From Rickettsiales bacterium (GTDB taxonomy: Bacteria > Pseudomonadota > Alphaproteobacteria > Rickettsiales > UBA3002), in assembly GCA_028281385.1 (NCBI GenBank), contig JANQJY010000077.1:1-57319 (forward strand): a stretch of 57,319 nucleotides of DNA, in the 5' to 3' direction. Shown here piece after piece: positions 1 to 57,319 of the stretch; position 1 is the stretch's first letter, and the number at the start of each line of letters is the position of its first letter. Both the position numbers and the translations under genes were made by a program. The notes beneath the pieces are model-generated. The model worked only from the letters and a program-made list of their open reading frames with translations. It had not been told where the DNA came from and did not search any database.

Positions 1-1
1 C

Positions 2-1315
2 AATTCATCTGCCTCACTCTATATAGGCGCGACCAACACAAGCACACATGGCAATGGCTTTGTCTTTGACGGCTATATCGATGAGCTGCGGATTACCAAG
101 GGAGTGGCACGCTATACGGCGGATTTCACCGTGCCGACTGAGGCATTTGCGGAAACGGCAGGTGGCTGTGGCGACGAAGAGTGTACGGCTGATTTTACCA
201 GCAATACGGAAACCAAAGTGACAGCCAGTGACGGGGCAGCACTTGACCGGTTTGGTATTTCTTTGGCGCTCGATGGCACCACTGCGGTGATCGGAGCACC
301 TTATGATGACGATCATGGCAGCACGTCCGGCAGTGCCTATGTGGTTGATGTGACGACCGGCAGCGAGCTGCACAAACTGACGGCGTCTGACGCGGCGGCA
401 GATAACTGGTTTGGTGAATCTGTGGCGGTAAGTGGCACTATTGCGGTGATCGGGGCACCTAGGAATGACGATCATGGCACCAATTCCGGCAGTGCCTATG
501 TGGTTGATGTGACGACCGGCAGCGAGTTGCATAAACTGACGGCGTCTGACGCGGATGGGGTTGACTATTTTGGTACTTCTGTGGCGGTGGATGGCACCAC
601 CGCGGTGATTGGAGCAAAGGGGAATGATGGTAGTAAAGGCAGTGCCTATGTGTTTGATGTGATGACCGGTGCCGAGTTGTACAAACTGACGGCGTCTGAC
701 GGGGCGGCACTTGACTATTTTGGTATTTCTGTGGCGCTCGATGGCACTATTGCGGTGATCGGAGCGTATGGGGATGACGATCATGGCAGCATGTCCGGCA
801 GTGCCTATGTGTTTGATGTGACGACCGGCAGCGAGTTGCGCAAGCTGACAGCGAGTGACGGGGCGGGAGGTGACAGGTTTGGTCATTCTGTAGCGCTCGA
901 TGGCACCACTGCGGTGATCGGGGCTTGGAAGGATGACGATCATGGCACCAATTCCGGCAGCGCCTATGTGTTTGATGTGACGACCGGCGCCGAGCTGCGC
1001 AAACTGACGGCATCTGACGGAGCGGCAGATGACGAGTTTGGTATTTCTGTGGCGGTAAGTGGCAGCACTGCGGTGATCGGAGCGTATGGGGATGACGATC
1101 ATGGCAGTTGGTCCGGCAGTGCCTATCTGTTTGATGTGACGACCGGCAGCGAGTTGCACAAGCTGACGGCGTCTGACGGGGCGGTAAATGACATTTTTGG
1201 TAGTTCTGTGGCAGTTGATGGCAGCACTGCGGTGATCGGAGCATCGGGGGATGCCGATAATGGCGCTGCTTCCGGCAGTGCCTATATTTACACCGATGAT
1301 AATTGTATGCCATAG
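2..1315 (+). CDS. LamG-like plus FG-GAP repeat protein (5' truncated by window edge)
   Basis: Frame open from base 2 (NSSASLYIGATNTSTHGNGFVFDGYIDELRITKGVARYTADFTVP is typical of a LamG/ConA-like C-terminal end), followed by about 7 FG-GAP-like repeats (KLTASDGAALDYFGISVALDGTIAVIGAYGDDDHGSMSGSAYVFDVTTGSELR). Confidence 0.8.
   Translation, partial: NSSASLYIGATNTSTHGNGFVFDGYIDELRITKGVARYTADFTVPTEAFAETAGGCGDEECTADFTSNTETKVTASDGAALDRFGISLALDGTTAVIGAPYDDDHGSTSGSAYVVDVTTGSELHKLTASDAAADNWFGESVAVSGTIAVIGAPRNDDHGTNSGSAYVVDVTTGSELHKLTASDADGVDYFGTSVAVDGTTAVIGAKGNDGSKGSAYVFDVMTGAELYKLTASDGAALDYFGISVALDGTIAVIGAYGDDDHGSMSGSAYVFDVTTGSELRKLTASDGAGGDRFGHSVALDGTTAVIGAWKDDDHGTNSGSAYVFDVTTGAELRKLTASDGAADDEFGISVAVSGSTAVIGAYGDDDHGSWSGSAYLFDVTTGSELHKLTASDGAVNDIFGSSVAVDGSTAVIGASGDADNGAASGSAYIYTDDNCMP
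212..1290 (+). repeat. Seven in-frame tandem repeats of about 159 bp (53 aa), FG-GAP type
   Basis: Repeating KLTASDG..DxFGxSVAxDGxxAVIGAxxDDDHGxxSGSAYVFDVTTGSEL; the third unit is 3 aa shorter (GNDGSKGSAY). Confidence 0.9.
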
Positions 1316-1538
1316 CAGGTTTTCTTCGCCCCTGCCTTTCACGCGGCCTGAGCCTGTTATGGGGGCATGTTGCAGCGGTAGTAGTAACTGGTTGCCCTTG
1401 TGCTGGTCTGTGTGCAGTGGCATACGTTATCTGTAATTAATGTAGGTAGTGCTCTCCTTCATCCTTGCTTTCCGCGCAACTAGGCTTATATACATTCTCA
1501 TTATCTGGTACCTAAGCCCTGGAATGTGAAAGGACTCT

Positions 1539-2643
1539 ATGAAAGCGGAAATTCTTGCTCTGAAAGAACAGATCGAGCAGTCACAGGCACTGCTGAGGAG
1601 GTATCTTTGACTGGGACGCAGCCGTTAAGGAACTGGACGCGCTGAACAAAAAGGCGGAAGATCCTGACCTGTGGAACGACCCGGAAGCCGCCCAGAAAAT
1701 TCTGCAGAAACGCACGCATCTGGATAGTATGATTGCTTCTACCCTCGCGCTTGAACAAGAGTTGCAAGACCATCTCGAACTGATCGAACTGGGCGAAGCC
1801 GAAGGTGATGACGAAGTGGTGATCGAATCGGAAAAGGCGCTGCAGGCGCTGGCGAAAAAAGTCTCGAAACTGGAAATTGAAAGCCTGTTGTCGGGTGAGG
1901 CGGATGCCAATAACTGTTTCATAGAGATACATCCGGGCGCAGGCGGGACTGAAAGCCATGACTGGGCCGAGATGCTTTATCGCATGTATGTCCGCTGGGC
2001 GGCCGAACGCGGCTATAAGACCGAGATTGTCGAGGAACAGGCGGGAGAAGAAGCGGGTATTAAATCAGCGACGATCAAGGTCATCGGCCATAATGCCTAT
2101 GGCTGGGCCAAGACCGAATCCGGCGTGCACCGGTTGGTGCGGATTTCGCCGTTTGATTCCAACGCCAGGCGGCATACGAGCTTTGCCAGTGTGTGGGTCT
2201 ATCCGGAAGTGGATGATAACATTGAGATCGAGATTGAAGAGAAGGATGTGCGGGTGGATACCTACCGCGCGTCCGGTGCGGGCGGGCAGCATGTGAATAA
2301 GACCGACAGCGCCATCCGTCTGACGCATGAGCCGACAGGGATTGTCGTGCAATGCCAGAATTCACGTTCTCAGCATGCCAACCGGGCAGAGGCATGGAAA
2401 ATGTTGCGCGCACGGCTTTATGAACTGGAACTGCAAAAACGCGAGGAAGCAGTACAGGCCGAACATAGCCAGAAAACCGACAATGCCTGGGGTCATCAGA
2501 TCCGTTCGTATGTGTTGCATCCCTATCAGATGGTAAAAGATTTGCGTACCGGCGTAGAAACAGGTAATACGCAGGCAGTGCTGGACGGTGCGCTGGATGA
2601 ATTCATGTCTGCCGCGCTGGCCGAGCGTATTAAAGGGAAGTAA
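1539..2643 (+). CDS. prfB: Peptide chain release factor 2, programmed +1 frameshift (join 1539..1607,1609..2643)
   Basis: ATG 1539 reads MKAEILALKEQIEQSQALLRRYL then TGA; the site is AGGAGGTATCTTTGAC (1596-1611); the +1 frame continues DWDAAVKELDALNKKAEDPDLW and contains RASGAGGQHVNKTDSA (GGQ motif). Confidence 0.97.
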
Positions 2644-2705
2644 TACAGACTTAAAATGAAGAAATATGGTAAATGGCTTTGCGTTTCAGCCTGTATTAAG
2701 GCACA

Positions 2706-3209
2706 ATGCCCCCTACTATGGCGCCCTATTATAAACCATCCAGGAACAGCAGGCCCGTGAACCCACCCGGTCAAGAACAGCGAATGACATTCCGGCTCCT
2801 GTCCTATTGGAACAGGATCCGTGCAGACAGGGAATTTCCGTCCCTGAGCGATGTGAATATTTCCGAGATTGAGGAGGTGTATCACTTTACCTTCACCATT
2901 GATGTCAGTGGAGAGGAGGCTGAGCATTCCTTCCAGTATTTCGGGCCCGAGCTGATCACCATTTTTGAACGAAATTACACAGGGTATTTGCTTGAAGAAG
3001 CACTGGCCGATGTGATTATTGATAATACGATCGGCTTTTATCCCAAGGTCATCGCGGACCGCCGTCCGGTCTCAGAGTCGTCTGAGTTTTTCTCGGAAGG
3101 GGCGGAGGTGCGCTATCGCAGTATCATTCTGCCGCTCAGTAGCGACGGTGAACATATCGACTTTCTCATGGGTACCACCAATTATAAGAAATTTTATCCT
3201 GAAGGATAG
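2706..3209 (+). CDS. PAS-domain (PAS_5-like) protein; start may be ATG 2784
   Basis: FRLLSYWNRIRADREFPSLSDVNISEIEEVYHFTFTIDV...SIILPLSSDGEHIDFLMGTTNY resembles alphaproteobacterial PAS_5 proteins. Confidence 0.65.
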   Translation: MPPTMAPYYKPSRNSRPVNPPGQEQRMTFRLLSYWNRIRADREFPSLSDVNISEIEEVYHFTFTIDVSGEEAEHSFQYFGPELITIFERNYTGYLLEEALADVIIDNTIGFYPKVIADRRPVSESSEFFSEGAEVRYRSIILPLSSDGEHIDFLMGTTNYKKFYPEG

Positions 3210-3211
3210 TG

Positions 3212-4222
3212 TTAGCTGCTTTGCTGCGCGACAAAGCGCGTAATGTAGTCGATGTAACGCTTTGTACTTTCTGTGCGGGGACCGCGGATCTGAGCCATAT
3301 CAGCGACTAATTCATTTCCCTGCCGCAGCAGGCTGCATACCTTCCCTACTGCTTCTTCCCTCGGTGTTAGCGAACCAATACGTCGTACATCATTCAACAG
3401 GGTTTCGGCGGCGGCTTTGAAACGTATTTCGGCATCGTCATAGGCAGGCACATCATCGCTGCGGATACCGACGCGTTTATTGGTGGTGGCAATCAGCATG
3501 TCGAGATGTTCATCGACGGTGAGTTTCTCATCCGTAGGCAGGAAGCGAATCATCGAGCGCATGGCGCCACCGGCATTGTCGATCAGCTCCATCGCCTGGC
3601 CGATCTCGATGGCGCGGTTGGTGTAGATATGTTTTAACTGCTCACGGTTCTGCATATCCGGTGAACGTTTGGAGGTTACCGGTTTGGGCAATTCGGACAG
3701 CATCGCGGTCAATACTCCGTCGATATCTTTCTGGTAGTCACGACGCATCACGCAGTTGGTCAGATCATCGCGGAAGAAAAGAGGATAGAGCATATCGACT
3801 TCTTGCGTAGGCGGCATGGAATCGGCTTCCAGCGGCTGGGCGGCATTGCCGTAATACAACACATGCAGTGACAGGATTTCCATGCGTTTTACGGCGGCAC
3901 CGATGGCCAGTGCGCCCGTAGCGCGCCGTTCTTCTATAGCAGCGGGGTCGGTTGCCAGACTGTCAAAGCGTGTGATAAGGTCCTGAATTTCGGGATAGGT
4001 ACGGCGGATGTTGATGTCTTTTTCGGCATTGTCGAAAAAGCGGCGCGTCAATTCCTTGACCATGCGGCTGCGATCGACCTTCTCCTGTTCCGGTGGTTCG
4101 TAATAGGGTACGTAATGCCCGCTGCAGATCAGATAGGCATAATCATCATTGAGTGTGACGGCACGTTCGGCATTGCCGGCCAGCGCTCCATCGGCTTTTT
4201 TCCCTGCATAGTTCCATGCCAT
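3212..4222 (-). CDS. Hypothetical protein
   Basis: Long ORF with likely start MAWNYAGKKADGALAGNAERAV; divergent from the TfoX_C gene. Confidence 0.7.
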   Translation of the reverse strand: MAWNYAGKKADGALAGNAERAVTLNDDYAYLICSGHYVPYYEPPEQEKVDRSRMVKELTRRFFDNAEKDINIRRTYPEIQDLITRFDSLATDPAAIEERRATGALAIGAAVKRMEILSLHVLYYGNAAQPLEADSMPPTQEVDMLYPLFFRDDLTNCVMRRDYQKDIDGVLTAMLSELPKPVTSKRSPDMQNREQLKHIYTNRAIEIGQAMELIDNAGGAMRSMIRFLPTDEKLTVDEHLDMLIATTNKRVGIRSDDVPAYDDAEIRFKAAAETLLNDVRRIGSLTPREEAVGKVCSLLRQGNELVADMAQIRGPRTESTKRYIDYITRFVAQQSS

Positions 4223-4308
4223 GCGATACCTCTTGCATGATGATTGGTTGCCCGATAGTGATATGCTGTACCATAAATGACAAGGCGGAACTGTCAAATA
4301 GCTTCACT

Positions 4309-4587
4309 ATGAATGATTTGAATATCAAACCAAGCAGCTTACGGAATCTGGGTACTAGAATGGACCAGTATCTGGCAGAGGTGGGGATTCATACGGTAGA
4401 AGACCTTAGACAAGCAGGGCCGGTAGAAGCATTTTTACGTGTCAGTCAACTTTCCGGGCATTTGAAGAACCGTATGGCGCTTTATGCCATTTATGGCGCG
4501 TTGAGCGATCAGGATTGTATTTGTCTTCCGCAGGAAACCAAAGACTGGCTGGAAGATGAATTACGGAAAGCCGGATATGAAGGATAA
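4309..4587 (+). CDS. TfoX/Sxy C-terminal-domain protein
   Basis: SSLRNLGTRMDQYLAEVGIHTVEDLRQAGPVEAFLRVSQLSGHLKNRMALYAIYGAL fits the TfoX_C helix-hairpin-helix domain. Confidence 0.75.
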   Translation: MNDLNIKPSSLRNLGTRMDQYLAEVGIHTVEDLRQAGPVEAFLRVSQLSGHLKNRMALYAIYGALSDQDCICLPQETKDWLEDELRKAGYEG

Positions 4588-4599
4588 AGGAGAATATTG

Positions 4600-4941
4600 A
4601 TGAAATTATATGGCATTAAAAACTGCGATACGGTGAAAAAGGCACGAAAATGGCTGGAGGAGCAGGGCATTGCCTATGCATTTCACGATTATAAAAAAGA
4701 CGGGGTGGATGAAGCGGTATTACGCGCGGCCGTAGAGCAGCATGGCTGGGAGGTGGTACTCAACAAACGCGGTACGACCTGGCGCAAGCTGACAGATGAA
4801 GTCAAAGACAGCGTGGTCGATGATGCGACAGCGATGGCGGCGATGATAGACAATCCGTCCCTTATCAAACGGCCGATCGTCAAAGCGGGTGAGCGGCTGA
4901 TTATAGGATTCGATACGGAGAGCTATAACGATTTCCTGTAG
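4600..4941 (+). CDS. ArsC/Spx/YffB-family thioredoxin-fold protein
   Basis: MKLYGIKNCDTVKKARKWLEEQGIAYAFHDYKKDGVDEAVL...NKRGTTWRKL...PSLIKRPIV. Confidence 0.85.
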   Translation: MKLYGIKNCDTVKKARKWLEEQGIAYAFHDYKKDGVDEAVLRAAVEQHGWEVVLNKRGTTWRKLTDEVKDSVVDDATAMAAMIDNPSLIKRPIVKAGERLIIGFDTESYNDFL

Positions 4942-4969
4942 CCGTGTCAGAGATTTTAACATTTTTTCT

Positions 4970-5135
4970 GTCATCCTGTGGGGCCGGTTAGGAAACCGGC
5001 GAGCACGGGATCCAGCGGAAGCAGAATCGAATCAGGAGATTCGATTCGTAATTAATTGAACGGTTTTGGACTACTGTCCTCAGCCTTTTCTGGATCTCGG
5101 TACGTGCCGCCTGCTTGCGGCTTGGCCGGGATGAC
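4970..5135. repeat. Interspersed mosaic palindromic element E1
   Basis: GTCATCC...GGATGAC ends; internal hairpins GCCGGTT-AGGA-AACCGGC, GAATCGAATC-AGGA-GATTCGATTC, GGAC-TACT-GTCC. Confidence 0.8.
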
Positions 5136-5196
5136 GAAAAGGAAACACACAACAATAGCGCTTTAACTCTTTTATTTTTGTCATATATTAGCTTGT

Positions 5197-6207
5197 ATGA
5201 CACTTGATTTGACTCCGACGCCGACACCGCCGGTAAATCTGTCTCCGCTTCAGATCGAAGAGGAGATACAGCGTCTGCGCCGCGAAATGAATGTAGTGAT
5301 TCTCGCGCATTACTATCAGGAAGACGATATTCAGGACATTGCCGATTTTGTCGGCGATTCGCTCGATTTGTCGCGCAAGGCCGCAGCGACTGATGCCGAT
5401 GTCATCGTCTTCTGCGGCGTCAAATTCATGGCGGAGACGGCGAAAATCCTCAGTCCGGATAAGACCGTGCTGCTGCCCGACATGAAGGCCGGCTGTTCGC
5501 TTGAATATGCTTGCCCGCCGGATCAGTTCCGGGCCTTTCGTGACGCGCATCCGGAGCATATGGCGCTGACCTATATCAACTGTTCGGCCGAGGTGAAGGC
5601 CCTGTCGGATATTATCGTGACTTCGACCAATGCCGCCTCGATCATTGAGCAGATTCCGGAAGATCAGAAAATCATCTTCGCGCCGGACAAGTTTCTGGGC
5701 GCTTATCTGTCGAAAAAGTTGGGCCGAGAAATGCTATGCTGGGATGGTACCTGCATGGTGCATGAACGTTTTTCCGAGCAGGAGTTGGTTAAGCTCAAAA
5801 CCCGTCATGAAGAGGCGCATGTGATTGCCCATCCCGAATGTCCCGAAGCCTTGCTGAATCATGCCGAGCATATCGGTTCGACCTCTTCCCTGCTGAAATT
5901 TACCGAAGAACGTCCGGGAGAATCCTTTATCGTGCTGACCGAACCGGGCATTATTCACCAGATGGAGTTGCGCTCGAAAGGCAGTCGCTTTTATCCCGTG
6001 CCGGGGATGGAGGAAGGCGGCGCATGCGTGTCCTGTAATGACTGTGCCTATATGAAAATGAACACGATGGAAAAGCTTTATTTATGTATGCGTGAGCGTA
6101 GGCCGGAGATTTCCCTGTCTTGCGAATTGCTGGAGGCGGCACGCAGGCCGCTCGAGAAAATGCTTGAGATGTCATCGGCTATTCCCGTGAAGGAGAGTGT
6201 GGCATGA
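5197..6207 (+). CDS. nadA: Quinolinate synthase A
   Basis: NVVILAHYYQEDDIQDIADFVGDSLDLSRKAA...VFCGVKFMAETAKILSP...DMKAGCSLEYACP. Confidence 0.95.
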   Translation: MTLDLTPTPTPPVNLSPLQIEEEIQRLRREMNVVILAHYYQEDDIQDIADFVGDSLDLSRKAAATDADVIVFCGVKFMAETAKILSPDKTVLLPDMKAGCSLEYACPPDQFRAFRDAHPEHMALTYINCSAEVKALSDIIVTSTNAASIIEQIPEDQKIIFAPDKFLGAYLSKKLGREMLCWDGTCMVHERFSEQELVKLKTRHEEAHVIAHPECPEALLNHAEHIGSTSSLLKFTEERPGESFIVLTEPGIIHQMELRSKGSRFYPVPGMEEGGACVSCNDCAYMKMNTMEKLYLCMRERRPEISLSCELLEAARRPLEKMLEMSSAIPVKESVA

Positions 6208-6902
6208 ATGAAGCTGTCAGCGTTCTGATCAAACTTGTTTTAACCTTTATGCTGTTTATTGGTGCGTGGTATCTGTTCTGGACGTCGACTGCCAAAGAGA
6301 ATACCCAGGCAACGAAACGCAGTATCACTTTTTACAACCAGCGTTTTTCAGTGCATGATAAGGCGCAGGTGACGATTGCCTATGAAAATCTGAATTATAC
6401 GGGCTTTCCTTTTTCCTATGATGTCAGGCTGATCAAGCCGTCCGTTACCGTGCAGAAGGGGAAAGAACGCTATCAGATTATCACCAGCTATATGCAGCTG
6501 GACTCGATTGATAGCGAGAATCTCCATTTTGAGGTGAAGCTGCCCAAAATTCTGACGGTCCATTATATTCAAAGCAACCAGGCGCCGGAAACCTATACGT
6601 TGCAGTTCAAGCAACCGCCGGAGTTGTTTCTAAATGGTTTGAGAATTGTGCGCACGGAAAAAGGAGATGTCACCTATTTTTCCCATTTCGGCTTTCAAAT
6701 GCCTAAACAGATGCCGGTGGTGGTAGGCAATACCCAGGGAAAACTGCGGGAGATTACCTTTAATTTCCTGGAAATGGCGCGACCGGTCTATCTGGAGATT
6801 CCAGACGGCATTGCCCGGCATGTCAAACGCTTTGTGCATATCATGCGTGAGGCGGTGGTCTATACGCAGCAACAGCCGGCTGCGGCATCGGTGTCGGGGT
6901 GA
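6204..6902 (+). CDS. Membrane-anchored hypothetical protein (possibly DUF2125-like) between nadA and nadC
   Basis: N-terminal TM segment KLVLTFMLFIGAWYLFWTSTA; overlaps nadA by 4 bp and abuts nadC. Confidence 0.6.
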   Translation: MNEAVSVLIKLVLTFMLFIGAWYLFWTSTAKENTQATKRSITFYNQRFSVHDKAQVTIAYENLNYTGFPFSYDVRLIKPSVTVQKGKERYQIITSYMQLDSIDSENLHFEVKLPKILTVHYIQSNQAPETYTLQFKQPPELFLNGLRIVRTEKGDVTYFSHFGFQMPKQMPVVVGNTQGKLREITFNFLEMARPVYLEIPDGIARHVKRFVHIMREAVVYTQQQPAAASVSG

Positions 6903-6903
6903 T

Positions 6904-7752
6904 ATGCAACAACTACTGCAGGCGGAAGACTGGCAACGCATTGTGATGACGGCTTTGGCCGAAGATATCGGTCATGGCGATATTACCAGCCAGTCGGTGA
7001 TCACCGATTATGTCGAGACCAGCATGCAGTGTGTGGCGCGTGAGACGATGGTGGTATGCGGTGCATCACTGATTGGCTTGGTGTTCCATGCCATTGCGCC
7101 GGATGTCGAGTATGAGTGGTTTGTCGATGACGGCACGGCGATAGAATCAGGGCAGATCATCGCATCGGTCAGCGGGAATGCGCAGACGATTCTGGCCGGT
7201 GAACGGGTGGCGCTGAATCTGCTGCAGCGCATGTGCGGCATTGCCACGCAAACTGCGAACTATGTCAGGGCGGTAGAGGGGACGCAGGCGATCATTCTCG
7301 ATACGCGCAAAACCATGCCGGGCCTGCGTGCGCTCGATAAATATGCCGTCAAGGCCGGCGGCGGACAGAATCACCGTATGCGGCTCGATGATGCGATTCT
7401 CATCAAGGATAATCATATTGCGATTGTCGGCTCGGTAACGGAAGCGGTGAAACGTGCCAAGGCCAATGCACCGGCGACCATGCGTATCGAGGTTGAGTGC
7501 GATACGCTCGATCAGGTCAAAGACGCCGTGCTGGCAGGGGCGGATATGCTGCTGCTCGATAATATGGATAGTGCCACTTTGCGAGAGGCAGTAGCCATCG
7601 CCAAAGGCAAGGCGGAATGCGAAGCCTCGGGCAATGTCACGCTGGAGACGGTGCGCAGCATTGCCGAGACCGGTGTCCACTATATTTCCATCGGACGCTT
7701 GACACATTCGGTCCGCAACGTCGATATTGGACTGGACAGGGTAGGAGAATAA
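6904..7752 (+). CDS. nadC: Nicotinate-nucleotide pyrophosphorylase (carboxylating)
   Basis: ALAEDIGHGDITSQSV...ILDTRKTMPGLRALDKYAVKAGGGQNHRMRLDDAILIKDNH. Confidence 0.95.
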   Translation: MQQLLQAEDWQRIVMTALAEDIGHGDITSQSVITDYVETSMQCVARETMVVCGASLIGLVFHAIAPDVEYEWFVDDGTAIESGQIIASVSGNAQTILAGERVALNLLQRMCGIATQTANYVRAVEGTQAIILDTRKTMPGLRALDKYAVKAGGGQNHRMRLDDAILIKDNHIAIVGSVTEAVKRAKANAPATMRIEVECDTLDQVKDAVLAGADMLLLDNMDSATLREAVAIAKGKAECEASGNVTLETVRSIAETGVHYISIGRLTHSVRNVDIGLDRVGE

Positions 7753-7753
7753 G

Positions 7754-8275
7754 ATGTCCGCTGCTCCCAGAGAGATTCAGGAATTTTATGGAGCTGTACA
7801 AGCATTAGTGGGGCGTAGTGGAGAAGATGATGATGAGAAACTTACTTCGCAACGTGAAGAGGTGGTTAATTTTCTTGGAGATTTGTATCATAACTATGGT
7901 TTAATCGGGAAGGGTATGTTGTTTAACCAATGTTTTCAGGATTTGACAGATTTAGCCAGGATAGAAGATTCAGCCAAGATAGAAGAAGAGAAAAGCGTTG
8001 CGGCACAGCAGGTAGCAGGCGCAGTGAAGGAAATACTGGAGTTTCTTCAACCAAATAAACCGGGTGAATTGAGTAAGTTGAAAAAAAGGTGGGGGGTTGA
8101 GAATGATTCATCCTACGACGATATGTTTCTGAAGATCGCCGAAAAAACAAAAGCAATTTTCGACAAAGCCAGGCCGCATTTGCAAGAAGAATGTCCGCAT
8201 GCTTGTGATGAGATCGAGCGTCTGTATGAAACCGTAATGAATGGTTTAGAAGGCCAGGGAGCATCACGATCATAA
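7754..8275 (+). CDS. Hypothetical helical protein
   Basis: ORF directly downstream of nadC; no recognised domain. Confidence 0.55.
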   Translation: MSAAPREIQEFYGAVQALVGRSGEDDDEKLTSQREEVVNFLGDLYHNYGLIGKGMLFNQCFQDLTDLARIEDSAKIEEEKSVAAQQVAGAVKEILEFLQPNKPGELSKLKKRWGVENDSSYDDMFLKIAEKTKAIFDKARPHLQEECPHACDEIERLYETVMNGLEGQGASRS

Positions 8276-8340
8276 CAGCCCTTGCAAACACAATCGATGC
8301 TCTCAATGAATGGCTGGGGCGGCTGGTATCGTGGCTGGCG

Positions 8341-8805
8341 TTGTTCATGGTGTTGATGATGGCAACGATTGTATTGCTGCGCTATGCCTTTGCCGAGGGT
8401 GAGCCGTGGCAGCAGGAGAGCGTACGCTTCATGCACGGCATTCTGTTTCTGGCCGGTGCGGCCTATGCGCTCAAGCATGAGGCGCTGGTACGCGTCGATG
8501 TGCTGTATCAGGGATTCTGCGACCGTAGAAAAGCGATCGTTAATATTGCCGGGACATGCCTGTTTTTGTTTCCCTTCTGTTTTGCCCTCGCCTGGTTTTC
8601 GCAGGACTATATCCTCAGCAGTTGGCAGATTCTCGAAGGCTCGGCCGAATATAAAGGCATGCCGGGGGTATTTATATTCAAATCCTTTATCTGGGTCTGT
8701 GCCATAACGCTTGCGCTGCAGGGGGTATCGCTCATCATCCATTCGATTGCTGTGCTGAAACATAAGGAACATGCGCCGGACGTGGACGAGGAAGTGCATG
8801 TCTGA
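8341..8805 (+). CDS. TRAP transporter small permease, DctQ family (true start probably upstream near 8272)
   Basis: Membrane protein followed by DctM; the frame is open upstream (ITALANTIDALNEWLGRLVSWLALFMVLMMATIVLLRYAFAEGEPWQQE), which supplies the first TM helix but has no ATG/GTG/TTG start before 8341. Confidence 0.8.
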   Translation: MFMVLMMATIVLLRYAFAEGEPWQQESVRFMHGILFLAGAAYALKHEALVRVDVLYQGFCDRRKAIVNIAGTCLFLFPFCFALAWFSQDYILSSWQILEGSAEYKGMPGVFIFKSFIWVCAITLALQGVSLIIHSIAVLKHKEHAPDVDEEVHV

Positions 8806-8816
8806 CTGTATTATTC

Positions 8817-8907
8817 GTCATTCCGAACACTGTGCAGCTTTAGCGAAGCAGTGGAGGAATCTGAATAGATCCTTACGTCACATGCTACGCATGTTTCTCA
8901 GGATGAC
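8817..8907. repeat. Interspersed mosaic palindromic element E2
   Basis: GTCATTCC...GGATGAC; internal ACATGC-TAC-GCATGT hairpin; ends 18 bp before the dctM start. Confidence 0.7.
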
Positions 8908-8924
8908 GGTCAAAGAGAGGTGCT

Positions 8925-10391
8925 GTGGCTGACTATATTCCCGTCCTGATGGTGCTGTGTATTTTTGCCGGGCTGGTGATGGGTTATCCCGTCGCTTTTA
9001 CCATCGGCGGGGTGTCGTTGCTGTTTGCCTTTGGCGGGGCGTATTTTGACGTCTTCACACTGAGCTATCTGAATTCCCTGCCTAGCTCGATTTACGGGGT
9101 GATGACGAGTGACCTGCTGATTGCCGTGCCGTTGTTCGTCTTTATGGGCATTGTGCTGGAGCGCGCCAAAATTGCTGAGGAGTTACTCGAAACCATGGCG
9201 GCGCTGTTCGGCAGTTTCAAGGCCGGGCTTGGCGTGTCGGTATTGATGGTCGGCGCGATGCTGGCAGCCTCGACCGGTATTGTCGGCGCGACGGTGGTGA
9301 CGATGGGGCTGATTTCACTGCCCTCAATGCTGAAGAACGGTTATTGCCCGAAGCTTTCCTGCGGGACGATTTGTGCGGCGGGCACGCTAGGGCAGATTAT
9401 TCCGCCCTCCATCGTGTTAATTCTGCTGGCCGACCAGATTTCCAACTCCTGGCAGACGGCGCAGTTGAATGTCGGCATTTCCTCGCCGATTCCGGTCAGC
9501 GTGGCCGATCTGTTCGTTGCCGCGATCATTCCGGGCTTCGGACTCGTATTGCTCTATATGCTGTGGCAATTGCTCTACAGCCTGTTGCATCCGGGCAAGA
9601 TGCAGTGTCTGCCGGAAGCGGAACGTGAGGCGATGTTCGCCGACGGTAAGCTCAAACATGTGCTGCATACGCTGATGCCGCCGCTGTTGCTGATTGTGCT
9701 GGTGTTGGGCTCGATCCTGGGCGGAATTGCCACCGCCACCGAATCGGCGGCAGTCGGTGCACTCGGCGCGATGCTGCTGGCGTATCTGCGCAGACAATTG
9801 ACTTATACGAATTTGCGTGAATCGATGCTCGGCACGCTCAATGTCAGCGCCATGGTGTTTACGATTCTTATCGGCGCGGCGATTTTCACACTGGTATTTC
9901 GCGGCTATAATGGCGATGAACTGGTACATGCGCTCATCAAGGATTTACCGGGCGGGTTGATCGGTGCCATGTTCGTTACCATGCTGGTGATGTTCCTGTT
10001 GGGCTTCTTTCTCGACTTTATCCAGATTATTTTCGTGGTGGTGCCGATCGTCGCGCCGATATTGCTGGTAATGGGCGCCGATCCGATCTGGCTGGCGATC
10101 ATGATGGCAATCAACCTGCAAACCTCGTTTTTGACGCCGCCGTTTGGTTTCTCACTGTTTTATCTGCGCGGGGTGGCATCGAAAGAGGTGAAAACCACGG
10201 ATATTTACCGGGGTGTACTGCCGTTTGTCGGCGTACAGATTCTCATGCTGACAATGCTGGCCTTCTGGCCGCCGATCGCGACCTGGGCACCGGCTGCACT
10301 GTATGATACACAATTTGAAGCGCTTGATCCATCGATGCTGGAGACGATGAAAGGCCCGTCTGGTGAGAATAGCTGGGATATTGATTTTTAG
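8925..10391 (+). CDS. dctM: TRAP transporter large permease, DctM family (GTG start)
   Basis: Multi-TM protein with MLAASTGIVGATVVTMGLISLPSMLKNGYCPKLSCGTICAAGTLGQIIPPSI, characteristic of DctM. Confidence 0.92.
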   Translation: MADYIPVLMVLCIFAGLVMGYPVAFTIGGVSLLFAFGGAYFDVFTLSYLNSLPSSIYGVMTSDLLIAVPLFVFMGIVLERAKIAEELLETMAALFGSFKAGLGVSVLMVGAMLAASTGIVGATVVTMGLISLPSMLKNGYCPKLSCGTICAAGTLGQIIPPSIVLILLADQISNSWQTAQLNVGISSPIPVSVADLFVAAIIPGFGLVLLYMLWQLLYSLLHPGKMQCLPEAEREAMFADGKLKHVLHTLMPPLLLIVLVLGSILGGIATATESAAVGALGAMLLAYLRRQLTYTNLRESMLGTLNVSAMVFTILIGAAIFTLVFRGYNGDELVHALIKDLPGGLIGAMFVTMLVMFLLGFFLDFIQIIFVVVPIVAPILLVMGADPIWLAIMMAINLQTSFLTPPFGFSLFYLRGVASKEVKTTDIYRGVLPFVGVQILMLTMLAFWPPIATWAPAALYDTQFEALDPSMLETMKGPSGENSWDIDF

Positions 10392-10439
10392 TCGCATTCG
10401 TGACACAACTAGGCGGACATTTACTAAAGGTTTATTGCT

Positions 10440-10841
10440 ATGCTGGAAAAGAAATGTATTGAAAAGGGTTTGAAGATGACCGAACAGCGCCGGGTCATCG
10501 CCAAAGTCCTGTCAGACTCGGACGACCACCCGGATGTGGAAATGCTTTATGCACGTGCGTCAAAGGTAGATCCGAATATCAGTATCGCCACGGTCTATCG
10601 CACGGTGCGTTTGTTTGAAGAGGCAGGCATTATTGAAAAGCACGATTTCGGTGACGGTCGTGCGCGTTACGAAGAAGCCGGAGAAGAGCATCACGATCAT
10701 CTGATCGATCTGAGGAGTGGCAAGGTACTGGAATTTACCAATGAGGAGATTGAACGTCTGCAGGAGGAAATTGCGAATAAACTGGGTTATAAACTTGTCG
10801 ATCATCGCCTGGAGCTTTATTGTGTGCCCCTTGAAGATTAG
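10440..10841 (+). CDS. fur: Fur-family transcriptional regulator
   Basis: GLKMTEQRRVIAKVLSDSDDHPDVEMLYARA..ISIATVYRTVRLFEEAGIIEKHDFGDGRARYEEAGEEHHDHLID. Confidence 0.9.
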   Translation: MLEKKCIEKGLKMTEQRRVIAKVLSDSDDHPDVEMLYARASKVDPNISIATVYRTVRLFEEAGIIEKHDFGDGRARYEEAGEEHHDHLIDLRSGKVLEFTNEEIERLQEEIANKLGYKLVDHRLELYCVPLED

Positions 10842-10861
10842 CAAGCACACGCAGAGCCCAG

Positions 10862-11650
10862 ATGTCTGAAAAATTATCCTTTGATCCCCTGCATGCCGGT
10901 AGTCTGACCGTTCGTCTGGCGCAGGATGAGCTTGAGGTCAGAGCCTCGCAGCAATTGCGTTACCGTATCTTTTTCGGAGAAATGGGCGGTGTACCGCCTG
11001 AGAATGTCGAAAAGCAGCAACGCGATTTTGACCAATTCGATGGGGTATGCGATCATCTGCTGGTGATTGATACGAACCGCACCGGCGATGACGCGGTAGT
11101 GGGAACCTATCGCTTACTGCGCAAGTCACAGATGGAGAAAATCGGCTCGTATTATTCCGAAACCGAATATGACATCACGCCGCTGAAGGCGCTGGAAGGA
11201 GAACTGTTGGAGTTGGGGCGCTCTTGTGTCGATGCGGATTATCGCAACCGCGCCGTCATGCAATTGTTGTGGCGGGGTATCGGCAGTTATATGGTGCTGC
11301 ATGATATCAGGCTGCTGTTCGGCTGTGCGAGTTTTACCGGCGATGATCCGAAGGAACATGCGATGGCCCTGTCCTATCTGTATCATGCGCATCTGGCACC
11401 GGAAGAAGTACGCATGACGGCGTTGCCCGAGCTGTATGTCGATATGAATATGATGCCGAAGGAAGAAGTGGATACACGGCGGGCGATTGCCGCCATGCCG
11501 CCGCTGATCAAAGGCTATCTGCGGCTAAACAGCGTGGTGGGAGATGGTGCGGTGCTCGATCATGTCTGTAACACCACCGATGTCAGTATCGTGGTGCAGA
11601 CCGATCTCGTTAAAGACAAATATGCTCAGCGTTACAAGCCTGAGGAATAA
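10862..11650 (+). CDS. olsB: L-ornithine N-acyltransferase (OlsB-like GNAT)
   Basis: VRASQQLRYRIFFGEMGG...CDHLLVID...VVGTYRLL...ELGRSCVDADYRNRAVMQLLWRGIGSYMV; followed by a PlsC-like gene. Confidence 0.85.
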   Translation: MSEKLSFDPLHAGSLTVRLAQDELEVRASQQLRYRIFFGEMGGVPPENVEKQQRDFDQFDGVCDHLLVIDTNRTGDDAVVGTYRLLRKSQMEKIGSYYSETEYDITPLKALEGELLELGRSCVDADYRNRAVMQLLWRGIGSYMVLHDIRLLFGCASFTGDDPKEHAMALSYLYHAHLAPEEVRMTALPELYVDMNMMPKEEVDTRRAIAAMPPLIKGYLRLNSVVGDGAVLDHVCNTTDVSIVVQTDLVKDKYAQRYKPEE

Positions 11651-11664
11651 ATCATCTGCCGGCT

Positions 11665-12435
11665 ATGAGAGCGATTGTAAAATTCGCCGCGCTGATCGTG
11701 GTATTTCTTCTCTTCATTCTGCCAGCCTTTCTGACATGGATGTTACGGTTGCATCAGGCGCAGGCATGGGTGGTCACTTGGTTTTTCAGGTTATGCATTA
11801 TGGTTATAGGTGTCCGTATCAACACAGAGGGCATGCTAACCGCACACCGACCGCTGATGCTGGTGACCAACCATTGCAGCTATCTCGATATTTTTGTGAT
11901 TGCGGCTATCTATCCCGTGGCGTTTACCCCGAAATCAGATATCAAATACTGGCCGGTCGTCAACATCATGGCGCTGTGTGGTGATAGTGTGTTTGTCGAA
12001 CGCAAACCTGCCAAACTGCCGAAGACACGCCAGCTCATGCAAAAGCGGTTGTTGGATGGCAAGGTGGTGTGCCTGTTTCCGGAAGGCACGACGAGTGAAG
12101 GCGATGCAATCAAACCGTTCAAAAGCGGATTTTTCAGTATGGCGGAAAGTGAAGAATTGAAAGAGCTGCAGGTACAGCCGGCCACAGTGGCCTATACGCA
12201 TGTTGATGGTCAACTTATCACATCTGAAAATCGTCGGGCTATTTCCTGGGTTGATGATATGGCGTTGCTGCCGCATTTGTTTCGTCTGTTGAATTATCGT
12301 TCGATCAATGTCACGGTGCAGTTTCATGAGGCGGTATCGATACAGCAGTTTGCGTCGCGCAAGGAGCTGTGCCAGCATTGCGAAACAGTGGTGGATGCGT
12401 ATCTCAAGAAATTATTACTCAAAGAGGTGGCATGA
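11665..12435 (+). CDS. olsA: Lyso-ornithine lipid acyltransferase (OlsA-like, PlsC family)
   Basis: TNHCSYLDIFVIAAIYPVAFTPKSDIKYWPVVN...FVERK...LFPEGTTSEGDAIKPFKSGFF. Confidence 0.85.
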   Translation: MRAIVKFAALIVVFLLFILPAFLTWMLRLHQAQAWVVTWFFRLCIMVIGVRINTEGMLTAHRPLMLVTNHCSYLDIFVIAAIYPVAFTPKSDIKYWPVVNIMALCGDSVFVERKPAKLPKTRQLMQKRLLDGKVVCLFPEGTTSEGDAIKPFKSGFFSMAESEELKELQVQPATVAYTHVDGQLITSENRRAISWVDDMALLPHLFRLLNYRSINVTVQFHEAVSIQQFASRKELCQHCETVVDAYLKKLLLKEVA

Positions 12436-12983
12436 ATCTGGTTGAAATCACCGTACCGGACTATGATGTGCTGTTGGAAATTGCCTATGCCACAGCGGAT
12501 AATTTCACCGGAAAACCGGTCTATAAAGCAGCGAAATGTTTTCTGCATGAGAATGCTGCGTTGAAATTGAACCATGCGATCGAATTAGCCGCGGCACTTG
12601 ATCTGAAGATCAAACTATTCGATGCGTTTCGCCCGTCCGAAGCGCAGTGGAAACTGTGGGACCATACACCCGATTCGCATTTTCTCGCTGATCCACGACG
12701 CGGTTCCCCCCATTCACGCGGAGTGGCGATCGACCTGACTCTGTGCGACAAAGAGGGTAGGGAGCTGAATATGGGTACCGGCTTTGACGAGTTCACGCCA
12801 TTGTCGCATCACGGTAATCTGGAAGTCTCGCAGGAAGCACAGACAAACCGCCATCTGCTGATGGGCATCATGACCACGGCCGGGTGGGATTTTTACAAAA
12901 ATGAATGGTGGCATTATCAGCTGTTTCAAAGTCGTGATTATCCGCTGCTTAGCGACGCTGAGGCAGGCACAGGGATGATGTGA
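12432..12983 (+). CDS. D-alanyl-D-alanine dipeptidase (VanX/DdpX family)
   Basis: DAFRPSEAQWKLWDHTPD..FLADPRRGSPHSRGVAIDLTL...GTGFDEFTPLSHH...WWHYQLF; ATGA overlap with olsA. Confidence 0.88.
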   Translation: MNLVEITVPDYDVLLEIAYATADNFTGKPVYKAAKCFLHENAALKLNHAIELAAALDLKIKLFDAFRPSEAQWKLWDHTPDSHFLADPRRGSPHSRGVAIDLTLCDKEGRELNMGTGFDEFTPLSHHGNLEVSQEAQTNRHLLMGIMTTAGWDFYKNEWWHYQLFQSRDYPLLSDAEAGTGMM

Positions 12984-13146
12984 TATGAGCTTGGAAATTT
13001 AACTAAAATTTTAGCGGAATTTGGCAATAATTTTACTCTAATTTTATTACAATTAATCATGTAACTTATTAAAATACAATACTAAATTAGCATTTTGTTA
13101 AGATTTTTATGTTAGGGTAATCACATAATAAGGAGAAAGACGGAAC

Positions 13147-13545
13147 ATGTTAAATACGGCCCTTACCGTTGCCCAATCAGGTTTAAGAGCTGCAGAAACA
13201 CGCTTGGCCAGCAGTGCCAGTAACATTGCCAATGTTCATTCTACGACGTCGCGCATTGATGGGGAGACGGTCAATACGCCGTATGTACCCACACAAGTGA
13301 ATCAGAAAACTATGTTCGGTGGCTATGCCAAGGCGGAACTGGTGCCTAAGAATCCACCGTCCGTGTCGATGTATGCGCCGGATAATATTGCCGCCGATGC
13401 CAATGGCATCACACAGTTTCCCAATGTGAATCTGACGGCGGAACTGATCAATACGGAAATTGCGTCTTACAGTTTTGAGGCGAACGCTGTGGTGCTGAAA
13501 ACCGCGAAGGAAATGCACGGCACCTTACTCGATATTTTTGCTTAA
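13147..13545 (+). CDS. Flagellar basal-body rod (FlgC-like) protein, orphan
   Basis: MLNTALTVAQSGLRAAETRLASSASNIANV (rod N-terminal signature) and NTEIASYSFEANAVVLKTAKEMHGTLLDI (C-terminal rod-like); no other flagellar genes in the window. Confidence 0.75.
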   Translation: MLNTALTVAQSGLRAAETRLASSASNIANVHSTTSRIDGETVNTPYVPTQVNQKTMFGGYAKAELVPKNPPSVSMYAPDNIAADANGITQFPNVNLTAELINTEIASYSFEANAVVLKTAKEMHGTLLDIFA

Positions 13546-13568
13546 CCGCTTTCTCTTTCTGATGTTAA

Positions 13569-13599
13569 CTCTCCGGTCTTCGGACCGGAGATTTTTTTT
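13569..13599 (+). terminator. Rho-independent terminator
   Basis: CTCCGGTC-TTCG-GACCGGAG followed by ATTTTTTTTG. Confidence 0.92.
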
Positions 13600-13601
13600 G
13601 C

Positions 13602-14165
13602 CTACATCACCGGCTCAACCGCTATCACTTCCGGCACATAATGTTTGAGCATGTTTTCGATGCCCTGTTTGAGTGTCAGGGTTGAGGACGGGCAACCCGA
13701 ACAGGCGCCGTGCATCTCGAGATTGACAATACCATTCTCAAAGCTGTGAAAGATGATATCGCCGCCATCCTGTGCTACGGCCGGGCGTACGCGCGTGTCG
13801 ATCAATTCCTTGATCTGATCGACAATTTCCTGCTCTTCCTGGCTGTATTCCTTTGCGGCTTTTTGAGTAGTAGCCTCCTGGGGTTCTAAGATCGGTTTTC
13901 CGGCAACATAATGCTCCATAATTGTGGTCAGTACCGGCGCTTTGATGATCGACCAGTCGATCTCGTCGGTTTTGGTGACGGTGATAAAATCCGATCCGAA
14001 GAAAATGGCGCGCACATGCTCGATAGTGAACAGTGCAGCGGCGAGCGGTGATCTCTCCGCCTCTTCGGCATTGACGAAAAAGGCGGTCTGATCGCCGCCG
14101 ACAGGCTTGCCGGGCAGGAACTTCATGGTATTGGGATTCGGTGTTTCTTCGGTCTGGATGAACAT
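13602..14165 (-). CDS. NifU-family Fe-S scaffold (Nfu type)
   Basis: MFIQTEETPNPNTMKFLPG (Nfu N-term) and DGGDIIFHSFENGIVNLEMHGACSGCPSSTLTLKQGIENML (CxxC). Confidence 0.93.
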   Translation of the reverse strand: MFIQTEETPNPNTMKFLPGKPVGGDQTAFFVNAEEAERSPLAAALFTIEHVRAIFFGSDFITVTKTDEIDWSIIKAPVLTTIMEHYVAGKPILEPQEATTQKAAKEYSQEEQEIVDQIKELIDTRVRPAVAQDGGDIIFHSFENGIVNLEMHGACSGCPSSTLTLKQGIENMLKHYVPEVIAVEPVM

Positions 14166-14236
14166 ATGGTTTCCTTATCCAACTAATTTACTAGGGTATA
14201 TAGCAATAAGATAGAGGTTTTTCAAGCAGACAACTA

Positions 14237-15541
14237 TTATTCGAGGAACATGTCTGCGAATTCCTGCAACTCATCTTCGCTGACCGGATAATCGGTTCCA
14301 CCACGGGCATTGAGCATTCTGGTGTGATGAATGCGTCCGATTTTCATCTGTAGCGACATGGCCGTGCGCATGCTCAAGCCAGCTTTCCAGGCCAGGGCGG
14401 TAATGGCGCGCGGGCTATCCGATTGCAGTACGCGTTTGACCTTGTCTTTTGAATATCCGCCGCGCAGAGCCAGAGCTGCGATAACAAAGGGTTCATCAAT
14501 GGCGTGAATGGCATTGTCTATCATTTCATTGTCCAGCCGGCCGGCCTTATAATATTGTTTCGCACGTAACTCGCCACCACGTTCCTGATCGGTTGTCCAG
14601 CTTTTTAGCCTGCTGGTGACCGCGCGTTGTGTATTCTGGCGGGTTTTTTGATGCAGTGTCTGGTATTTTTCCAGTTCTTCCATGAGTTGGCGTGAAATAA
14701 ACCCGGCAATGCGGTTGACGGTTTTCTGCGTCAGTTCCGGACGGGTGATAAGCCCCGGATGCCAGATTTCCTGTTCCGGTGCGTCAGCGACAATCAGCGC
14801 CATTGCGTCTTCATTGATATGGGAGCCCTTATTTTCAAGCAGGTTGCGAATAGCCTGCGGATGATGCGTGGCGACGACAGCGCTACTAACATCTTCCGAT
14901 ACATGTTTTCGTTTTGCGATGCTTTCCGCCACGCCCGGCACATCGCTGGTGGACAGAATTTCGATCAGTTCCTGATCACCCAGCAGGGGAGAAAATTCCA
15001 AAATTGGGCCGGAGATTTTCAACCGATGATCCCATGCCAGCATCTGTACCACTTCATAAGGCGCATCAGGCTGATCTGCCAATTCTTCCGACAGCATCAT
15101 GCGCACGCGCTCGGTCTGGTCCTGCGCAATGGTTTTCAGCACGCCGGCAGTATGATCAAGCAGTATCTTCTGTTTGGATTCGGCCAGATCGGGCAGCAGG
15201 CGTGAGATTTTTCGCGCCAGTTGAAAGCGTATGTCTTCCTCTAATGCCCGATACTCTTCGAGCGTATCATCCAGCCGGACCAGCCGGTGTTCGTGGGTGG
15301 AATGGTTAGTCAGTTCCACATGATGCGGATGCACGTCGATGGTGGTGATGACATTGTCATTGGAAACATAACTGTCCCGCAGGATCAGATCCTGTCCCGG
15401 CTCCAGGGTGGCTTGCAGTTCTTCGATATTGGATTGCACACGCTGCAGGGAACGCTCAGGCGGAATAATCTCCACCTCTTGCGGTGCTTCGGCTCCCCCT
15501 AATAGTCTTTTGACGGCATGCACTAAACCCTGCGCCATGAT
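14237..15541 (-). CDS. DUF2336-like protein (likely start MAQGLVHAV)
   Basis: Alphaproteobacterial DUF2336-like helical repeats: RVRMMLSEELADQPDAPYEVVQMLAWDHRLKISGPILEFSPLLGDQELIEI. Confidence 0.75.
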   Translation of the reverse strand: MMAQGLVHAVKRLLGGAEAPQEVEIIPPERSLQRVQSNIEELQATLEPGQDLILRDSYVSNDNVITTIDVHPHHVELTNHSTHEHRLVRLDDTLEEYRALEEDIRFQLARKISRLLPDLAESKQKILLDHTAGVLKTIAQDQTERVRMMLSEELADQPDAPYEVVQMLAWDHRLKISGPILEFSPLLGDQELIEILSTSDVPGVAESIAKRKHVSEDVSSAVVATHHPQAIRNLLENKGSHINEDAMALIVADAPEQEIWHPGLITRPELTQKTVNRIAGFISRQLMEELEKYQTLHQKTRQNTQRAVTSRLKSWTTDQERGGELRAKQYYKAGRLDNEMIDNAIHAIDEPFVIAALALRGGYSKDKVKRVLQSDSPRAITALAWKAGLSMRTAMSLQMKIGRIHHTRMLNARGGTDYPVSEDELQEFADMFLE

Positions 15542-15646
15542 ATTTCTACCTCCCGGACCGAAGGATAGTATAGCCCTAAATGGTTGCCAAATCATTAATT
15601 GATGAAAGGTAATTCAATTGGCATTGGTATTCACTATAGATATCGC

Positions 15647-15795
15647 GTCATTCCACGGATTTTGTCAGGAGACAAAATCATAGTGGAATCCAAGGAAGAA
15701 AAGCCAGCAGGCGTTTCTGACTTCGAAAGTCTCCTGACTTTCGAAGTATGGATCCCCGTGTCAAAATGTCTCCTGACATTTTGCACGAGGATGAC
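15647..15795. repeat. Interspersed mosaic palindromic element E3 (three hairpins)
   Basis: GATTTTGTC-AGGA-GACAAAATC; CTTCGAAAGTC-TCCT-GACTTTCGAAG; CAAAATGTC-TCCT-GACATTTTG; GTCATTCC...GGATGAC ends. Confidence 0.88.
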
Positions 15796-15820
15796 GGTAT
15801 CAATTCTATTCAATCTTTAC

Positions 15821-17596
15821 CTAATCTTTAGCCGCCCACCAGGCGCGCTGTTTCTGATCCACACGGCGCGCGCGCATCATGCCATGATAAAACGGTGTGG
15901 GTTTTTTGCAGTGTACCAGGGTTTCCACATCGACTGTCGGTTTGCCGAACAGATAGCCCTGGCCGAATTTCACACCCGCTTCCCACAGGAAGGCAGCGGA
16001 TTTCTCATCTTCGACCATTTCGCCAATGGTGACGACATTTAAATCACGGCACAGGCCGGCCATGGCTTTCAGCATATGGCGGCCACGTTGGGTTTGCAGT
16101 GATTCACGCACATAGCTGCCGTCGATCTTGATGAAATCCACCTGGAGATTGCGCAGATATTCGAAGGAGGATTCACCGGTGCCGAAATCGTCCAGGCAAC
16201 AGAGATTTCCTGCCTGACGCAGTTCCTGTACAAATGCATTCGCAGAGGATAAATCAGGAATCCTGGCGGATTCGGTAATTTCAAAAATCACCTGTTTGCG
16301 GACTTTTTCATGGTTGTTCAGCATTTCCAGCAATGCATCCTTGAACAAGGTGGAGGACAGCGATTTGCCGGATAAATTGACTGAAATGGTAGGTTTATTG
16401 CCTTTAACAGACGCATCTGCCAGCACATCGAACGTTTTCTGACACATCAGCAGGTCAAAATCACCGATGACTCCGGCCTGCTCACCAAAACTGATAAATT
16501 CAAACGGATTTTTGAATACGGAGTTATCATTCACCCGCACCAGCGTTTCGAAGTGATGAATAATCCCGTTTTTCAGATCGACAATCGGCTGGAAAGCCAG
16601 TTGGAACGCTTCTTCATCGACCGTGTTTTTAAAATGTGCGATTTTTTCGACCGTATTCTCCAGCATGCCTTCATACGAGTCCGCCAGACTTTCGATGGTG
16701 AAGTTCTCCCCCTTTTTTTCAGCAAAATTATTCAGGGTATAAAGCAGGGCATTGGCGGAATCGACCGAACTGAGCCTTCCGGGATCGGCCGTGATGGTTT
16801 CGGTACGTACATCGAGTCCTTTGCCTTTCGGGTCTACCTTTTTGGTGATATCGATGATGCTGTTGATCACCTCGGCAGGATCTGTCTTCTCATCATGGAC
16901 GAAGGTGAAGGAATCTTCACCGATAATCCCCGCAGTGTCGCCACCGACCGATGTATCGCGGAGATATTGGCTGATTTCCGCCAGTAACTGCTCGGCCGCT
17001 TCCGGTGATAAGGTATCCAGCAGTTGCTTGAGTTCCGGTAGGTCAAGCAGTGTCATATTGAGCGTTTCACCCGATGCATGTGCCTCATGGATTTTTTCGT
17101 TGGCGGTTTCAATAAAGCTGTTTTTCTTCAGCAGGCCTGAGTCGTAATCGCGCTTGAACAGTTGATCGGCCGAGACGTCGCCTTTGAGGATGCTCAACGA
17201 TAAATAGGTGTGGTTTTTCAGGTTGGACAGTCTGAAACCGGATAATGCGAACGGCATGGCGTCATTATGTTTGGATGCCAGACGCAGTTCGATATTATCC
17301 AGCCGTTGTTTGCTGGAAAGTTCATCTAATGCATTGCGGGCTTTTTCAGTATCATCGCCATATACAATGGTGTAAAAATCATAGCCGGTCAGCTCGTCGA
17401 TATTACGGCCTAGCAGGCCGGAGGTGGCGCCATCGGCATAGAGGATTTTCCCTCCCGGATCGAGTTCAAGCAGAATATCTGCCGATGCAAAGGCAAATGC
17501 AACAAACCGGTCCCGGTCGGTTTTCAGGGTGTTAATGGTCTCATTCATAACGCTATTTATCTTGTCCTGTGTCTTTTCTGTCTTGTTGTTGGCCAT
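15821..17596 (-). CDS. PAS and EAL-domain cyclic-di-GMP phosphodiesterase
   Basis: FAFASADILLELDPGGKILYADGATSGLLGRNIDELTGYDF (PAS); FQPIVDLKNGIIHHFETLVR, SVNLSGKSL, CLDDFGTGESSFEYLRNLQVDFIKIDGSYV, VKFGQGYLFGKP (EAL). Confidence 0.92.
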   Translation of the reverse strand: MANNKTEKTQDKINSVMNETINTLKTDRDRFVAFAFASADILLELDPGGKILYADGATSGLLGRNIDELTGYDFYTIVYGDDTEKARNALDELSSKQRLDNIELRLASKHNDAMPFALSGFRLSNLKNHTYLSLSILKGDVSADQLFKRDYDSGLLKKNSFIETANEKIHEAHASGETLNMTLLDLPELKQLLDTLSPEAAEQLLAEISQYLRDTSVGGDTAGIIGEDSFTFVHDEKTDPAEVINSIIDITKKVDPKGKGLDVRTETITADPGRLSSVDSANALLYTLNNFAEKKGENFTIESLADSYEGMLENTVEKIAHFKNTVDEEAFQLAFQPIVDLKNGIIHHFETLVRVNDNSVFKNPFEFISFGEQAGVIGDFDLLMCQKTFDVLADASVKGNKPTISVNLSGKSLSSTLFKDALLEMLNNHEKVRKQVIFEITESARIPDLSSANAFVQELRQAGNLCCLDDFGTGESSFEYLRNLQVDFIKIDGSYVRESLQTQRGRHMLKAMAGLCRDLNVVTIGEMVEDEKSAAFLWEAGVKFGQGYLFGKPTVDVETLVHCKKPTPFYHGMMRARRVDQKQRAWWAAKD

Positions 17597-17754
17597 AGTG
17601 ATACTGTCATCCAGTTGTTCAGAATAGCGTCATATTCTTACCAAAAGGTTAATAATCTCTAAACAGATCGGATTTTTTAGAAAACTCATTGCGTTTTTTA
17701 CTAAAATACCTAGTTTTGGCCGCATAGATGAAGATAAAAAGAGAGAGAAATTAA

Positions 17755-18630
17755 ATGTCTTTGGCCCATATGAAACACACGGATGTTATCCATTCCCAGG
17801 CTGTGATCGAAGAGGCGTGGGAAAAGCGGGACGAATTAAATTACGATACTGGCGGTGATATTCGTGAAGCCGTTGAAAGAGTTCTGACGGCGCTGGATCA
17901 TGGTGAATTTCGTGTTGCCGAAAAAACGGATGGTGAATGGCAGGTACATGAGTGGATTAAAAAGGCGGTGTTATTATCTTTCCGCCTGAATCCGATGAAG
18001 CCTATTCACGGTGCTCCTGCGATGGAGGGGCATCAGTCGCACTGGTGGGATAAGGTGCCGTCTAAATTCGAGGGTTGGAGCAGCAGCGATTTTCATGAGG
18101 CAGGCTTCCGCGCGGTGCCAAGCTGTGTGGTGCGTCATTCGGCCTATATTGCGCCGAATGTGGTATTGATGCCGTGTTTTGTTAATCTAGGTGCGTATGT
18201 TGACGAAGGCACAATGGTTGATACATGGGCAACAGTAGGTAGCTGCGCGCAGATTGGCAAGGATGTACATATCTCCGGTGGTGTAGGAATCGGCGGTGTG
18301 CTTGAGCCGTTACAGGCCAGCCCGGTTATTATTGAAGATAATTGTTTTATTGGTGCGCGTTCGGAAATCGCCGAAGGGGTGATTGTCGAAGAAGGCGCGG
18401 TGATTTCGATGGGGGTCTATCTCGGCGCCTCGACTAAAATTGTCGATCGTGAAACAGGGGAGGTGTATCGCGGCCGCGTACCGGCTTATTCGGTGGTGGT
18501 GCCGGGCAGCCTGCCGAATGATGATCCGAAAAAACCATCGCTATACTGTGCGGTCATCGTTAAAAAAGTCGATGCACAGACACGTTCGAAAACCGGGGTG
18601 AATGAGCTGCTACGGAATGCCGATGCATGA
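17755..18630 (+). CDS. dapD: 2,3,4,5-tetrahydropyridine-2,6-dicarboxylate N-succinyltransferase
   Basis: [66 protein letters not shown]. Confidence 0.95.
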
Positions 18631-19784
18631 CGCTGGAAGTCATTGACATTGCCAAAGCCCTGATCGCCTGTCCGAGTGTCACGCCGAAAGAGGCCGGGGT
18701 GCTTGATGTGTTATCCGGTTATCTTGAGCCGTTGGGCTTCACAATCTGGCGCGAGACCTTTCACGAGGATGGTTATGAAAATGTTGAGAATCTCTATGCA
18801 CGCTTGGGGACGGGTTCGCCGAACCTCTGTTTTGCCGGACATACCGATGTCGTGCCGGCTGGTGATGAGAGCGCCTGGGATTCACCGCCTTTTGAACCGA
18901 CGGTAAAAGAGGGGTATCTCTATGGCCGCGGCGCGGAAGATATGAAAGGCGCGATTGCGGCATTCGTGGCGGCGGTGTCGCGTTTCAAGGAAACCGGCAT
19001 CTGGGATTCAGCATCCGGAAGTATCTCCTTTCTCATCACCGGCGATGAAGAAGGAATAGCTATTAACGGTACGCGGAAAATGCTCGACTGGCTGAAAGGT
19101 AAGGGTGAGCAGATCGATCACTGCCTTGTCGGTGAACCGACTAATCCGAACCATATGGGAGAGATGATCAAAATCGGGCGACGCGGCAGCGCGTTATTCG
19201 ACGTGACGGTCAGAGGCATGCAGGGCCATGTCGCTTATCCCGATCGGGCCGACAATCCGATTCCGCGACTGATTGAGATATTATATGAACTGGAACATCA
19301 TCCGCTCGATAAGGGAACGGAATTCTTTCCGCCGAGTAATCTGGAAATCACGACCGTGGATGTGCAGAACTCGACCGATAATCTGATTCCCGCTGCCGCC
19401 CATGCACGCTTTAATATCCGCTTTAATGACCTGCATAGCGGTGCGTCACTGGAGAAATGGGCCACAGAGATATGCCGGAAACATGACGAAAATGTAGAAC
19501 TGAACTGCCGTATTTCCGGTGAAGCCTTCCGCAATCACGATGAGACATTAACGCAGGCCGTCGTTGCCGCGGTCAAAAAAGTGACCGGCCATACACCGGC
19601 ACTGTCCACGACCGGCGGGACGTCGGATGCGCGTTTTATCAAGGATGTCTGTCCGGTCATCGAATGCGGCACGACCGGGCGTACGGCGCATGCGGTGAAT
19701 GAGAATGTATCACTCAAAACGCTGGAGCAACTGGCGGAGATTTATACGGCATTTCTGGCGAATTATTTTGCTGCGCCTGATTAA
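18627..19784 (+). CDS. dapE: Succinyl-diaminopimelate desuccinylase
   Basis: [50 protein letters not shown]...[15 protein letters not shown]. Confidence 0.95.
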
Positions 19785-19787
19785 AAA

Positions 19788-19866
19788 GTCATTCTGCGAC
19801 GACTGAAAGGAGTGCGCAGAATCTTGTAGATCCTGTGCTAATCGCTTTGCTATTCCACAGGATGAC
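19788..19866. repeat. Interspersed mosaic palindromic element E4, overlapping the truA 3' end
   Basis: GTCATTCTGCG...CGCAGAATC and GATCCTGTG...CACAGGATGAC arms. Confidence 0.72.
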
Positions 19867-20608
19867 TGCTTTCATACATCACTTCCATCAGATATAATCC
19901 GCGTGCCGGAGCCGTCGGCCCGCCTTTGGTACGATCTTTGGCGTCACGTGCGGCGATCAGATCGCCTGCGCTCCATTTGCCAAGCCCGACCTGTACCAGA
20001 CTTCCCACCATGTTGCGCACCTGATGATGCAGAAAGGACTGTGCTTCGGCATGGATACGGATGTTTTCGCCGTCATGGGTGATCTCCAGCCGGTCCAGCG
20101 TTTTGAGTGGCGATTTGGCCTGACAGGCGACCGAGCGGAAGGTCGAAAAATCATGATGACCGATGAGATGCTGCGTGGCATTCTGCATGGCGTCTATTTC
20201 CAGCGGCCTATAGATATGCCAGGCGCGGTCTTTGTCCAGTGCCAGCGGTCCGGCGCGGTGGATGATATGATAGATATATTTGCGGCCGGTGGCGGCAAAG
20301 CGCGCATGGAAATCATCGCCCACTTTTTCGACGGACAGGATAGCGATATCTTCATTTTCCAGATGATGGTTCAGTCCCTGCTGAATCTGGAATTCGCTGC
20401 GCTCGGCCTGCATGTCGAAATGGGCGACCTGTGCACGGGCATGCACCCCCGCGTCGGTACGTCCGGCGCAATGCAGTGTGACCTCTTCCTGACAAAAGTC
20501 ATGAATAGCCCGTTCAATGGCCGCCTGTATAGAGGGGGCATCGTCTTGACGCTGCCAACCGGCATAGCGTGTGCCGTCATATTCGATGGTGAGTTTGATA
20601 CGCTGCAT
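19850..20608 (-). CDS. truA: tRNA pseudouridine synthase A
   Basis: KLTIEYDGTRYAGWQRQDDAPSIQAAIERAI..LHCAGRTDAGVHARAQVAHFD. Confidence 0.95.
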   Translation of the reverse strand: MQRIKLTIEYDGTRYAGWQRQDDAPSIQAAIERAIHDFCQEEVTLHCAGRTDAGVHARAQVAHFDMQAERSEFQIQQGLNHHLENEDIAILSVEKVGDDFHARFAATGRKYIYHIIHRAGPLALDKDRAWHIYRPLEIDAMQNATQHLIGHHDFSTFRSVACQAKSPLKTLDRLEITHDGENIRIHAEAQSFLHHQVRNMVGSLVQVGLGKWSAGDLIAARDAKDRTKGGPTAPARGLYLMEVMYESSHPVE

Positions 20609-20612
20609 GAAA

Positions 20613-21482
20613 TTACTGCCATCCGCGCAGACATGCCTCGGCGCTCATGCGTTTCTTTCCTGGGCGCTGGACGTCGAGGATTTTCAGGTAACGTCCGTCG
20701 CCGCATTGGACGGTGAAAGGATCATCCGAGCCGCTGTTGGTAATTTCGGCTTCAAACAGTTTGAGCGTTTCACCGCGGAAGGTCATTGTTGCTGCGGGCC
20801 AGGGGTTCAGTCCGCGAATCTGATTGTAAATCTCTATTGCCGGTTTGCTCCAGTTGATCGGGCTGTCGGTCTTGGTGATTTTACGGGCATAGGTGACGCC
20901 TTCGTCTGATTGAGGAATCGGTGTGATATCGTGCCATGTTTTTAAGGTTTCCAATACCATTTCAGCGCCTAATGCAGCCATCCGGTCATGCCACTGCCCG
21001 GCGGTGCTATCGACAGGGACATCTACCTCTCTGCGCAGCAGGATATCGCCGGTATCCAGTCCTTCATCCATCTGCATGATGCACATAGCCGATGTGGTAT
21101 CGCCTGCCAGAATCGTATGTTGAATCGGTGCAGCACCACGCCAGCGCGGCAAATCGGAAGGATGCACATTGATGCAGCCATGCGGATATGCCTCAAGGAT
21201 CGGTGTTGGCAGCAGCAGCCCGTACGCCGCCACTACGGCGATATCAGCGCTATGACAGCGAAACTGAGCCTGGATCGTTTCGTCCCGGAGGGTCGTTGGC
21301 GTATGCACGGCAATGCCGTGTTGCTCAGCCAGTTGATGTACCGGCGATAACGTTATCTTGTGTCCGCGACCGGATGGGCGCGGCGGCTGGCTGTAGACGG
21401 CCACGACATCATGCGCGCTGTCGATCAGCGCCTGCAATGTCGGCACCGCAAACTCCGGCGTTCCCATGAAGACGATACGCAT
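20613..21482 (-). CDS. fmt: Methionyl-tRNA formyltransferase
   Basis: MRIVFMGTPEFAVPTLQALI..VVAVYSQPPRPSGRG...GCINVHPSDLPRWRGAAPIQHTILAGD. Confidence 0.95.
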   Translation of the reverse strand: MRIVFMGTPEFAVPTLQALIDSAHDVVAVYSQPPRPSGRGHKITLSPVHQLAEQHGIAVHTPTTLRDETIQAQFRCHSADIAVVAAYGLLLPTPILEAYPHGCINVHPSDLPRWRGAAPIQHTILAGDTTSAMCIMQMDEGLDTGDILLRREVDVPVDSTAGQWHDRMAALGAEMVLETLKTWHDITPIPQSDEGVTYARKITKTDSPINWSKPAIEIYNQIRGLNPWPAATMTFRGETLKLFEAEITNSGSDDPFTVQCGDGRYLKILDVQRPGKKRMSAEACLRGWQ

Positions 21483-21758
21483 CTATTGTTCTTTATTACT
21501 GTGTCTGCGCCCACAATTACCGGCGACGGTGGTAAAGCGGTTATTACGTGTGACGTTGGGTGAGCGCGCAAGTGAGACAAACTGCTCAAATGGCATCAGC
21601 GCCTGAAATTCACGGATGATGCACACGCAGGCATGGAAACGCTCTTCATGCAGACCGGTGCAGGACTCCAGAAACGCCTTTACCGCATCGCGCGGATAAT
21701 TCTGTGTGTTCTGCGCAAGGGTGGGGGAGAAAAGGAAGAAAATGGTTGATAGTGTCAT
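21483..21758 (-). CDS. Hypothetical small Cys-containing secreted protein
   Basis: MTLSTIFFLFSPTLAQ signal-like start followed by CTGLHEERFHACVCIIREFQAL; between def and fmt; its ATG lies in the terminal repeat of element E5. Confidence 0.55.
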   Translation of the reverse strand: MTLSTIFFLFSPTLAQNTQNYPRDAVKAFLESCTGLHEERFHACVCIIREFQALMPFEQFVSLARSPNVTRNNRFTTVAGNCGRRHSNKEQ

Positions 21759-21865
21759 TGCGAGCGAACGGAGTGAGCGCGGCAATCCATACAGAGGGGA
21801 TGGTAATAGATTGCCGCGTCGTCCGCCTTTGCCCTTCGGGCTACGGCGAGACTCCTCGCAATGAC
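21754..21865. repeat. Interspersed mosaic palindromic element E5 (GTCATTGCGAGCG...CGCAATGAC type)
   Basis: GTCATTGCGAGCGAACGGAGTGAGCGCGGCAATCC ... GATTGCCGCG ... CTCGCAATGAC. Confidence 0.82.
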
Positions 21866-21924
21866 GTATTATGGCAAGATACCGCATGAAGGGATTGGTA
21901 GCCCAGAGCCGGGCGAATGCCAAG

Positions 21925-22485
21925 TTATAATGACGCTGGCAGTGTGTCTTCTTGTTGGATGTGTCCCAGTGTGCCGAGCTTTTTGGCCTTTCGCAGTTTC
22001 TTGATGATCATGTCGCGCTTGAGTTTGGAGATATGATCAACGAACACCACCCCGTCGATATGGTCGATTTCATGCTGAATGCAGGTGGCAAGCAACCCGT
22101 CTGCCTCAAGTGTCTGTTCCGTGCCATTTTCATCGAGATAACGGATGGTGACCTGTGCCGGGCGCTCGACTTCCGAATATTGATCAGGAAAAGACAGGCA
22201 GCCTTCCTTATAGCTGGAGTGTTCCTCGGAGGACGTCATGATTTCCGGATTGATCAGCTTCAGCGGAGATTTGGACTTGCCGTCTCCGTCATGCTCGATA
22301 TCGACGACGATGACGCGCTTATGTACCCCGACTTGCACGGCGGCCAGCCCGATTCCCTTGTTGGCATACATCGTCTCGAGCATATCATCGCACAGTGTGC
22401 GAATCTCATCCGTGACCTCCGTGACTTTTACGGACGGTTGATTCAGGCGCTCATCCGGCGCGATGACGAGAGGTAATACAGCCAT
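21925..22485 (-). CDS. def: Peptide deformylase
   Basis: GIGLAAVQVGV, EGCLSFPDQYSEV and QHEIDHIDGVVFVD motifs. Confidence 0.95.
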   Translation of the reverse strand: MAVLPLVIAPDERLNQPSVKVTEVTDEIRTLCDDMLETMYANKGIGLAAVQVGVHKRVIVVDIEHDGDGKSKSPLKLINPEIMTSSEEHSSYKEGCLSFPDQYSEVERPAQVTIRYLDENGTEQTLEADGLLATCIQHEIDHIDGVVFVDHISKLKRDMIIKKLRKAKKLGTLGHIQQEDTLPASL

Positions 22486-22503
22486 ATGTTATGCTCCTTC
22501 ATT

Positions 22504-22770
22504 GTCATTCCACGGATTTTGTCAGGAGGCAAAATCATAGTGGGTAAGCAAGACAATAAAACATCCAGTGAATGTTTTATCTTGCGAACCAGGTTAAAAA
22601 TGCCAGGAGGCATTTTTGACATTGCGAGCCTGCTGACTCGCAAGTCATGGACGCGCCTCGGCAAAGCAGGAGCTTTGCTCCGGCGACGCCGGGTCCCCGG
22701 ATCAAAATTCTTCCGCCGCCGCTGCTGCGCAGCTTTGGCGAGACAAGCCTGAATTTTGTCCGAGGATGAC
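22504..22770. repeat. Interspersed mosaic palindromic element E6 (compound)
   Basis: GATTTTGTC-AGGA-GGCAAAATC; AAAAATGCC-AGGA-GGCATTTTT; GCAAAGC-AGGA-GCTTTGC; fills the def-gltX gap. Confidence 0.85.
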
Positions 22771-22782
22771 GACACGAAGAGC

Positions 22783-24177
22783 CTAGCATGCGGCTTTGAG
22801 GCGCGCAAGCGTCTCGTCTTTGCCGAGCGTTTCCATCACTTCGAACATCGACGGTGCGGCCGTCGAGCCGGTGATTGCCACGCGGATCGGTGCCATCAGC
22901 TTGCCGATTTTCATGTCCTGCGACTCAGCCCAGCTTTTGGCAAAAGCGAACAGCGCTTCATGATTCCACTCATTTTGTGCTTCCAGCTCAGGCAGAAATT
23001 GTTTTATCAATGGCTTGCCGCCTTCCAGTTGTTTGTGTGCCTTGTCATTTTCAGGTGGGTTGTCGGAACGGAAATAAAACAGTGACGATGCTGCCAGCTC
23101 GTTGAGAGTTTTTGCGCGTTCCTTAAGGGCAGGTAAAGCCTTTTCAAGCCTTGTTTTTTGTTCGTCAGACAAAGGGTTATTTAATGAATGTTCAATCAAT
23201 GGAATCACCAGAGGCACCAGCTGTTCATTCTCCGCCTCACGTATATAATGGCCGTTGAGATTATTCAGTTTATCAAAGTCAAACCGCGCGGCGGCCTTAT
23301 TGATATGTTCCAGGTTAAACCACTCGATCGCCTGTGCATCGGAAATAATTTCATCATCGCCGTGCGACCAGCCCAGCCGCAGCAGATAATTGCGTAGCGC
23401 TTCGGGCAGGTAGCCCATCTTCTGATATTCCTCAACGCCGAGTGCACCGTGGCGTTTGGAGAGTTTGGCGCCGTCGGCACCGTGAATCAGCGGGATATGC
23501 GCGAAGACAGGGCGGTCCCAGCCCATGGTATCAAACAGGCAGCATTGGCGGAATGCATTGTTCAGATGATCATCACCGCGGATGATGTGGGTGATGCCCA
23601 TATCGTGATCATCGACGACGACGGCGAGCATATAGGTCGGCGTACCGTCGGCGCGCAGCAGAATAAAATCGTCGAGCTGATTGGCGCTGACTTCGACACG
23701 TCCCTGCACCACATCGTCGATGGTGATGCTGCCGTTAAGCGGCGCCTTGATGCGAATGACCGGATCGATGCCTGCGGGCGCATCGGCCGGATCACGATCC
23801 CGCCAGCGTTTGTCATAGGCGACACCGCGGCCTTCGGCCTTGGCCTGCTCGCGCATTTCGGCCAGTTCCTCCGGTGTGCAATAACATTGATACGCCTTGC
23901 CTTCAGCGAGCAGTTGCTGTGCTACTTCGACATGGCGGTTCATGTGCTCAGATTGATATACGACCTCTCCGTCATGGTCCAATCCCAGCCATGCCAGCCC
24001 GTCAAGAATCGCCTGTTTCGCTTCCCCGGTCGAACGGGCCTTGTCGGTATCTTCAATGCGCAGCAGATAGCGTCCGTCATTTGCCCGCGCAAACAGATAA
24101 TTGAACAATGCTGTGCGCGCGCCGCCGATATGCAGAAAGCCGGTGGGTGAGGGGGCGAAACGGGTGATGACGCTCAT
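22783..24177 (-). CDS. gltX: Glutamyl-tRNA synthetase
   Basis: MSVITRFAPSPTGFLHIGGARTALFNYLFAR...LSKRHGALGV. Confidence 0.96.
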   Translation of the reverse strand: MSVITRFAPSPTGFLHIGGARTALFNYLFARANDGRYLLRIEDTDKARSTGEAKQAILDGLAWLGLDHDGEVVYQSEHMNRHVEVAQQLLAEGKAYQCYCTPEELAEMREQAKAEGRGVAYDKRWRDRDPADAPAGIDPVIRIKAPLNGSITIDDVVQGRVEVSANQLDDFILLRADGTPTYMLAVVVDDHDMGITHIIRGDDHLNNAFRQCCLFDTMGWDRPVFAHIPLIHGADGAKLSKRHGALGVEEYQKMGYLPEALRNYLLRLGWSHGDDEIISDAQAIEWFNLEHINKAAARFDFDKLNNLNGHYIREAENEQLVPLVIPLIEHSLNNPLSDEQKTRLEKALPALKERAKTLNELAASSLFYFRSDNPPENDKAHKQLEGGKPLIKQFLPELEAQNEWNHEALFAFAKSWAESQDMKIGKLMAPIRVAITGSTAAPSMFEVMETLGKDETLARLKAAC

Positions 24178-24230
24178 GCTGGCATTCCTTGTGTTTGTCT
24201 TTATGCTGTCGGCTGGAGGTATAGTCATTC

Positions 24231-26306
24231 ATGCGCGCAAAGCCAACCGATTTTCTCTCATCGTTGCGTCACTGGCTGATGGAAGAACGTGAGCGCTGGA
24301 TTCTATGGCTGCCGGTGCTGCTGGCGGCGGGCATCGGCCTGTATTTCTCCTTGCCTGCCGAACCACCGGCCTATCACCTGTTCGTGACGGGCAGTCTGAT
24401 TCCGCCACTCATCTGGACGATCAGACGGGGAACGGCGTGGTGGGTACCTGTTGCCATGCTGTGTTGCGTGGCGTGTGGTTTTGCCGTTGCCAAATTCCAT
24501 ACCGACCGGCAGCAGATGGTCATGTTGTCGGAAGAACTGTCGATTCGCGAACTGACCGGCCGTGTGCGCGAGATCAACGTCATTCCCAAGGGCATCCGCC
24601 TGACGCTGGAGGTGCTGTCGATCGAGGACATGTCAGTGCAGGACATGCCCACACGGGTACGGGTGAAAGTGCGCGGTGAAAATCCGCAGGTGATGACGGG
24701 AGATACCGTCTGGCTGCGCGCCGGGCTGTTGCCGCCGACCGGTCCGGTCATTCCCGGCGGGTTCGATTTTGCCCGCTTCTTTTATTTTCGCGATATTGCC
24801 GCGGTAGGTTACGGCCTGCCGCCGGTGAATGTGCTCGACCATGCCGAACGTCAAGGTTTTCACGAAAGGCTGACAGCATGGCGCAAATCGCTGTCCGATC
24901 ATGTGCGCGAGCGGGTCGGTCTGCCGGAGGGCGCAGTGGCAGCCGCGTTGATGACCGGTGACCGTGCCGCGATACCGCAGGCGGTCAATGATGCGATGCG
25001 CCAGACCAACCTGTCGCATATCCTGGCGATTTCCGGCATGCATATGGCGATGGTCACCGGCATTGTGTTTTTCAGCATCCGCTATGGGCTGTTGTGGATT
25101 CCGCCTCTGGCGCAGGGCAAACACAATAAGAAAATCGCGGCGATAGTGGCACTTGTTGCCGGTGCGGGCTATTTGCTGCTCTCCGGTTTTCCGCTCTCGG
25201 CGGTGCGTGCCTTCATCATGGTCGCGTTTTTGCTCTCGGCGATATTGCTCAACCGCGAAGTGACGCCGATGCGCTCGCTGGCGATGGCGGCGACGGTCAT
25301 GCTGCTGTATGATCCGTCCAATCTGCTCGAACCAGGGTTTCAGCTGTCCTTCATGGCGACGATGGCGTTGATCGCCTTTTACGAAAGCACGCGCTTCTGG
25401 TGGCAGGGGCAGCTGATAAGCCGTGCATGGTTGCGCAAGGTTCCTGCCTATTTCGCTGCGGTGATGATGACGACGCTGATCGCCGAACTCGCTACCACGC
25501 CGCTGATTCTCTATCACTTCAACCTGCTGTCCTTTTACGGATTGCTGGCGAATCTGCTGGTAATGCCGCTGGTGAGTTTTCTCATCATGCCGGGGATTGT
25601 GCTGGCCTATCTGCTGATGCCGTTCGGACTCGACTTCCTGCCGCTCACAGTGGTTGGTGTGGGTATCGGCTGGATGATCGCCATTGCCGACTGGGTGCAT
25701 CGTCTGCCCTATGCCAGCATGATGCTGTCGTCGATGCCGTGGTGGGGCATGGTGATAGCGGCACTGGGCATGCTCTGGTTGTGCCTGTGGATGACGCCGG
25801 TGCGGCGCTGGGGGCTGGCGCTTATCGCGGTTGGTATGGCCAGCATGCTGTTTTACCGCGTGCCGGATGTGCTTATCAGCCACGACGCCAAGCAAATAGC
25901 TCTGCGCTGTGCGGATGGGCAGCTCTATCTCGCCAAAGGCCGGGCGCATAGTTTCATCGCCGAGCAATGGGCGAACCAGACCGGTCGCGAGCGGTTACCC
26001 TATCTCAAGGATCAACCGGAATGTTACCGTTGCGATGTCATGGGGTGTGTCTATCGCCATGACGGAAAGCGCCTTGCCTTGCCGGAGGATATTGCGGCCA
26101 TAGAGGAGGATTGCCGGATGAGTGACATGGTGATTTCGCCCTTTTATGTCGATGAACGCCGGTGTGATAGTCCGGAACGGGTGATTGATCGCGATGATTT
26201 GGAAAGATTCGGGTCTCATTGGCTGTTTTTTGACAAAAATCGTCAAAAAACAGGAAATACGGCCCACTATCAGGGGCAGCGGCCATGGACCGTCACAAAA
26301 CCGTAA
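24231..26306 (+). CDS. comEC: ComEC/Rec2 competence-type membrane protein
   Basis: TNLSHILAISGMHMAMVTGIVFF; multi-TM; divergent from gltX. Confidence 0.9.
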   Translation: MRAKPTDFLSSLRHWLMEERERWILWLPVLLAAGIGLYFSLPAEPPAYHLFVTGSLIPPLIWTIRRGTAWWVPVAMLCCVACGFAVAKFHTDRQQMVMLSEELSIRELTGRVREINVIPKGIRLTLEVLSIEDMSVQDMPTRVRVKVRGENPQVMTGDTVWLRAGLLPPTGPVIPGGFDFARFFYFRDIAAVGYGLPPVNVLDHAERQGFHERLTAWRKSLSDHVRERVGLPEGAVAAALMTGDRAAIPQAVNDAMRQTNLSHILAISGMHMAMVTGIVFFSIRYGLLWIPPLAQGKHNKKIAAIVALVAGAGYLLLSGFPLSAVRAFIMVAFLLSAILLNREVTPMRSLAMAATVMLLYDPSNLLEPGFQLSFMATMALIAFYESTRFWWQGQLISRAWLRKVPAYFAAVMMTTLIAELATTPLILYHFNLLSFYGLLANLLVMPLVSFLIMPGIVLAYLLMPFGLDFLPLTVVGVGIGWMIAIADWVHRLPYASMMLSSMPWWGMVIAALGMLWLCLWMTPVRRWGLALIAVGMASMLFYRVPDVLISHDAKQIALRCADGQLYLAKGRAHSFIAEQWANQTGRERLPYLKDQPECYRCDVMGCVYRHDGKRLALPEDIAAIEEDCRMSDMVISPFYVDERRCDSPERVIDRDDLERFGSHWLFFDKNRQKTGNTAHYQGQRPWTVTKP

Positions 26307-26386
26307 TAAAACGAAAATAATCAGATAGTTGGGTAAATTCAATTATGAAAATACTCAGTAAGAACCTACAGCAAACCATATAAAAG

Positions 26387-26480
26387 TTAATAAATCGTTA
26401 ACGAAACTTAAGTTTTTTTGTTGTTTTTCAATGTTTTTTGCCGTTATTGTAACAAAACCTTAACATTTCTCACCTATGCT
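26387..26480 (+). promoter_or_regulatory. CtrA-like boxes and putative promoter of the giant ORF
   Basis: TTAA-TAAATCG-TTAAC (26387-26402), an exact TTAA-N7-TTAAC; GTAA-CAAAACC-TTAAC (26449-26464) followed by ATTTCTCACCTATGCT. Confidence 0.5.
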
Positions 26481-26533
26481 TGCAGAGTGGTGGTGTATCT
26501 GCCACGACGATATTGTATTTGAGGTATGTATTT

Positions 26534-29500
26534 GTGGCGATAGGTGACGACAGAGAAACAGACAAAGGACGGCTCTATCCGTTAACGGGTGGGGTAGACG
26601 GGTTTGACCTTAGCCGCTATGGCCCGGGTGGGGCTATTCGCGACCTGCAACATGGTAGCTTAGGCGTGCCTGCTGAAGGGCTGATTGCTCGGATTGTTGA
26701 ACAAGAAGTTGCAAAAGCATTGGCGGCAGAGCGTGAGAATGCTGTTGGAGAAGCCTCGCGTAATGATGCGCTTCGGGAGCAAGTGTTTGGTGGGATTAGA
26801 AGAGAGTTGCAGCCATTATTCTCTGTAAAAGATGACGCAGGAGAAGACGGGGAGAAAGCCGAAGAGAATATTAGAGCAGAACTGAAAAAGGTTGTGGATA
26901 CTCTGCAAGAGAAAATTCAGTATGTGAAATCGCAAATGGAGAGAAATCCCCCGCTCACGCATGAATTGACAGGTGTGCTTGAGGAGTTGGAGGATCTTAA
27001 ATCGACCATTGAGAATAGCATGGAACAAATTATTCATCAGGTTAAGAATGGACATTACCCAAGCGTTGAAGCAGCCATCTCAGCTTATAGCGCGTCGGTT
27101 CAGACCGCGGTTCAGTCGGCGATTTCCTACGCTTCTACCGAGGTGGGTGTGGCACTGGGTGAATATAGCGCTGAGAAGCTTGAGGAAGTCCTGACCTCTT
27201 CTGAGGCACTGCCGGGCCGGTCATTTGGTAACACCATCGCCCGCGAGGATAATCACCGGCATGTGATGCATGCGATCGATAACTGGATGCGTAGAGGGGA
27301 TCAACAGAGTGCCGATAAATTCCTTGGACGATTCTACGACGATGATTCTACGACAGTAGGACAACGCGATAAGGTATTTGAACGGGCAGCAGATAAGGAT
27401 AAAACGCCGATCGATCCATTCCATAGCTGGCACGCAGCTATCAATAACACTAATGAGAAAAGCTGGAATGCGCATGTTAAATATGAAACTGAGGAAGGTA
27501 ATGTAGAGGTTATTAGAGATAATTACCTTCGATTGGTAGACCTGAAAGAATCAGGATTGACTCCGGAGAAAGCCAAAGAGCGGGTTGATGTTTTTGACGG
27601 ACGCATGAAGCGTTACGAGCAGGGAGATGTAAAGGCGGCTATCAAGCTCAATGATAGAATTATCACGCCTGATATAGTGCATAACGGAGCGCTCAACATC
27701 TATAAATTTAAAGGTCGTGAACGTGGTGATGAGCATGTGAGTAATTGGAGTAAAGTAGAGCTTCAGGGAGCTGTGGAGAAAGGGCTTATTACGCAAGAGC
27801 AGGCTGATAAATACCGTGAGGCGATAGCTCGAATAAAAGAACTTAGCCGTGATGGCAAAGGGGCTGCGACGTCAGAAGATGCAGCGGAAATTCGCAGGAT
27901 ACGGCAGAGTGATGATTTCAAGGCGGTTCAAGAAGCCCAGGATCGGAACCCAAGTGGCAATGATGGTAAAAATGCCCAAGGACGCCTTGCGGCGGTATTT
28001 ATTGATGGTGGAATGGATCCGGATAAAGCTTGGGAGCTTGCTAAGGCTATGCCGCGATCTCAAGTTATGGAAGAACTGCTCAAACGAGGAAAAGGTGTTG
28101 AGTCTAGGATGTTGAATTTAGGCGATGAAAAGGAAGTTGAGGCAGCGCAGACTAGGCGGGAACAAGGCCAGGCAATATTGGGTGAGGTATTGTCGCCGGA
28201 CGGAGAATATAGCGATCTTGGTCGATTATATAAGGACTATGCACAGGCTAGTCCTGGCTATCAAAAAGAAGTGGGCGAGACCGCATCGTTACGCCTGAAA
28301 GGCGTTGGCATTGATCCGGCGATTCTGCAACAGCTGGCAAACGATCCGAAAAAATCACCCATGACAGCAGAAAGCATAGAGGCAGGCAGGAAGCGTTACG
28401 ATCAGTTGCAAAAGATGATTGATATTGGTGGCAAACTGACTCCAGAACAAGAAAAAGAGTACGCAAGGCTTACCCAGCAATCTGTGGCGATGGATGTCAT
28501 GCGCAATAGCGTCCTGAACCACAACGGAGATGTGGCCAGGATGATTCAGGAAATGCATGCCACTCTTCCGCCGGAGGAACGTGCATCGTATGATGTAAAG
28601 AAACTTCAGACACAGGTAGATAAATTATTGAAAGAGTCACCTGCCATAAAAACGATGATAGAGCAGGAACTGGCGACGAGAAACGAGTTCAGGGAGATGA
28701 TTGCGAATGATGGGAAGGCAACGCTTGCTGCTCTCAGACATAATTCTGACCTTCGTGGGAAATATGGTTTAACTGCAGCGCAATTAGATGCGCTGGAAAA
28801 AGCGCATGCGCAAGGAATGACGGGACAGGAACTTGCTGACTATATGTATTGGGAAGTGAGAAATGATGTCAATACACAAAACCGTCGGGTCTTAGAGGAG
28901 CTCCAGGAAGCGAGTGCAGGTGATAAGGCAACCAGTGAGATAGGTACGAAAGTCGGTAATACAGTCGAGGGTATTGTCGGTAAAGATATGGCAGATACAT
29001 TACGTGGTTCCTGGGCAGGGGATTATTATTATTCGTATCGCTATACCTCGATAAAACGGGAATTGGAAAATCCGGATCTGACTGCAGATCAGCGTCAGAA
29101 ACTGGAAGCCGGGATGGAGCTCATTAAGACGCGCGCTCAGGCTAAGGGAGCAGAAGTCAGCGAGTTGGGCAGCTTTACGTACGGCACGGTTGGTGCATTC
29201 GTTGCCGGTGCCAAAAAAGCGGCTGATTGGTGGGGTGGAGATAAAGAAAAAACGGCAGGCAAAGACGGAGATAGAAAGCTTGGCGAGGCAGCGCAAGCAC
29301 TGAAACAGGCGCAGGCAGAGAAGCAGAAAGCAATGGGAGAACTTTTTAATGCAGGTAATGATTACAGCTTACGTGAGGCAGCACTTCAGCGTCTGGAGAA
29401 AGCGAATCAACAAATTGCAGAATTATCGCAGGATACCTCGCCCACGGCCATTGCAGATGTAACCCCCACGGTGTCGGCAACGGCACAGCCAGGCAGCCAG

Positions 29501-29902
29501 GCAGTGGAGAAAACACCTGAGCAGGAAAAGGCAGAGAAAGCCGTTGCTCAAGCGAGAACACCAAAAGAAAAAGCGGAAGCTGAAAAAGCGGCAAAAGCGG
29601 CGGCCGGGAAGGTAGTGGCGGATGCAGGAGAAGCAACGAAAGAGACAACGCCAGACGACGAACCAGCCGCGAAAAAAGGTGATGGTAAGAAAGGTGAACC
29701 GGCTGCTAAGGCGAAAGAAGGTAAAGATAAAAAAGGCGATGGTAAAGAGACAAAAGTAGCAGATGCGGCACAAGAAGCAGGCAAGAAAGCAAAAGAAGCA
29801 GGCGCTGAAGGTGGTGAAAAAGCGGATGCCGGCGAAGAAAAAGCAGCGCCACCACCAAAAGAACCCAAGCCCAATGATGAGGAGAAGGCACCCAGCAAGT
29901 AA
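26534..29902 (+). CDS. Large cysteine-free coiled-coil/low-complexity protein of unknown function (GTG start)
   Basis: Continuous 1123-codon frame from GTG 26534, preceded by GAGG (26521-26524); A/K/E/P-rich tail (EKAEKAVAQARTPKEKAEAEKAAKAAAGK...PKPNDEEKAPSK); no Cys seen on reading the translation. Confidence 0.8.
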   Translation: MAIGDDRETDKGRLYPLTGGVDGFDLSRYGPGGAIRDLQHGSLGVPAEGLIARIVEQEVAKALAAERENAVGEASRNDALREQVFGGIRRELQPLFSVKDDAGEDGEKAEENIRAELKKVVDTLQEKIQYVKSQMERNPPLTHELTGVLEELEDLKSTIENSMEQIIHQVKNGHYPSVEAAISAYSASVQTAVQSAISYASTEVGVALGEYSAEKLEEVLTSSEALPGRSFGNTIAREDNHRHVMHAIDNWMRRGDQQSADKFLGRFYDDDSTTVGQRDKVFERAADKDKTPIDPFHSWHAAINNTNEKSWNAHVKYETEEGNVEVIRDNYLRLVDLKESGLTPEKAKERVDVFDGRMKRYEQGDVKAAIKLNDRIITPDIVHNGALNIYKFKGRERGDEHVSNWSKVELQGAVEKGLITQEQADKYREAIARIKELSRDGKGAATSEDAAEIRRIRQSDDFKAVQEAQDRNPSGNDGKNAQGRLAAVFIDGGMDPDKAWELAKAMPRSQVMEELLKRGKGVESRMLNLGDEKEVEAAQTRREQGQAILGEVLSPDGEYSDLGRLYKDYAQASPGYQKEVGETASLRLKGVGIDPAILQQLANDPKKSPMTAESIEAGRKRYDQLQKMIDIGGKLTPEQEKEYARLTQQSVAMDVMRNSVLNHNGDVARMIQEMHATLPPEERASYDVKKLQTQVDKLLKESPAIKTMIEQELATRNEFREMIANDGKATLAALRHNSDLRGKYGLTAAQLDALEKAHAQGMTGQELADYMYWEVRNDVNTQNRRVLEELQEASAGDKATSEIGTKVGNTVEGIVGKDMADTLRGSWAGDYYYSYRYTSIKRELENPDLTADQRQKLEAGMELIKTRAQAKGAEVSELGSFTYGTVGAFVAGAKKAADWWGGDKEKTAGKDGDRKLGEAAQALKQAQAEKQKAMGELFNAGNDYSLREAALQRLEKANQQIAELSQDTSPTAIADVTPTVSATAQPGSQAVEKTPEQEKAEKAVAQARTPKEKAEAEKAAKAAAGKVVADAGEATKETTPDDEPAAKKGDGKKGEPAAKAKEGKDKKGDGKETKVADAAQEAGKKAKEAGAEGGEKADAGEEKAAPPPKEPKPNDEEKAPSK

Positions 29903-29947
29903 GCCTGATCCTTGCAATCTCTGCCATTTTCCGGCATACCCCACCTT

Positions 29948-30649
29948 ATGACCATGACCTTACAGCAAGACGGTGCGAGCGAGATTGTCAAACATGTCGA
30001 CCTTGCAGTGCCGGGAGGGAATCATCACAAGGTGCTGATGCATAGCTGCTGCGCACCCTGTGCCGGTGAACTGATGGAACAGATGCTCGCCAACGGTATC
30101 GATCTGACGATCTTTTTTTACAATCCCAATATTCATCCGCTCAAGGAATATACCATCCGCAAGGAAGAGAATATCCGCTTTGCCGAGAAAATGGGCATTC
30201 CTTTTATCGATGCCGATTATGATGTGCAGCACTGGTTTGCCCGTGCTAAAGGCATGGAGCATGAGCCCGAGCGCGGGGTGCGTTGTACCATGTGTTTTGA
30301 TATGCGCTTTGAACGTACTGCGCTGTATGCACATGAGCATGGCTTCCCGGTGATTACTTCATCATTGGGAATTTCGCGCTGGAAGAATATGGAGCAGATT
30401 AATGATTGCGGCGTGCGGGCGGCATCGTATTATGACGGTGTCGACTACTGGACCTATAACTGGCGCAAGCAGGGCGGTGGTGCGCGCATGTATGAGATTG
30501 CCAAGCGCGAAGCCTTTTATGCCCAGCAATATTGCGGATGCATTTATTCACTGCGTGACAGCAATACGTGGCGCGAATCGCAGGGCCGCGAAAAAATTGC
30601 TATCGGCGAAACCTGGTATGAGCAGAAGTTGAAAGATGCGGCGGCCTAG
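29948..30649 (+). CDS. queH: Epoxyqueuosine reductase QueH (DUF208)
   Basis: [18 protein letters not shown]...[18 protein letters not shown]...[34 protein letters not shown]...YCGCIYSL. Confidence 0.93.
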
Positions 30650-30660
30650 ACTGTAAGCGT

Positions 30661-31200
30661 GAACCTCTCGGCACCAGGGTTTGGAACGGTGGAAAATTAG
30701 AATATTCCAACGTTCCAATGTTCTTTTATCCGCTTGCATACTTGCCTGTGATAGCCTATAGTTGCCGCAGATCAGAGCAATACTGATTCGGGGATTCAAA
30801 AACCTCTGACTTAACGGCGGCTGATATCGGCCGTGATGATATCGCTTCCTGCCTTAGGGCCGGGAGGCGGTAATATATGTCCAGGCCTTGGACGCTTGCG
30901 TCTCGCGGCTAAAAATTGCCGCGCGTGTTTTCCGTTAGGTCCACGTTTTTGACTCCCGGCTACCAGTCGCATGATTGGTAGCACCTGCCCTATGTCGGGA
31001 GGGGACGTGAATAGAAGACTCACTTTGAGAAATAGCGTCCTGAACGCAAAAATAAGCCAGAGCCTCCCGGCACCATGTTTTGGAATGGTGGAACAGTGGT
31101 GGTGGCCCGGATTACGGGAATATGTGACCGCAGATCATCCCCGCGAAGGTGGCTAGGGGGATTCTCGTTGATCGAACTTTCTACGTTTTAGTTCCCGGCT
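30661..31200. other. Unassigned intergenic region rich in inverted and direct repeats (candidate structured RNA)
   Basis: Direct repeat CCTCYCGGCACCA..GTTTTGGAAYGGTGGAA at 30664 and 31063; hairpins GCGGCTAAAAATTGCCGC, GACGCTTGCGTC, GCTACCAGTCGCATGATTGGTAGC nested in CTCCCG/CGGGAG. Confidence 0.45.
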
Positions 31201-31232
31201 GTTTTAAGCAGAAGATACACAACGCCCTTTCG

Positions 31233-31805
31233 TTAAAGCGCACTTTTTACTGCTGCTTCAAATTCTTCTTTCATGGTCAGGCCGGGCAGTTGGGTGGTCA
31301 GTGTGCCGTCGGCTTTGAAGAGGGCAGTATAGGGAATGCTGCCGCTGAAATGACCGCCCGCTTCCTGTAGCATGACCATATAGGCGGTGCTGCCCGTCTT
31401 TGGCGCGATATAGGGGGTAAATGGCAGGGGCTGCGGTTTTTTCGCGAGAAAAGAGGACAGCGTATCCGCTTCCTGATCAATCGACAGGGCCACCACATTT
31501 ATTTTTGAGCCATAGCGTTTGATAATATCGGTTACGACTGGGAACTGCTGGCGGCAATAAGGGCACCAGGTGGCATAGATGAACAGCAGGGTCGGTTTGC
31601 CGTTGGCGTGAAAGCGTTTGGAGAAGTCTCTGGCGGATAGTGTGGTCACCTTGATATTGGCCAGCGCGCTGGCATCGGAAACCACCGGTTCGCCCGACTG
31701 GCCGGTATAGTCATTCACCCGCCCCAGCGCGGTATAGAGCAGGACCATGATCGTCGCGGCGACAAAGAATTTAGTGGCGGAAGGCGGTTTGATATTGTCT
31801 GTCAT
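31233..31805 (-). CDS. TlpA-like thioredoxin-fold protein, membrane anchored
   Basis: N-terminal TM; PTLLFIYATWCPYCRQQFPVV (CPYC active site). Confidence 0.87.
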   Translation of the reverse strand: MTDNIKPPSATKFFVAATIMVLLYTALGRVNDYTGQSGEPVVSDASALANIKVTTLSARDFSKRFHANGKPTLLFIYATWCPYCRQQFPVVTDIIKRYGSKINVVALSIDQEADTLSSFLAKKPQPLPFTPYIAPKTGSTAYMVMLQEAGGHFSGSIPYTALFKADGTLTTQLPGLTMKEEFEAAVKSAL

Positions 31806-31868
31806 GGGCTAAGTGTAGCAACTCTCGCTTGTCATGACCAGCAGAATGGAGTAGCACACCCATCAAAT

Positions 31869-31983
31869 GTCGTTCCCGCGACTTGTCTCGCCAAAGCAAA
31901 GCGACGGCGGAAAGCGGGAATCTTTTTAATGATTAATCATGCTGCGGTATGTGGCACGATATCCCGGCCTGTGCCGGGATGAC
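31869..31983. repeat. Interspersed mosaic palindromic element E7
   Basis: GTCGTTCCCGCG..CGGGAATC and ATCCCGGC..GCCGGGATGAC; carries the reverse complement of the E6/E9 CTTCCGCCG..GGCGAGACAAG module; ends 11 bp before argG. Confidence 0.78.
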
Positions 31984-31994
31984 GGGTAAATGAG

Positions 31995-33188
31995 ATGGTC
32001 AACAAAGTCGTACTCGCCTATTCCGGCGGATTGGATACCTCCATCATTCTCAGGTGGTTGCAGGAGACCTATGGCTGTGAGGTTGTCACCTTCACCGCCG
32101 ATATCGGCCAGGGCGAAGAGTTGGAGCCGGCGCGTGAAAAAGCCGAGTTGATGGGAATCAGGGATATTTATATCGATGATCTGAAAGAAGAATTCATATC
32201 CGATTATGTGTTTCCGATGTTTCGCGCCAATGCACTGTATGAGGGAATTTATCTGCTCGGTACCTCGATTGCGCGGCCGCTGATTGCCAAACGCCAGATC
32301 GAGATTGCACGTGAAACCGGTGCTGATGCCGTCTGTCACGGTGCGACCGGCAAGGGCAATGATCAGGTGCGCTTTGAGTTGGGTTATTATGCGCTCGAGC
32401 CGCATATCACGGTGATTGCGCCCTGGCGTGAGTGGGATCTGAATTCGCGTAGTAAGTTGATTGAGTATGCCCAGGCGCATCAAATCCCCGTGCCCAAGGA
32501 CAAGCATGGCGAAGCGCCGTATTCGATGGATGCGAATCTGCTACATGTCTCCTATGAAGGCAAGGCGCTGGAAGACCCATGGCAACCCTATGAAGACGAA
32601 TCGATGTTCCGTATGACGGTCTCGCCCGAAGCCGCGCCGGAGGAAGCAGAAATCATCGGGATTGAATTTGAACAGGGTGACGCGGTGGCGGTCAATGGTG
32701 AGGCATTGTCACCGGCCAATCTGCTGGCGAAACTCAATGAACTTGGCGGCAAGCACGGCATTGGCCGTATCGATATCGTTGAGAATCGTTATGTCGGTAT
32801 GAAGTCACGCGGCGTGTATGAAACGCCGGGCGGGACGATTCTGCTCGCCGCGCATCGCGGGATTGAGTCGATCACGCTCGATCGCGGGGCGGCACATCTG
32901 AAAGACGAGTTGATGCCGCGTTATGCCGAGCTGATCTATAATGGCTACTGGTTCTCGCCCGAGCGTGAGGCGTTGCAGGCGCTGATCGACAAGACACAGC
33001 AACATGTCAGCGGCACGGTCAGGCTCAAGCTGTATAAGGGCACTGCGATGGTGATCGGCCGCAAATCACCCAACAGTCTGTATTCCGAAGAACATGTCAC
33101 TTTTGAAGAGGACGAGGTCTATAACCAGCGCGACGCCGAAGGCTTCATCAAGCTCAGTGCGTTGCGTCTGCGTCTGGGGCGTCGTTAG
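31995..33188 (+). CDS. argG: Argininosuccinate synthase
   Basis: [47 protein letters not shown]...[15 protein letters not shown]. Confidence 0.97.
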
Positions 33189-34017
33189 TGGACGATGATT
33201 GTGCGGTCAGGCCGTCAACGAATTGTTTGACCTGATCCAATGCCTCCCGCCGCATGAGATTGTTATGCCCGGCATCATCCGATATCCATAATGTCTTTGG
33301 TTCGTTGGCCTTGTCGAAGAGTTTCTGGCCGAATTTCAGGGGAATGATCTTATCCTGCCTGCCATGCAGCATGAGGATGGGGGCGGATAGTGTGCCGATG
33401 TGATCGATAGCATTATAGTCATCCAGTATAGCGTAGCGGGCAAAAGGGAAAAACCAGTAACTGCTGGCGGCGACGTCGCTTATCTTAGTATAGGGGCTTT
33501 CCAGAATAAATGCGCGCGGTGGATGCTTGACGGCGGTTTCAACCGCAATACCGACGCCGAGCGATTCGCCGTAAAAAATGATATCTTCAAGCGAAATGCC
33601 GCGGTTTGTGAGAAAGGTGACGCTGGCTTCGGCGTCTTTCAACAACCCGTCTTTGCTGGGCTTTCCCGCATTACCGCCATAGCCGCGATAATCGAAGGCC
33701 AGCATACCATAGCCCTGATCCAGCAGATAGCGCATCTTGTCATCGCGGTAGCCGATATGCCCGCCATTGCCGTGAAATAAAACCAGGGTAGGGTGATGCT
33801 CCGCCGCGTCTTTATACCAGGCATTCAGTGCAATACCGTCAGCAGTATGCAGCGTGACCACTTCCATATCGCTGACGGAAGAGGACATAATGTCCGGGCG
33901 GGAGCTATCCGGAAAATAAAGCAGGCTGCGCTGAAATAAGATGGCCGCCAGTGCGAACACCACATAGGAAACAATAAAAGCAGTCGGCATTTTCACACTA
34001 TTCATTCCTGTTCGCAA
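33154..34017 (-). CDS. Alpha/beta hydrolase (ABHD13/BEM46-like)
   Basis: [62 protein letters not shown] nucleophile elbow; converges on argG with a 35-bp overlap. Confidence 0.87.
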
Positions 34018-34084
34018 TAATGTAGAACAATGGGCAAAATGACGCTACTACTTTACGTGTGGTACATGAACGGGCAGACAACAT

Positions 34085-35296
34085 ATGACACAGCTGACGC
34101 AACCGCAGGCGCAGACATGGCTGATGATTGCCACAGCAGTCTATAGTATTGCCTATGTGGTGGCGTTTTCCATGGATGCGGCACAGGGAGACCATCCTGT
34201 TGGCGGAGACTTCGGTGTTTTCTGGAATACATCGCGTGATCTTCATGTCGGTTCGGCGGTTGCTATTTATGACAGCCGGGTGGAGAGCATGCACCGAATC
34301 CTGTATAAGGGGGAGCTGATCTTCGAGAATGACGGGCCGTTTCCCTATCCGCCGCATTTTCTGTTGTTCCTCTGGCCGCTGGCCTTTTTGAATTTTTATC
34401 TGGCCTATGCGATATGGATCGGCATGGGGTTTGCCGGATTCCTGTGGGTGATGACGCGGCCGGGATTGACGGCACAGTATCCGGCAGTGAAGGAATGGGC
34501 CGGGCGGTATTACCCGGCCATCATTGCCACTTCGCTGTTTTCACTGGTGAATCTGATCGCCGGACAGACCGGCTTTTTCGTAGCGATCCTGTTTCTGGCA
34601 GGTTGGTTTGGGCGAAAGTCACATCCCGTTCTGGCGGGCATATGCTTTGGTCTGCTGACCTTCAAACCGCATGTCGGGCTGTTGATTCCCATCATCCTGC
34701 TGCTGGAAAGAAACTGGCGCTGTATCGGGTCCGCCGCGCTGACAGCGGGAGCATTGGCGTTCATCACGACGCTGTGTTTCGGTGTCGATATCTGGCAGCA
34801 TTTTCTGGATCACAATCGCGTCTTTCTGGAGTTCATCCATATGAGCATCCCCCATTACCTGTTGAATGGGATGTTCAGCGTGTTTTACAGCGCTTATTAT
34901 ACCGGATTCTCCGAAAGTGTGGCCTATGCGGCGCAGTTGGTGGCATCGCTGGCAGTGATTGCAGTGATTCTGCGTTACTACACCCGCATTCAGGAGGAAT
35001 CCTGGCGCGCGGCGCTGGTGCTGCTGGGCAGTGCGGTGCTTTCACCCTACAGCCTGACGCATGATATCGCGATCTGGTTGCCGGTATGGTTCATGCTCGC
35101 GAATGCGTTCCTAACTTACCGGAAAAGCTGGATATTCCTGGTAATGGCGTTATTGGGTTTCATGCCGCTTCTGGTGCGCGGGATGAATAATCTGGGCCTG
35201 CCGGTCTCGCCATTGCTGGTGATATTATTTATTGCCACCATCATTTATCTGGGGATGCAAGCCAAAAATCGCCCGGTTTCCCTTTCAAATAGATAA
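34085..35296 (+). CDS. DUF2029/GT87-like integral membrane glycosyltransferase
   Basis: GGDFGVFWNTSRDLHVG..AIYD......PFPYPPHFLLFLWPLAFLNFYLAYAIW...GLLTFKPHVGLLIPIILLLERNWR. Confidence 0.8.
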   Translation: MTQLTQPQAQTWLMIATAVYSIAYVVAFSMDAAQGDHPVGGDFGVFWNTSRDLHVGSAVAIYDSRVESMHRILYKGELIFENDGPFPYPPHFLLFLWPLAFLNFYLAYAIWIGMGFAGFLWVMTRPGLTAQYPAVKEWAGRYYPAIIATSLFSLVNLIAGQTGFFVAILFLAGWFGRKSHPVLAGICFGLLTFKPHVGLLIPIILLLERNWRCIGSAALTAGALAFITTLCFGVDIWQHFLDHNRVFLEFIHMSIPHYLLNGMFSVFYSAYYTGFSESVAYAAQLVASLAVIAVILRYYTRIQEESWRAALVLLGSAVLSPYSLTHDIAIWLPVWFMLANAFLTYRKSWIFLVMALLGFMPLLVRGMNNLGLPVSPLLVILFIATIIYLGMQAKNRPVSLSNR

Positions 35297-35310
35297 AATT
35301 CGAGCAAACC

Positions 35311-35340
35311 TTAATAAAATTGTAACATTTCTCTTTTATG
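35311..35340 (+). promoter_or_regulatory. CtrA-like box plus TATGCT promoter shared with the giant ORF
   Basis: TTAA-TAAAATT-GTAAC (35311-35326) followed by ATTTCTCTTTTATGCT; GTAACATTTCTCTTTTATGCT matches TTAACATTTCTCACCTATGCT at 26460 in 17/21 positions. Confidence 0.45.
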
Positions 35341-35361
35341 CTGAAAGGTAAGGAAAAATTT

Positions 35362-35862
35362 ATGGCGACGAATCCAAAAGAGATATCTGAACACAGCGTT
35401 AGTGGTCTGCCGAAAGAAGTAGAAGGGGCTGTTTCACGAATTGTGGCAAACATGGTGGCATCTGGCATGTCGCGTGAGGAAATTTCGCAGGCGGTTATGC
35501 AGGCCGTGGGTGGTAGTGTACCCCATTTGGATATTTCCCAGCTGGAACAGGAAATTCTGGCGGAGGCGGATAAGGTATATGAATCCAATGCGCCGATACA
35601 GGCCTTAGGTAGTGCTTTGGCGGGATTAAGTGATGCGGTATCCGATCTGTCGGACGCTATTTCCCTTGATTCGCTTGGCAAACTGGACACTATGTCACCT
35701 GGTGCTAAGCATGAAAGCCGGGAAGTAGGCGGAGACCTTGTCAAAGCAGGTGCAGCCTTTGCCGGCTTGTCTGATCTGAAAGAGCAACAAGAGCGCGGAC
35801 CTGATCGCACGCCTGCTCACACATTACCAGACAGAAGTGCTGGTATAAATCTGAATGCATAG
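35362..35862 (+). CDS. Hypothetical protein
   Basis: MATNPKEISEHSVSGLPKEVEGAVSRIVANMVASGMSREEISQAVMQAVGG; AAGGTAAGGAAA upstream as a ribosome-binding site. Confidence 0.65.
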   Translation: MATNPKEISEHSVSGLPKEVEGAVSRIVANMVASGMSREEISQAVMQAVGGSVPHLDISQLEQEILAEADKVYESNAPIQALGSALAGLSDAVSDLSDAISLDSLGKLDTMSPGAKHESREVGGDLVKAGAAFAGLSDLKEQQERGPDRTPAHTLPDRSAGINLNA

Positions 35863-35962
35863 TTATTTGATTTCTTTTTCCTACCCGGTATGTGAATAAC
35901 TCCCCGCAAGCCCTTGTCTGTGGGCGGATTCGCTGCTAAATCTCCGAGGTTAGGTTAATATC

Positions 35963-36096
35963 GTCATTCCGGACAAGTGATCTTTGATCACGCGATCCGG
36001 AATCTCAGCCCACTTGCCGTGCGGGTGGAGGTCCCTGATCTAACTACAGCCTGCGAAATGCTGATGCATTTCGGGCTTCGTAACGTCGGGGATGAC
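35963..36096. repeat. Interspersed mosaic palindromic element E8, in the gyrA leader
   Basis: GTCATTCCGGA..TCCGGAATC; GTGATC-TTT-GATCAC; CGAAATGC-TGAT-GCATTTCG; GGGGATGAC end. Confidence 0.78.
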
Positions 36097-36124
36097 GAAT
36101 CAAAAAGAGAATATGGAGACACCC

Positions 36125-38827
36125 ATGGCAGAAGCCGCACAGATTTTACCGATCGCCATTGAAGATGAGATGAAGAAATCCTATCTCGATTATGCGATGA
36201 GCGTGATCGTTTCCCGCGCGATTCCCGATGTGTGCGACGGGCTCAAGCCGGTGCACCGGCGCATTCTGTACGGCATGCTCGAACTCGGGGTCGATTATAA
36301 TAAGCCCTATAAGAAATCGGCGCGGATTGTCGGGGATGTCATGGGTAAATATCACCCGCATGGCGACAGCGCGATTTATGACGCGCTGGTGCGCATGGCG
36401 CAGGATTTCTCGATGTCGCTGCCGCTGGTCGACGGGCAGGGTAATTTCGGCTCGATGGATGGTGATAACGCGGCGGCGATGCGTTATACCGAAGCGCGGC
36501 TGGCCAAGGTTTCTCATGAACTGCTGAACGATATTGACAAGGATACCGTCGATTTTCAGGAGAATTATGACGGCTCGGAAAAAGAGCCGCGGGTGTTGCC
36601 GGCGAAATTTCCCAACCTGCTGGTCAATGGCGCGGGCGGGATTGCCGTGGGTATGGCGACCAATATTCCGCCGCATAATCTGGGCGAGGTGTGTGATGCG
36701 GCCTGTATGCTGATTGATAATCCCGATGCGTCGGTCGACGAATTAATGACGGTCTGCCCGGGACCGGATTTCCCCACCGGCGGTGTGATTCTCGGCCGTG
36801 CCGGATCGCACAGCGCCATGCATAGCGGGCGCGGCTCGGTGGTGATTCGCGGGCGCACCGAGATCGAAACCAATGCCCAGGGCCGCGAAGCGATTATCGT
36901 GACCGAGGTGCCCTATCAGGTGAACAAGGCGCGGCTGGTCGAGAAAATTGCCGAGCTGGTGCGCGAGAAAAAGATCGAAGGCATTTCCGACCTGCGCGAC
37001 GAGTCCGATAAATCCGGCGTGCGCGTGGTCGTCGAAGTCAAGCGCGATGCGGTGGCCGATGTCGTGCTGAACCAGCTCTATATGTACACGCCGTTGCGCA
37101 CCAGTTTCGGCGTTAACATGCTGGCGCTGAATGGCGGGCGTCCGCAACTGATGAACCTCAAGCAGGTGCTCGAAGCCTTCATCCATTTCCGCGAAGAGGT
37201 GATTACGCGGCGTACTGCCTTCCTGCTGGGCAAGGCGCGGGACCGTGCGCATGTGCTGATCGGTCTGGCGATTGCCGTGGCGAATATCGATGAAGTGATC
37301 GCGGTGATTCGCGGCTCGAAAGATCCGGTGATAGCGCGCGAGGAGTTGATGTCGCGTAGCTGGGAAGCGGCCGATGTCATTCCGCTGCTGGAGTTGGTCG
37401 ATGATCAGGGTAATGTCGTCAAGGACGGTAAGATTTCCTTCACCGAAGCGCAGGCGAAGGCGATTCTGGAATTGCGTTTGCAACGGCTGACCGGACTGGA
37501 GCAGGAAAAGATCAACGGCGAACTTGAAGAGCTGGCGGTGGACATTAAGGAGTATCTGTCGATCCTCGGTGACCGTCACAAGCTGTATGGCATCATGCGC
37601 GATGAACTGGTGGTGATCCGTGATGAATTCGCCGTGCCGCGCCGCACCGATATTGAAGAGTCGGAATTCGAAGCCGATATGGAAGATTTGATCCAGCGTG
37701 AGGATATGGTGGTGACGGTGACGCAGGGCGGCTATATCAAGCGTGTGCCGCTCGATGCCTACCGTGCGCAGCGCCGCGGTGGCAAGGGCCGCAAGGGTAT
37801 GGCGACGCGCGATGAGGATATCACGACTGAGTTGTTCGTTGCCAATACGCATACGCCGGTGCTGTTCTTCTCTTCGACCGGCAAGGTCTATAAGAAGAAA
37901 ATCTATCACCTGCCGCTGGGTGAACCGCAGGCGCGCGGAAAGGCGCTGGTCAACATCTTCCCGCTCGGGGAAGGTGAGACCATCGAAACCTTCATGCCAC
38001 TGCCCGAAGATGAAGATCTGTGGGACAAAATGTCGCTGATGTTTGCCACGGCGAAGGGCAATGTCCGCCGCTCCGATCTGTCGGATTTCCATCATGTGAT
38101 GAAGAACGGCAAAATCGCCATGCGGCTGGAGGAAGGCGACAGCCTAGTCGGCGTCAAGGTGTGTGATGATGCCAATCATATTCTGTTGGCGGCGAAGTCG
38201 GGGAAATGCCTGCGTTTCCCAGTGGAAGGGCTGCGCATTATCAAATCGCGCACCTCGAATGGCGTGCGCGGCATGAAGCTGGCCGAAGGCGATGAAGTGG
38301 TGTCGATGTCAGTACTGCATGCGTCGGATGCGATGACCGAAGAGCGCGATCAGTATATCAAGCTTGCCAAGGCCAAACGTGCGGCAGAAGGAACGGCGGA
38401 TGACGAGTTGGATGAAAGCGTTGATCTGTCGGATGTCACCATGAGTGAGGAGCGCTTTGCCGAATTGGCAGAGAAGGAACAGTTCATTTTGACGATGACG
38501 GAAAACGGTTATGGCAAGCGCAGTTCGTCCTATGAATACCGCACGACTAATCGTGGCGGTTCGGGTATTGTCAATATTGTCACTTCCAAACGCAATGGGC
38601 CGGTGGTTGCCTCAATGCCGATCGAAGAAGGTGATCAGCTGATGTTGATGACCGATCAGGGCAAACTAATCCGCTGCCCGGTGCATGACATACGCATTGC
38701 CGGACGCGCGACACAAGGTGTGACGATTTTCAAAGTTGACAATAAGGAGAAAGTCATGTCGGCGGTGCGCATCAACGAATCGATGGTCGGCGGCGAAGAA
38801 GAGGATGAAGATGAAACCGAGGGATGA
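36125..38827 (+). CDS. gyrA: DNA gyrase subunit A
   Basis: [34 protein letters not shown]...[26 protein letters not shown] upstream of ATG 36125. Confidence 0.96.
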
Positions 38828-39173
38828 GAAGAAGGGTAGATTTATCGGTTGGCGGCTAGTGAGTAGCTGTCGCGAGGAGATGTATCAAGATCGACAACGT
38901 AATCAAGGGCGATACATAAGTCCGGTTAACACTGTCTTAGACTGCGCCGCCGCTTCTCGGCTCATCTCGTAGAAACAACGTTATCAATTCCTAACCGACA
39001 ACGAAAATTGATTCATTCTCAGTGGGATGATTGTCGTAAAGTTGTGTCTTTCTGAAGCAATCTTATGTGAGCTTCCTTTCTTTTTTTGACAAGCATTGGT
39101 TCTTCAATACGGTTTATGCTTGTTAAAGAACGAATGTTTTTATCGTAGTCATCAATCAGGGAGGGGAGAAATC

Positions 39174-40037
39174 ATGAAGAAGTTATTATCTGTCAGCTTA
39201 TGCCTTTTGGCTTTGGCTGCAAGCGCCTGTACATCCAAAGGCTTGGAAATGCAGGTCTCTGTTAAAGATAAAACAACGGGTGGTGTCGAGAAGCATAATG
39301 TTGCGGCAGGTAGCAACGGTATAACTAAATCCTATGGCTCTGCGAATTATGAAGTCACTGTCACTGCTAATGCTCATGAGAAAAATGGTGAAATCAGCAA
39401 CCTGAGTATTACCTCAGATGGTACAAGGTTTCAGGGCAATAATGGTGCGACGCTTACGGCATCCATTCCTGCCAATAATTTGCGTGATACTGCTATCGTA
39501 GCGGATAAGGTAACAGATCCTAAAGGAGGTGATACCTTTGCCTTTTATGCGCAAGCCACCAACTCAAAAACAACACTGAACACGCCGGGTGTAAAGCTTA
39601 ATTTCTGGAAAGAAACTGATCTTATACTTTCATGGAGTACAGGAGCGGATACCAGCGGCTTTCCGGATTTTGGAGAGGTTGGGACCTATAATGGTCGCTG
39701 GATACAAGAGGTAAATAGATTTAGAGATAAAAAAGTTGTGCGCGTTCTCAACCCCTATAGCGTGCCCATTATGGTTAAGCACTGGCTTCCTGACTCAGCA
39801 GGACAGGCAAGAAACCCTGTGGAAGTGAGGATACCACCAAAAGGGAGTACAACACGCTTTAATGACCGCCCTGTAAGCGGTGTATGGCGTGTCGTTCGGG
39901 TTACGGTTGAGAATGATCCCGCAGAAGATAGCATTCAGCAAAGCCGGTTAATTGATGAAGCCAGGGCCAGATCGAGAACCAGTGATCGTGTCAGGGTACC
40001 GAAATTATTGTTACCAGTTCGTTGTGTGGAGAAATAA
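39174..40037 (+). CDS. Putative lipoprotein of unknown function
   Basis: MKKLLSVSLCLLALAASACTSKG lipobox; GGGAGGGGAG ribosome-binding site. Confidence 0.7.
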   Translation: MKKLLSVSLCLLALAASACTSKGLEMQVSVKDKTTGGVEKHNVAAGSNGITKSYGSANYEVTVTANAHEKNGEISNLSITSDGTRFQGNNGATLTASIPANNLRDTAIVADKVTDPKGGDTFAFYAQATNSKTTLNTPGVKLNFWKETDLILSWSTGADTSGFPDFGEVGTYNGRWIQEVNRFRDKKVVRVLNPYSVPIMVKHWLPDSAGQARNPVEVRIPPKGSTTRFNDRPVSGVWRVVRVTVENDPAEDSIQQSRLIDEARARSRTSDRVRVPKLLLPVRCVEK

Positions 40038-40137
40038 CGGGCAACGGACAACCGATTTATCCTCAACCATCCCGGTTTTCATGAAATTGTCATAAAGCTG
40101 TCATCTGAATTTCCTGCCTTTTCGCTATTCTGAAGGG

Positions 40138-40710
40138 GTGAGTGAGGAAAAATACAGTTTTCATAAGCCGCATATCGACCATGCAACGCAAATTGTCGAA
40201 GTGCCTATTGATGGCACGCCCGACGAACAGACGCGTTTGGCTGTCAGAAAGATCAATCAGGCCTTTATTGGCGCAAAACTGAGTTATGATGAACTGATTG
40301 AATCGATGCAGCGCGAGCCGCTGGCAGCAGCCATAAAGACAGCGCCGAAAATGCCGCATCCGTTTCATCCGGATTCGGGACAGGAAAGATATAATAGTTG
40401 GCAATGGTTTCAGGATTATGTCGGCAATTATGTGCTCTATGCGCATTCGGGCTTTCCGGATCTGATGCTGGCGAAAATGGCGCCGCAGATTTCTGAGCGT
40501 ATTAAATCCCGCAAGGAGGAATTTGATGCGGTGGAAACTTTGTTGAATGATGCGGCTACCCGCTGTGAAAGCGATGTCTGCAGACAGACGGTCAGGCAGG
40601 GAAAAACCAAACTGAAAGCGTTTCGCACCCAGGTGGCGGTGCTGGAGCGTACGCTGGATACTGTATCCGTCCCTGTGGCAGAAGAGCAAAACGAACGGCT
40701 TGACGCATGA
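40138..40710 (+). CDS. Hypothetical protein (GTG start)
   Basis: MSEEKYSFHKPHIDHATQIVEVPIDGTPDEQTRLAVRKINQAF; preferred over the overlapping antisense ORF. Confidence 0.55.
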   Translation: MSEEKYSFHKPHIDHATQIVEVPIDGTPDEQTRLAVRKINQAFIGAKLSYDELIESMQREPLAAAIKTAPKMPHPFHPDSGQERYNSWQWFQDYVGNYVLYAHSGFPDLMLAKMAPQISERIKSRKEEFDAVETLLNDAATRCESDVCRQTVRQGKTKLKAFRTQVAVLERTLDTVSVPVAEEQNERLDA

Positions 40711-40735
40711 TCTGGAACCTGTCTAAATCTTAATC

Positions 40736-41236
40736 ATGGCGACACGTATAGGCATTTACCCCGGCACCTTTGATCCGATCACTATCGGGCATATGGATAT
40801 TATCCGCCGTGCGCTGCATGTAGTGGACCGATTGGTGATCGGGGTAGCCGAAGATTCCGGCAAGCAGCCGATATTCGATATAGAGCAGCGCACCGAACTG
40901 ATACGGTATGATATCGACACGGCGTTGAATGGCGAGAAAATGCGTATCGAAGTCAAACCCTTCTCGGGGTTGTTGGTGAATTTTGCCAGAGAAAATGGGG
41001 CGACGCTGTTGATTCGCGGTCTGCGCGCAGTGTCCGACTATGAATATGAATTTCAGATGGCCTGTATGAATAACAAGCTCGCGCCGGAGATCGAAACCGT
41101 GTTCCTGACGGCCTCGGAATCGACGCACTTCATTTCCTCGCGTTTTGTCAAACAGATTGCCCGGCTCGAGGGCGATGTGTCGCAGATGGTGTCGGAGAAC
41201 ACAGCCAAGGCATTGAAAGACTATTTTTCCGGATAA
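40736..41236 (+). CDS. coaD: Phosphopantetheine adenylyltransferase
   Basis: RIGIYPGTFDPITIGHMDIIRRA...VKPFSGLLVNFARENGATLLIRGLRAVSDYEYEFQMA. Confidence 0.96.
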   Translation: MATRIGIYPGTFDPITIGHMDIIRRALHVVDRLVIGVAEDSGKQPIFDIEQRTELIRYDIDTALNGEKMRIEVKPFSGLLVNFARENGATLLIRGLRAVSDYEYEFQMACMNNKLAPEIETVFLTASESTHFISSRFVKQIARLEGDVSQMVSENTAKALKDYFSG

Positions 41237-41253
41237 TCTTTCCCACAATTGCG

Positions 41254-41315
41254 TTTAAGAATGACTTGCAGTCGTGATCATGTTGTGCCATAATTTAAGA
41301 GTGATTCGCAATCAC
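41254..41315 (+). promoter_or_regulatory. Tandem iron-box-like palindromes upstream of bfd-bfr
   Basis: TTTAAGAATGACTTGCAGTC (41254) and TTTAAGAGTGATTCGCAATC (41294); the second contains GTGATT-CGC-AATCAC; spaced exactly 40 bp. Confidence 0.5.
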
Positions 41316-41352
41316 AATCGGAGACAAGAAAAATCGAAGGTAAGAAAAAAGC

Positions 41353-41571
41353 ATGTATGTTTGTGTCTGCAATGGCCTGAAAGAAAAGGACGTAGTCCAG
41401 GCGTTGCGCTCTGAGGGCTGCAGTGCAGACAATGTGCATGATAATCTGGGATGCCGGGTCAGCTGCGGTAACTGTCTTGAGTATATTGAAAACTGCCTCG
41501 AGCCGGTGTGCGATCAATCCTCTGCCGGATTTATGTCGTCGCGCACGTTGCATGAGTCGGCGAAAGATTAA
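41353..41571 (+). CDS. bfd: Bacterioferritin-associated ferredoxin (BFD-like [2Fe-2S])
   Basis: MYVCVCNGLKEKDV...CRVSCGNCLEYI: CxC...CxxC arrangement; upstream of bfr. Confidence 0.88.
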   Translation: MYVCVCNGLKEKDVVQALRSEGCSADNVHDNLGCRVSCGNCLEYIENCLEPVCDQSSAGFMSSRTLHESAKD

Positions 41572-41678
41572 TAAAAGGATTAATGTGATACTGCGAGTGA
41601 GTTGCACGTTTTTCGCTTGAATTCAGCTTGCCTCCTCTCCATTATCCGAGTCATTTGGTAAACTATTTGGAGAGAGTG

Positions 41679-42143
41679 ATGGCCGGAACCAAAGATGTCA
41701 TTAAACACCTTAACATCATTTTGAAAAATGAGCTGACGGCGATTAACCAGTATTTTCTGCATTCGCGCATGCTCAATGACATGGGCGTGAAGAAGCTGAG
41801 CGAGAAGGAATATGAAGAATCCATCGATGAGATGAAACATGCTGACAAGCTGATTGAGCGGATTCTGTTTCTCGAGGGGCTGCCGAATCTACAGGAATTA
41901 GGCCGGTTGATGATTGGTGAGAATCCAAAGGAAATGCTCGAATGCGACCTGAAGATGGAGGAAGTGAACCATAAGGATCTGCAGGCAGCGCATCAGGTTT
42001 GTCTGGATGCGAAAGATCCGGTCTCGGAAGTGCTGGTGAAGGAGATTATGGCATCCGAGGAAGAGCATATCGACTGGCTGCAGCAGCAGCTCAAGCTGAT
42101 CGAGATGATGGGCATCGAAGCCTATCTGCAGACACAGGTGTGA
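41679..42143 (+). CDS. bfr: Bacterioferritin
   Basis: VIKHLNIILKNELTAINQYFLHSRMLNDMGVKKLSEKEYEESIDEMKHADKLIERILFLEGLPN...EEEHIDWLQQQLKLI. Confidence 0.95.
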   Translation: MAGTKDVIKHLNIILKNELTAINQYFLHSRMLNDMGVKKLSEKEYEESIDEMKHADKLIERILFLEGLPNLQELGRLMIGENPKEMLECDLKMEEVNHKDLQAAHQVCLDAKDPVSEVLVKEIMASEEEHIDWLQQQLKLIEMMGIEAYLQTQV

Positions 42144-42213
42144 TACTTCTAATTGCTTGACTTACACCTGTCGCCCATTAGTTTCAGGCAGATGATTTAT
42201 AGGAGTCGTGCTT

Positions 42214-42780
42214 ATGAAAATTGTTATTGCCTTATTCACCCTGTTATTTGGAGTAGCCACCATGTCTGATGATACGAGAGCGGAGGAGTCTGCGGGACTG
42301 GATCCTGAAAATACCTTATATATGGAACTGAAAGACGGTCGGGTGGTGATTCAACTGCGTCCGGACCTGGCACCGAACCATGTGGCGCGGATCAAGGAAC
42401 TGGCACGTGACGGCTTTTATGACGGAATCGTATTTCACCGTGTGATCGATGGTTTCATGGCGCAAACCGGTGATCCGACCGGCACGGGCACTGGTGGGTC
42501 CGACAAGCCGGATCTGAAGGCGGAATTTTCCGACGTGCCACATCTGCGTGGCACCCTGTCGATGGCGCGGTCGGGTGATCCCAACAGTGCGAACAGCCAG
42601 TTCTTCATCGTATTTGAAAAATCCGACTGGCTCGATGGGCAATATACCGTCTGGGGCCAGGTGGTCGAAGGCATGGAATATGTCGATATGATCCAGAAAG
42701 GCGATCCGCAGGATAATGGGGCGGTCGATAATCCGGACAGGATGCTGAGCCTGAAAGTGGCGGCGGATGTGGAAGGATAG
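42214..42780 (+). CDS. Cyclophilin-type peptidyl-prolyl isomerase with signal peptide
   Basis: LARDGFYDGIVFHRVIDGFMAQTGDPTGTGTGG...GTLSMARSGDPNSANSQFFI. Confidence 0.93.
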   Translation: MKIVIALFTLLFGVATMSDDTRAEESAGLDPENTLYMELKDGRVVIQLRPDLAPNHVARIKELARDGFYDGIVFHRVIDGFMAQTGDPTGTGTGGSDKPDLKAEFSDVPHLRGTLSMARSGDPNSANSQFFIVFEKSDWLDGQYTVWGQVVEGMEYVDMIQKGDPQDNGAVDNPDRMLSLKVAADVEG

Positions 42781-42844
42781 GGATTGGGTGTTTAGGCATT
42801 AGGGATGAAATTTCCAGTGCCCGTGCCTGATCTCTGATGCCGAT

Positions 42845-43882
42845 ATGAAAGTCTCCGACTTTGACTTTGACCTGCCGGAGGAGCTGATCGCGACCGAGCC
42901 GGTCACGCCGCGGGATTCGGCGAAGTTATTACAAGTCAGTAAATTCTTTTTTGATTTTACCTTCAAAGACTTGCCTGACCTCCTCAATCCAGGAGATGTG
43001 CTAGTATTTAATGATACCAAAGTCATTCCGGCCCGATTGTTTGGAACACGTCGGCGGGCCGGGGCTGTCGATGCAGATATCGAGTTGTTGTTGCATCAGC
43101 AGCACAAGCAAGGCTGGACGGTCTTTGCCAAGCCAGGGAAAAAACTTGCTGCCTGTGATCGCATCGAGATTGCCGATGATTTCTCCGCCGTGGTGAAGGA
43201 CAAATATTCAAATGGCGAAATCTACTTGGAGTTCAATGTAGTAGATCAAGAACTTTATGCAGCACTTCAACAATATGGTCATGTGCCACTACCACCTTAT
43301 ATCAAACGCGAAGATACCGAGTTCGACCGTGCGGACTACCAGACCATCTATGCGCGTGAACCGGGAGCAGTAGCGGCCCCGACCGCCGGATTACATTTCA
43401 GTGCCGAGTTGCTGTCACGCCTTCATGAAAAGGGTGTGTTGATGACGTTTGTGACATTGCATGTCGGGGCGGGAACGTTTCAGCCGGTCAAGGTAGAGGA
43501 CACTGACGAGCATGACATGCACAGCGAATATATTGCGATTTCACAGGAGGCGGCCGAGTTAGTTAATCGTGTGCGCGCAAAAGGCGGCAAGGTGATTGCG
43601 GTGGGCACCACCAGCCTGCGTTTGCTGGAAAGCGTGGTGTTTGACGGAGAGCATGTCGAGGCCTTTACCGGTGAAACCGATCTGTTTATCACTCCGGGCT
43701 ATCAATTTAAAGTGGTGGATCGCCTGATTACCAATTTCCACCTGCCGAAGTCGACCCTGTTCATGCTGGTGGCGGCCTTTTCCGGTCTGGAGCGGATGAA
43801 AGCGGCCTATGAGCACGCCAAACGCAACGGCTACCGCTTTTATTCCTATGGCGATGGCTGCTTGCTTGATCGGATGAGTTAA
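42845..43882 (+). CDS. queA: S-adenosylmethionine:tRNA ribosyltransferase-isomerase
   Basis: [27 protein letters not shown]...[19 protein letters not shown]...[17 protein letters not shown]. Confidence 0.96.
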
Positions 43883-43883
43883 T

Positions 43884-45005
43884 ATGGCGCTGAACCATAC
43901 GCTACATGCCACGGATGGTGCGGCACGTTGTGGCACGCTCAGCACGGCGCATGGCGATATCCGCACGCCGGCCTTCATGCCGGTGGGTACCTGCGGCACC
44001 GTCAAGGGCATGACGCCTGAAGCGGTGCGCGATCTTGGGGCGGATATTATTCTCGGCAATACCTATCACCTGATGCTGCGGCCCGGAGCGGAGCGTGTGG
44101 CCGAGCAGGGCGGGCTGCATCAATTCATGAACTGGCCGCATCCGATTCTTACCGATTCGGGCGGGTTCCAGGTGATGTCGCTGGCGGAACTCAGGAAGAT
44201 TACCGAAGAGGGGGTCACTTTCCAGTCGCATATTGATGGCAGTAAACATGCGCTCACGCCGGAACGTGCCATGGAGATTCAGCATTTGCTCGATAGCGAT
44301 ATCAGCATGGTGCTCGATGAATGCACGCCCTTTCCTGCGACGCAGGAAGAGGCGAAGCATTCGATGGAATGTTCGATGCGCTGGGCAGATCGGTGTAAAC
44401 AGACGTTTAAGGAGCGCGACGGCTACGGTGCTTTTGGCATCGTGCAGGGCTCGGTTTATGAAGAACTACGGCATCAATCGGTTGCGGCACTGACTTCCAT
44501 CGGCTTTGACGGCTACGCCATCGGCGGGCTGGCGGTTGGCGAAGGGCAGGAGACAATGTTCCGCGTGCTGGACTTTACGATGCCGGCCATGCCGCAGGAC
44601 GCACCGCGCTATCTGATGGGCGTCGGCAAGCCGGACGATATCCTCGGCGCGGTGGAACGCGGCATCGATATGTTCGACTGTGTGATTCCGACGCGCTCGG
44701 GCCGGCTCGGGCGGGCCTATACCTCCATGGGGGAAATCAATATCAAAAATGCGCGTCACCGCGACGATCCGCGCCCGCTCGATCCGCAGACGTCGAGCTA
44801 TGTTTCGCAGTACAGTCGCGCCTATCTGCATCATCTGTTCAAGGCGGATGAGATGTTAGGCCCCATCCTGTTGACCTGGCACAATCTTACCTATTATCAG
44901 CAGCTCATGGCCGGCATTCGTGAGGCGATCAGTGAGGGGCGGTTGGCCGATCATGCCGCAGCGTTGCGCGAAGGCTGGGCAAAGGGCGATATGGTGGCGT
45001 TATAG
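43884..45005 (+). CDS. tgt: Queuine tRNA-ribosyltransferase
   Basis: [43 protein letters not shown]...[25 protein letters not shown]. Confidence 0.96.
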
Positions 45006-45076
45006 AAGGCAGAATCACCAAAATCATTGACTTGGGAGCCAGAATCCTTAGATTGCAGCATTCGTCCATAAGGAAT

Positions 45077-45152
45077 GATCCCATAGCTCAGTTGGTAGAG
45101 CATCTGACTTTTAATCAGAGGGTCGTAGGTTCGAATCCTACTGGGATCGCCA
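45077..45152 (+). tRNA. tRNA-Lys (anticodon TTT), encoded CCA
   Basis: Acceptor GATCCCA/TGGGATC; D-arm AGCTCAGTTGGTAGAGC; anticodon arm CTGACTTTTAATCAG; T-arm GTAGGTTCGAATCCTAC; CCA end. Confidence 0.96.
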
Positions 45153-45205
45153 TTTTTTCATTGTGATAACTTCCGGGTGTTGCCGTGTGTTGGTACGACA
45201 GATGT

Positions 45206-46231
45206 ATGAACACATTAGACCTTGATCGTAAAACAGTCACGCCGGATAGTGCCGATGCGGTAGAAGCATTAAAGCATATTTACCATGCGATGCTGGCAGC
45301 AGAGCGTATGATGCGCGAAGCAGAACGCATGCAATGGCAGCATTTCCAGCAACAGATGCGCGAGCATGTCGGGATCGTTAATATCCGGTTTGACCGGGAA
45401 CCGTATCTGGAGCTGGAAATAGTGCGTTTCCAACTGCCATTGCTGCAACGGCTGGAGCAATTATATGAGCAGGTCGAACGCCGTGCGGGTGAAGCGGTGA
45501 CGGATGCAAAAGCAGCGATTGACTATCGTGATCCGCTCCTGTCGCAAATTGAGGTACGGGTCGCAGAAGAAATAGGCCGTGCGCAACAACGTCTGTCGCA
45601 ATCACTGGATGAGCAACGTCAACGCCATGCCGGGGTGACGCATTATGTGTGGTCAGCTGTCGGGGATGAACGCACCCGCGCGGGCCACCTCGCACAGGAC
45701 GGGGAGACCTACAGCTGGGCGGAAGGCTCTCCGATCGGCCATCCGGGCGAACCGCCGAATTGCCGGTGTTCGGCGATTCCGGTAGAAGTGGATGTAGAGA
45801 AAGAACCGCAATTCGAGGAGTTTGATGTCGCGGTTCTCGGCGGTATCCGAATTATCATCCAACAGATATTAAAGCGAGCAGGCGATAAGTTGGTGCAATT
45901 GCCGAAACCGAGAACGTCTACGCCCAAACCACCGGAGAAGTCGAAGCCGCCAAGAGGAAAACGGGCACCTGTGGGAGGGCGTACGGATACAAAATGGAAA
46001 TTAGGAAAACATAAAACCAAACAAAAATGGAAAAACCAGATGAAAGACCGAGGTTGGAATGGTAAACAAATTACCGAGGCGATCAAGAAAGGCAGAGCTT
46101 TTCCTGTCGAGAACAAAATGACTGGTGGGGCAGCAACCAGATATGTTCACCCAAGAACCGGCAGATCGATAGTTCGCGATAATAAAACCAAAGAAATTTT
46201 GCAAGTAGGTGGTGATGGCTTTAACTTCTGA
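45206..46231 (+). CDS. MuF-like phage-head-domain polymorphic toxin with C-terminal colicin-E5-like tRNase domain
   Basis: HYVWSAVGDERTRAGHLAQDGETYSWAEGSPIGHPGEPPNCRCSAIPV (Mu F/SPP1 gp7-like signature), then KWKNQMKDRGWNGKQITEAIKKGRAFPVENKMTGGAATRYVHPRTGRSIVRDNKTKEILQVGGDGFNF (compare colicin E5 ...GQMPERGWTEDDI...DPATVYG...VVVNDRTGEVTQI). Confidence 0.8.
   Translation: MNTLDLDRKTVTPDSADAVEALKHIYHAMLAAERMMREAERMQWQHFQQQMREHVGIVNIRFDREPYLELEIVRFQLPLLQRLEQLYEQVERRAGEAVTDAKAAIDYRDPLLSQIEVRVAEEIGRAQQRLSQSLDEQRQRHAGVTHYVWSAVGDERTRAGHLAQDGETYSWAEGSPIGHPGEPPNCRCSAIPVEVDVEKEPQFEEFDVAVLGGIRIIIQQILKRAGDKLVQLPKPRTSTPKPPEKSKPPRGKRAPVGGRTDTKWKLGKHKTKQKWKNQMKDRGWNGKQITEAIKKGRAFPVENKMTGGAATRYVHPRTGRSIVRDNKTKEILQVGGDGFNF
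45737..45780 (+). repeat. 44-bp direct repeat, copy 1 (junction motif GHPGEPPNCRCSA)
   Basis: GGCCATCCGGGCGAACCGCCGAATTGCCGGTGTTCGGCGATTCC. Confidence 0.95.
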
Positions 46232-46454
46232 CAATGAAATTAAGATTTTTGTAAAGTTAACAGATGAAATTGTTGATGTGTGGCGTCCAACAGCGGCTAT
46301 TAGTTTAGGCGGTGATGTTTATAAAATATTGCCGACGCCTAATTACGATCCTGAAGTAGAGGAATGGGAGTTTGCCCCCGGTTCTATCGTGCGCGCTGAA
46401 ATACAAACACATAGCTGTGGCGAGATTTTAGTTGCTGTTGAACTGATAAATTAG
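46215..46454 (+). CDS. Candidate immunity protein, overlapping the toxin stop
   Basis: ATG 46215 overlaps the toxin 3' end; MALTSDNEIKIFVKLTDEIVDVWRPTAAISLGGDVYKILPTPNYDPEVEEWEFAPGSIVRAEIQTHSCGEILVAVELIN. Confidence 0.6.
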   Translation: MALTSDNEIKIFVKLTDEIVDVWRPTAAISLGGDVYKILPTPNYDPEVEEWEFAPGSIVRAEIQTHSCGEILVAVELIN

Positions 46455-46464
46455 GAACACCGTA

Positions 46465-46801
46465 ATGCAAGAACGGAAAGAAATATTTAGTATTTGAACA
46501 TGATCTCAGACTGCTCCTGGTTGAGCTGTCGGAATTTGAGTGGGATAGCGATAAGGGCTTGGTGCAATTAAAAAGGAGTCATATCACGTCTATTTTAAAG
46601 CGTTATCTAGTAGGTGCTTTGTCGGAAAATGATATTGAAAATTGGGCAAATGCCATTGAAGGGCGTGAAGATATTGGCTATGAACGTGGAAGACGTAATC
46701 TGATCAAAGATGTAATTTTCGATTTGGCTAATCCTGAACTTTCAGAAGAGATGTCTGAAAAGTTCGCGAGAAAGTTAGTGAGAAAACTTTCCAAACGGTA
46801 A
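46465..46801 (+). pseudogene. Second immunity-like gene, apparently frameshifted near its 5' end
   Basis: ATG 46465 reads MQERKEIFSI*; the body is in another frame (FEHDLRLLLVELSEFEWDSDKGLVQLKRSHITSILKRYLVGALSENDIENWANAIEGREDIGYERGRRNLIKDVIFDLANPEL). Confidence 0.5.
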
Positions 46802-46810
46802 TGGGGTCTT

Positions 46811-46906
46811 GGCCATCCGGGCGAGCCGCCGAATTGCCGGTGTTCGGCGACTCCCACCGATATTGATCTTGAGCGTGACCGGATCGAATCGGTCTATCCG
46901 GAATAG
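46811..46906 (+). pseudogene. Orphan C-terminus of a MuF-like protein (no start codon); first 44 bp are direct-repeat copy 2
   Basis: In-frame GHPGEPPNCRCSATPTDIDLERDRIESVYPE*; 46811-46854 matches 45737-45780 at 42/44 positions. Confidence 0.85.
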
Positions 46907-46911
46907 CTACA

Positions 46912-47286
46912 TTATGTCGCTGTTGCCTCAGGCTGTCCGGCCAGCGGATCGGGACCGAAGCGGTTATCTCCCGCCGTGCCGCGTGAACAATACCAGATCA
47001 GTACAATCACCGGTCCGACCAGCGGAATCAGAAAGACCAGCAGCCACCAGCCGCGTTTACCGAGATCATGCATGCGCCGCACGCTGACGGCCAGGCTGGG
47101 CAGCAGGGTGCCCAGGGTAAACAGAATATTCAGCAGGAAGATGCCCAGTACGCCATCAATGATACCGGTCACGATGCTGAACACGAATACGAACAACACC
47201 CAGAACCAGTATTCAGACCGGGATGCGCGGCCCGAAAAAGTGACGTAATGTTGAAATCCGTTGCGAATGGTATCTGTAAATCCCAT
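46912..47286 (-). CDS. DUF805 membrane protein
   Basis: MGFTDTIRNGFQHYVTFSGRASRSEYWFWVLFVF...PSLAVSVRRMHDLGKRGWWLLVFLIPLVGPVIVLIW. Confidence 0.92.
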   Translation of the reverse strand: MGFTDTIRNGFQHYVTFSGRASRSEYWFWVLFVFVFSIVTGIIDGVLGIFLLNILFTLGTLLPSLAVSVRRMHDLGKRGWWLLVFLIPLVGPVIVLIWYCSRGTAGDNRFGPDPLAGQPEATAT

Positions 47287-47327
47287 GATGATGCCCTCCA
47301 AATGAAATTTCGAGCGATTGTAACAGA

Positions 47328-48086
47328 TTAAAACGACGTGCCTATGAAAAGTTTGATGCTGTGATCCGCCGCCTGGCGGGAAATGCCTGTGCGGTAGCCG
47401 GTTTGCAGATATAGCCCGTTGTGGAAAGATGCCTTGATGACCGGGCCGAACTGGTGGTCCTGATTGGCATAGCCCGACAGTTGATTCAACTTGCTGAAGT
47501 CGTTGAACAGCTCGGCGCCGAGGCGGAAGGAGGCGAAGATGTCCGGCATAAAGATTATTTTTTTGGTCAGTTGATGCCGCCATTCGAAGCTTACCCCGCT
47601 TTTAGAGTTTTCTCCGATCTCATGGGTAAAAATACTGTTATGCCGCCATTGCCAGTCCTGCCATACCGGGCCTTGCGCCATGAGACGAACATCGAGTTTA
47701 TGCGGGGTTTTATCACCGTCGCTATGGCCGTAAATCACGCGGAATCCACCGTCCCAGCCATAATCGCGTTCTTCGATTAACTGAAACCAGTTTTCAAAAG
47801 TAACCCGGTTATGTTCTACGTTATCGCCGTCACGCTTGTCCTGCGAAGTCACTAGGCGAATCCCGTACCAATTGGTAAAATGCATATCAATATGCTCGCG
47901 TAGTTGCAGGCGGTTGTCGTTGGCAGTGCTGCGGTCGTCTTCCGTATAACCCGTGCGCGCTTCAATAGCACGTTTGCCTACATCGACACGCGCCGTGCCG
48001 ACATTGCTCACGGGCGAAGCGGCGTGGGCATGCGACGCGGCGCTTGAAAGCCATAAGAATAGTAAGGAAGGTAACAGCCGAAACAT
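47328..48086 (-). CDS. Exported, outer-membrane-like hypothetical protein
   Basis: Signal peptide MFRLLPSLLFLWLSSAASHAHAA; alternating aromatic/hydrophilic pattern; ends in F (LFIGTSF). Confidence 0.6.
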   Translation of the reverse strand: MFRLLPSLLFLWLSSAASHAHAASPVSNVGTARVDVGKRAIEARTGYTEDDRSTANDNRLQLREHIDMHFTNWYGIRLVTSQDKRDGDNVEHNRVTFENWFQLIEERDYGWDGGFRVIYGHSDGDKTPHKLDVRLMAQGPVWQDWQWRHNSIFTHEIGENSKSGVSFEWRHQLTKKIIFMPDIFASFRLGAELFNDFSKLNQLSGYANQDHQFGPVIKASFHNGLYLQTGYRTGISRQAADHSIKLFIGTSF

Positions 48087-48152
48087 GCATCCTGCATAAC
48101 GGATTCGCTTTGTTCTGGCTATTCTTTAGTAGGGTATGGTACATAAGCGACC

Positions 48153-48874
48153 ATGCATCATGCCCCATCTTCCATCCTGATTACCGGAGCGGCGCAGCGG
48201 TTGGGCCGCGCCATGGCGCTGCATCTGGCGGAACAGGGCTATGATATTGTGCTGCACTATCACAGCAATGTTGCCGGTGCGGAAAAGACGCAGGATGAGA
48301 TTGAGCAGATGGGCCGGAGCTGTCACCTTCTGCAGGCCGATCTGTCGGAAGGTGGAGAGTATGACGCGCTTATTGAACAGGCATATAAGGCAAGCCCGTC
48401 ATTGGGTGGGTTGATCAATAATGCCTCGGTGTTTCTCGAAGCGGGTATAGGGGACACCACGCCGGAGTTGTTCGACCAACAGTTGACTGTCAATCTCCGC
48501 GCGCCGTTTTTTCTGACGCAAGCCTATGCGGCGCAGGTGAAACAGGGCTGTATCATCAACATGCTCGATACGTTTATCAGCAAGACTTCGAGCAGTTATT
48601 TCCATTATCTGCTGACGAAAAAGGCACTGGCGGCATTCACGCAGATGGCAGCCAGAGAGCTGGCGCCGGAGATTCGCGTCAATGCGGTTGCGCCGGGTAC
48701 GATTCTTCCCAACGGTAAAAGATTCGGCGAGGCCTATATGAAGCAGAAGGCCAAAGCCAATCCGATGAAACGGTTGGGGCAAATCGAAGAAGTGTGTCAG
48801 GCGGCGTACGCCTTGCTGACGCAGGACTATATGATCGGGCAGATTCTCTATGTCGATGGTGGAGAGCGGTTGGT

Positions 48875-48878
<4 letters not shown>
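48153..48878 (+). CDS. Short-chain dehydrogenase/reductase (pteridine reductase-like)
   Basis: ILITGAAQRLGRAMALHLAEQGYDIVLHYHS...GGLINNASVF...NGKRFGEAY; YVDGG near C-term. Confidence 0.88.
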
Positions 48879-52368
<3,490 letters not shown>

Positions 52369-52372
<4 letters not shown>

Positions 52373-52644
52373 GACTTCGCGTAATCCCTGAAATGACGCA
52401 GCTGTTCCAGTAACGGTTCATAGGCCGGATTCTCAGGCGATGTTTTGTGAGTCAGCCAGCTCCAGATAGCCGCGTCGTCTTCCTCAAGCAGTTGCTCGAA
52501 CAGTGTCAGTCCGGCGTCATCCATCTCCTGGATGAAATGATCGCAGAAATTGCCGAGGATTATATCGGTTTCCTTACAGCCGCGGTGCCAGCTGCGATAG
52601 ATGATACGTTTTCTTCGGGATTCAAATACATCTGACATTGACAT
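52369..52644 (-). CDS. sdhE: SdhE/YgfY-family succinate dehydrogenase flavination factor
   Basis: SRRKRIIYRSWHRGCKETDIILGNFCDHF (RGxxE motif); 4-bp overlap with mfd. Confidence 0.87.
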
Positions 52645-52702
52645 TTCGATTTTTTCGCTGTGAAGATGAGTTGTTAACAAGCCGTTATGTAGGGTATTTT
52701 CC

Positions 52703-53623
52703 ATGGCATCGCAATCCGATTCTGACGCAGCGCCTGAGAACCAGGCTTATACCCTGCTGGTCTGTCAGAACAACGATAAGAAAACATTGCATGTGCAACA
52801 TATGTCACCGGCGCTGGCACAGCATTTGGGCTATGGGGCGGATGGTCCGGCCGGAAAGGATATTCGTGACATCATCGGTGATACGGTCCGTGAAGCGGTC
52901 GATGACTATGTTGAATTCGAGGACGGTATGGCAGATCTGGAGCAGGTGCTGGGCCGTGTGCGCAGCTTTACCCTGAAAGGTGTGGAAGGAAATGAACAGT
53001 CCTTCAGCCTCAGGATTCTGCGTGATCCGGCGCCGGACAGGCATGACTGGTTCCGTCTGATCCTGAAGGATGAACGCCGCCAGATACAGGATAATTCTTT
53101 CCTGACGGCCATTACCGACAGCATTGCCGGTATCAGTGCCGTGGATGAGGCAAGTGGTCTGCCGGACCGGCATACGGCTGAACAGGCAGTGCGTGTAGCT
53201 GCGAAATATGTCGGTAGTCATCAGTTGAATGCCTGTTTCGCAGTCATACGGATTGACCGGTTTGAAAAATCCGTGCGGACATTTGGCAAAGAGCCGTGTG
53301 CCGCATTGCTTCAGCATGTGGCACAATGCTGCCGGGCGACGTTCCGTACCGATGATGTGATTGCCGCGCTTGGCGAGCATACGCTGGGATTGGTCCTGCT
53401 CGATATTACGCCGGATGCGGCGCGTGTCGTATTAAATCGTCTACGCTGGTATATTGCCACGCATCACATTCATTTTGGCGGCAAATCCAATTTCTCGGTG
53501 ACGGTCAGCGTTGCCTTTACCGCCCTGAAGGAAAGCCACGGACCGGAACTGGTGGACAAAGCAGAGCAGGCGGTGCTGGATATCCATGCCGATGAACGCA
53601 GCGCGTTGGTCGGGCTGGATTAG
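52703..53623 (+). CDS. PAS plus degenerate GGDEF-like protein
   Basis: EASGLPDRHTAEQAVR resembles the GGDEF-domain start; CFAVIRIDRFEKSVRTFG...DDVIAALGEHTLGLVLLD, with GGDEF replaced by LGEHTLG. Confidence 0.62.
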   Translation: MASQSDSDAAPENQAYTLLVCQNNDKKTLHVQHMSPALAQHLGYGADGPAGKDIRDIIGDTVREAVDDYVEFEDGMADLEQVLGRVRSFTLKGVEGNEQSFSLRILRDPAPDRHDWFRLILKDERRQIQDNSFLTAITDSIAGISAVDEASGLPDRHTAEQAVRVAAKYVGSHQLNACFAVIRIDRFEKSVRTFGKEPCAALLQHVAQCCRATFRTDDVIAALGEHTLGLVLLDITPDAARVVLNRLRWYIATHHIHFGGKSNFSVTVSVAFTALKESHGPELVDKAEQAVLDIHADERSALVGLD

Positions 53624-53628
53624 GGCGG

Positions 53629-55785
53629 ATGCGGCCCGCCATTCTCAATCCTCTGTTTGCCGATGTTGCCGGACTGAAAGGTGTCGGACCGGCGGTGCGG
53701 GGCGCGCTCAGGCGTTTGCTGGGTTATCATTCGCCTATGCATCAGGAAGAGGAAGATCGCGCCTATCCGGTGATCCGCGATCTGCTGTTTCATCTGCCCT
53801 CCGGCATGGTGGACCGGCGCAAGGTCAGCAATATCGGGGAACTGCAGGATCATCAGGTCGGCACTACGATTGTCACCGTCGACAAGCATTATCCCAACCC
53901 GAAATTCGGCAGAGGCAGCCGTGCGCCGTACCGCGTGCGCTGCAGTGACGACAGCGGATCGCTGATGCTGGTGTTTTTCAATGCGCGCGAAGATTATGTG
54001 AAAAAGACGCTCCCCGAAGGCGAGCAGCGTGTGATCAGCGGTGAGGTGGAGCTGTTCGACGGCGTCAAGCAGATCACCCATCCGGATCTGATGGTGCCGC
54101 CGGAGCAGTTGGAAGAAGTGGCGCGTCTGGAACCGCGCTATCCCCTGACTCACGGAATCAGTCAGAAGCAATTGATAAAGCTGATCCGTCAGGCAATAGA
54201 CAAGCTGGTCGATCTGCCGGAATGGATCGACAGCGCATTGAAGGAACAGAAACGCTGGCCGTCCTGGGCAACGGCGGCGAAGGTGATCCATTTCCCTTCG
54301 GAGGCGGAGATCATGACGCCGGATAGCCCGGCACGTCTACGATTGGCGTATGATGAAATACTCGCCAATCAGCTGGCGCTGGCGCTGGTGCGTCACAAGG
54401 TTACACGTACGTCCGGTGTCATCTGTCAGCCGCCCGGCGAGTTGCGTGAACAGCTGTTACAGCAATTGCCGTTTTCACTGACGGTGGGGCAACAGCGGGT
54501 ATTGCAGGAAATAGATGATGATCTCGGCTCCGGCCACCGTATGTTGCGCTTGCTTCAGGGCGATGTCGGCAGTGGTAAAACCGTGGTGGCGTTGCTGGCG
54601 ATGCTGCCGGTGATCGAGGCAGGTTGTCAGTGTGCGCTGATGGTGCCGACGGATATTCTCGGCAGGCAGCATCTGGCGACGCTTGGCGCACTGGCTGGTG
54701 AACTGAATATCACTGTGGAGATACTCACCGGCAAATTATCCGCAGCACAGCGGCGCGAGCGCATGGCAGCGCTGGAAGCCGGAGAGATAGACATCATTAT
54801 CGGTACCCACGCACTGTTTCAGCAGGACGTCAGCTTTAAACAACTCGGTATGGTTGTGATTGACGAGCAGCACCGCTTCGGGGTGAATCAGCGGCTGGCG
54901 CTTGCCGGTAAGGGAACGAAACCGCATCTGCTGCTGATGACGGCAACGCCGATTCCGCGTTCGCTGACCATGACGGCGTATGGTGATATGGAATCGTCAC
55001 TGCTTACCGAAAAACCCGCAGGCAGGCAGGAGATCGATACCAAAGCCATATCGCTGGAGCGTATTGATGAAGTGGTTGAAGGTTTGCGGCGTGCGCTGGA
55101 GAAAGGCTCGAAGATTTACTGGATTTGTCCGCTGGTCGAAGAGTCGGACCCGGAGGACCCCAAAGCCTATAGCGGCGATCTGGCGGCGGCAGAGGAACGT
55201 TATCGTGTCTTTAAGCAGATATTCGGCGACCGAGTGGCACTGATTCACGGCAAAATGAAACCGCCGGAGCGTGAAGCGGCCATGGCAGGGTTCGCCGGTG
55301 AGACGAGCGATATACTGGTGGCGACGACGGTCGTTGAAGTCGGGGTCGATGTGCCGGATGCGACGATTATCGTCATCGAGCATGCCGAGCGCTTCGGGCT
55401 GGCGCAGTTGCATCAGCTGCGCGGCCGCGTCGGGCGCGGAGAGGAACGGTCGCATTGCATTCTGTTGTATCATCCGGGACTGTCCGAGATTGCGAAACAG
55501 CGGCTCAAGGTCATCCGCGAAACCAATGACGGCTTTAAAATTGCCGAGGAGGATTTACTGCTGCGCGGTGCGGGCGATGTACTCGGCACGCGCCAGAGCG
55601 GTCTGCCGGAGTTTCGTTTCGTTGATCTGGCAACACATCGTGAGTTGGTTCTCACTGCACGCGATGATGTCAAACTGATCCTGCACAATGATCCGACACT
55701 GGAAAGTGAGCGGGGCAAGGCACTGCGCATCTTGCTCTATCTTTATGATTATGATCGTTCGATCGATTATCTTAAAGCGGGGTAA
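53629..55785 (+). CDS. recG: ATP-dependent DNA helicase RecG
   Basis: MLRLLQGDVGSGKTVVALLAML, VVIDEQHRFGVNQRLAL, LLMTATPIPRSLTMTAYGDME, HQLRGRVGRGEERSHCILL. Confidence 0.97.
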   Translation: MRPAILNPLFADVAGLKGVGPAVRGALRRLLGYHSPMHQEEEDRAYPVIRDLLFHLPSGMVDRRKVSNIGELQDHQVGTTIVTVDKHYPNPKFGRGSRAPYRVRCSDDSGSLMLVFFNAREDYVKKTLPEGEQRVISGEVELFDGVKQITHPDLMVPPEQLEEVARLEPRYPLTHGISQKQLIKLIRQAIDKLVDLPEWIDSALKEQKRWPSWATAAKVIHFPSEAEIMTPDSPARLRLAYDEILANQLALALVRHKVTRTSGVICQPPGELREQLLQQLPFSLTVGQQRVLQEIDDDLGSGHRMLRLLQGDVGSGKTVVALLAMLPVIEAGCQCALMVPTDILGRQHLATLGALAGELNITVEILTGKLSAAQRRERMAALEAGEIDIIIGTHALFQQDVSFKQLGMVVIDEQHRFGVNQRLALAGKGTKPHLLLMTATPIPRSLTMTAYGDMESSLLTEKPAGRQEIDTKAISLERIDEVVEGLRRALEKGSKIYWICPLVEESDPEDPKAYSGDLAAAEERYRVFKQIFGDRVALIHGKMKPPEREAAMAGFAGETSDILVATTVVEVGVDVPDATIIVIEHAERFGLAQLHQLRGRVGRGEERSHCILLYHPGLSEIAKQRLKVIRETNDGFKIAEEDLLLRGAGDVLGTRQSGLPEFRFVDLATHRELVLTARDDVKLILHNDPTLESERGKALRILLYLYDYDRSIDYLKAG

Positions 55786-55795
55786 TGTATGCGTT

Positions 55796-56035
55796 GTCAT
55801 CCCGTGGAGTCGGTCAGGAGACCGACGAGCACGGGATCCAGCTATCAGTGATGGTCAAGTTTCATAGGCAATTCAGTAGAATTGCCGTACAGCAATGAAA
55901 TTCCACACAGCCGGTCTGCTGACCGGTTTATATACGGTGTATTCTACTGGATAGGTGGACCCCGGCCTGCGGTGTCTTCCGCCGTCGCTGCTACGCAGCT
56001 TTGGCGAGACAAGCCTGACACCTTGCCGGGGTGAC
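55796..56035. repeat. Interspersed mosaic palindromic element E9 (compound), filling the convergent recG/lpxB gap
   Basis: GTCGGTC-AGGA-GACCGAC; GGCAATTC-AGTA-GAATTGCC; CCGGTC-TGCT-GACCGG; shared CTTCCGCCGTCGCTGC..GGCGAGACAAGCC module. Confidence 0.88.
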
Positions 56036-56044
56036 AATTTATTG

Positions 56045-57208
56045 TTACAGCATTCCTAACACCACCTCTGCCGCTTTTTCGCTGGGCGAGATATCACCTT
56101 CTGCACCCATTTCATACATGACGCTGCGGCAGGTGGCGGCCTGATCGATCCCCTTTTCGGGATATCTCAGCCACTCCAGCAGTGCCGGCGTGAGAATATC
56201 GGGATGGCAGTTCTCCTGCAGATATTCGGGGATGATCTCTTCGTCGCGGATAATATTGATCAAATTATATAAGGAAATGTTGCTCATCCGCCGTACGATA
56301 AAGGCGCTCAGCCAACTGGTCTTAAAGGTGGTGATGGTTGGGATACCGGCGAAGGCGGTCTCGATACTCACCGTACCAGCCTTGGCGAGCGCGATGTTGC
56401 AGGCGGCATACGCATCTTTTTTTTCCGTATCGCCCACCACCAGATGCGACGGCACGGGCCAGTGTTTGACTTCATCGGCGATCGGTTGTGCCATCGCTTC
56501 GGTGGTGGGGATCACCAGTTCCAGCATCGGATATTCTTTATGCACCCGTGCAATCGTTTCCTTGAACACCGGCAGGTGACGACGCAATTCTCCCCGACGG
56601 CTTCCGGGAAACATGCCGATGACAGTGGCTTTAGCGGCGATACGGTGGCGTGCGCGAAATGCCTTTCCGTCACCTGTTTCCTTCCATTCCCAGGCGACGG
56701 GGTGGCCGGTGAAATGGGTTTTCAAACCTTCTTTTTCAAAATAGGGCGGCTCGAACGGCAGCAGCACCATCAGCGCGTCGAATAATGACGCGGTTTTGGC
56801 CGCACGCTGTGGCTTGTAGGCCCAGACTGTCGGTGCGACATAATGGATGAACGGTCCCTTATACCCTGCATCGCGCAACTGCCTGACGACACGGAAGGTA
56901 AAGCCGGGCGAATCGATGGTAATCACGATATCGGGCTGTTTGTCGAGAATATCCCGAACGGTTTGTCTGATCCGGCGCTTCAGGCGGAACAGATGCGGCA
57001 GCACTTCGGCAAAGCCCATCAGCGCCAGCTCCTGCATCGGGAACAGCGAGGTCAGACCGGTCTGCTGCATGCGTTCGCCGCCGATGCCGGAGAGGATAAT
57101 ATCGGATTGTTTATCATGAAGCGTCTGTAACAGCCTGCCGCCGAGAAAATCACCGGAGGCTTCCCCGGCGATGATGTAGATATGTGGTGCGCTCACCATA
57201 ACATGCAT
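56045..57208 (-). CDS. lpxB: Lipid-A-disaccharide synthase
   Basis: HIYIIAGEASGDFLGGRLLQTL...GIGGERMQQTGL..LFPMQELALMGFAEVLPHL...DSPGFTFRVVRQLR. Confidence 0.95.
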   Translation of the reverse strand: MHVMVSAPHIYIIAGEASGDFLGGRLLQTLHDKQSDIILSGIGGERMQQTGLTSLFPMQELALMGFAEVLPHLFRLKRRIRQTVRDILDKQPDIVITIDSPGFTFRVVRQLRDAGYKGPFIHYVAPTVWAYKPQRAAKTASLFDALMVLLPFEPPYFEKEGLKTHFTGHPVAWEWKETGDGKAFRARHRIAAKATVIGMFPGSRRGELRRHLPVFKETIARVHKEYPMLELVIPTTEAMAQPIADEVKHWPVPSHLVVGDTEKKDAYAACNIALAKAGTVSIETAFAGIPTITTFKTSWLSAFIVRRMSNISLYNLINIIRDEEIIPEYLQENCHPDILTPALLEWLRYPEKGIDQAATCRSVMYEMGAEGDISPSEKAAEVVLGML

Positions 57209-57220
57209 ATGTCTTTCTTT

Positions 57221-57319
57221 GTCATACTCGGGGCAACATTCAGGAGAATGTTGAACCCGGGTATCCAGAATAACAAAATGTCAGTAGACATTTTGTGTCA
57301 GAAAAATCTACTGATTTTT
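57221..57319. repeat. Interspersed mosaic palindromic element E10 (truncated by window edge)
   Basis: GTCATACTCGGG; CAACATTC-AGGA-GAATGTTG; ACAAAATGTC-AGTA-GACATTTTGT; AAAAATC-TACT-GATTTTT. Confidence 0.85.

What the first reader, a model, noticed from the sequence alone, without database searches (positions are those of the whole stretch)
26387..29902. Cysteine-free 1123-aa coiled-coil/low-complexity protein with CtrA-like promoter
Single very long ORF of unknown function, rich in Lys/Glu/Gln/Ala, ending in a lysine/alanine/proline-rich disordered tail. I saw no Cys in the whole translation. It lies between comEC and queH with an AT-rich upstream region holding an exact TTAA-N7-TTAAC and a near match adjacent to the promoter. 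Cys-free, extended, disordered-tail proteins suggest an exported effector, surface or cytoskeletal role.
Basis: partly seen in the sequence, partly recalled or inferred. Interest (0 to 1): 0.6.

Follow-up and report, generated by a model that had tools for sequence, protein, structure and literature searches.

The report
Candidate secretion-system effector, fast-evolving orphan
A giant cysteine-free orphan protein of a probably free-living relative of Rickettsia sits in a gene slot kept across genera, and its promoter carries the same switch as the bacterium's type IV secretion machine, so it may be one of the unknown proteins which that machine delivers.

Summary
In detail: a 1122-aa protein (GTG 26534 to 29902) without cysteine, no detectable sequence relative, exact CtrA box at 26387. 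The sequence is an orphan but the gene slot is not. In all 10 other family genomes with readable flank, the place directly upstream of queH, same strand, holds a long, mostly Cys-poor orphan (422-1229 aa). Promoters are conserved although proteins are not: CtrA box in 8/9 slots against 10/309 other genes, and a PHO-box-like direct repeat (TGTCAT-N4-YTGTCAT, then -10) in 7/9 against 5/309. The same repeat lies directly before virB2, virB3 and virB4 of the Rickettsiales rvh type IV secretion system in the window's own genome and in three others. Elsewhere it precedes almost only domain-less orphans (26 of 28 without Pfam; 9 of 10 random neighbours have one). That genome encodes PhoB and CtrA; pstS genes lack the repeat. 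Best reading: member of a co-regulated rvh secretion/effector regulon, probably itself translocated. Shown: slot, promoter architecture, co-regulation signature. Inferred: PhoB and CtrA as binders, translocation, target. The window gene's own repeat is one of the weaker ones.

The parts
26387..26402 (+). CtrA box TTAATAAATCGTTAAC (TTAA-N7-TTAAC)
   Evidence: exact match; box present at 8/9 queH-slot genes vs 10/309 other genes; CtrA encoded in the genome; binding untested
26447..26464 (+). PHO-type direct repeat TTGTAAC-AAAA-CCTTAAC (OmpR-family response-regulator box, same matrix as rvh promoters)
   Evidence: matrix built without this site ranks it 4th in the whole window, 13.7 bits; slots 7/9 vs 5/309
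26475..26480 (+). predicted -10, TATGCT, 10 nt after the repeat
   Evidence: position shared with the -10 behind the repeat in relatives; inferred
26521..26525 (+). Shine-Dalgarno GAGGT
   Evidence: read from sequence, 8 nt before GTG 26534
26534..29902 (+). CDS of X, 1122-aa Cys-free, all-helical orphan, candidate rvh substrate
   Evidence: no Pfam, NCBIfam, PHROG or PDB relative
26849..27127 (+). most confident part of the model: N-terminal helices, residues 106-198
   Evidence: single-sequence AlphaFold2, block pLDDT mostly 65-82, falling to 44 at the end
29430..29899 (+). low-complexity Ala/Lys/Glu/Pro tail
   Evidence: composition
29948..30649 (+). queH, conserved downstream neighbour, probably same transcript
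   Evidence: Pfam QueH; slot gene directly upstream in 10 of 10 readable relatives
35309..35862 (+). second regulon member in the window: box 35309-35342 and orphan CDS 35362-35862 (166 aa, 0 Cys), before gyrA
   Evidence: 19.3 bits; no Pfam
40087..40710 (+). third regulon member in the window: box 40087-40120 (overlapping second match at 40076) and orphan CDS 40138-40710 (190 aa)
   Evidence: 21.2 bits; no Pfam

Best explanation
X is the window's copy of a positionally conserved but very fast-evolving gene upstream of queH in one family of basal, rvh-bearing Rickettsiales. Its promoter has a CtrA box and a PHO-type direct repeat placed where a -35 would be. The same repeat stands before the rvh type IV secretion operons and before many domain-less orphan genes. 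An OmpR-family response regulator, most likely the PhoB ortholog, would switch on the secretion machine and its substrates together, with CtrA tying this to the cell cycle. X is most likely one of these substrates, translocated through rvh into a target cell. Shown here: slot conservation, sequence divergence, Cys depletion, promoter conservation, the box before rvh operons and orphans, presence of phoB and ctrA. Inferred: which protein binds the box, co-expression, translocation, target cell, activity.
For: Slot: 10/10 readable relatives have a long orphan directly upstream of queH on the same strand; pooled slot proteins hold 10 Cys against 84 expected. Promoter: repeat 7/9 vs 5/309 with a matrix from sites outside the slots, CtrA 8/9 vs 10/309, both 6/9 vs 0/309. 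Repeat before rvh genes: virB3-virB4 and virB2, virB4 in the window's genome (L203, L204), virB2-virB4-6-8-9-10-11-D4 in G006 (L202), virB2, virB4 and virB3-virB4 in G007 (L200, L201), virB2-like genes in another family (L240). 63 hits in 14 genomes vs 0 for the reversed pattern. Other targets: 26/28 without Pfam vs 1/10 random neighbours. PhoB and CtrA equivalogs encoded. Precedent: shared PmrA/CpxR boxes predict Icm/Dot effectors (PMC2701608).
Against: No translocation evidence; no shared C-terminal signal found (charge test p 0.14). X's own repeat is weak (13.6 bits against mostly 25-41 at virB promoters) and two of nine slots lack it (one has it before a tandem orphan upstream). Co-regulation does not prove secretion. 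Relatives share ancestry, so the p-values overstate independence. Genomes are metagenome assemblies.
Confidence: 0.55

Rival explanations
1. X is a non-secreted cytoplasmic scaffold or polarity protein in a CtrA/PhoB-controlled developmental programme (for example a motile or attaching cell) in which rvh is merely also expressed.
For: No signal peptide or membrane segment; helical, extended; CtrA box; single conserved slot suggests a housekeeping-like gene.
Against: Extreme divergence between genera is unusual for scaffolds, which keep interaction sites; Cys depletion; in the same data several other long Cys-free genes look extracytoplasmic (PpiD-like, judged by eye).
Confidence: 0.2
2. X is exported, but by another route (type I or flagellar type III secretion) or is an accessory part of the rvh machine, not a translocated effector.
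For: Cys-free proteins without signal peptide are typical of type I and flagellar substrates (general knowledge); four slot relatives end in EF-hand-like Ca-binding repeats.
Against: The promoter repeat was found at rvh genes and orphans; no type I or flagellar gene was seen next to the slot. Those systems' promoters were not examined systematically. A machine part would be expected to be conserved in sequence.
Confidence: 0.15
3. The box is the ordinary PHO regulon box and X is a phosphate-starvation protein with no special link to secretion.
For: The repeat has the PHO-box form and a PhoB ortholog is encoded.
Against: Nine of ten pstS loci have no site above 3 bits and the tenth has it before a neighbouring gene, not pstS; the window's genome and G003 (96% complete, 10 boxes) have no detectable pstS. 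Phosphate control of the rvh/orphan set itself is not excluded.
Confidence: 0.06
4. The slot holds unrelated orphans by chance and X is a neutral or spurious ORF.
For: No detectable homology among most slot proteins.
Against: Same place, strand, composition and promoter in 10 of 10 genomes; a 1122-codon open frame with ribosome site does not persist by chance.
Confidence: 0.03

Closest known systems
Legionella Icm/Dot effectors co-regulated with their secretion system by the response regulators PmrA and CpxR (PMC2701608 and references there)
   Same: An OmpR-family box is shared by secretion genes and by many fast-evolving substrate genes; the box was usable as an effector predictor.
   Different: Different secretion system (rvh, P-type), different order, repeat of PHO type, CtrA added; translocation not shown here.
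rvh type IV secretion system and its effectors in Rickettsiales (PMC9352585, PMC11077975)
   Same: Same machine, here in all 14 genomes of the family.
   Different: X resembles no described rvh effector; regulators described for virB in Ehrlichia and relatives are EcxR/ErxR, small helix-turn-helix proteins (PMC5780451), not an OmpR-type box.
Agrobacterium virG induction by phosphate starvation (Winans 1990, known here only from its title in the reference list of PMC4086400)
   Same: Precedent for phosphate signalling reaching a type IV secretion system in an alphaproteobacterium.
   Different: There the regulator gene responds; here the repeat stands before virB genes and orphans themselves.
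PHO regulon (PhoB box)
   Same: Repeat geometry (7-nt units, 4-nt gap, -10 about 10 nt downstream) and a PhoB equivalog.
   Different: pstS genes lack the repeat; targets are rvh genes and orphans.

Membership tests
rvh T4SS effector | rvh machine present in the same genome | tested here: met
   virB2, virB3, virB4 (two copies) confirmed by Pfam in L203 and L204, two VirB4 loci
rvh T4SS effector | translocated by rvh into another cell | not testable with these tools
   needs experiment
rvh T4SS effector | homology to a described effector or effector domain | tested here: not met
   no Pfam, NCBIfam, PDB match; so X is filed as a candidate by regulation only
rvh T4SS effector | C-terminal secretion signal | tested here: inconclusive
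   C-terminal charge of box proteins not different from background, p 0.14; no model of the rvh signal available
response-regulator box regulon shared with the secretion system | same box before machine genes and before X | tested here: met
   X site weak (13.6 bits) but 4th best in the window
PHO regulon | box before pst genes | tested here: not met
   10 pstS loci
PHO regulon | PhoB present | tested here: met
   TIGR02154 343.8 bits, cut-off 296.2
CtrA regulon | conserved TTAA-N7-TTAA in the promoter and CtrA encoded | tested here: met
   8/9 vs 10/309; NF045991 412.5 bits, cut-off 350
CtrA regulon | CtrA binds the site | not testable with these tools
   needs DAP-seq or gel shift
EF-hand slot proteins | C-terminal EF-hand pair | tested here: not met
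   present in relatives L058, L059, L061, L063; no match to that module in the window's genome

The most novel reading that the evidence does not exclude
In basal, apparently free-living Rickettsiales a PHO-type response-regulator box has been rewired from phosphate uptake to the rvh type IV secretion system and a large set of orphan substrates; X occupies a slot of rapidly diversifying giant effectors. This would reveal what rvh secreted before the order became parasitic.
Probability: 0.45. Interest if true: 0.85.

Novelty: new variant of a known kind. Interest (0 to 1): 0.72.

Why it matters
What rvh secretes in non-parasitic basal Rickettsiales is open: Schon et al. found the machine there but almost no recognisable effectors (PMC9352585). 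A promoter code shared by rvh and orphans turns that into a list of candidates that can be cloned and tested, and offers a handle on how the machinery of host invasion was regulated before parasitism.

Tried and rejected
Sequence homology: none for X in 56 relatives, the species-level genome collection or viral contigs; the weak hits in 344 order genomes (best E 2.5e-5) were not taken as homologs: they cover short pieces at 21-37% identity, and for one (L003) the frame reads by eye as a VirB6/TrbL-like membrane protein. Pfam Prominin/EzrA and PADLOC RT_UG23 hits are far below cut-off or marginal. Structure: single-sequence AlphaFold2 gave only helices at mean pLDDT 48.6; no fold search was made because such a model gives meaningless matches, and the second job was not used. 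N-terminal homology of slot proteins: suggestive by eye, alignment poor; not claimed. comEC linkage: rejected, relatives have other genes after comEC. Classical PHO regulon: rejected. C-terminal charge signal: not significant. Similarity of X to the second Cys-free giant L208: none. L056 is cut by its contig end and L063 has an odd GC-rich upstream, possibly chimeric; both were left out of promoter counts. The first repeat pattern was partly post hoc and was therefore replaced by a matrix built from sites outside the slots. A note of mine that all 14 genomes have two VirB4 loci was wrong: all have one, 10 have two or more.

Full report
Observation. The ORF is real and Cys-free. Its likely start is GTG 26534, 8 nt after GAGGT; the longer TTG frame begins inside the predicted -10. 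No family, structure or genome collection gives a credible relative. The CtrA box is exact but, alone, expected by chance in a third of shuffled windows.

Where it lives. The genome (2.15 Mb, 120 contigs) belongs to a family whose members, recognised through queH, include records named Alphaproteobacteria bacterium UBA3002, UBA6178, UBA6189 and several titled Rickettsiales bacterium. All 14 family genomes carry VirB4 and 10 carry it at two or more places, the arrangement of the rvh system. Schon et al. describe such basal, apparently extracellular Rickettsiales with rvh but almost no known effectors (PMC9352585). Whether this family is their Athabascaceae was not tested.

A conserved slot with an unconserved protein. 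comEC is not the conserved neighbour. queH is: in all 10 other genomes with readable upstream DNA the gene directly before queH, same strand, is a long Ala-rich orphan of 422-1229 aa, two of them cut or doubtful at the 5' end (L056, L063). blastp among them finds almost nothing except EF-hand-like C-termini in four. With X they hold 10 Cys where 84 are expected. Loci outside the family show no such gene before queH. In three genomes a second orphan sits upstream in tandem.

Conserved promoter. Reading upstream of the slot genes showed two elements: TTAA-N7-TTAA, and a direct repeat of the form TGTCAT-N4-YTGTCAT followed after about 10 nt by a -10. With a 34-position matrix from sites outside the slots the repeat is found at 7/9 slots against 5/309 other genes (p 4.5e-10), the CtrA box at 8/9 against 10/309 (p 1.6e-10), and both at 6/9 against 0/309. 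Species share ancestry, so these p-values overstate independence; but the proteins downstream have diverged beyond recognition while the promoters have not.

The box belongs to the secretion system. A search for the repeat gave 11 hits in the window's genome and none for the reversed pattern; a stricter form gave 63 against 0 in 14 genomes. Across the order it occurs mainly in families with larger genomes and not at all in the big families f10, f12, f15, f16 and f20. In the window's genome it stands before virB3-virB4 (L203) and before virB2 and virB4 (L204); in relatives before virB2-virB4-virB6-virB8-9-10-11-D4 (L202), virB2 and virB4 (L200) and virB3-virB4 (L201); in a different family before two virB2-like genes, identified by eye (L240). 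At L200 and L204 a CtrA-type box lies just upstream of it, as at X. Other genes behind the box are almost all orphans: 26 of 28 have no Pfam family, while 9 of 10 random neighbours have one. They include a second Cys-free giant of 1114 aa in the same genome (L208), an EF-hand protein (L160) and, in another family, a peptidoglycan-binding protein (L238), a domain type discussed as effector of bacteria-killing T4SS (PMC9352585).

Regulator. The genome encodes six OmpR-type regulators; one is PhoB and one CtrA by curated equivalog cut-offs. The repeat has the form of a PHO box, yet none of ten pstS genes in the family has it in front, and the window's genome has no detectable pstS. The simplest inference is a PhoB rewired to rvh; another OmpR-type regulator is possible.

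Mechanism. Most likely X is made together with rvh under a PhoB-type and a CtrA-type signal and is moved by rvh into another cell. The co-regulation signature is shown; binding, expression, translocation and target are inferred. The best parallel is the use of PmrA and CpxR boxes to find Icm/Dot effectors (PMC2701608). No neighbouring immunity gene is evident for X, which slightly favours a non-antibacterial target or a non-toxic role.

Limits. X's own box is weak (13.6 bits). Only one protein of this genus is known, so no alignment, selection test or good structure was possible. The genomes are metagenome assemblies.

Noticed in passing
window 35309-35862: Orphan of 166 aa, 0 Cys, with the repeat, directly before gyrA; a similar-sized Cys-free orphan lies next to gyrA in G005 (L158 2243-2767): a second conserved slot.
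   Followed up: partly
window 40076-40710: Orphan of 190 aa behind three staggered copies of the repeat half-site.
   Followed up: partly
L208 823-4167 (G000 contig C46): Second Cys-free giant (1114 aa) in the same genome with the strongest box (41 bits) and a CtrA box just before its start; no sequence similarity to X.
   Followed up: partly
L157, L158, L159, L160: Large Cys-poor proteins (768-1589 aa) with unrelated N-termini but a shared C-terminal part: hydrophobic glycine-rich stretch plus EF-hand pairs. L157 carries a glutamine-synthetase-like catalytic domain. Looks like a polymorphic, modular protein family.
   Followed up: partly
L173, L179: Box-controlled DUF2610 proteins, a small domain of unknown function, 92% identical between two genera: the most conserved non-virB target of the box.
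   Followed up: no
L238 211-684 (another family): Box-controlled 157-aa protein with a PG_binding_1 domain, a candidate antibacterial effector.
   Followed up: no
L206 (G003 contig C62): Several near-identical prepilin-like genes flank the virB8-virB11 genes.
   Followed up: no
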